Source of the DNA: a virus
Virus record (IMG/VR): IMGVR_UViG_3300030329_004796
Span: 1 to 32,104 of that record
DNA length: 32,104 bases
Direction: 5' to 3' (one strand)
The translations under genes were made by a program, and so were the position numbers. How positions within the stretch are numbered: the first letter of the stretch is position 1; every line of letters begins with the position of its first letter. The notes under the pieces were generated by a model that saw only the letters and a list, made by a program, of their open reading frames with translations, made no database searches and was not told the DNA's origin. Positions 1-32,104 of the stretch are shown piece after piece.

Positions 1-1
1 T

Positions 2-1402
2 TCAAACGGAATGATATACCCTTTGGATGAAGCAGCTGGAGCATCAGAAGTTGTGAATTGTAGGTGTACAGCCTTGCCATTGCTTGATGAAAAGGAAATC
101 ACAGAGGGTCTACCTGAAGAAGTTGTTGCTGTTGAAGCTCCACAGGTCAAGCCGACTGGAGCTGGAGCAACTTGGAACACCACAAACAAGACAGAAGCGA
201 AGTGGCACGACAAGGCTGGATGGAGAACAGATACACCCTTACAGAAGAAGATTAACAATTCCGTAAAGAAAACATCAGTTGTTCCAAAAGTCTTAAATAA
301 TGTGGATGAGGGAGCACATTCAGCTTGGAATGGAGATATAAATATGTCTGTAAAATCCTTAACTAAAGGGACGGCAACTGTGAAAAGAGGAAACCTGAAT
401 GTCTGGCGACACGAATTTGCCCATCATATAGATGCCGACCCAAAGTTCAGCATAATGTATGCGAGGGAACAGGTAATGAAAAATGGAACTTTGTCAAAGG
501 GTTTTGCTAAAAACTTTGAAGAACTTTCTTACAAGATAGACACTATGACAAAGAAAGAAATTCTGGAAGCTGGTTTTTACCCTAAACATTATGGGGGATT
601 GACATACTCTATGACTGAAGATGCCATAGATGACTTGAAAAACTTGAGGAAACAACAAAGGAAAGCCATATCAACAATGAAGAAAAGAGATGACAAGTGG
701 ATAAAGGGGAGCTGGGAGAGAGATGGTCAAGCCGAATGGTATTTAAGGGATGGTTGGCTTGATGATTGGGGAAAATCAGTCAAGGGAAAATCATCCAAAG
801 AGATAAGGGATATTGTAAAGAAGCGAATCAATGATTCTGATTCTTTGCTCAAGTGGGATGATGTTGAGGAATTGATTGGAAAAAGGCTTGACACATTGTC
901 ATCATCCGAAGCCATAAAAACAAGCAAAGAGCTTTTGCGACTTGAATCAGGACAGGCAAACACAACAATCAATGTTGTGAAAAGGATAGAAGATAGCAAG
1001 ACCAGATTCCCAAATGTGGGAAAGACATTCTCGTATGATGAAAAGAATTTCTACGATAAGGATTATGGTTCATTTGCTGACTATATGGGTGGTCTTTCAA
1101 AAAACCAATTTGGGTGGGGTCATTCAACATCATATTACAATGCGACCCCAACTGTAATTAAAAGAACATCAATAAAGGCTGGTGGTCTTTTTGAGATGTT
1201 TGCCGAATATACAGAATTGTCAACAGGCAAGAATGGAGCAGTTTGGCAAAGGGTGTTCAAGAGAATATCCCCAAAGTCTGTTGAAAGGATGGATGACATT
1301 TATGATTTCATAGACAGGACTGATATGAAAGACTGGAGAAAATATATTTCAAAGAAAGCTGTTAATCAAAGATGGGTATCAAATGAAAGATTGAAAATAT
1401 GA
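2..1402 (+). CDS. MuF-like minor head protein, C-terminal part with HExxH domain (allele A, 5' truncated)
   Basis: The reading frame is open from the window edge, so the start is missing; 466 residues are visible. The first residues match the end of the MuF head-morphogenesis domain of the full-length gene at 29659, including the NCRC motif that closes that domain. A short linker rich in E, V and P follows, then a domain with HEFAHHID at 410-433, a zincin-type HExxH motif. Near the C-terminus a segment with QFGWGH and then EMFAEY (about 1195-1212) is shared with the other allele; the glutamate there could be the third zinc ligand, which is inference. MuF proteins are packaged in the head, and some phages carry variable toxin-like C-termini on them. 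A role as an injected peptidase effector or as a head protease are both possible. The gene is followed 17 bases later by the small partner gene. Confidence 0.8.
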   Translation, partial: SNGMIYPLDEAAGASEVVNCRCTALPLLDEKEITEGLPEEVVAVEAPQVKPTGAGATWNTTNKTEAKWHDKAGWRTDTPLQKKINNSVKKTSVVPKVLNNVDEGAHSAWNGDINMSVKSLTKGTATVKRGNLNVWRHEFAHHIDADPKFSIMYAREQVMKNGTLSKGFAKNFEELSYKIDTMTKKEILEAGFYPKHYGGLTYSMTEDAIDDLKNLRKQQRKAISTMKKRDDKWIKGSWERDGQAEWYLRDGWLDDWGKSVKGKSSKEIRDIVKKRINDSDSLLKWDDVEELIGKRLDTLSSSEAIKTSKELLRLESGQANTTINVVKRIEDSKTRFPNVGKTFSYDEKNFYDKDYGSFADYMGGLSKNQFGWGHSTSYYNATPTVIKRTSIKAGGLFEMFAEYTELSTGKNGAVWQRVFKRISPKSVERMDDIYDFIDRTDMKDWRKYISKKAVNQRWVSNERLKI

Positions 1403-1419
1403 GGTAAGATAAATAGATT

Positions 1420-1761
1420 ATGAAAGAAAGAAAGATTATTGTAGATGATGTTGAATACACATTGACCTTGTCAAAAGGAAGTGTATTGAGGATAGATGGA
1501 AGAATATTCCGTTCAAGTGAATTTGGGAATGAGATTGACAAGAAAGTCAATGAATACAATTTCCAATTTGCTCCAGACATAATAAAAATCAACCCTATGA
1601 TTGGCTTCTCTTATGGAAAGAATATGAACCCAAAGATGAAGAAGATGTTTATGGAGCTTTTTACAGTTGCCGTTGAAACGAGTACACCCATAAGCGACAA
1701 CAACATTCAGGAAATATGGGATGAATTTTCTCTACCTGTTGATGAGGGAGTACAAGGGTAA
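1420..1761 (+). CDS. 113-residue partner of the MuF peptidase (allele A); possible immunity protein
   Basis: I do not recognise the family. The protein starts MKERKIIVDD and looks like a mixed alpha/beta soluble protein without a signal peptide or membrane segment. It is about two thirds identical (74 of 113 positions by eye) to the product at 31688-32029. The middle (residues about 54-61) and the last 20 residues vary most; the N-terminal half and the NPKMKKMF stretch are conserved. In both copies it lies just downstream of a MuF gene with a variable peptidase domain, the arrangement expected of a cognate immunity or accessory protein. That role is inferred from position only. A GAGG lies upstream, at 1401-1404, rather far from the ATG. 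Confidence 0.75.
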   Translation: MKERKIIVDDVEYTLTLSKGSVLRIDGRIFRSSEFGNEIDKKVNEYNFQFAPDIIKINPMIGFSYGKNMNPKMKKMFMELFTVAVETSTPISDNNIQEIWDEFSLPVDEGVQG

Positions 1762-1825
1762 AGACAAAAAAAATAGCCTAAATTCCACAAAAATCCCAAA
1801 AAAACACCCATTTCGTAGGTATTTC

Positions 1826-1853
1826 TATACATTTGCCCTTGCTTTTGTGTATA
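1826..1853 (+). promoter_or_regulatory. Shared promoter/operator element (copy 1)
   Basis: TATACA, 16 bases, then TGTATA forms an inverted repeat, running on into TATATT. The ATG of the next gene lies 16 bases beyond TATATT, and the bases before it (CCAGTATG) resemble those at the other four copies. The same architecture occurs on the minus strand before the genes starting at 19157, 23729, 25088 and 25675. TATATT is a plausible -10 box. The core here is CCTTGC rather than ACTTGA, the weakest of the five. No Shine-Dalgarno fits between the inferred start of the transcript and the ATG. Confidence 0.6.
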
Positions 1854-1871
1854 TTGTGATAGAGTACCAGT

Positions 1872-2309
1872 ATGAAAACAAACAAAAAAAGACTAGCTGA
1901 CTCCAGATTTGGAGAGGTTAGCAATGACAATATGGTTGATTATCTTGGACAGAAACTTTCTGTCATTGAGATTCTCAAGGTAAGAATGAGTTCCAAAGAA
2001 AACAGCCAAGAGGGTTGGATGAATGGCGAGGGCAAATTCCTTGACCACAAACCTTACTATATGGTAAGAAGAAGCCAAGCTTTGACAGTATGTATAGACT
2101 GGAATGTTTCTGATGTTTCTTATGACATAGTCAAAGACACACACGGAATCAAGTTTGCTACTGATATGGCAATAATGTTGGCAGAGCAGAAGATTAAATA
2201 CTTTGACAACCCTGACCAACAATCTCCAGCTGAATGGTTTAACGAGAGAGCAAGAGAAATCAGAGCTGAAAGAGCAGAAGCTTACAGAGAAAAATGGGGG
2301 GTCAAATAA
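1872..2309 (+). CDS. Hypothetical protein, 145 residues
   Basis: I do not recognise this protein. It starts MKTNKK, the same kind of N-terminus as the other genes behind the shared TATACA/TGTATA element. It has a mostly helical, charged C-terminus (repeated RAE, REI and AEA steps) and no signal peptide or membrane segment. It sits between the MuF module and the prohead protease, with its own upstream element and a strong terminator 130 bases downstream. It is therefore an independently controlled small unit inside the late gene block. It overlaps the next 37-codon gene by one base (TAATG). Confidence 0.7.
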   Translation: MKTNKKRLADSRFGEVSNDNMVDYLGQKLSVIEILKVRMSSKENSQEGWMNGEGKFLDHKPYYMVRRSQALTVCIDWNVSDVSYDIVKDTHGIKFATDMAIMLAEQKIKYFDNPDQQSPAEWFNERAREIRAERAEAYREKWGVK

Positions 2310-2422
2310 TGAAAAAACAAGAATTGGATGATATGTACTGGAACATAAGATGGCAAGACCAACCTATTTCAATGGGTTTCTTGTTTGTTTCCATAATCTT
2401 ATGTGTAATATATGGGTTATAG
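2309..2422 (+). CDS. Small membrane protein, 37 residues
   Basis: The start codon shares one base with the stop of the preceding gene, a junction type used throughout this phage. The product has a charged N-terminal half and a hydrophobic C-terminal segment from about residue 19 to the end (GFLFVSIILCVIYGL), so it is probably a single-pass membrane peptide with its C-terminus buried or just outside. No family is recognised. It is the last gene before the terminator at 2445-2480. Translational coupling and codon usage support it, but a peptide this short could be spurious. Confidence 0.5.
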   Translation: MKKQELDDMYWNIRWQDQPISMGFLFVSIILCVIYGL

Positions 2423-2444
2423 TTCGTAACCCTTTATTGAATTA

Positions 2445-2480
2445 GGGGATGTTCTTCGGAGCATCCCCACCTTTTTTTTT
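2445..2480 (+). terminator. Intrinsic terminator with TTCG loop
   Basis: A ten-pair stem (2445-2454 with 2459-2468, one T-G pair) closes the tetraloop TTCG and is followed after three bases by a run of nine T (2472-2480). It ends the short 1872-2422 transcription unit and separates it from the prohead protease gene. Confidence 0.9.
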
Positions 2481-2565
2481 GCCACACAGAAGCCCAAATA
2501 AGACCCATAGAGCAACGATACGGATTTAGGTGGGTGTTTAACCATTCGTGGACTTTCTTGTTCAA

Positions 2566-2590
2566 TTTTCAGCTTTTATGTTTAATATAT
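2566..2590 (+). promoter_or_regulatory. Putative late promoter before the protease gene
   Basis: An AT-rich element, TTTTCAG followed by CTTTTATGTTTAATATAT, lies 9 bases before the protease ATG and just after the terminator. Nearly the same string (one base shorter) occurs at 7380-7403 before another late gene, and a weaker relative (TTTTCACTTAATATTAT) at 25784-25800. It is a candidate promoter for the capsid genes. Its place relative to any transcription start is unknown. Confidence 0.4.
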
Positions 2591-2599
2591 TGAAATAAT

Positions 2600-3931
2600 A
2601 TGTGTAAAGAGTTTGGTTTGAAAGCACTTTCAGACATAAACCTGACACCTACAAGTGGAATGGTTGAGGAAGCCAAAAGAGGACTTGCTTGGAGAAGTGA
2701 GTTTGGCAGAGGTGGAACGGAAGTTGGGATAGCGAGAGCTAGGGATATTTCCAACGGAAAGGATATGTCTATCAAGACAGTCAAGAGAATGTTCAGTTTT
2801 TTCTCAAGGCACGAGGTGGACAAAAAGGCAGAGGGCTTCAAAAAAGGCGAAGATGGTTACCCATCCAACGGCAGAATTGCTTGGGCTTTATGGGGTGGAG
2901 ATGCTGGTTTCTCTTGGTCTAAGAAAAAGGTGGCACAAATAAAAAGAGAGGAAGAAAAGAATATGTGCGAAAATTGTGAAAAGAAAAATGTTGATGTTCA
3001 GATGAAATCAATAAATGCTGATATGGAGATGCCCAACAAGAAAGGCGAGTTTGTCTTTACGGCATCCACAGAAAGCACCGACAGAGAGGGAGATGTCATC
3101 AAGGCTGATGGCTGGGTGCTGGACAACTTCAAATCTGGTGGAGTGTTGCTTTGGGGTCATAACCAAGACAAGCTTCCAGTAGGAAAGGTTCTCTGGGTCA
3201 AGCAGAAAGATGGACAGCTTCTTGGAAAGGCAAGATTCAATGGACAGACACAACTATCCAAAGATGTTGAGAAGCTAGTCAGGATGGGCGACCTAACTGG
3301 AATATCAGTTGGCTTCAGGGCTTTGGAATCTGAAAAGACACACGAGGGCAGAATGTTCACGAAGCAAGAGCTTCTGGAAGTTTCTGTTGTCAATGTTCCA
3401 GCAAATCCTGATGCTGTAATCCACACAATCAAGAGCCTTGATTTGAAATCAGACAATGTCAAATTGAATCTGTACAAATCAATGGAAACTGAAACAGAAG
3501 AAAAAGAAGAAGAAGAAAAGGCAACTATGGATGAATGTATTGAAAACAAGATTTCAATAATTATGGAAGAAAATCCTGAAATGGATAGTGAACAGGCTTA
3601 TGCCATAGCACACGAAATGTGTATGGACAAGGCAGAGATTCCTGAAGATGAGATGAAAGAGCCGAAAGACTATATCGGCAACCCTTGTGGCAGACTTGAT
3701 TGCCCACAATACGACAAACCAGAAAAGCCAAACAAATCAATGCCTGAACTGGACTTGTTCCTTGAACTCAAAACAAGACTGGACAGGATTGAAAAATTAC
3801 TAGAAGAAAAAGAAAATAATGTTGATAAGAAGAAAGTGGAGATGGACTTACGGAAGAAGCAAACAAACGAGCTTCTACGGAGAGCCATTAGCAAGTACCT
3901 TAAAGACAAATCTAAAAATAGCGAGGTTTAA
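2600..3931 (+). CDS. Prohead protease with extra N-terminal domain and C-terminal scaffold-like tail
   Basis: At 443 residues the protein is about twice the usual length of an HK97-type prohead protease. Residues about 25-115 form a domain seen in many phage head proteins (GRGGT, VGIARARD, SFFSRHEVD, GYPSNGRIAWALWGGDAG). Residues about 145-275 are the serine protease that cleaves capsid proteins during maturation: STDREGD, catalytic His187 in LLWGHN, nucleophile Ser236 in LTGISVGF, and ELLEVSVVNVPANPDA. Residues about 309-345 hold the cysteine-flanked QAYAIAHEMC motif that recurs in phage head proteins. The last 60 residues are a charged coiled coil, probably scaffolding. The gene lies four bases before the major capsid gene. 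No Shine-Dalgarno is seen at this ATG; an internal ATG at residue 122 would lose the N-terminal domain. Confidence 0.9.
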   Translation: MCKEFGLKALSDINLTPTSGMVEEAKRGLAWRSEFGRGGTEVGIARARDISNGKDMSIKTVKRMFSFFSRHEVDKKAEGFKKGEDGYPSNGRIAWALWGGDAGFSWSKKKVAQIKREEEKNMCENCEKKNVDVQMKSINADMEMPNKKGEFVFTASTESTDREGDVIKADGWVLDNFKSGGVLLWGHNQDKLPVGKVLWVKQKDGQLLGKARFNGQTQLSKDVEKLVRMGDLTGISVGFRALESEKTHEGRMFTKQELLEVSVVNVPANPDAVIHTIKSLDLKSDNVKLNLYKSMETETEEKEEEEKATMDECIENKISIIMEENPEMDSEQAYAIAHEMCMDKAEIPEDEMKEPKDYIGNPCGRLDCPQYDKPEKPNKSMPELDLFLELKTRLDRIEKLLEEKENNVDKKKVEMDLRKKQTNELLRRAISKYLKDKSKNSEV

Positions 3932-3935
3932 TATT

Positions 3936-5126
3936 ATGTCAGAAGATGTAAACAAAAGTGATGACCTTAACTTGGAAGAAGTTTTAGCTCCAATCGTAGA
4001 AAAAGCTGTTGAAAAAGCTATGCCTACGAAAGAAGAAAAAGCAGATGACAAGGTTGAAAGAAAGGCAATCACAATAAACCCTAATTCTGAAATTAGGGTA
4101 AAAGACCCTGTTGTTGATGCTGATTGGAAAACAGCTAATGGTATTAAAGCCTATTTAGGTGGGTTAGTTCATTCGCACTTTTCAAAAGACCACGACAGGA
4201 AAGAAGCTTTCTACAAGAGAGCTGAAATAAAAGATTCATCAATTTACACCAAAGCAGACAACCCAATGTCTACTGTAAATGCTAATGGTGGTTTCACAGT
4301 TCCTAGTGAATTGTTATCAGATGATTTCTTTGTGTCTATCATTGATAGACCAAGATTACAGGATGTTATAAGAAACATTACTGTAAGTAGCACACAAGGT
4401 TCTATACCTTGTATCACAGCTGATTTGACAGCAGCAATAGTTGCTGAAAATGCTGATGCGACAGACCAGAAGCCAACTTTCGCACAAAGAGCTTTCTCTT
4501 TGGACAAGGCAATGGCTTTGAGTTATGTTTCAGAAGAATTATTGGCTGGTACAGCAATTGATATGATTGGTGAGATTACAGCTAATCAAATCACAGCTTT
4601 GAGAAGATTGATTGAAAACGAGGTTTCAGATGGTAGTAACTTTACTGGTACTGTTGATGGAACATCTTGGCAATCAACAGCTATGGGTGGAGCTTTGACT
4701 TATGCTGGTCTTAAAGACCTATACCACCAACTAGCGATTGAATACAGAGCTTTGCCAACTGTTTGGATGCTACATCCAACCAATTTCAAGAGAATTATGA
4801 AATTGACTGGCGACAGCAGACCTGTATACGACTGGAACTATGGTTTTGCTCCAGAAGATATGAGAATATTTGGTTCTCCAGTATTCCTAAATTCACAGGT
4901 AGCAGACACTAGCATCTGGTATGGTGCTTGGGATAGGGCAATGGCTATATTCCGACACAATTCTGGTTTGAGAATTGACACCAGCGAAACTGGTGGAACA
5001 GCTTGGGAATCAGCTCAATTAGGTATGAGAGCTTACGAGCTTGTTGATTCAAACAACTTGGTAAACACAGCAGTTGATTCATCATTTGGTGGAGCTGTTG
5101 TTGAACTTACTGGTATTACTGGTTAA
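3936..5126 (+). CDS. Major capsid protein, HK97 fold
   Basis: The start is placed at 3936, not at the upstream ATG at 3819, because GAGG lies nine bases before it and the longer reading would run far back into the protease gene. The 396-residue product has an acidic, helical N-terminal part (about 1-80) like the HK97 delta domain. The capsid fold follows, beginning near NANGGFTVP and ending with AQLGMRAYELVDSNN. The order protease then capsid is the classic HK97 arrangement. The protease probably removes the N-terminal part. The protein forms the icosahedral shell. A hairpin follows the gene at 5158-5181. Confidence 0.93.
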   Translation: MSEDVNKSDDLNLEEVLAPIVEKAVEKAMPTKEEKADDKVERKAITINPNSEIRVKDPVVDADWKTANGIKAYLGGLVHSHFSKDHDRKEAFYKRAEIKDSSIYTKADNPMSTVNANGGFTVPSELLSDDFFVSIIDRPRLQDVIRNITVSSTQGSIPCITADLTAAIVAENADATDQKPTFAQRAFSLDKAMALSYVSEELLAGTAIDMIGEITANQITALRRLIENEVSDGSNFTGTVDGTSWQSTAMGGALTYAGLKDLYHQLAIEYRALPTVWMLHPTNFKRIMKLTGDSRPVYDWNYGFAPEDMRIFGSPVFLNSQVADTSIWYGAWDRAMAIFRHNSGLRIDTSETGGTAWESAQLGMRAYELVDSNNLVNTAVDSSFGGAVVELTGITG

Positions 5127-5157
5127 TATCTTTAGTTCAAATCTACGATAACAACAA

Positions 5158-5181
5158 GTGGGGAAGTTTCGGCTTCCCCAC
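5158..5181 (+). other. Strong hairpin after the major capsid gene
   Basis: GTGGGGAAG (5158-5166) pairs perfectly with 5173-5181; one more T-G pair leaves a TTCG loop. It lacks a T run on the + side, so it is not a standard terminator. It may protect the 3' end of capsid mRNA or partly attenuate transcription into the next genes. Confidence 0.6.
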
Positions 5182-5206
5182 AAAAATCAAATAAGAGGTA
5201 AACAAT

Positions 5207-5365
5207 ATGAAAATTAAATTTTTAAGAGATACACAACTTGACAGCATCAACCATAAAGAGGGAGATGTTGCTGAAGTGGATGCCAAGAGAGGAAAGGTTC
5301 TTTGTGAATGTGGAATTTGCGAAGAAGTCAAAATGGCAAAACCAAAAAAGGATGGTAAGAAATAA
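5207..5365 (+). CDS. Small head-region protein, 52 residues
   Basis: The ATG at 5207 is preceded by AGAGGT and the stop overlaps the next start (TAATG). The sequence (MKIKFLRDT, KEGDVAEVDAKRG, two CxC/C-type cysteines, then a lysine-rich tail) follows the pattern of small phage proteins with a KFL-GDVVEVD core that often sit after the capsid gene. The exact role is unknown. The cluster of cysteines at residues about 33-38 (CECGIC) is unusual and might bind metal. Confidence 0.65.
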   Translation: MKIKFLRDTQLDSINHKEGDVAEVDAKRGKVLCECGICEEVKMAKPKKDGKK

Positions 5366-5730
5366 TGGCTAGTTATAATTCAGGACAATCAAGTTTGTCA
5401 AGTGTTGAATTGGTTAGTGGAACAGCGAACCTTACTGATACAAGCTCAACAGCTGTTATAGCAGCAGATGCTTCAAGATTCACTTACATAACTGACATCA
5501 TCATAACAATCAAGGCTGGAACAACAGCAGTTGTTGGTGTAACTATCTTGGAAGCAGCAGCTGACATAGGGAAATACTACATAACAACCACAAATGGCTC
5601 TTTGGCAATAAACTTTTCAACACCAATTAAGACATCAGCTGTAAACAAGGCTATCAATGCCCAAGCAGACAGTTCTCCAACTGGTTTTGATGGTGAAGTT
5701 GTTATAGTTGGCTATCAAGCAAAGAACTAA
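5365..5730 (+). CDS. Probable capsid decoration or head protein, 121 residues
   Basis: The protein is rich in S, T, A, V and I with predicted beta strands and no charged clusters, typical of a virion surface protein. It lies directly between the capsid gene region and the head-tail connector and is translationally coupled to the 52-residue gene. I do not recognise a named family; decoration (head-stabilising) protein is the positional guess. A head-fibre protein is the main alternative. Confidence 0.6.
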   Translation: MASYNSGQSSLSSVELVSGTANLTDTSSTAVIAADASRFTYITDIIITIKAGTTAVVGVTILEAAADIGKYYITTTNGSLAINFSTPIKTSAVNKAINAQADSSPTGFDGEVVIVGYQAKN

Positions 5731-5732
5731 AG

Positions 5733-6398
5733 ATGGCTTTAGCTAGACTTTCAGTTCTTAAAGAACATCTGAATATCAGCACGACATCTTTGGATAACAC
5801 TTTGAAGAACTATCTAAAGGGAGCAACAGCAGTTGCTTCTAGGTACACAAAGAGGACAATGCTTGAACGACCAAGCTCTAATGATGTTGAGTATTACACA
5901 GTTGAGAATGTGGATGTTGGTGGATACCAGACATTGGGATTTTCTTTTGGAGTTCCAACAAAGCTATATTTGAGGAACAGATTCAATACAGTTGTGGCAT
6001 CAGTCATAAACGACTATGACCAAACAGGTGGAGATGAAACCATAGCTTCTGGAGATTACACAGTCTTTGCTGATGAGGGTGTCATCCGATTCAACAAGGA
6101 CAACATATCATCAGGCTTCAAGAATGTAAAGGTTACATACAAGGCTGGATATGACACAAGCGACTGGGATACTGATGCCGTTACAACGACATTCAATGAT
6201 GTTCCAGAGGATTTGGAAATAGCTGTTCTTATGATAGCAGCCAAGATGTTCCTTGATTCCAAAAAGGGAGATGACAGGCAAGGGTTGGCTTCCAAGTCAA
6301 GAGATGGGGAAAGCATATCATTTTCAGCCATCTTTGAAAAGGGATTGCCAAGCATATCCCTGATGATTCTTGACAACTATTGCCACAACCCAGTCTAA
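5733..6398 (+). CDS. Head-tail connector (gp6-like adaptor)
   Basis: A 221-residue protein begins with a helical segment LSVLKEHLNIS followed by LKNYLKGATAVASRYTKR, the pattern of phage head-tail connector proteins of the HK97 gp6/DNA-packaging type. A beta-rich insert follows, then a final helical part (VPEDLEIAVLMIAAKMF). Such proteins form a ring under the portal and receive the tail. Its position before the gp10-like gene fits. It overlaps that gene by one base. Confidence 0.8.
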   Translation: MALARLSVLKEHLNISTTSLDNTLKNYLKGATAVASRYTKRTMLERPSSNDVEYYTVENVDVGGYQTLGFSFGVPTKLYLRNRFNTVVASVINDYDQTGGDETIASGDYTVFADEGVIRFNKDNISSGFKNVKVTYKAGYDTSDWDTDAVTTTFNDVPEDLEIAVLMIAAKMFLDSKKGDDRQGLASKSRDGESISFSAIFEKGLPSISLMILDNYCHNPV

Positions 6399-6922
6399 TG
6401 AGTTTATACGACTTCGGAGATTGGACTTTTGACTATTCACAACTGAAAAGAAGATTGGAGTTCAGGGATGATAAGGTAAAGTCAGCCTTTAATATGTTCT
6501 TAGAGCCAGAGTTCAAGAAATTCGCAATGAGGGTTACATCCCAAGCGAAAAGAAATGCTCCAGTAAGGACTGGAAGATTGAGAAACAACCTTTATGAAAT
6601 TAATGAAAAGGGTGGCTCATTGGATGACTTTAAATACAAGGCTGGTGTTGCTGGAAATACAGATTATACTAAAGCTCAAGAACAGGGAACGGATGGTGGC
6701 AGAAAAGTGCCTTTGAGAAATCTTGTTGATTGGGCAAGATACAAGACTGGAAGCTTGAGAAGTGGATTTGCTTTGGCAAAACACACACAGAAGAAAATAA
6801 GGGCAGAGGGATTGACAGCAAAAAGATTTATGAGAGATGCCTTTAACAAGATTTATGATGCTGGATTTGAAGATAATGTGAATATCGCAATAGAAAAGGC
6901 AATTAAGAAGTTGATGGGATAA
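6398..6922 (+). CDS. HK97 gp10-like neck protein
   Basis: The start at 6398 (TAATG with the connector stop) is preferred over an in-frame ATG 18 bases upstream. The 174-residue product has the family hallmark near its middle, SQAKRNAPVRTGRLRNNL, followed by YTKAQEQGT and a helical C-terminus ending MRDAFNKIYDAG. Proteins of this type act at the head-tail joint or in tail completion. Neighbours on both sides are connector and tail terminator. Confidence 0.85.
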   Translation: MSLYDFGDWTFDYSQLKRRLEFRDDKVKSAFNMFLEPEFKKFAMRVTSQAKRNAPVRTGRLRNNLYEINEKGGSLDDFKYKAGVAGNTDYTKAQEQGTDGGRKVPLRNLVDWARYKTGSLRSGFALAKHTQKKIRAEGLTAKRFMRDAFNKIYDAGFEDNVNIAIEKAIKKLMG

Positions 6923-7368
6923 TGGCTGGAGAAAGAGAAAACATAGTAGCAGCTTTGGTAACGAAGCTTGGAACGATAACCACAGGCAATGGATACCAAC
7001 AGGATGTGGGTTCTGTATTGGATTATCCGACAACATTCACAGACATTGACTATTCGGACTTTCCTGTTGTTTCAATCGTTCTTGGCTCTGAATCTATTGC
7101 CGAGAATATAGGCTCAACAGTAAACAAGAATCTGGCAATAGCCTTGAGATGCTATATTGAGGGTGGAGATGAGGACACCATAAGAGGTTCAGCAAACAAG
7201 GTTGCCGAAGATATAAACAAGATGATTTACAACAACAACACTTTAGGTGTTTCTGGAGTAATCAATTGCGAGGTTACGGCAATCCAAGCTCCATTTATCT
7301 GGCTTGATGTTGGGAATGTTGGCATAATTGACATATCAATTTCCTGTCTTTACAGACAAACTCTGTAA
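6922..7368 (+). CDS. Tail terminator / tail completion protein
   Basis: The 148-residue protein has an N-terminal helix (ENIVAALVTKLGTI), alternating strands and a conserved-looking DFPVVSIVLGSE segment, the layout of tail terminator (lambda U-like) proteins that cap the tail tube and join it to the head. The function comes mainly from gene order: connector, gp10-like, this protein, tail tube. It is coupled to the previous gene by TAATG. Confidence 0.7.
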   Translation: MAGERENIVAALVTKLGTITTGNGYQQDVGSVLDYPTTFTDIDYSDFPVVSIVLGSESIAENIGSTVNKNLAIALRCYIEGGDEDTIRGSANKVAEDINKMIYNNNTLGVSGVINCEVTAIQAPFIWLDVGNVGIIDISISCLYRQTL

Positions 7369-7379
7369 AAAAAATCCAT

Positions 7380-7403
7380 TTTTCACTTTTATAGTTAATA
7401 TAT
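7380..7403 (+). promoter_or_regulatory. Putative late promoter before the tail genes
   Basis: TTTTCAC then TTTTATAGTTAATATAT is the partner of the element at 2566-2590. It overlaps a dyad, ATAGTT-N8-AACTAT, at 7391-7410. The following gene starts at 7434, with GGGAGAG at 7421-7427 as its Shine-Dalgarno. This is the only sizeable gap inside the late operon. Confidence 0.4.
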
Positions 7404-7433
7404 AAACTATCTACACATAGGGAGAGTGCTTGT

Positions 7434-7598
7434 ATGAGTGAGAAAAAGTCTACGGATAAGTCTATAACGAAGAAGAAAACATACTACAAAAGGAAGTTTT
7501 CAAAGGAAGATTTGGAAAGATTTGAAAGAAACAAGAAAAGACACGAGGAAATAGCTAAACAGCACGAAACCAAATCATATAAGGATGGTAAAAAATAA
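7434..7598 (+). CDS. Small lysine-rich protein, 54 residues
   Basis: A very basic, hydrophilic product (MSEKKSTDKS then KKKTYYKRKF and a charged helix) with no known family. The ATG has a fair Shine-Dalgarno (GGGAGAG) and the stop overlaps the tail-tube start (TAATG), which together support it as real. It might be a nucleic-acid or assembly accessory factor; nothing in it allows a firm call. Confidence 0.6.
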   Translation: MSEKKSTDKSITKKKTYYKRKFSKEDLERFERNKKRHEEIAKQHETKSYKDGKK

Positions 7599-8551
7599 TG
7601 GTAAAACTAGGAAGATTTCAATATGTTGGCTGGGTGGCAGAAACAACAGCTGGAGATAACCCAGCAGTAGCAAATTCAGACTACCACTTGGCAGAGAATG
7701 TTCAGGTAGGGCTTGAGGGAGATGAGATAGACAGAGTGGGCAATTTAGGCTCATTAGACCAAATGGCAAAGGTAACTGGTGGGGTAATGTCCACAATCAG
7801 CTTCACGACTGAGATTAAAGGTGGTGGTGGCTCATCCACAGCTCCAGTTGATTTGCCTTTATGGAAAGCATCTGGCTTTGCGACATCCGATTCATCATAC
7901 AGTTACACAATGAGCCAAGATTCAACACCGACAGACACAGTAACAATCGTTTATTGGGCTGATGGTTTGAGATGGATATTGACTGGTTGTGTAGGAACTT
8001 GCGACTTGGTGCTTGAAGCTGGTAACATAGGTAAGATTAATTGGACTTTCACAGGTCTTATGAGAAGAATACCTGAAGATGCCACAAACCCAACACCAAG
8101 CTACAACACGACTGTTCCACCAGTCTGTCAGGCTGTTGCGACATTCACAGTTGGTTCAGAAACGGATTTCGGAATAACCAGAAGCATAACTTTGGATATG
8201 GGCAACGAAGTAACCACAAGAAGAAGTATGACTGGCTCTGATGCCAAAGCTTTCGGATACGAAGTTCCACAAATCACAAGAAGATTGGGAACTGGAACAA
8301 TGACTTTGGAGATACCATCAGTTTCAGCTTTTGACTGGAATACCAAATGGAAAGACAAAACGAAGCTTGATGTGGCTTTCGTTCTTGGAACAGCATCATA
8401 CAACAAGGTAACTTATGACTGGGATATGGTTGTAAATTCAGCTCCAACTGTTTCAGACACAGATGGATTGCTGATGTACGACATTTCCTTTGATTTGGTT
8501 ACTGATGACCTTTCAGGAAACGACAGTTTCAGCTTCACATACAACAACTAG
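7598..8551 (+). CDS. Major tail tube protein
   Basis: The 317-residue protein starts with GRFQYVGWVAETTAG, proceeds through many beta strands and Gly/Ser/Thr-rich loops and ends SFDLVTDDLSGNDSFSFTYNN, typical of phage tail tube subunits. It precedes the two frameshifted chaperone frames and the tape measure, the canonical position for the major tail protein. Its rings would form the inner tube of a non-contractile tail; no sheath gene is present. Confidence 0.8.
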   Translation: MVKLGRFQYVGWVAETTAGDNPAVANSDYHLAENVQVGLEGDEIDRVGNLGSLDQMAKVTGGVMSTISFTTEIKGGGGSSTAPVDLPLWKASGFATSDSSYSYTMSQDSTPTDTVTIVYWADGLRWILTGCVGTCDLVLEAGNIGKINWTFTGLMRRIPEDATNPTPSYNTTVPPVCQAVATFTVGSETDFGITRSITLDMGNEVTTRRSMTGSDAKAFGYEVPQITRRLGTGTMTLEIPSVSAFDWNTKWKDKTKLDVAFVLGTASYNKVTYDWDMVVNSAPTVSDTDGLLMYDISFDLVTDDLSGNDSFSFTYNN

Positions 8552-8569
8552 ATTTAAAGGGAGTAAATA

Positions 8570-8953
8570 ATGGGTAAAGGACTAAAGCTGTTAGATTTAA
8601 CAGCGAGAAGCGAACATACTAGCAAATTGGAGAAAGGCAAGGACAAGACAAAGTTCTTTGTTGGCTCTTTGACATCAAGGCAGATGTTCAAGATAATGGC
8701 AAAGTACGGAAATGACTTGGCTGATGTCAATTCAATGGCTGATTGTGCCATTCAATTCGTAAGGTATGGATTAAAGGATGTAGAGGGAGAGTTGGGAATT
8801 GGTTTCAAGCTTACAGATGACACAAGGCTGGGATGGAAGAACAAGGCAGTAGCAGATGACTATCTGGATGCCTTGCCATTAGACCTAATCACAGAGATTG
8901 CTGAATGGGTTACCAGTATGTCAAAGGTGGGCAAAGACCAAAAAAAAGCCTAG
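8570..8953 (+). CDS. Tail assembly chaperone, short form (G-like)
   Basis: The 127-residue product starts at an ATG preceded by GGGAGT. It is helical and ends in a run KDQKKA. It lies between tail tube and tape measure and ends in an A-rich slippery sequence, exactly as lambda G does. These proteins bind the tape measure and recruit tail tube subunits and do not remain in the virion. A -1 frameshift extends it into the 8570-9288 form. Confidence 0.85.
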   Translation: MGKGLKLLDLTARSEHTSKLEKGKDKTKFFVGSLTSRQMFKIMAKYGNDLADVNSMADCAIQFVRYGLKDVEGELGIGFKLTDDTRLGWKNKAVADDYLDALPLDLITEIAEWVTSMSKVGKDQKKA

Positions 8954-9288
8954 AGCTTGTTCTGTATGGGCAAGAACTGGGGTTTGATTGCGAATCTTGT
9001 AGAGAGTTAAACCTTTGCGAGGGCAGAGGTTGTATCAAAGGCAAGAGAGCATCAGCTCCATATTTGTATGGGAGAGAGAGGATATGGGAATGCCCTCTTA
9101 CTTTCTACAATGAAGAAGTAGGACAAGCTTTTGCTCTTTACGGAGCTTACCAAAAAGGGTTCTTGCCAGACAAAGGCTCTTTTTTAGACCAATCCTCAAG
9201 ATTCATAGAGTATATGGAATTTATTGGTTCAGTTCAAAGGGAAAAAGAGAACGACAAACTTGAGCAAATGAAAAGGAAAAACAAATAA
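8570..9288 (+). CDS. Tail assembly chaperone, frameshifted long form (GT-like)
   Basis: Reading shifts by -1 at A AAA AAA G (8941-8948). The zero frame CAA AAA AAA GCC then continues as AGC CTA GAG and stays open to 9288, giving about 239 residues. The second frame contains CESCRELNLCEGRGC, four cysteines spaced as in a small zinc-binding knuckle, then a charged C-terminus. A possible independent ATG exists in the second frame at 8905, but it lies deep inside the first gene, so frameshifting is far more likely. The stop overlaps the tape-measure start (TAATG). Confidence 0.85.
8941..8948 (+). promoter_or_regulatory. Programmed -1 frameshift site
   Basis: The heptamer A AAA AAA in the zero frame, followed by G, is a classic -1 slippery sequence located four codons before the stop of the short chaperone. 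Only a weak five-pair stem (GTTCT with AGAAC) is visible shortly downstream. Confidence 0.8.
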
Positions 9289-11084
9289 TGGCAACAGGAA
9301 GAACAATAGAAGTAGTAGCAAAGCTACGAGATTCAATATCCCCAACACTTACAAAAGTACAAACTAAAGTCAAGACTTTTGGAACAAAGGTTGGAGCTAC
9401 CTTTGCCACAGTCAAAAATGCCGTATTCGGACTAAAGGGAGCTTTGGTTGGAGTAGGGCTTATCCTTGTTGGTGGTGCTGTAAAGAGAGGTATTGACAGC
9501 CTTGTTGAATCATCAAGTGAATTTCAGGATGCTGTTACGGCTTTAGATGCTTCAATCAAGAGTATGGGTAGGACAACCCCAAACCTTTCAAGTGAATTGA
9601 AAAGATTGGCTGATGAGATTCAGGTTGTTACTGGTGTTTCCAATTCACAGATAATTGCTGGTCAGTCTTTCTTGGCAACATACATTGACATAGCAGACCA
9701 CCTGATGCCAAGAGTTACAAAGGTTATGGTTGATTTCGCAGCCAAGACTGGTCAGGGTGTTGTTCCAGCAGCAAATGCTATGGGTAAGGCTTCTATGGGT
9801 CTTACTGGAGAATTGTCAAGAATGGGTATTACCCTTTCTGATTTGGCAAAGGAAACAAAAGACTTTGAGCTGATACTTTCAGAGATTGAACAACAGGTTG
9901 GTGGATTGTCAGATGCTCTTGGTACGACATTCACAGGAAATGTAGGAAAAGTTACATCAGCCTTTTCTGATTTGAAAAGGGCTTATGGAGATTTACTTGT
10001 CAATTCAGACTTGGTAAACAACCTACTGGCAAGAACATCTTTCTTTTTGGCTGATTTGACAGAAAAGGCGAGAGGTTTTTCAGAAGAAGAAGTTGAAGAA
10101 AAGTTTCGTGGTTGGTTTGAAACATTACAGTCAGTTATAGATGGAATAAAAGGTTTTGTGTTGAATATACAGATGTTTTTCATAAAGGTAGGCTTGGGTA
10201 TTGAGGGAATTTTTAATGCTATATCTAGAGGTTTAAGAAGAATGGCTGAAAACCCTCTTGTCAAGAGTTTCTTTGGGGGAGATACAACTTGGCTGACAGA
10301 CTTGGCTGATGATTTGAATTCTATTGGTCAGGAATCAAGAAGCTTTTGGTTGGAGATGTCAGAGGGTGCTGTTAGTTTTGCTGGTGTCTTGGATGGAGCA
10401 TCAAGTAGTGTTCAAGAGGTATTAGATGGATGGAATCAACCAGCAAGTACCCTCAATAAAACCATAGAGGATATGGGAAACAATCTTAAAACAGTTGAAG
10501 AAACAGCGAAATCTACTGGAGAATTGAGATTTGGATTTCAGGGAACGGAATCAGCAGTTGGAGCTTTAGGTATGGGAATGCCATCAGTATTGACTGGTTC
10601 AAGTGATGTTGGAAAGGGAATCTTCAAAGATGACAACCCATTGGGATTGTTTCAAGGCAATGGCAACAAATTAAAGGAAGCACAGGTATCAGCTGGACAA
10701 CAGGCAGCCTTGATGTTCTCAACAGCCTTTGGAGATTCTTTGGCACAGCTTATGCTTGATGGGGATGGAGCTTCAACAATGGAGTTCATTGGTGCTGGTA
10801 TAGGAAACATACTTGGAGCAGAGGTTACAGAAAGCCTTACAGAATCAATGGGTGGAATTGGAGCTGGTGTTGTGGGTGGATTGGTAAGTGGTCTTATAGG
10901 AAGATTGTTCAGGAAAAACAGGACAAAAGAGATTGACAAGCCGATTCCAGTAAAGGTAGTGAATTGGGGAGATATGACTGGACAGCTTCTGAAAGCTGGA
11001 GCAAGAAGAAATGTATCTCCAATGATAACAACAGGTGGTAATATTATGATGAGTTCAAACTTTGGTAGGGAAGCAAGAATCTAA
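9288..11084 (+). CDS. Tail tape measure protein
   Basis: At 598 residues it is short for this class and predicts a short tail (roughly 90 nm at 1.5 angstrom per residue, an estimate). The N-terminus (TIEVVAKLRDSISPTLTKVQTKV) is the usual opening of lambda H-like tape measures. A hydrophobic segment at about residues 45-67 (GALVGVGLILVGGAV) and a second Gly-rich hydrophobic stretch near residues 515-540 could insert into the host membrane on injection. It follows the frameshifted chaperones, as expected. It sets tail length and is ejected with the DNA. Confidence 0.9.
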   Translation: MATGRTIEVVAKLRDSISPTLTKVQTKVKTFGTKVGATFATVKNAVFGLKGALVGVGLILVGGAVKRGIDSLVESSSEFQDAVTALDASIKSMGRTTPNLSSELKRLADEIQVVTGVSNSQIIAGQSFLATYIDIADHLMPRVTKVMVDFAAKTGQGVVPAANAMGKASMGLTGELSRMGITLSDLAKETKDFELILSEIEQQVGGLSDALGTTFTGNVGKVTSAFSDLKRAYGDLLVNSDLVNNLLARTSFFLADLTEKARGFSEEEVEEKFRGWFETLQSVIDGIKGFVLNIQMFFIKVGLGIEGIFNAISRGLRRMAENPLVKSFFGGDTTWLTDLADDLNSIGQESRSFWLEMSEGAVSFAGVLDGASSSVQEVLDGWNQPASTLNKTIEDMGNNLKTVEETAKSTGELRFGFQGTESAVGALGMGMPSVLTGSSDVGKGIFKDDNPLGLFQGNGNKLKEAQVSAGQQAALMFSTAFGDSLAQLMLDGDGASTMEFIGAGIGNILGAEVTESLTESMGGIGAGVVGGLVSGLIGRLFRKNRTKEIDKPIPVKVVNWGDMTGQLLKAGARRNVSPMITTGGNIMMSSNFGREARI

Positions 11085-11491
11085 TGGCTAACGAGGGAAA
11101 GGTAAGAATAACAGATGGCTCAACAAATGTTGATTTAGAGCCAGTAACACTATTTGAGGTTGAGCATAGGGCAGATTTCTCTTATAGGGATTTGAATGGG
11201 AATGTCAGGGCAAGGGATGTATCCACAAATGGGAAGATAAGGACATTGAATCTGGAGATTCCCATTGGTGGAATCACAAGGACACAATGGACACAGCTCA
11301 ATACTTGGATGACAGGTGGAACACAGGTTAAGGTACAGGATTATGCGACAGGCTCAACCTATGCCTATGATTCAAGCACCTATTTCTGGGGAAGAATATC
11401 CAATCTTGATTCTGGAGCATATTCAGAAGCCAAGATGACAGAGCCACCATATTCTGTTGTTATTGATGTGGACAGATTTGCGACAAGCTGA
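11084..11491 (+). CDS. Minor tail protein, 135 residues (possible distal tail protein)
   Basis: A beta-rich protein with motifs EVEHRADFSYRDLNG and PPYSVVIDVDRF, coupled to both neighbours by TAATG or close spacing. Directly after the tape measure one expects a distal tail (Dit-like) or adaptor protein; length is short for Dit, so a tail-tip adaptor is also possible. No family hallmark is recognised. Confidence 0.55.
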   Translation: MANEGKVRITDGSTNVDLEPVTLFEVEHRADFSYRDLNGNVRARDVSTNGKIRTLNLEIPIGGITRTQWTQLNTWMTGGTQVKVQDYATGSTYAYDSSTYFWGRISNLDSGAYSEAKMTEPPYSVVIDVDRFATS

Positions 11492-14400
11492 TGGCTCTAC
11501 CAACAGTAAAGGTTGCGATTTCCAATGGACACTTTCAGGAATCATTACAGAATTGGGGAGATAGGGGGACTTGGACAACAGTTGGCTCTTATTCAGCTCC
11601 ATCTACTGTCTTAACTGATGCTAATGCGAATTGGGTTGTAGATGAGTGGATTGGATACTATGTTGTTGTTGATACCAATGAATCAGACCCAACAGTAGCA
11701 GTAATCACAGACAACACAGTAAACACTTTAACAGTAACAGGAAATCATTCAGGGCTTACGGCAGGTACAGACACCTATCGCATAGCTGGTGGTGTTGTTG
11801 GAACAGCCACAGCAAGTAATAGCACAACAGTAACAATAGGCTCTATAAAGAATAAATACGGAACAACAGTTGTTCCAGAAATAAATGAATTCGTGAATAT
11901 GAAAATAGTTCCTGACAAACTTGATGGCACAGCCTACACAATAACAGCAAACAATGCCACGACTGTTACCATAGGAACAGCCATTACTGTTTCATCTACG
12001 AGCTTTGAGATAGGTAGGGGAGCATCAGCGAGTGTCTATCCTGAAGCTATAAACATATCAGCAGAGCTTAATGAGCCAAAACAGCTTGAAGCAGCAGTCA
12101 TCTATGATGTTGTTGGAACAAACAAGTTTGAACAGGAAAAAGACATTGACAACTCATTGATGTTGGGTTCTTTGGTAAGGGTTACAGAAACGACTGGAAA
12201 CAAGATTCTCTTTAAGGGTCATATCCAGACAGCTCCGACATCAATCAATAGCGAATTAAGGTCAGTTCAATTCACGGCTTATGACAAATTGGCTATATTG
12301 GACTATACAGTCATTCCAGCAACAAAAATAGCAACTGATGGAAGTTTGCCCACATTCGGCTTCACTTCATCAACACCATTAATTGAATCTGGAGCATCTG
12401 GACACGGAAGCGACAATAAGATTTACCAGACAAAAGGATTTGAGGATTACACTTTTGCTCCACAGCCTTTGGGTTATGCTGGAGCAGTAAATTCAAATGG
12501 AACTTATGCGACAAGAACATCAGGTGGTTCAACATCAGGAACGACATTAGAGCCTAGTTCTGGAACACCTTTCCTTACAGACCTTATAAAGGTTGGAGCT
12601 GTTGTGATTAACACAACAACAAAAGAGGTTACACATATTAAATCTGTTACAGACAGCAATACGATAGTTACAACAGATTCAATATGGACATCTGGAGATG
12701 AATATGTCATACTTTCAAAGAACTGGCAAGTTGGAGAGGGTATTCAATCAGATGCCGATTACAGCACAAATGCTGGGTGGCAAATGAATATCGTAACTAG
12801 GGAACTTTTGGCAGCTCCAGCAGATGATGAGGAAGCAGCAGATGCTTCAACAAGAATCTATGTTGGTAGGGGTGGTTCTGTATCAACAGCAGATGTTGGA
12901 ATTCCATTTACTGGAAGGGCTTGGGCTTTGCTTATACATAATGACTATATTGAATTCGTTCATTACAACGGATACCTTTATGATTCAGATAAAGGCAAAT
13001 ACTATCTCAATGCCTACAACACAACACCACAGACAGACAGGAACACAAGAGGTGATTTGACAAATGCTTGGTCTACAACATCATCAAGCTATGTTGGTAG
13101 GGAATGGGCAAGTGGCTCATATCTGATTGAGGTATTTCCAAACAGGTTTGGTGGAGATGCTCCAAAGGTTTACTCTGAAGCTGGAAACAACCCAGTAGAG
13201 GAAATAGGTGTTGTGGCAGCAGAGGGTGTAATAAAGATGAGTGAGGGAGATGCCAAATGGGATGGACAAACAGCCCTTTATTGTCATCAATTCTCTTATG
13301 ATGGGGATGCCAGTTCAGCTTCTCCAGACAAAGGAACAACAAATAATGCTCTTGACATCTCTGATGCTGTCAGAACGGCTGTTACAGGGCTTACAGACAC
13401 ATCAGCATCAAACGAGGACATTATATCCAAATCAAAAATGACTGGTGGAGCTGGGCTTATTTTTGACACAACAAACAGTTTGGAAACTGGAATAAAGATA
13501 AATAATCTTGAATACAAGGCTTTTGGAAATAGCTCAACCCCCATACAGCCAAAACTTCTCATAGACAAACTTTGTGAAGATTCTGGATTGCTTTTTGATT
13601 TAAGGTTTGATGACAATAATGACAAAGTCATCTTCAAGCCATTAAGTCAAAAGGCACTTGCTTCAGCAGATGTAACATTGGCAGCTGGTTCTGTAACATC
13701 CCTTACAAGAGAAAGAGATGTTTCAGATGTCTATTCAGCTATGCTTTTACAGGTTCAGACACCAGACCAAAATTACTTCTCAAGGGAGAACATTATCCAG
13801 TATGGATGTAATTTTTCAACAGCTGGAGTTCCAACATCAACAGCAGCCCAAACTGGCTTCACAAAAGGCTCTTACTCTAGTGGTTCATCAATTCCAGACT
13901 ATTTTTGGGATACGACACATTTGAGGGGAATGGGAAAAGATGTTAAGAATTGGAATTCATCAACATCTCCAAACATAACATCTCCAATCATTCATACATC
14001 AATCTGGAAAAAGGCAAGTTGGAAAACAACTGGAAGAAATCCAAATCAAAACAATAGGAACGATACTGGATTTTTTGGAATACCAAGCTTGAGTGATGAT
14101 GGCAATGAAACACCTTTACACCTAGTTACATTCTGGTTCAGGAATGGAATCACATTAGATATAGAAAAATTCAGGTTTGGAACAGCTTATGCTGGAGATT
14201 CTGGAGCAAACGGATGTACTTATAGGGTTGAGGTTTCTACCGACATAGACATAACAGACCCATTAGCATCAGACACAACTTGGCAGAGGTTCAATGACAA
14301 CTCTTTGTCTTTAACAGCCAGTTCAAAAGGCAGGGTTGGTGGCAGACATTTTGAGTTGAGCAATTGCCAAGCTAAAGATGTAAAAGGAATGAGGATAGTT

Positions 14401-15246
14401 GCCTTAGCTTCCCCTTTTGCCCAGAATGGTTATTGGGGAGAGGGTACGGAGAAATTAAGGCAGACAAATGCTGATTATGGATACAAGACTTATGGATATG
14501 GTTCAACTTGCGAAACATTTTCACAAGCTGATTCTCCAAGAGATTATGCTTCCAGAGAAGCAAGATGGAATGTAAACAGGCAAGATTCTTGGGGTTTTGA
14601 TATTGACCCAGCAGATGCCACACAGGAAAATGGTGGAATGAATCATTGGTGGAAAACAGGAACACCTTATGCCACATCAGCTTTCGTAAATGCGATAGAA
14701 GCTTCATTATGTTCTCATAGTGGAACAGCAACCCCCACAAACTCATCAGACAGGCACGCAGGTTATATCCAACTTGGAAATTTCCTTTATGACCTTGAGG
14801 TTAGGGGAGTTGGAAAGAAAGCCCTGTTTGTAAGGGTTACAAAAGACCAAACGACAAAGGATGATGTTGAGAGAAAGGCTTTTTCCCCAAGTTACAAGAA
14901 ACTTGCTTCAATGGGATATAAGACAAACCCTATTCCTTTGGAGAATTTTTCATTTAGTGAAGCACAGGGTTTGGGTCAGCAATTCCTTGATGACAAATTG
15001 AGAAGATTTCAAGCAAGGGATTATTCATTGGATGGATTATCTCCATTCGTGAATTCAAACAACTTGCCAGTTCTTGGACAGACCATTGCCATAGCTGATG
15101 ACACACAAGGCACACCAAGTGCCGTTTCCTATTCAGGAATAATGACACAATACGAGTTCACAATGGATGCCAACGGAACAAGATTTGATTTTAGATTAGA
15201 GGATTATGACACTTTCAACACAGCAAGTTATATCCAAGCGAGTTAA
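11491..15246 (+). CDS. Large tail-tip / tail hub protein
   Basis: The 1251-residue protein is the largest product. Near the N-terminus lies a module (ANWVVDEWIGYYV then ITDNTVNTLTVTG) common in phage tail and fibre proteins; a related one occurs around residues 350-410 (VGAVVINTTTKEVTHIKSV). Residues about 190-265 (ISAELNEPKQLEAAVIYDVV, LFKGHIQTAP) and the C-terminal part (LGQTIAIADD, FRLEDYD) resemble tail hub domains of the Tal/gp27 kind. It would cap the tail tube and carry the fibres. I see no lysozyme or peptidase motif. It is coupled to the upstream gene by overlap and precedes the fibre gene by two bases. Confidence 0.7.
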   Translation: MALPTVKVAISNGHFQESLQNWGDRGTWTTVGSYSAPSTVLTDANANWVVDEWIGYYVVVDTNESDPTVAVITDNTVNTLTVTGNHSGLTAGTDTYRIAGGVVGTATASNSTTVTIGSIKNKYGTTVVPEINEFVNMKIVPDKLDGTAYTITANNATTVTIGTAITVSSTSFEIGRGASASVYPEAINISAELNEPKQLEAAVIYDVVGTNKFEQEKDIDNSLMLGSLVRVTETTGNKILFKGHIQTAPTSINSELRSVQFTAYDKLAILDYTVIPATKIATDGSLPTFGFTSSTPLIESGASGHGSDNKIYQTKGFEDYTFAPQPLGYAGAVNSNGTYATRTSGGSTSGTTLEPSSGTPFLTDLIKVGAVVINTTTKEVTHIKSVTDSNTIVTTDSIWTSGDEYVILSKNWQVGEGIQSDADYSTNAGWQMNIVTRELLAAPADDEEAADASTRIYVGRGGSVSTADVGIPFTGRAWALLIHNDYIEFVHYNGYLYDSDKGKYYLNAYNTTPQTDRNTRGDLTNAWSTTSSSYVGREWASGSYLIEVFPNRFGGDAPKVYSEAGNNPVEEIGVVAAEGVIKMSEGDAKWDGQTALYCHQFSYDGDASSASPDKGTTNNALDISDAVRTAVTGLTDTSASNEDIISKSKMTGGAGLIFDTTNSLETGIKINNLEYKAFGNSSTPIQPKLLIDKLCEDSGLLFDLRFDDNNDKVIFKPLSQKALASADVTLAAGSVTSLTRERDVSDVYSAMLLQVQTPDQNYFSRENIIQYGCNFSTAGVPTSTAAQTGFTKGSYSSGSSIPDYFWDTTHLRGMGKDVKNWNSSTSPNITSPIIHTSIWKKASWKTTGRNPNQNNRNDTGFFGIPSLSDDGNETPLHLVTFWFRNGITLDIEKFRFGTAYAGDSGANGCTYRVEVSTDIDITDPLASDTTWQRFNDNSLSLTASSKGRVGGRHFELSNCQAKDVKGMRIVALASPFAQNGYWGEGTEKLRQTNADYGYKTYGYGSTCETFSQADSPRDYASREARWNVNRQDSWGFDIDPADATQENGGMNHWWKTGTPYATSAFVNAIEASLCSHSGTATPTNSSDRHAGYIQLGNFLYDLEVRGVGKKALFVRVTKDQTTKDDVERKAFSPSYKKLASMGYKTNPIPLENFSFSEAQGLGQQFLDDKLRRFQARDYSLDGLSPFVNSNNLPVLGQTIAIADDTQGTPSAVSYSGIMTQYEFTMDANGTRFDFRLEDYDTFNTASYIQAS

Positions 15247-15248
15247 TT

Positions 15249-16253
15249 ATGAGTATATTTGACAGAAAGAAACCATTAAAGACAATCAAGAAATATATAG
15301 GTAGGTTCTTTCATAAGAAAGATTCACAAAGGCTTGATTTCATTGATACGACAAGACAGCCACAAGTTATATCAACACCATCAACAACACCTACTGGAGA
15401 TGGTTGGGATGACAGCAATAATTCTGATGCTAACCTTTCTGAATCAGAGGTTGATTTCGTTATTTCAGATGCTGATGGCGACACGATAGTCAATACAGAA
15501 GAATCAGCAGATGAGGACAAGATAAGGTTTGATACTGGTGGCTCTGAAAGATTCCGAATGGAAGCGAATGACACCAATGGTGGAGCTTTGTACCTCAAAG
15601 AGGGTTCTGGCACGACAGCACCAAGCACACCAGCATCTGGAGAGGGTGTCATCTACGAGAAGAATGATGGAAAGCTCTATTTCAAGAATGATGCTGGAAC
15701 TGAAACAGATTTGACATCTGGTGGTGGTGGTGGTGGTGGAGCACCCACAGATGCCCAATATGTTACTTTGGCTACTGATGGGGATTTGTCAGCAGAAAGG
15801 GTATTGACAGCTGGTGATAGGGTTACATTGACTGATGGTGGTGCTAACTCAACAATAACAGTAGCAGCATCACAGCAAAGGGTCATAGTTTCACACACTT
15901 GGGCTTTGGGTGGTCAGGTTCAGGTTGCTAGTGGCGATACGGATTTCATTATCCCAATGACAGTCAGGGATAGGTACACAAGCTCTGGATACAACACGAC
16001 AGTCAAGGTTGTGTCTGTAATATATTCAATCAATTCAGGAACAAATGTAACTTGGAAATTACAGAAGAATGGTTCTGACTTGAGTGGTTATGGAACATCA
16101 GGTTCTCCATTGACAGCAACAGCCACACCAGCAACGACAGAAAGCACACAAACACTTGCTGACAAGGATGAGTTAGCACCTGTAGTGGTGGCAATATCAG
16201 GAACTCCGAGAAATATGTCTATAACAGTATTCTTGGAGATTACGGCAGCCTAA
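15249..16253 (+). CDS. Tail fibre protein, 334 residues
   Basis: The basic N-terminus (DRKKPLKTIKKYIGRFF) would dock to the tail tip. Residues about 90-155 carry phage fibre repeats (IRFDTGGSERFRM, GALYLKEGS, GKLYFKNDAGTE). Eight consecutive glycines at about residues 158-165 form a hinge encoded by repeated GGT. The remaining C-terminal beta-rich domain (about 170 residues) ends in STQTLADKDELAPVVVAISG and is probably the trimeric tip or a receptor-contacting domain. It is coupled to the next fibre gene by TAATG. Confidence 0.75.
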   Translation: MSIFDRKKPLKTIKKYIGRFFHKKDSQRLDFIDTTRQPQVISTPSTTPTGDGWDDSNNSDANLSESEVDFVISDADGDTIVNTEESADEDKIRFDTGGSERFRMEANDTNGGALYLKEGSGTTAPSTPASGEGVIYEKNDGKLYFKNDAGTETDLTSGGGGGGGAPTDAQYVTLATDGDLSAERVLTAGDRVTLTDGGANSTITVAASQQRVIVSHTWALGGQVQVASGDTDFIIPMTVRDRYTSSGYNTTVKVVSVIYSINSGTNVTWKLQKNGSDLSGYGTSGSPLTATATPATTESTQTLADKDELAPVVVAISGTPRNMSITVFLEITAA

Positions 16254-17128
16254 TGAGCAGTTATGGGGAATTTTACCCACCAAGCAACAATGACAACTGT
16301 ATTTTAGACACAACTTTTGCTGGGTCTGGAGCTTTGTCAGGATGGACAACCAATGTAATAAATGATATGTGGAGAGGAACGAAATTTGCCAGAACAGCAT
16401 CAGGTTACACCAATAGTGTCAGGGCTGGTGGAGATAGTGGTGTATTGAATGTTGGATATGCTTCCAATGTTGTGGTTTCAACCTTTCCACCATCAGACCC
16501 CATAACGGCAGTTGGAACAGAAATGAACCAGACATATTTGAGGTTTGACACATCATCACTTGATGATGACTTGGAGATAACTGGTGTTAAGTTGGGCTTG
16601 TATGTAACAGGTGTAAACAATGGATATAGCTTTAGTTCTCCAGCTTTGAGGATATTTGCTGGAATCACAGGTGAAAGCGACAGACCCACATTTTCATCTC
16701 CAATCAATATATCCAATGACAATGCTTGGTTTTGTGAATCAGCCTATGGATGTGGCTCTGGAAGCTGTTCCAAGAATGAGGGAGCAACTGATGTTGCTAC
16801 TTTTGCCCACAGCTCCATATCAACTGGAGCAAGAAATGAAATAACATTGACTGATGGAACAAACCTTGATGATGGAAGCTCAACAGTATATGAGGATTGG
16901 GTAAACAGGACTGGATACACATATATACTTGTTACCCACAATATGATAGCAGACACCTCAAGCTCTACAATCTGTAACAACTATGTTGGAGCTGGTGGAG
17001 ATACGATACCTGTAACTTTGGGAACTGGAGCAAAGCTGACCAATGTTTCATTTAGTGGTGGAACATCAGGAAATGCTCCATATCTTGCGATAAATCAGGG
17101 CAAATCACAGTTCCAAATGATTATATGA
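16253..17128 (+). CDS. Tail fibre or receptor-binding protein, 291 residues
   Basis: A beta-sandwich-like protein with the pattern YLRFDTSSLDDDLEITGVKLGLYV seen in DNRLRE-type carbohydrate-binding domains of surface and phage proteins. The middle holds a cysteine cluster (CESAYGCGSGSC) that may form disulfides, useful in an exposed receptor-binding tip. Position after the hub and first fibre supports a receptor-binding role; host receptor unknown. The stop overlaps the next small gene (ATGA). Confidence 0.65.
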   Translation: MSSYGEFYPPSNNDNCILDTTFAGSGALSGWTTNVINDMWRGTKFARTASGYTNSVRAGGDSGVLNVGYASNVVVSTFPPSDPITAVGTEMNQTYLRFDTSSLDDDLEITGVKLGLYVTGVNNGYSFSSPALRIFAGITGESDRPTFSSPINISNDNAWFCESAYGCGSGSCSKNEGATDVATFAHSSISTGARNEITLTDGTNLDDGSSTVYEDWVNRTGYTYILVTHNMIADTSSSTICNNYVGAGGDTIPVTLGTGAKLTNVSFSGGTSGNAPYLAINQGKSQFQMII

Positions 17129-17199
17129 AAGACAAACTTTTGATGTTTTTATGTATCCTCTTATTTGTGATGTCAATATCTTTGACATTCCCAAATTAA
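17125..17199 (+). CDS. Tiny membrane peptide, 24 residues
   Basis: Begins in an ATGA overlap with the fibre gene. The product is a lysine-containing N-terminus followed by a hydrophobic helix (LLMFLCILLFVMSISL). It resembles a minimal single-pass membrane peptide; it could assist lysis, but nothing proves it is made. Confidence 0.4.
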   Translation: MKDKLLMFLCILLFVMSISLTFPN

Positions 17200-17215
17200 A
17201 AAAAGAGAGGAACAG

Positions 17216-17524
17216 ATGATAAAAAACGATACAAACAGAAAAGGAATTATTTACTTGGCTATGAACATTATTGATGCTATGGTTACAAGTTTTGTCTTGA
17301 AGATGGGTGGTGGAGAGCTAAACCCTGTCTATAACACACTATTGAGAAATGGGTTTGGAATCTTTGAGATAAAACTTATGATACTATTGCCTTTGGTTAT
17401 GGTTTGGAATGTGATTCGTGAACAAAATTCAGAAATTGCGATTAAACTATTGGACATAGGGTTACTATTGATGAAAACATTGATGCTATTTGAACTGGTG
17501 GGTATAGCTTATATCTATATATGA
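17216..17524 (+). CDS. DUF5658-like membrane protein, 102 residues
   Basis: AGAGAGG lies six bases before the ATG. The motif NIIDAMVTSFVLKMGGGELNP matches the D-x3-T, GG-x-E-NP signature I know from DUF5658 membrane proteins. Three hydrophobic segments (about residues 10-28, 48-66, 79-101) predict a small integral membrane protein. Its neighbours are a tiny membrane peptide and a phosphoesterase. In this phage it could be a holin or an envelope modulator; both are inference. Confidence 0.65.
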   Translation: MIKNDTNRKGIIYLAMNIIDAMVTSFVLKMGGGELNPVYNTLLRNGFGIFEIKLMILLPLVMVWNVIREQNSEIAIKLLDIGLLLMKTLMLFELVGIAYIYI

Positions 17525-18389
17525 GAAAAGGCATAAGTCTGTCTTTATAGCAGACCAGCAATCCCATAAGAGAAAAGACTTTGAGAAATGGTTTCTGATT
17601 TCATCAGACCATCACTTTGATTCCAAGAAATGTAACAGAAAGCTAATCAAGAATCATCTTGACAAGGCAAAGGAAAGAAATGCTGATGTCTTGATGTTTG
17701 GTGATTTCTTTGACTGTATGGGTGGCAAATACGACCCAAGAAGCAACAAGGCAGACCTAAGACCAGAGCTTCAGGTTGCCAATTACTTTGATGCCGTTGT
17801 AGACCAAGCAGCAGACTTCCTAGCACCCTACAAGGACAACATAAAGCTCATAACAAAGGGAAACCACGAAACATCTGTACTGAAGCACCAAGAGGTTGAT
17901 TTGATAGAAAGGCTTGGAACGACATTGAACCTGAAGCACGGAGCAGAGGTTCAGACTGGTGGATATGCTGGATATGTCATATTGAGGTTCTACACAGATT
18001 TGGCTAACAAGAACGGAATGAGGAAAAAGATACTGTCATTCACACACGGATACGGTGGAGCAGCTCCAGTAACCAAAGGAACAATACAGACAGCAAGAAA
18101 GGCTGTATACCTACCAGAAGCCGATATTGTGGTTTCTGGGCATATACACGAATCTTGGATGCTGGAACTGGCAAGGGAGAAGCTTTCAAGCATAAACTAC
18201 AAGCCTTACCTATCCCCACAATGGCATATCCAGATGCCCACATACAAAGAGGATTTCCTTGCTGGAGAGGGTTGGCATAGGGAAAAGGGAATATCCCCAA
18301 AGCCTTTGGGAGCTTGGTGGTTGAGATTCTTTTGGAACTTTAGAGAAGATGTTGCTGGGATTGACTTTGAAATCATTAGAGCCAAATAG
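17521..18389 (+). CDS. Calcineurin-like metallophosphoesterase with a broken or unusual start
   Basis: All five motifs of the metallophosphoesterase superfamily are present: DHHFD (17604-17618), GDFFD (17700-17714), GNHE (17862-17873), a THG motif (18042-18050) and GHIHE (18138-18152). The first ATG in frame is at 17691, after the first metal-binding motif, so it cannot be the true start. The frame is open back to 17508 without ATG or GTG. An ATG at 17521 overlaps the upstream stop (ATGA, as elsewhere) but lies one frame off; one extra A in the run 17526-17529, or a -1 slip there, would join it and give an N-terminus MRKRHKSVF. The substrate is unknown; nucleotide or nucleic-acid phosphoesters are typical. 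Confidence 0.75.
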
Positions 18390-18605
18390 ATGGAAAGGAT
18401 ACTCCACAAGGCAAAAGGCAGAAAAAGAAAAGATGTTCGTTTAAAGCCTATAAAAAGCGATATGGAGCTGGATGATGTCTTAAAAGCATACCAATCATTG
18501 ACAAAGAAAGAGCTTGTAAAGATAATTCTGGAAAAGAATGAGCTTCTTTGCCAATATGTAAACTGGATTGAGGAACTGAAAAACGGCAAAAAAAAAGAGG
18601 GGTGA
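18390..18605 (+). CDS. Small coiled-coil protein, 71 residues
   Basis: Starts on the base after the phosphoesterase stop. A basic N-terminus (KAKGRKRKDVR) is followed by two helices with heptad-like spacing (LDDVLKAYQSLTKKELVKII, LLCQYVNWIEELKNG). No family recognised. Last gene of the rightward late run; its final codons form part of the terminator of the convergent gene at 18645-19157. Confidence 0.6.
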   Translation: MERILHKAKGRKRKDVRLKPIKSDMELDDVLKAYQSLTKKELVKIILEKNELLCQYVNWIEELKNGKKKEG

Positions 18606-18618
18606 AATTAATCACCCC
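18588..18618 (-). terminator. Intrinsic terminator for the minus-strand gene at 18645
   Basis: On the minus strand GGGGTGA pairs with TCACCCC (18599-18605 with 18612-18618) around a six-base loop, followed by nine T (the A run at 18588-18596). It lies between convergent genes and overlaps the end of the + gene. Confidence 0.85.
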
Positions 18619-18644
18619 CCAAAAGGTTGATTCTTTTTTAGTGT

Positions 18645-19157
18645 CTATCGTGCTTTCAAGTAATCATTAGTTAATGAATCTTTAAATCCGATTGCCTTTC
18701 CAAAACATCCCATTAAAGTTGCGATAACCCTTGAATACTCAGTATGCCAACAAAAGTCATTAAGATTTTCGTTCAAGTGTTTGGCAATATTGATTCCATT
18801 CCTTTTTCGGTCATCACTAAAAGTATCGGTTGTGTGTCCAAAGAAATCGTGTGAACAAACTAAATCTTGAGCAATAATCCTCAATGAATCATCAATAAGC
18901 TTATAGTTGCCGAAATATGTTTTGTTGGTTTTTACAACACCATTCTCTTTAATCATTAACATATCAAATCCATTCTCATCTTTGTCTAACCATATTTGAA
19001 TGTTATTACCCCACTCTTTTTTATGATTTGACTTAATCTCCAAAAGAAAATTCCCATTTGTACAAGGAAATGGTTCAACATTTGCCCTAACAAATCCCAA
19101 TATTAAATTTTTAACCTCTGCTCTTAAGCAGTCAGTTCTATGTTTTTTTGTTTCCAT
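18645..19157 (-). CDS. Hypothetical single-gene cassette protein, 170 residues
   Basis: The start at 19157 (METKKH) is chosen over an upstream ATG because the shared promoter element lies immediately before it and the N-terminus matches the other METKK/MKTNK genes. The protein is soluble with mixed helices and strands (EIKSNHKKEWGNNIQIWLDK; SHDFFGHTTDTFSDDRKRNG). No family is recognised. It has its own promoter element and its own terminator and lies between the late genes and the early operon, so it is moron-like. Confidence 0.7.
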   Translation of the reverse strand: METKKHRTDCLRAEVKNLILGFVRANVEPFPCTNGNFLLEIKSNHKKEWGNNIQIWLDKDENGFDMLMIKENGVVKTNKTYFGNYKLIDDSLRIIAQDLVCSHDFFGHTTDTFSDDRKRNGINIAKHLNENLNDFCWHTEYSRVIATLMGCFGKAIGFKDSLTNDYLKAR

Positions 19158-19178
19158 ACTTGTTAATCTATACGATAA

Positions 19179-19206
19179 TATACAAAAAGTCAAGTAGAAA
19201 TGTATA
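19179..19206 (-). promoter_or_regulatory. Shared promoter/operator element (copy 2)
   Basis: On the minus strand: TATACA, 16 bases including ACTTGAC, then TGTATATT; ATG follows 19 bases later. The bases further upstream (CATTTCGTGGGTATTTATA) match those before copy 1 and at the window's right end, so these three form a subgroup. Confidence 0.65.
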
Positions 19207-19256
19207 TAAATACCCACGAAATGTGAATAATTGCGAATTTAAGGCATTTTTTAGGC

Positions 19257-19290
19257 AAAAAAAAAAGAGGGCTGGTGTTACCCAACCCTC
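19257..19290 (-). terminator. Terminator of the early minus-strand operon
   Basis: On the minus strand GAGGG pairs with CCCTC (19267-19271 with 19286-19290), extended by three pairs past one mismatch, and is followed by ten T (19257-19266). It ends the operon that runs leftward from 23729. Confidence 0.85.
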
Positions 19291-19343
19291 AACCCAATAA
19301 CTCTTTCGCCCTCACATTGGAGCTTTTGAGTTCTTATATTCTA

Positions 19344-19589
19344 CTACTCAAACTTGAAATCAAACAACTGTTTGGGGTATAAACTTGTGGCATCACAAAG
19401 CTTTACCCTGTTTTCCTTTCTTACAGTTCTCCCCTTGAGCCAGTATTTGATTGTTCTGGAGCTTATGCCCATATTGTCAGCAAGTGTGTCTATCGTGCTG
19501 TCATTGGAGTTTAACCACCTTTTCAGGACATCCTCTTTCAAAGTTGCCTTTGTCTTATATGTCTTTCTTACATATCTGGCATATTTCAT
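19344..19589 (-). CDS. Helix-turn-helix regulator, 81 residues
   Basis: Start taken at 19589, giving an ATGA overlap with the upstream gene, rather than five codons earlier. Residues about 31-60 (STIDTLADNMGISSRTIKYWLKG) form a clear helix-turn-helix of the phage Cro/XRE kind, preceded by a basic helical segment. As the last gene of the early operon it could be an autoregulator or a late activator. The target could be the TATACA/TGTATA dyad, which is speculation. Confidence 0.75.
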   Translation of the reverse strand: MKYARYVRKTYKTKATLKEDVLKRWLNSNDSTIDTLADNMGISSRTIKYWLKGRTVRKENRVKLCDATSLYPKQLFDFKFE

Positions 19590-19942
19590 AGGTAATCTTC
19601 CCATAAGTCAATCTTCTTGCCTTTGCTTGACAGCAACCTCACATTGCCATTGTCATCAGCAATCTCATAAGGTATGTCAAGAACTACAAATTCCTCATTG
19701 ACCCTATCCCAAACCCAGCCATCAGCTATCTTGTTCCATATTGCCTTTCTATCTCTCAATTCAGGCAATCTCTCCCATTGGGCATTACATCTTCTTCTGT
19801 AAGTCAAATCCAGCTTTGTCTTGTAGTGCCTTACCTTTGGTGGGCAAATCGTATATCTGAAACTATCCCCAAGATTCAAACTTGGAGCAATGTCATACAT
19901 ACCCACCTTTTGTGAATCTTTCCAATCCCATCTATTGCTCAT
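19586..19942 (-). CDS. Hypothetical early protein, 118 residues
   Basis: The ATG at 19942 follows GGGGG by six bases. The product contains WDWKDSQKVGMYD, a basic centre (YRRRCNAQWERLPELRDRKAIWNKI) and an acidic end. No family recognised. It overlaps its upstream neighbour by 11 bases and its downstream neighbour by four. Confidence 0.7.
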   Translation of the reverse strand: MSNRWDWKDSQKVGMYDIAPSLNLGDSFRYTICPPKVRHYKTKLDLTYRRRCNAQWERLPELRDRKAIWNKIADGWVWDRVNEEFVVLDIPYEIADDNGNVRLLSSKGKKIDLWEDYL

Positions 19943-20201
19943 CAAAAACCCCCTTTAGCTTTTCATAGTTCTCATACATAGCAATCTCAAGCACCTTTGT
20001 TGGGGTGTGCCTTGTCTTTGTGTATTCCTCAAAGTCTTTCTTGAGTACCAAGACAGACACATCCCCAGATAGCTTGACAGCATTTTTCAATACCTTTTTG
20101 CCATACCAATACTCAAATTGAGTTTTGGTTACCTTTGCCAAATGAAATTCATTCAGCTCTGGCATTGTGTAAATTATCCCTGATGAATCTTTGGTATCCA
20201 T
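19932..20201 (-). CDS. Hypothetical early protein, 89 residues
   Basis: ATG at 20201 is preferred; a TTG one codon earlier is possible. Soluble, with a beta-like N-terminal part (GIIYTMPELNEFHLAKVT) and a helical C-terminus (VLEIAMYENYEKLKGVF). The gene overlaps the 59-residue gene by about 53 bases, longer than usual in this operon. Function unknown. Confidence 0.6.
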   Translation of the reverse strand: MDTKDSSGIIYTMPELNEFHLAKVTKTQFEYWYGKKVLKNAVKLSGDVSVLVLKKDFEEYTKTRHTPTKVLEIAMYENYEKLKGVFDEQ

Positions 20202-20328
20202 CAATTATCCTATCCTTGTCATCAACAGCTTTCTTCAACCTTGATATTTCCATATCCTTTTCGGTATGCCTTAACTTGCTTGATTCCAGCTGAAACTTCA
20301 GCGACTTGATTTGTTCCTCGTTAGTCAT
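20149..20328 (-). CDS. Small coiled-coil protein, 59 residues
   Basis: The start overlaps the preceding stop by eight bases and the frame stays open to 20149. The sequence is almost wholly helical with heptad-like spacing (LKFQLESSKLRHTEKDMEIS, then RLKKAVDDKDRIIDG), so a coiled-coil dimer is likely. It reads into the next gene in another frame. No family is recognised; it fills what would otherwise be a gap between the two neighbours. Confidence 0.55.
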   Translation of the reverse strand: MTNEEQIKSLKFQLESSKLRHTEKDMEISRLKKAVDDKDRIIDGYQRFIRDNLHNARAE

Positions 20329-20662
20329 CTTCCAATGTGTGCTTGATTATGACCAAGCCCTCATCTTCAATCATATCAACCATTGAGATACAGTCTTTCA
20401 GCTTCCAATCCAACTCAAAGATTATCAAGTTCTTTTCGTGGATTGCCCTATTCAGGTCAAAGTTCTCAAGCTGTTCTTTCTCATAGGCTTCAACAACAAA
20501 TCCGACATTCTTGTCATATCCCTTGTAAAAGGAATACTGGTAGATGTTGCCACCCAGCGAAACCATCAGCAGTATCCAAATATGGATTGTGCCGTAGACA
20601 CTTAACCATTCCATAAAGTCATCTGAAAACCAATCTATGATTCTGTAAAACCAATTTTTCAA
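20321..20662 (-). CDS. Membrane protein with cytoplasmic helical tail, 113 residues
   Basis: Begins with TTG at 20662 (TTGA overlap with the upstream stop, GGGGG eight bases before). A hydrophobic segment at about residues 25-43 (IHIWILLMVSLGGNIYQYSF) predicts one membrane span; the rest is a charged helix (EAYEKEQLENFDLNRAIHEK). An early, membrane-anchored protein of this kind could act in superinfection exclusion, but there is no direct evidence. Confidence 0.65.
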   Translation of the reverse strand: MKNWFYRIIDWFSDDFMEWLSVYGTIHIWILLMVSLGGNIYQYSFYKGYDKNVGFVVEAYEKEQLENFDLNRAIHEKNLIIFELDWKLKDCISMVDMIEDEGLVIIKHTLEDD

Positions 20663-20928
20663 TATCTTGACCCCCTATGCTTTTTCATATAGTTATATAG
20701 TTTATCCACTTCCTTGTATCTTTGCGATTTTTCCTGATTGATGTCCTCGTAGTGCCACAAGACCTCACAAAGCAATCCCTTGTACTCTTTCTCATCAGGC
20801 TTTGTCTGAATCAAATCTTCCTTGTGGGAACTCCACCCAAGTTCCCTATAACAAGTCAGCAAGAGCAATCTTGCCTTTTCCACCACTCCCTTATGGGAAT
20901 GACCCCAACCCCAATGTGTGTTAATCAT
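20659..20928 (-). CDS. Hypothetical early protein, 89 residues
   Basis: The ATG at 20928 makes an ATGA overlap with the annealing protein gene; a TTG three codons earlier is the alternative. The N-terminus is striking: HWGWGHSHKG, several His and Trp residues close together that could bind a metal. The remainder is helical and charged, ending KLYNYMKKHRGSRY. No family is recognised. Confidence 0.65.
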   Translation of the reverse strand: MINTHWGWGHSHKGVVEKARLLLLTCYRELGWSSHKEDLIQTKPDEKEYKGLLCEVLWHYEDINQEKSQRYKEVDKLYNYMKKHRGSRY

Positions 20929-21968
20929 TTCAGGCAATTAATCATCATTGAAGCTTCTTTTGTATCACAAGCTTTAAGTGTCTTTTGGAATTGGTGTAAT
21001 ATCCAAGCACCCAATCTCTGTTCAGAGATGCCTTTTTTCTTTGCCAGACCCATAATCCAGTCAATCTGTTTCTGTGATATTTGTTTTGGTGTGTATTTGA
21101 ACTCAATATCCCTATCAAGCTCTGGGAAATCAGGGAACTTTTCTTCAGTATCAACTGGTGGCAAATCTCCCTCTGTGACTACTCCCTCTATTCCTGATGT
21201 GGCAATAAGGTTGTCAATGTCAATTTCCTCACTTCCACCAACATCTTCTGGAATGTCAGGCAAGGCTTCAAGCTTCTTTGGGTTGAAATGGTTGTGTATC
21301 TTTAGCCATTGCTCCCACTTTTGCTCATATCTCTTATGACCCAAAGTGCCTAAACACTTTTCCATATTTGAGAATACAGCCTTTGGAAATTTCATCCTTG
21401 AATCATTGGCATCAATGTCAGGATTTAATTCAACCATCATTTTTTCATACTCGGCTTTGGTTTCCTTGACATACCCAAAAAGCTCTTGCTTCTCTCTGTC
21501 CTCTCCACTCATACCCTCTGGTTTCTTTTGAATTTCCTGAACTTGCTTCTTGATTGATTTCGTTTCAGCCTTTTTAGGTTCAGCCTTTGGTGCTGTGGTT
21601 TCTTCAGAGACAATCCTTTCCTGAATGATTCTCTCTTGGGCAATCATCATTTCTTCTTGTGAAGCTCTCCCTTTGCCCTTAAAACCTATCACTAGGCTCA
21701 AGGCACGACCAGTTGCTGATGTGGAACTTGTTTCAGCCCAATTTGTGGCTTCAGCTCCCCTTGACTTAGATTGCCAATCCATAGCAATATCAACCCCAGC
21801 TGGAATTGAATCTTTTATATCCTTATAGACAGAGCATTTGACAAGAACCCTTTTGCCATCAGCAGATATGTCTATAACCTCATTAACGATAGCTCCGTTT
21901 GGATAGGTCTTGTGAAACCTCACAATCCTATCCTGAACCATCTCATAATCATTTACATTGAACCTCAT
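20925..21968 (-). CDS. Probable single-strand annealing protein (Rad52/Erf-like superfamily)
   Basis: GGGGG lies eight bases before ATG. Residues about 10-105 contain RIVRFHKTYPNGAIVNEV, a strand-rich middle and AETSSTSATGRALSLVIGF, the pattern of phage annealing/recombination proteins with an ETSAxGRAL core. A low-complexity Lys/Glu/Pro linker follows (about 115-160). The C-terminal segment ISQKQIDWIMGLAKKKGIS is a helical module often found at the end of such proteins. It would pair homologous single strands during replication or recombination. It is the only DNA-metabolism enzyme recognised here; no exonuclease or SSB is seen next to it. The family call is from pattern memory. Confidence 0.6.
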   Translation of the reverse strand: MRFNVNDYEMVQDRIVRFHKTYPNGAIVNEVIDISADGKRVLVKCSVYKDIKDSIPAGVDIAMDWQSKSRGAEATNWAETSSTSATGRALSLVIGFKGKGRASQEEMMIAQERIIQERIVSEETTAPKAEPKKAETKSIKKQVQEIQKKPEGMSGEDREKQELFGYVKETKAEYEKMMVELNPDIDANDSRMKFPKAVFSNMEKCLGTLGHKRYEQKWEQWLKIHNHFNPKKLEALPDIPEDVGGSEEIDIDNLIATSGIEGVVTEGDLPPVDTEEKFPDFPELDRDIEFKYTPKQISQKQIDWIMGLAKKKGISEQRLGAWILHQFQKTLKACDTKEASMMINCLK

Positions 21969-22258
21969 TGTATTGACCCCCTTATGTGTGTGAACAGTTT
22001 CTTATAGGGTGTTCTACCCTTTTGCGACACTCCAGTTCTGTTGAACAGAATATCCTCTGAAATACTTGTCAGGAACGACAATCGTTTCCTGACTTCCAAA
22101 GATGGAGATATACCCTTTCTGTATTGGTAATAAGCACATCTTGTCAGTTCAGCTATCTTACAGAACTCCGATATGGACATCTTTCTCTCCAATCTCCAAT
22201 CATCCAGCAAAGCTGTGTTTACTGAACACCTTGTAACCCTTTCTTGTGGCATAGTCAT
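21965..22258 (-). CDS. XRE-type helix-turn-helix regulator, 97 residues
   Basis: Residues about 17-60 (LLDDWRLERKMSISEFCKIA, LTRCAYYQYRKG) match the five-helix XRE/Cro fold with recognition helix near LTRCAYYQY. ATGA overlaps at both ends tie it to the operon, and GGGGG lies nine bases before the start. Likely a transcriptional repressor or activator of the early/late switch. Confidence 0.75.
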   Translation of the reverse strand: MTMPQERVTRCSVNTALLDDWRLERKMSISEFCKIAELTRCAYYQYRKGISPSLEVRKRLSFLTSISEDILFNRTGVSQKGRTPYKKLFTHIRGSIQ

Positions 22259-22629
22259 AAATCATAACCCCCTTGTATTTCGCCATACGAATACCCAAAG
22301 TATGCTTCTTGTGCTTCTGGATGCCTTAAAACGGCTTCTAGGGTTGATGCCTGAGCATCATCCAGCTCGTAGTAATGTTCCTGAAACTTAACCCTTTGTG
22401 TTGTTATGTTCCATCCATCAGCTCTCATCTCGTGAATACGGCTTGGGTATCTGAACCCAATCTTATTCAAATCCAAAGACAATACTTTACCATTCCCATT
22501 AGCCCTTATGAATAAGAGCTTCATCAGAATCTTACCTTTTTGAGTACCTCTCTTATATACTCTCGGAAGCCTTGTCAGCTTCTGTTCCAAGTCTTTGGGC
22601 AACTTGGATGCCCATTTGTTGTTAGTCAT
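22255..22629 (-). CDS. Winged-helix-like DNA-binding protein, 124 residues
   Basis: The segment RYPSRIHEMRADGWNITTQR fits the end of a small helix-turn-helix domain found in phage proteins (rIhdLRxxGw-I pattern). Basic N-terminus, helical C-terminus with several Gln/Glu/Ala. GGGGG lies six bases before ATG. Probably a regulator or replication-associated DNA-binding protein. Confidence 0.6.
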   Translation of the reverse strand: MTNNKWASKLPKDLEQKLTRLPRVYKRGTQKGKILMKLLFIRANGNGKVLSLDLNKIGFRYPSRIHEMRADGWNITTQRVKFQEHYYELDDAQASTLEAVLRHPEAQEAYFGYSYGEIQGGYDL

Positions 22630-22688
22630 ATCTAACCCCCATTTAAATTTATTTGGGTTGTTTAAGGCACAACCCTAAGCCTTGAAAT

Positions 22689-23036
22689 TTAAAGATTTTT
22701 TTCATTTTCCAATCTTCCAGAATCGTTCATAGACACCCACCATTGAAGCAAGGAAATGGGAATATTCCAATCTATGGAATATCTTCTGTTGATAAGTTGA
22801 TTTTTCTCTTTTTCCAGAATAAATTCTTCAGCCCAATCCAACAGCCTGACTTTGTGTGGCATTGACAGATTCACAAAAGATTTTTTACAATTGACAACAA
22901 ATTCAACTTCCTCTTGTATCTTCTCTGTATTGTACCAAGCACAATGTTTTGTACAATCACCCAAGTCTATTGAAATCCATTCCAAATGTTTGCTTTTTAT
23001 TTGAGCAATAAGCTCATTCAATGTTTTTACTTTCAT
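22689..23036 (-). CDS. Hypothetical early protein, 115 residues
   Basis: The gene has GGGGG seven bases before ATG. The product is soluble, with four cysteine/histidine positions clustered in DCTKHCAWYN and a later single Cys; it is otherwise helical with WAEEFILEKEKNQL. No family is recognised. Between this gene and the next lies a seven-pair hairpin (22655-22661 with 22669-22675) without a T run. Confidence 0.65.
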   Translation of the reverse strand: MKVKTLNELIAQIKSKHLEWISIDLGDCTKHCAWYNTEKIQEEVEFVVNCKKSFVNLSMPHKVRLLDWAEEFILEKEKNQLINRRYSIDWNIPISLLQWWVSMNDSGRLENEKNL

Positions 23037-23049
23037 TATTTAACCCCCT

Positions 23050-23328
23050 TTAAAAGTGATTTGGTGTGAATACTGGAATATTGGAAATACATAAAGCAAA
23101 AGCTTCTTTCCTTTCTTCCGACCATTCTTCCATTCTTCCTTTCTTGTTCAGGATGGCATTAGCCATTCCTACCCAATATGTAACCCAACTCAAATCGTTC
23201 TTGTAGTTGGACTTCACATTACCCAATGGATGCTCTAAAGAGAAGCCCTCACAATCAGCTTCGTTGTGGTGCTGAACACCCTCAAGGATTGCTTCATCTG
23301 TCTTGTATGCTACCTCGTAAGCTTCCAT
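23050..23328 (-). CDS. Hypothetical early protein, 92 residues
   Basis: The start overlaps the stop of the first operon gene (TAATG). It has an acidic N-terminus with HHNEADCEGF, then LSWVTYWVGMANAILNKKG and a helical end. The H/E/D/C cluster might bind a metal, but no motif is diagnostic. Unlike its neighbours it lacks a GGGGG, having GGGATGG about eight bases upstream. Confidence 0.65.
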   Translation of the reverse strand: MEAYEVAYKTDEAILEGVQHHNEADCEGFSLEHPLGNVKSNYKNDLSWVTYWVGMANAILNKKGRMEEWSEERKEAFALCISNIPVFTPNHF

Positions 23329-23729
23329 TATTTAATCCATCCCTTACAGCCAAAGTAACAATGATTCTCAAAGTAATTATCTATGTCTTTTATAGAATCG
23401 CCTTGAATAAGTCCTAAATTTTTCTTTTTTTCAACAAAGTGGTCATAACCACTCTCAAATCCTTTCCCTCTAGCCAAAGCATTACAGTTGTAAGCAATTC
23501 TTCTTTGTAATACTTTAGAAGTAAAGTCAGGAATCTGTGTAAAGTAAATATCAAAGAAATCTTTTACGATAGCTCTTTGTATTATCCTTGCTTCCCTTTT
23601 AGAATGAGTACCCTCAATCTTCTTGTAAAGCTCTCCAGTTCTTTCAGCTTCTTTATATATCCAAACCATAAAGGTTTCCACTTTATTCTCTTGCTTCCTT
23701 GTTAGGTCAGCATAATTAATTGTTTCCAT
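23328..23729 (-). CDS. First gene of the early operon, 133 residues, unknown
   Basis: The start at 23729 (METINY) is chosen over a start seven codons upstream, which would lie inside the promoter region. It shares the TATGGAAAC context with the genes at 19157 and 25675. The protein is helical, with basic patches (KKIEGTHSKREARIIQRAIV) and paired cysteines at the end (NHCYFGCKG). Function unknown. As the first gene of the operon it is likely expressed early and could be a host-takeover factor. Confidence 0.7.
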   Translation of the reverse strand: METINYADLTRKQENKVETFMVWIYKEAERTGELYKKIEGTHSKREARIIQRAIVKDFFDIYFTQIPDFTSKVLQRRIAYNCNALARGKGFESGYDHFVEKKKNLGLIQGDSIKDIDNYFENHCYFGCKGWIK

Positions 23730-23750
23730 ACTTGATACCCTAATACACAA

Positions 23751-23778
23751 TATACATACTTGTCAAGTGTTTTGTATA
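23751..23778 (-). promoter_or_regulatory. Shared promoter/operator element (copy 3), early operon promoter
   Basis: On the minus strand: TATACA, 16 bases containing ACTTGACA, then TGTATATT; ATG is 19 bases beyond. It should drive the 12-gene leftward operon 23729-19344, the longest unit under this element. Confidence 0.65.
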
Positions 23779-23881
23779 GTGAATTGGTACTTTCTGGTGC
23801 TTTTATATACACTAACAGGGTAAACAGATACCTTTTCTTTGTTCAGGTTATAATGAAAGAGCTGTAATTTCCAAGCTGAAT

Positions 23882-23963
23882 GGGGTACAGTATCGGCATC
23901 CCCTTGCCGATTCCTAATTGTTTTCATCCGTAGGGCAACGGCTTCAGCAGCCCAACTATCCCC
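23882..23963. ncRNA. Candidate structured RNA or folded control region
   Basis: Several perfect short stems lie together: ATCGGCA with TGCCGAT (23892-23898 with 23905-23911, loop TCCCCT), CCGT with ACGG (23928-23931 with 23938-23941, loop AGGGCA) and GGCT with AGCC (23940-23943 with 23949-23952). The loop AGGG can pair with CCCT of the first loop. The ends GGGGTACAGT and CTATCCCC could close the whole. A 70-codon minus-strand frame crosses it (23763-23975) but has no ribosome site. No known RNA family is recognised, and the strand is uncertain. Confidence 0.3.
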
Positions 23964-23975
23964 AAAGTGATACAT

Positions 23976-24488
23976 AGGACTTGAAAAGTGAACAATTATT
24001 CGTTAATATTGTCTTGCTTATTGTCTTGTCTTATTGATTCAATAATTAAATATCCATTTAATCATCTCATCAAACGACTTCGGGATTGAATACTAAGGGT
24101 AGGGTGTAATCAAGGATAGATTCCTCCATTTAATAGTACACAAATAAGTTATTCATAATATACATATATTTTTTAATATAAAAATATAGTTTCTATCAAT
24201 ACATTCCTACCCAAAAGGGTATGACCCACCTCTGTAAAAACATATCCAAAAGAGATAGTGAATAGGGGTTGGGTGGTTGAACCAGATGCTCCCCCAAAAG
24301 ACCCCTTTATGCTATTGTGAACATCATTCTTACCTGTTATCAGGGGTAGGATAGTTCCGATAATATGAATTATGTTACATAAATGGGTAGGGGAGGGGGG
24401 TAAAAGTTTCCTAAAAAGATTCAAAATGTGAAGTAAAGACCCAAACTAATTTGGATGGGTTTCAAATCCATCATTTAATATAAAGCCT
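23976..24488. other. Non-coding divergent region, candidate origin or control region
   Basis: About 510 bases without a credible gene, between the leftward early operon and a rightward gene. It holds the heptamer GGGTAGG three times on the + strand (24097, 24344, 24385) and once on the minus strand (24206-24212), two ATTGTCTTG repeats (24008 and 24020), and an AT-rich stretch at about 24120-24200. G-rich tracts and inverted repeats lie near 24260-24310. Repeats, an AT-rich block and divergent transcription are the usual signs of a phage replication origin or regulatory hub. No protein binding to it can be named. Confidence 0.4.
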
Positions 24489-24725
24489 ATGGAATACGAC
24501 AAGGATGAGAATGCCCATAGGTTCATAGCAATCTGTAATATGCTTGAATTGAAGCCCAAACGAATCAATACGAAGCTTCTGAGCTGTTGGGAAACAAGGA
24601 TAACAGTAAGGAAACAGCCGTTGATACGGAGATTGAAGCGACAGCTGGATAGGGATGGTGTTGACTATGGTGTCGTTCCTATAGGAAAGAACACAAGGTA
24701 CTACGGCTTTAGGGTAAGGGCATAA
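24489..24725 (+). CDS. Small basic protein, 78 residues
   Basis: Starts MEYDKDENAHRF and is strongly basic in the middle (ITVRKQPLIRRLKRQLDRDG), with a short strand-rich end (YGVVPIGKNTRYYGFRVRA) suggesting a small DNA-binding fold. No clear Shine-Dalgarno; the leader contains competing hairpins (24442-24474). It faces away from the early operon across the non-coding region. No family recognised. Confidence 0.6.
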   Translation: MEYDKDENAHRFIAICNMLELKPKRINTKLLSCWETRITVRKQPLIRRLKRQLDRDGVDYGVVPIGKNTRYYGFRVRA

Positions 24726-24754
24726 AAAAAAAGGGGGAGTGTTGCCACCCCCCC
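24724..24754 (-). terminator. Intrinsic terminator for the gene at 24777
   Basis: On the minus strand five G-C pairs and three further pairs past one mismatch (24733-24741 with 24746-24754) are followed by nine T (24724-24732). The A run also supplies the stop codon region of the convergent + gene. Confidence 0.85.
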
Positions 24755-24776
24755 AAAGGTCAGTTCTTGCTAGTCT

Positions 24777-25088
24777 TTAGCTTTTCAATCCTTTGCTCAT
24801 TACAACAGCAGCGATTTTTCTCAATGACCTTTCAGCATTTCCCAATTCTTCCCAAACATCAATACCCAAGTCGTTTTCATAAGCATCCTTACCATCTACA
24901 ACAGCACCATTCGGTAATGTCATCTTGTAAAGTTCAGCCAATTCAGCTTTTATGCTTCTGATTTTCCTAAGAGTCATTTCTTCATTAGCTTTTGCTTGTC
25001 CAAGCTGTGCTTTGTCAGCAGCTTTCTTACATCTTTCAATAAATCTTGCTTCTTCCTTTCGGTCAGAAGTCTTTTCATTAGTTTTCAT
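24777..25088 (-). CDS. Moron-like helical protein, 103 residues
   Basis: The N-terminus MKTNEKTSDRKEEAR resembles METKKKADRKEAL of the neighbouring cassette at 25253-25675, and the two genes share a 15-base identical string there, so the cassettes are related. The rest is a charged, mostly helical protein (AQLGQAKANEEMTLRKIRSI). It has its own promoter element and terminator. No family is recognised. Confidence 0.7.
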   Translation of the reverse strand: MKTNEKTSDRKEEARFIERCKKAADKAQLGQAKANEEMTLRKIRSIKAELAELYKMTLPNGAVVDGKDAYENDLGIDVWEELGNAERSLRKIAAVVMSKGLKS

Positions 25089-25106
25089 ACTCTTATCCTA
25101 TACTAA

Positions 25107-25135
25107 TATACAGAATATCAAGTGCTATATGTATA
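25107..25135 (-). promoter_or_regulatory. Shared promoter/operator element (copy 4)
   Basis: On the minus strand: TATACA, 17 bases containing ACTTGATA, then TGTATATT; ATG follows 16 bases later. The upstream flank (ATAAAAACCCCATATTCAAG) is nearly that of copy 5. Confidence 0.65.
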
Positions 25136-25203
25136 TAAAAGGCTTGAATATGGGGTTTTTATGCTGTTTTTCCAGAATTTGATTGATTTTTTTGGATTGT
25201 TAC

Positions 25204-25232
25204 AAAAAAAAAGGGGGGTTTTTACACCCCCC
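25204..25232 (-). terminator. Intrinsic terminator for the gene at 25253
   Basis: On the minus strand GGGGGGT pairs with ACCCCCC (25213-25219 with 25226-25232) around a six-base loop, followed by nine T (25204-25212). Confidence 0.9.
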
Positions 25233-25252
25233 AGTTTCAGGATTGATTCCTT

Positions 25253-25675
25253 TTAGCTCCAATGAGGTTTCCTTTCGCAATGTGTCTTTGGAAGCTTGTT
25301 CTTACATTCAGAGCCAAGTGCGAACCAGCCCATACTGATTCCACCATCATCTTCCATATTGTTGGCTTCAGGGTCATTCACATCAAAAACCCTACCACAA
25401 TTAGATTGTGCGAACCAGTATGCTTTGGCTGTTTGAACCCTTTTGCCACAGCAGTAACAAGTTTCAGCATCATTCCAGCAAGTGTCAAACATTCTGTTTC
25501 TGTGCTTTTCTGTCTGTTCAGGTAAATCAACCATCTTGAATACTGGAGTTTCCAACTTCTCAAGTTCTGATTTGATTTCATCTATTCTGATGTTTAGGTC
25601 AGATTTCACAAGCTCTAAGGCTTCCAATTTACTTTCTAGTGCTTCCTTTCGGTCAGCTTTTTTCTTTGTTTCCAT
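25253..25675 (-). CDS. Moron-like zinc-ribbon-type protein, 140 residues
   Basis: An N-terminal coiled coil (residues about 8-45, KLEALELVKSDLNIRIDEIK) is followed by a cysteine module: DTCWNDAETCYCCGKRV, then C in QSNCGRVFDV and C in ALGSECKNKL, the pattern of small phage zinc-ribbon proteins. Metal binding is inferred from spacing. It has its own promoter element and terminator. The related N-terminus of the 24777 gene suggests a duplicated cassette with exchanged C-terminus. Confidence 0.7.
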   Translation of the reverse strand: METKKKADRKEALESKLEALELVKSDLNIRIDEIKSELEKLETPVFKMVDLPEQTEKHRNRMFDTCWNDAETCYCCGKRVQTAKAYWFAQSNCGRVFDVNDPEANNMEDDGGISMGWFALGSECKNKLPKTHCERKPHWS

Positions 25676-25693
25676 ACTAGTAGTCTATCACAA

Positions 25694-25722
25694 TATACAC
25701 TTAGTCAAGTAATGATTGTATA
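25694..25722 (-). promoter_or_regulatory. Shared promoter/operator element (copy 5)
   Basis: On the minus strand: TATACA, 17 bases containing ACTTGACT, then TGTATATT; ATG 16 bases beyond. The most complete match to the consensus. Confidence 0.65.
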
Positions 25723-25808
25723 TAATCGCTTTGAATATAGGGTTTTATCCTGAAAAGTGTTGATTTTTATCAATTTTTTTTGATTTTCACTTAATATTAT
25801 GTTCAGTT

Positions 25809-26015
25809 ATGACCAAAAAAGTTGAGATTGCTTTGGCAAAAGTTGAAGAAAAGCTCAATTCAATCGTTGATAATCAGGAATCTGATTCGCAAATGCTCCA
25901 TTCTATGGATATAAGGTTGCGAAAGATTGAGGATTGGAGAGTTTATCTTCTTGGATGGACAACAGCAATAAGCTTTTTGATAACTTTCATTTGGAGAAAA
26001 ATCATTGATGGCTAA
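25809..26015 (+). CDS. Holin-like protein (XhlA type), 68 residues
   Basis: An N-terminal amphipathic coiled coil (VEIALAKVEEKLNSIVDNQE) with a C-terminal membrane helix (YLLGWTTAISFLITFIW) and a basic end is the layout of XhlA-like phage lysis accessory proteins. It overlaps the next membrane protein by eight bases. A weak relative of the late element (25784-25800) lies upstream. Confidence 0.65.
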   Translation: MTKKVEIALAKVEEKLNSIVDNQESDSQMLHSMDIRLRKIEDWRVYLLGWTTAISFLITFIWRKIIDG

Positions 26016-26169
26016 AAATCCTTTGTATATGCCAATAGGTTCTGTAAGGGCTATCCTTGCTTTGGTGCTTGTGTTGGCTATGGTATGCCCAGCAATCAAT
26101 TCAGAAGCGATAAACAATGCTGGATTGATTGTTCTGGGTTTCTATTTCGGAAACAGGACAAGCAAATAA
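26008..26169 (+). CDS. Small two-span membrane protein, 53 residues (holin candidate)
   Basis: Contains two hydrophobic segments (VRAILALVLVLAMVCPAI and AGLIVLGFYFG). The GSVRA...GFYFGNR pattern is familiar from small phage membrane proteins next to lysis genes. Overlap with the XhlA-like gene suggests a two-component holin. No endolysin is found next to it. Confidence 0.65.
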   Translation: MAKNPLYMPIGSVRAILALVLVLAMVCPAINSEAINNAGLIVLGFYFGNRTSK

Positions 26170-26190
26170 TAAATAAGGTAGGGTTACAGA

Positions 26191-26508
26191 ATGAGTAGAT
26201 TATCAAATTGGTGGAGAAAGAGAGCAAGGGGATGGGTGTTGAAGCTTGTTCCAGCTTTCGCACAGAAATTGGACAATGCTGTTGATGCTTGGTTGGACAA
26301 GGCACAGGAAGATGGAGATGTGGACAAGGTTGCTAAAGACCTGATAGAGGACATATTGCCAGATGGTGTCATTGAGGACTTGGCAGTAGCACAGTATCAG
26401 GAATTCGGAAGCAAGTTGCTTCACAAGTTCATAGACAACTTACAAGAGGACATCATTACACCAGAAGCTATTGAGGAACTGGCAAAAAAAGCAGTTCACA
26501 AACTTTAG
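26191..26508 (+). CDS. Unknown helical protein, 105 residues (zero frame)
   Basis: An amphipathic, basic N-terminus (SRLSNWWRKRARGWVLKLV) followed by acidic helices (QEDGDVDKVAKDLIEDILPD). No family is recognised. The last codons contain GCA AAA AAA GCA, the same slippery context as the tail chaperone, and a -1 frame stays open for 53 codons past it. The basic Trp-rich N-terminus might touch membrane. Confidence 0.65.
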   Translation: MSRLSNWWRKRARGWVLKLVPAFAQKLDNAVDAWLDKAQEDGDVDKVAKDLIEDILPDGVIEDLAVAQYQEFGSKLLHKFIDNLQEDIITPEAIEELAKKAVHKL

Positions 26509-26651
26509 ATGGAATAGTTTCCGACATTGATTCAAGTTGGGATAATGCCAGAGTTGTTCATTCAATTAAGCTCAATGAGAACTATTCTGTTGATATACTC
26601 AAGAGAGATGGGGAGAGATTGATTGGGGTTTCTGGCAGATTTAAATGGTAA
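26191..26651 (+). CDS. Possible -1 frameshift product of the 105-residue gene (153 residues)
   Basis: After a -1 slip at A AAA AAA (26484-26490) reading continues as AGC AGT TCA and stays open to TAA at 26649-26651, adding 53 residues (including LDGIVSDIDSSWDNARVVHS). That frame has no ATG or GTG of its own and only a late TTG, so it can be translated only by frameshifting or if an indel has occurred in the seven-A run. The added part looks like ordinary soluble protein. Confidence 0.4.
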
Positions 26652-27003
26652 TTTACCTGATGAATGGGCAAGGATGGCTGATGGCATCTATGTCTATGCC
26701 TTTGATGACCACCACTTACACAAGATGGAAGTCAAGGACAACAGGGTACTTTGGAGTGAACCTATAACACAAGAGGATTTAGATGAAAGAGAACGAGAGA
26801 TTAGAACGGCTATATCAGCAAACTCTTTTGAGTTTGGAAAAGAACCAGATGGAGAAAATGGAGATTCAGCAGAAAATTTCGGACACGAAAATCAAGGCTA
26901 CGGATGTTCACAAGCTTTCAGCAGCGATAAAGAACATAACCCAGACAATAGATTACGAAATAAAGACCCTGAAAGCCCTATCGGTGGTTCTGGACAAGGA
27001 TGA
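26623..27003 (+). CDS. Hypothetical protein overlapping the coiled-coil gene
   Basis: An open frame from TTG 26623 (or ATG 26674) to 27003. The first half looks like real protein (DGIYVYAFDDHHLHKMEV, LWSEPITQEDLDERERE). The second half, from about residue 55, is low-complexity (Gly, Asp, Asn, Ser) and coincides with the coiled-coil gene in another frame. The natural end may therefore lie near 26790, with the rest a shadow, or a frame change may join the two. No family recognised. Confidence 0.45.
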   Translation: MGFLADLNGNLPDEWARMADGIYVYAFDDHHLHKMEVKDNRVLWSEPITQEDLDEREREIRTAISANSFEFGKEPDGENGDSAENFGHENQGYGCSQAFSSDKEHNPDNRLRNKDPESPIGGSGQG

Positions 27004-27007
27004 CTAA
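26783..27007 (+). CDS. Coiled-coil protein before the large terminase, 74 residues; small terminase candidate
   Basis: Sequence is helical throughout (ENERLERLYQQTLLSLEKNQ), ending in a helix rich in I, K and L. It overlaps the terminase start by eight bases (GATGACTAA), a junction seen twice more in this phage. Position suggests a small terminase or its regulator, but it is short and lacks an obvious helix-turn-helix, so the call is weak. Confidence 0.5.
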   Translation: MKENERLERLYQQTLLSLEKNQMEKMEIQQKISDTKIKATDVHKLSAAIKNITQTIDYEIKTLKALSVVLDKDD

Positions 27008-28289
27008 AGCCTTTTCCAAGCTGACACAGAAGAAAGAGGGCAGAAAATCAGCACTAATCAAGGCAGCCGAGAAGAAAAAGACAGAAGTATGGAAGCCTTT
27101 TGACTGGCAACAGGAAGTATTGGACAGGGGAGAGGGCAAGAATGTTGTCATTTGTGCTGGTAGACAGGTGGGAAAGACTGAACTTGCCATCCATATTGCC
27201 TTTAATCTGGCTGAAAAGAAAGAGAATTCAACAGTCTGGTGGGTATCTCCGACACTACGGCAATGCCGTAGGGATATATTTCCAAGAATATTAAGGCAAT
27301 TCAAGGGCAGATATGAGGAAGCGACAGCCACAGACCTGACTGTTTACTTGCCAAATGGCTCAAGATTGATAATGCTTTCTGGAGAGCCACAGCATCTGGA
27401 CAACCTTTTGGGTGCTACATTGGATGGTGTTGTTCTGGATGAAGCAGCAAGGCTTCACAGAAAGGTCTGGGAACAATATGTTGAGCCAATGCTGATGGTT
27501 AAGGATGCGAAAGTCTGGATGATTTCAACACCTCTTGGAAAGAACTGGTTTTGGGAAGCTTGGAGATGGGGTCAGAAAGAGGATATGGAAGAATGGGTAT
27601 CATTCCATACACCATCAACGGAATCTCCAATGATTACGGATGACAAGCTCCAGATAATAAAGGACAGGACACCACGAAACATCTTTGAACAGGAATACTT
27701 GGCAAAGTTCCTTGATTCAAGTGGTGGTGCTTTCTATGGGATTGAGCAATGTATTGATGAATACGACATTCCAGAGCAATTTAATGAGAAGTATACATAT
27801 ACTATGGGAGTAGACTTGGCAAGGAAGAATGACTTTACTGTCATTACAGTCATTGACCAAGACAACAAGGTTGTTTACATTGACAGATGCCGTGATGTTA
27901 CATTTGAACAGCAGAAGTCAAGAATAAACTATGCCTTGAACTTGTATGGTGGCAAGATGCCAATATACTTGGATGCGACTGGTATGGGAGCTAGTGTTGA
28001 GGAACAGCTGAAGTTCTCTGGGATGAGGGTTGTGGGAATAACCCTTGATTACAGGACAAAGGCAAAGATAATCCAGAATCTGGCTTTCAAGATAGAGAGT
28101 GGGGAAGTCAAATTCCCCATTGGTAATGTATTGATTGAGGAATTGAGCAATTACCAATATGAAAAGACAGCAAGTGGCAACCCCAAGTATCAGGCAGCTT
28201 CTGGATACAATGATGATACAGTCATAAGCTTGGCTTTGGCTGTATGGGGAAACAAATATATGAACGGAGAGGGAATATGGGTATTGTAA
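27000..28289 (+). CDS. Terminase large subunit
   Basis: The ATPase carries Walker A GRQVGKT (residues 54-60) and Walker B VVLDEA (144-149). The RNase-H-like nuclease shows GVDLARKNDF (Asp272), YLDATG (Asp325) and YNDDTV (Asp405/406), the acidic residues that hold metal. At 429 residues it is of normal length. It pumps DNA into the prohead and cuts it. The portal gene follows with a short overlap. Confidence 0.95.
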   Translation: MTKAFSKLTQKKEGRKSALIKAAEKKKTEVWKPFDWQQEVLDRGEGKNVVICAGRQVGKTELAIHIAFNLAEKKENSTVWWVSPTLRQCRRDIFPRILRQFKGRYEEATATDLTVYLPNGSRLIMLSGEPQHLDNLLGATLDGVVLDEAARLHRKVWEQYVEPMLMVKDAKVWMISTPLGKNWFWEAWRWGQKEDMEEWVSFHTPSTESPMITDDKLQIIKDRTPRNIFEQEYLAKFLDSSGGAFYGIEQCIDEYDIPEQFNEKYTYTMGVDLARKNDFTVITVIDQDNKVVYIDRCRDVTFEQQKSRINYALNLYGGKMPIYLDATGMGASVEEQLKFSGMRVVGITLDYRTKAKIIQNLAFKIESGEVKFPIGNVLIEELSNYQYEKTASGNPKYQAASGYNDDTVISLALAVWGNKYMNGEGIWVL

Positions 28290-29632
28290 ACAATATAAAA
28301 AACTTTTTTAGCAAGAATCACAGGGGGAAGAACCCTTATCTCAATTTAAGGATGGGAACACACAGGAAAGGCGAGGGCATCAAGAGGGATTTATCTCCAA
28401 GAGAGATGTCAGAAAGCTACCAATCGGCAGTATTTAGTGCCGTAAAGAGGATAGCAGATATGGTTGCTATGACAGACTTTGGAGCTTACGAGTATTCCAA
28501 CGACAAATGGGAACAGGTTAAAGACCCCAACAACCCTTTCAACAAGCTATTCAAAGACCCCAATCCGATTATGGATGCCTATGAGGTTATGGAAAGGCTA
28601 TCCATAGACTTGGACTTGACAGGAAATGCCTATCTTTATGTTGTGAAAGATTCAAATGGTGTTCCTGTTGAGGTTCATCCCTTGCTTTCATACAGGATGA
28701 CAATAGTTCCAGCTGAACAGGAAAACAAAGAGGGAGATTTGGTTGCTGGATATATCTACTCTTTGGATGACAACATAAACTCAATCAACATAAACGATAG
28801 GGGAACAGCCTTTTCAAAGGATGAGATAATACATTTCAAGACAGCCAACCCAATGTCAGTTTTCTATGGAAATTCTCCAATTGAATCATCACAGTATTCA
28901 ATAGAAGTGGACAAGGAAATGTCTGTTCAAAGGCTAAGGCTCTTACAGAACAGGGCAATCCCAGAGGGTATCCTTACAAGCCAAAGACCATTGACACAGA
29001 ATGATGCCGAGAGAATCAGGCATCAATGGAATCAGCTCTATCAGGGCAGAAGCAAGAGAGGGAGAGTTGCTGTTCTTGATTCAGGAACATTCAATTTCCA
29101 AAGGCTTGGTCTTAATGCTGAGGAACTTGAGTTCACACAAGGAAAGGAAGCAGTCTGGAGAGAGATATTCGCTTGTTACAGAGTGCCTTATGCCATTCTT
29201 GGTGGAAAGGATGTGAACAAGGCAACTGTTGAAGCAGCAGAAAGGATATTCCAGCTTCAGGGTGTAAAGCCAAGACTGTTGAAGATTCAGGCAACAATCA
29301 ACAAATGGCTGATGCCAATGTTTGGTGGTATGGAAATGGAATTCAGGTTTGATGACCCAACATCCAAAGATTCAACATTCAGGCTGGAAGAAAAAAAGAC
29401 AAATCTCCAGCTTGGTGTATCAACAATCAACGAGGAAAGGATAAAGGATGGATTGCCACCAGTAGCTTGGGGAGAAACAGCCTTTATGCCAATGAATCTT
29501 GTTCAGGTAGGACAGGATGGAGAAGTGCCACAGGATGAGAAAGGCTTACAGCCTATCAGCCCACAGGAATTGGACAAGATTATCCAAAGCTGGGAAGCTG
29601 ATGATAAGGATACCGATAATTTAAAAGGCTGA
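28277..29632 (+). CDS. Portal protein, HK97 family
   Basis: The start at 28277 (MGIVNN) is chosen over an ATG 33 bases upstream because GAGAGGG lies close before it and the overlap with the terminase is then only 13 bases. The 451-residue protein shows portal landmarks: AVFSAVKRIADMVA, LDLTGNAYLYV, EIIHFKTANP, QNRAIPEGIL and ACYRVPYAILGG. It forms the dodecameric channel at the vertex where DNA enters. Confidence 0.92.
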   Translation: MGIVNNIKNFFSKNHRGKNPYLNLRMGTHRKGEGIKRDLSPREMSESYQSAVFSAVKRIADMVAMTDFGAYEYSNDKWEQVKDPNNPFNKLFKDPNPIMDAYEVMERLSIDLDLTGNAYLYVVKDSNGVPVEVHPLLSYRMTIVPAEQENKEGDLVAGYIYSLDDNINSININDRGTAFSKDEIIHFKTANPMSVFYGNSPIESSQYSIEVDKEMSVQRLRLLQNRAIPEGILTSQRPLTQNDAERIRHQWNQLYQGRSKRGRVAVLDSGTFNFQRLGLNAEELEFTQGKEAVWREIFACYRVPYAILGGKDVNKATVEAAERIFQLQGVKPRLLKIQATINKWLMPMFGGMEMEFRFDDPTSKDSTFRLEEKKTNLQLGVSTINEERIKDGLPPVAWGETAFMPMNLVQVGQDGEVPQDEKGLQPISPQELDKIIQSWEADDKDTDNLKG

Positions 29633-29641
29633 AATCCTTTA

Positions 29642-29667
29642 AAAGCCCATTCAACAAGATGGGCTTT
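29642..29667 (+). promoter_or_regulatory. Hairpin covering the MuF gene start codon
   Basis: AAAGCCCAT (29642-29650) pairs perfectly with ATGGGCTTT (29659-29667) around an eight-base loop. The ATG of the MuF gene at 29659 is within the stem, so translation could be limited unless ribosomes from the portal gene open it. Only three T follow, so terminator function is doubtful. Confidence 0.55.
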
Positions 29668-31677
29668 GCCATAGAGAAAACCTATACAGTAAAAACCATT
29701 GAGAGAAAGATATACAAGCTTTCAATCAAGAATTTCAATTCATTCAAAAGACAGGTTATGAAAAACCTGAAGAAAGCAGACAAGACATTCAACAAGCATC
29801 TTAAGAAGCAGATGCCTTTGGCAGCCATTGATATTATTATGCCTGACATTGGAGATGTACAGCACAAATGGGAAAACACATTTGAACCTTTCTTTGAAGA
29901 AGAATATCAGGAAGTTGGAAACACGGCTTTGAGGAAATTGAGAAAGAGGACAAAGAAATACCAATACGAAACGAAAGAAGCTGAAGATATTTTCAATGTT
30001 GCCAATCCAATGACATCACAGACAATCAAGAATCAGGTCAATAAGATTGTTGGAGCATCCGATAGGGTATACAACAAGCTCAAGGATGAGATGATGGTTG
30101 ATTTGCTCAATGGAGAGAATATCCAGAAGCTTCAGGACACAGTAACGACTGTTATGAACAAGACACCAATGGAAGCAATGAGAATAGCAAGGACAGAGAG
30201 CAACAGGGTTGCCAATCTTGGAGCATTTCATTCCTACGAAACAGAGGACTTGGTTATGGGCTATGAATGGTTGGCAATCATTGATGACAACACAAGAGAT
30301 GCCCATAGGGAACTGAATGGGGAGAGGATAAAGAAAGGCGAAAGCTTTTCAAACGGAATGATATACCCTTTGGATGAAGCAGCTGGAGCATCAGAAGTTG
30401 TGAATTGTAGGTGTACAGCCTTGCCCTTGCTTGATGACAAGGAACTGGCAGAGGGTCTACCTGAAGAAGTTGTTGCTGTTGAAGCTCCACAGGTCAAGCC
30501 AACTGGAGCTGGAGCAAAGTGGAACACCACAAACAAGGAAGAAGCGAAGTGGCACAACAAGTCTGAATGGGGAAACAAGACACCAAGACAAAAGCAATTC
30601 AGGACAGCAATAAATAAAGCAGACCCATTATCAAAATTAACAAGGGATAATGGAAGCTTTTGCTATTACAACAATGGTGGAATAAATATGGATAAGACTT
30701 TTAAAATCGGAAAGCCAATGGCTTCATCAACTTGGCGACACGAATTTGGTCACTTTATTGATGATGATGAAAAGTTCACAGCCTTGTATGCCAAGAAATT
30801 GCTCAAGGAAATGGATGAGTTGCCTGATGATTTCGCAGCCAATTTCTTCAATCCTGAATCAATGGCAGCTGGACAGAAATATTCCATATCAAAGTCAAGG
30901 CAGATTTCCAAGTCAATGGGTTTGCCCTTGAAAGATGATTTGAAGTCATTGAGGTCAATAGACAAAAAGGCTGGAAAGGCAAACAAGTTCATCAAGGGAG
31001 ATGCCAAGTTTTATGGTAAGGAATCATACAAAACTTGGTTGAGCCAAGAGATAAATTTAAAAGAATTGAAAAAGATAGGTTTGGATGAGAATTTCAACCT
31101 GACTGTTTCAAAAGAAAAATTCAGAAAGAATATGATAAAGCTTTATGATGAAAACCCAACCTTTGTCAAGATTAAGGACTTGGAAGAAATAACTGGTGTT
31201 CCTTTGGATGCCATTGATTTCCTTGAGAATAAGGAAACAATCCAGAATCTTTTGTCAGCATCATCTGGAAACACCAATGAGCAACTTAATTTGATTTACA
31301 GAATTGTGGCAGATGGAGCTGGAGATTCTGTATATTTAGCTAATTATGATGCTTTGTCTGATTTCATTGGAGCATTGTCAAGAGAGCAGTTTGGTGGATG
31401 GGGCAGAAAATCCATAACCAATCTCATCAGGACATACGGACACGGAGCTAAATATTACACAGAGGGTACTAAAGTCATCTATGGTGTCAATGGTCATCAG
31501 ACAGCAGAGATGTTTGCCAATTATACGGATTTGGTTACATCAATGGGAGTGGATGAGGGGGTGGCTTGGCACAGGATGATGTCAAGGGTTGCTCCAAAAG
31601 CAACAAAACAAGCTGATGACATTATGGATTTCATTTCTGAAGTTGATACGGCTGGATGGAAAGAATTGGTAGAATAG
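29659..31677 (+). CDS. MuF-like minor head protein with HExxH metallopeptidase-like C-terminus (allele B, full length)
   Basis: Residues about 1-110 are helical and basic. Residues about 110-255 form the MuF head-morphogenesis domain: RIARTESNRVANLGAF, GYEWLAIIDDNTRDAH and NCRC at 249-252. A linker (LPEEVVAVEAPQVKP) leads to a domain with HEFGHFID, HExxH at residues 361-365. Towards the end, IGALSREQFGGWG and TAEMFANYTDL are shared with the other allele; the Glu there may be the third zinc ligand. MuF proteins are internal head proteins that may be injected with DNA. A zincin domain here could mature head or tail proteins or attack a host protein. The sequence between the motifs differs strongly from the copy at 2-1402. 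Confidence 0.88.
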   Translation: MGFAIEKTYTVKTIERKIYKLSIKNFNSFKRQVMKNLKKADKTFNKHLKKQMPLAAIDIIMPDIGDVQHKWENTFEPFFEEEYQEVGNTALRKLRKRTKKYQYETKEAEDIFNVANPMTSQTIKNQVNKIVGASDRVYNKLKDEMMVDLLNGENIQKLQDTVTTVMNKTPMEAMRIARTESNRVANLGAFHSYETEDLVMGYEWLAIIDDNTRDAHRELNGERIKKGESFSNGMIYPLDEAAGASEVVNCRCTALPLLDDKELAEGLPEEVVAVEAPQVKPTGAGAKWNTTNKEEAKWHNKSEWGNKTPRQKQFRTAINKADPLSKLTRDNGSFCYYNNGGINMDKTFKIGKPMASSTWRHEFGHFIDDDEKFTALYAKKLLKEMDELPDDFAANFFNPESMAAGQKYSISKSRQISKSMGLPLKDDLKSLRSIDKKAGKANKFIKGDAKFYGKESYKTWLSQEINLKELKKIGLDENFNLTVSKEKFRKNMIKLYDENPTFVKIKDLEEITGVPLDAIDFLENKETIQNLLSASSGNTNEQLNLIYRIVADGAGDSVYLANYDALSDFIGALSREQFGGWGRKSITNLIRTYGHGAKYYTEGTKVIYGVNGHQTAEMFANYTDLVTSMGVDEGVAWHRMMSRVAPKATKQADDIMDFISEVDTAGWKELVE

Positions 31678-32104
31678 GGAGAATACTATGAAAGAAAGAA
31701 AAATTATTGTGGATGATATTGAATACACAGTCACATTGTCAAAAGGAAATGTGTTGAGGATTAACGGAAGCATTTACAGGTCAAGCACTTTTGGAAACGA
31801 GATTGACAAGAAAGTCAATGAATACAATTTCCAATTTGCTCCAGATTTTATGGATGTTCCATTGAGAGCTGGGTTTGCTTATGGTGATGATATGAACCCA
31901 AAGATGAAGAAGATGTTTATAGAGCTTTTTACTATTGCTGTTGAAACGAATACGGCTTTAAGTGATATTTCCATTGATGAAATCTATGCTGATTTCATAG
32001 GAATAGACCCTCAAGATGGAAACAGTTAACCTGAAGAAGCAAAAAAAATAGCCTAAATTCCACAAAAATCCCAAAGAAACACCCATTTCGTAGGTATTTA
32101 TATA
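30348..32104 (+). repeat. Right copy of the diverged MuF-tail/partner module
   Basis: Partner of 1-1836. It continues through the small gene and into the following non-coding bases. The window ends at 32104 in GTAGGTATTTATATA, the start of a TATACA element equal to copy 1 (1826-1853). Nothing beyond is visible. If position 1 corresponds to 30348 in one circular genome, the unit is about 30.3 kb. Confidence 0.9.
31688..32029 (+). CDS. 113-residue partner of the MuF peptidase (allele B); possible immunity protein
   Basis: Starts MKERKIIVDD and is the counterpart of the product at 1420-1761, 74 of 113 residues identical by eye. Differences cluster at residues about 54-61 (FMDVPLRA against IIKINPMI) and in the last 20 residues, which would be candidate specificity surfaces if it binds the peptidase domain. 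It begins 11 bases after the MuF stop with AGGGAG upstream. No known family; immunity, chaperone or head-accessory roles remain open. Confidence 0.75.
   Translation: MKERKIIVDDIEYTVTLSKGNVLRINGSIYRSSTFGNEIDKKVNEYNFQFAPDFMDVPLRAGFAYGDDMNPKMKKMFIELFTIAVETNTALSDISIDEIYADFIGIDPQDGNS

Follow-up and report, generated by a model that had tools for sequence, protein, structure and literature searches.

A repeated promoter-like element with a built-in dyad and predicted leaderless starts precedes exchanged accessory genes in two related phages

A 32,104-nucleotide stretch of viral DNA (IMG/VR record IMGVR_UViG_3300030329_004796, positions 1 to 32,104, referred to here as the window) carries the same inverted repeat before several genes, which raises the question of what this repeat does and how one block came to stand in front of different genes. 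A search of the window for TATACA-N14-19-TGTATA returned exactly five matches, against an average of 0.00 over 100 dinucleotide-preserving shuffles, and bore out the five copies listed by an earlier reading made from the sequence alone (the sequence-only reading). The dyads are located at 1826-1853 on the plus strand (locus I) and, on the minus strand, at 25694-25722 (locus II), 25107-25135 (locus III), 23751-23778 (locus IV) and 19179-19206 (locus V), and all have exact 6-bp arms with 16 or 17 nt between them. TATATT (as TGTATATT) lies directly 3' of the dyad in 5/5 copies, and the ATG is found 16 to 19 nt beyond TGTATATT in the context AGTATG(A/G)AAAC, also in 5/5 copies, each dyad thereby adjoining a gene that begins ATG(G/A)AAAC. 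The core CTTGA is present in four of the five copies and is CTTGC at 1826; these details agreed throughout with that reading.

A motif search in related phages, proposed with the sequence-only reading as a check, found five exact dyads and a degenerate sixth in a close relative, IMGVR_UViG_3300009370_000104 (designated G). Both element-bearing phages are uncultured. The 11 copies in the window and G descend from one another, and their conservation does not amount to 11 independent observations. Across pattern scans of viral contigs and a scan of bacterial and archaeal genomes, the element was carried by these two genomes only. Dozens of other viral contigs matching the pattern scans were taken as chance matches because their sequences, contexts and G+C contents were unrelated, and the dyad was absent from fragments of relatives at approximately 62 % TerL identity. 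The TerL relatives found in genomes were at most about 36 % identical and spread across many phyla, with many in the Chloroflexi, and therefore do not point to a particular host. Scans for Rfam families and tRNAs returned nothing. The sequence-only reading had also counted a sixth copy in the window, cut off at position 32104, and this did not hold up; the contig end shows TATATA only. Because the ends of the window overlap (bases 1-227 are 94 % identical to 30348-30574, and 1419-1829 are 77 % identical to 31687-32104) and G, whose own ends overlap, has the region of the 1826 locus once, the partial element at 32104 probably represents locus I a second time, as an allelic or redundant copy, and not a sixth unit in its own right.

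Each copy probably combines a sigma70-type promoter with an operator and gives rise to a leaderless start, as part of a coordinately regulated set in which genes have been replaced behind a fixed promoter. The predicted -35 box, TTGAC-like, would lie at the centre of the dyad, followed by a spacer of 15 to 18 bp (15, 17 or 18 bp among the 11 copies) and a -10 box of the form TAGRNT. At locus I (element 1826-1871, plus strand) TATACA is at 1826-1831, the -35 TTGCTT at 1839-1844, TGTATATT at 1848-1855, the -10 TAGAGT at 1860-1865 and the ATG at 1872. The corresponding positions on the minus strand are, for locus II (25676-25722), TATACA 25722-25717, TTGACT 25708-25703, TGTATATT 25699-25692, TAGACT 25687-25682 and ATG 25675; for locus III (25089-25135), TATACA 25135-25130, TTGATA 25121-25116, TGTATATT 25112-25105, TAGGAT 25100-25095 and ATG 25088; for locus IV, the predicted early-operon promoter (23730-23778), TATACA 23778-23773, TTGACA 23766-23761, TGTATATT 23756-23749, TAGGGT 23742-23737 and ATG 23729; and for locus V (19158-19206), TATACA 19206-19201, TTGACT 19193-19188, TGTATATT 19184-19177, TAGATT 19170-19165 and ATG 19157. 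A pattern blind to the dyad, TTG[A/C]-N17-20-TAG[A/G]NT-N6/7-ATG, recovered exactly these 11 sites when run on both genomes. Of all the ATGs in the window, just 0.6 % are preceded by TAGRNT-N6/7. The distance from the -10 box to the ATG is 6 or 7 nt, and T occupies position -1, in 11/11 copies. TAGRNT matches the -10 consensus at only about four of six positions. The spacer is 15 bp in 6/11 copies, which is short for sigma70, and the TGN preceding the -10 box in four of those six could compensate for it.

With this spacing the A of the ATG would fall at or beside the expected +1, and the mRNA would therefore begin with the start codon. Shine-Dalgarno pairing at the 11 element-led starts averaged -1.7 kcal/mol, with 0/11 at or below -5, compared with a mean of -6.2 and 68 % at operon-internal starts (p = 6e-4), which supports the suggestion of the sequence-only reading that the transcripts have no room for a Shine-Dalgarno. 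The element-led genes match the published signature of leaderless bacterial genes, TANNNT approximately 10-12 bp upstream of the start codon (PMC3160421) together with the lack of a Shine-Dalgarno, and the conserved A-rich opening ATG(G/A)AAACA may serve translation independent of one.

The same dyad recurs at several predicted promoters in both phages and, flanking the -35 box, is most likely an operator. Its half-site centres are 22-23 bp apart, about two helical turns, and since the dyad brackets the -35 box a single regulator that binds as a dimer or cooperatively would switch all copies together, most likely as a repressor. Candidate binders encoded on the minus strand of the window are a Cro/CI-type helix-turn-helix (HTH) protein (19344-19604; its Pfam HTH_26 match narrowly exceeds the curated cut-off, and G encodes a version that is 90 % identical) and, from profile matches, a weak HTH_3-like protein (21965-22258) and a weak HTH_39-like winged-helix protein (22255-22629). 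PDB sequence searches with two HTH proteins gave nothing useful, the structure prediction for the 124-aa HTH-like protein was poor (pLDDT 42), and that for a 78-aa protein at 24489-24725 reached an intermediate score (68) and yielded no significant match. That the phage HTH proteins are weak family matches only, and that no phage protein was tied to the dyad, speaks for a site bound instead by an activator or by a host regulator of the stress or SOS type, the units then forming a regulon induced by the state of the host and free of phage repression; the authors of the Adephagia work likewise could not name the binder of a similar repeat (PMC11373665). However, arms that flank the -35 box favour steric repression, and the full element had 0 exact copies in 84,980 bacterial and archaeal genomes, searched with a pattern that extended to the ATG context, so that a host operator standing alone would escape it. 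Control by an activator or the host is credible but rather unlikely.

The combined promoter and operator suggested by the sequence-only reading is supported in general, but its choice of -10, TATATT inside the dyad, is probably wrong. That choice would make TATACA the -35 box and TATATT the -10 box, 18-19 bp apart, so that the dyad arms would be the promoter boxes and the leader would be about 9-12 nt. The pair matches the consensus at 9/12 positions, is present in 10/11 copies, and TATACA-N18/19-TATATT scores as well as the TTGAC/TAGRNT pair in a plain consensus scan. It nevertheless accounts neither for TTGAC and TAGRNT, which almost every copy retains, nor for the constant distance of 6-7 nt to the ATG, and it gives no reason for mirror-image boxes. 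At G19430, which heads the early operon of G, the TGTATA arm is broken to TGTCTA and the key A of the TATATT box is lost, yet TTGACA and TAGGGT are kept. The TTGAC and TAGRNT pair is therefore better supported, and promoter boxes formed by the arms themselves were judged unlikely. An archaeal TATA box was dropped because the centre of TGTATATT is only about 20-24 nt before the ATG, operon-internal genes have a Shine-Dalgarno, and the units end in bacterial-type intrinsic terminators.

The genes behind the element encode proteins of 145 aa at locus I (1872-2309, plus strand; family B) and, on the minus strand, of 140 aa at locus II (25253-25675), 103 aa at locus III (24777-25088), 133 aa at locus IV, where it is the first gene of the early operon (23328-23729; family A), and 170 aa at locus V (18645-19157). 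Searches of the accessory proteins with defence-system profiles gave nothing significant. Strong intrinsic terminators, all on the minus strand, close the single-gene units at locus II (25213-25232; GGGGGGTGTAAAAACCCCCC TTTTTTTTT), locus III (24733-24754) and locus V (18597-18620), and another (19267-19290) lies at the end of the early operon, a short way before the locus V element; no terminator was seen at locus I. Three units of the window thus consist of a predicted promoter, one gene and a terminator, in the manner of morons, and a fourth heads the early operon. Together the copies would constitute one coordinately regulated accessory set.

At the five loci that are syntenic between the window and G, the element is 78-100 % identical and the 60 nt upstream are 50-98 % identical, but the next 300 nt of the gene are only 48-55 % identical, with a random level of 50 %; judged from these alignments, the gene behind the element is unrelated between the phages at 5/5 loci. 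Family A, found at locus IV in the window, occupies loci III and VI in G, and the family B gene of locus I in the window has its homologue at locus II in G. G also has an extra unit between virion genes, with its own element and a close homologue of the locus IV gene of the window. The promoter may stay at its locus while recombination, at the start codon or immediately beyond it, replaces the gene; alternatively, a gene and its element may move together to a new locus. Swaps immediately 3' of the element and the unit placed between virion genes might suggest that recombination, at homology blocks or Xer-type sites, is the main role of the repeats and that their regulatory appearance is incidental. 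This is very improbable, as all copies have one orientation, a fixed distance to the start codon and -35/-10 boxes, the element is found on the upstream side of the cassette and not at its other end, and 6-bp arms with a 16-17 bp gap do not fit the 11-6-11 layout of Xer sites. A Xer/dif-type site, considered for the TGTATA core, was dropped on the same grounds. To return to the promoter reading, the element might, tentatively, be a standing socket of fixed promoter, operator, start codon and a few shared first codons, behind which recombination at the start codon would exchange the accessory genes; a newly acquired gene would then come at once under the common switch and receive a leaderless start. 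Phages constantly gain and lose accessory genes, and it can rarely be seen how a newcomer is placed under the control of the phage; in these two genomes the control region persists together with the start codon while the gene that follows is replaced, and regulation would therefore come with location.

The nearest known system is the extended start-associated sequence (ESAS) of cluster K mycobacteriophages, which is multicopy and intergenic, precedes small genes mostly of unknown function, and combines SigA-type -35/-10 boxes (17-18 bp apart in Adephagia) with an inverted repeat for which a repressor of unknown identity has been proposed (PMC3203893; PMC11373665). The present element likewise has several intergenic copies per genome, in which -35/-10 boxes are combined with an inverted repeat before the starts of genes; the likeness is one of layout. 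ESAS arms are 15-17 bp and imperfect, whereas those described here are 6 bp and perfect around N16/17. The ESAS usually accompanies a 13-bp SAS (GGGATAGGAGCCC) that reaches beyond the ribosome-binding sequence, whereas here there is no SAS, and TAGRNT-N6/7 without a Shine-Dalgarno precedes 11/11 predicted leaderless start codons. In cluster K a given gene family retains its ESAS, but here the gene behind the conserved element changes.

Morons are accessory genes of phages that each bring a promoter and a terminator, and the units resemble them as single genes between conserved phage genes that differ between close relatives, with intrinsic terminators at loci II, III and V, and replacement in the close relative at all five syntenic loci in addition to the extra unit in G. 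The boxes that precede them in a fixed layout are promoter-like. Unlike morons, they share a predicted promoter-operator-start block, which suggests that they are controlled together, and the early operon itself is headed by one copy. A dyad over the -35 box, TAGRNT and an ATG at +1 would provide a signature for finding accessory genes in this phage group. The C1 operators of P1 are dispersed repressor sites of a temperate phage. The stoperators of cluster A mycobacteriophages are asymmetric, monomer-bound, numerous and act on elongation (PMC9283540). As in these two systems, one regulator would act at many genome-wide sites, but the sites here differ from stoperators in being few, symmetric and at predicted promoters only. 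Leaderless bacterial genes (PMC3160421) share TANNNT at the leaderless distance and the lack of a Shine-Dalgarno, but are scattered host genes, whereas the element described here is a repeated phage element with an operator-like dyad. The contrast in the two phages between operon-leading genes, which look leaderless, and operon-internal genes, which use a Shine-Dalgarno, is a clean one.

The five TATACA-N16/17-TGTATA dyads that the sequence-only reading had placed in the window at 1826-1853 (plus strand, locus I), 25694-25722, 25107-25135, 23751-23778 and 19179-19206 (minus strand, loci II to V, respectively) were exact and far above chance expectation, and each was followed, as described there, by TGTATATT, a short stretch and then AGTATG(A/G)AAAC. 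The window is a complete virus record (32104 bases). One close relative was found, phage IMGVR_UViG_3300009370_000104 (L049), whose TerL is 96 % identical to that of the window. It carries five exact dyads; in its sixth copy, at 19430, one arm is altered to TGTCTA. No further carriers were found in the viral contigs or genomes searched, and no dyad was found in three more distant relatives (L140-L142, TerL ~62 % identical), all of which are fragments. L140 begins (L140:1-30) within a TGTATATT-containing TGTGTATATT stretch at the position matching the 25694 element, a hint, though not proof, that the repeat predates this pair.

A partial sixth copy had also been counted at 32104, but it is probably not independent because the window ends are divergent versions of one locus that L049 carries once. 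Between the first 1.8 kb of the window and its last 1.8 kb, identity is 94 % over 227 bp and 77 % over ~420 bp, and the ends of L049 itself overlap by ~77 bp when laid on the window. The window end falls inside this repeat, and assemblies tend to stop inside repeats; the two versions are either strain variants within a single contig or a genuine tandem duplication. Each end (1-1829 and 30348-32104) encodes a Mu F-like head protein; the C-terminal regions of the two are unrelated, and each contains a HEFxH motif resembling that of a zinc peptidase.

In an alignment anchored at the ATG, the 11 copies from both phages consist of TATACA, 6-8 nt, TTGAC(T/A), TGTATATT, 4-7 nt, TAGRNT, 6 or 7 nt with T at -1 (11/11 copies), and ATG, with a -35 to -10 spacing of 15, 17 or 18 and with exceptions at the -35 of TTGCTT in one orthologous pair and TTGATA in one copy. 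Mean pairwise identity was 0.79 for the -35, 0.78 for the -10, and 0.40-0.50 for the gaps and the 20 nt upstream; that of the half-sites was ~1.0, but these had served for selecting the copies. The first three codons, ATG(G/A)AAACA, were 0.90 identical and the next seven 0.45. To avoid selection circularity, both genomes were searched with the dyad-free pattern TTG[A/C]-N17-20-TAG[A/G]NT-N6/7-ATG, which recovered the identical 11 sites and zero extra.

The explanation that we favor as a whole, and consider probable, takes TTGAC and TAGRNT as the -35 and -10 boxes of a predicted promoter. The earlier proposal of TATACA and TATATT as the boxes is a serious rival, if a rather unlikely one; this pair scores 9/12 with a spacer of 18-19 bp, but leaves the conserved TTGAC and TAGRNT without a role, the constant distance to the ATG is measured from TAGRNT, and in the copy at 19430, at the head of the L049 early operon, the essential A of TATATT is missing (TCTATT) whereas TTGACA and TAGGGT are retained. 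Against TTGAC and TAGRNT, the spacer is only 15 bp in 6 of the 11 copies; in four of these six, the -10 is preceded by TGN, which can make up for a short spacer.

With TTGAC and TAGRNT as the boxes, the -10 ends 6-7 nt from the ATG, so that the predicted +1 is the A of the ATG or one base before, and transcription from the element is likely leaderless. TANNNT ~10-12 bp ahead of the start codon has been published as characteristic of bacterial genes with leaderless transcripts (PMC3160421). Anti-Shine-Dalgarno pairing averaged -1.7 kcal/mol at the 11 element-led starts, similar to random window sequence (-2.2), and -6.2 at 25 internal starts (p = 6e-4 versus element-led). By eye, a leaderless start also seems to apply to the other genes that lead operons, at 24489 (TAATAT-N7-ATG) and at 25809 (TATTAT-N8-ATG). 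The latter belongs to the divergent late operon, for which no clear -35 was seen ahead of the start (25770-25808), as would be the case if late transcription depends on an activator; L141 has a similar layout.

The dyad points to a site for a protein competing with RNA polymerase, because its perfect arms bracket the -35 with centers 22-23 bp apart and 21 of 22 half-sites are intact in copies with differing surroundings. Operator function is likely, and most simply a single shared regulator would repress all copies. Candidate binders are a Cro-like HTH_26 protein (19344-19604, 90 % identical in L049), the products of 21965-22258 and 22255-22629, and perhaps that of 24489-24725.

The closest known parallel is the ESAS of cluster K mycobacteriophages, present in Adephagia as seven intergenic copies of 46-47 bp (PMC11373665; PMC3203893). 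Their SigA-like boxes are spaced by 17-18 bp, and a repressor that the authors could not name is proposed to bind their inverted repeat (PMC11373665). The present element would work alike, but its arms are short and perfect, it has no SAS and its start is predicted to be leaderless; it is not classed as an ESAS because it differs in the two defining features tested, arm length and SAS. The repeats and their layout are certain, as is the gene replacement described below; the control element is real and regular, with an ordinary purpose and an unusual combination of features.

Loci II, III and V each consist of a single gene closed by a strong intrinsic terminator, matching the description of morons, and locus IV heads the early operon, which terminates at 19267-19290. 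Locus I lies within the virion region, where no clear terminator was seen. In L049, two virion genes that adjoin in the window (7374/7377) are separated by an element that has a gene and a terminator of its own. Across the five syntenic loci, identity between the phages is 78-100 % in the element and 48-55 % in the next 300 nt (random pairs, 50 %), most clearly at locus I, where the element is 100 % and the first ten codons 93 % identical and the genes are unrelated thereafter. The locus IV protein of the window matches those of L049 locus III (E = 1e-8) and locus VI, the one between the virion genes (E = 4e-59); in a second family, the locus I protein matches that of L049 locus II (E = 1e-29). 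For the locus II protein of the window, the match is the second gene in the L049 locus II unit (E = 1e-57). Homologous accessory proteins thus occupy different loci: promoters stay while genes are swapped behind them, or the element travels with the gene. In these two genomes, the shared start region may be the cause of exchange or merely where mosaic joins survive. The second gene of the L049 locus II unit (L049:11532-11867) also opens with MKTNKKTSDRKDEA and has no element ahead, which means that these common first codons can move independently of the promoter.

The early operon block (19344-23863) is wholly inverted in L049 relative to its flanks, with breakpoints near window positions 23862 and 19344; the joints show no clear inverted repeat. 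Within the L049 early operon, two DNA methyltransferase genes (phrog_116 and phrog_67; L049:13249-15307) are present that are absent from the window. A noncoding region of ~500 bp (23976-24488), largely retained in L049 (~81-91 % identical), contains runs such as TACCCAAAAGGGTA, with ATGTATATTATGAATAA common to both phages near 24149-24165, and is a possible replication origin or attachment site.
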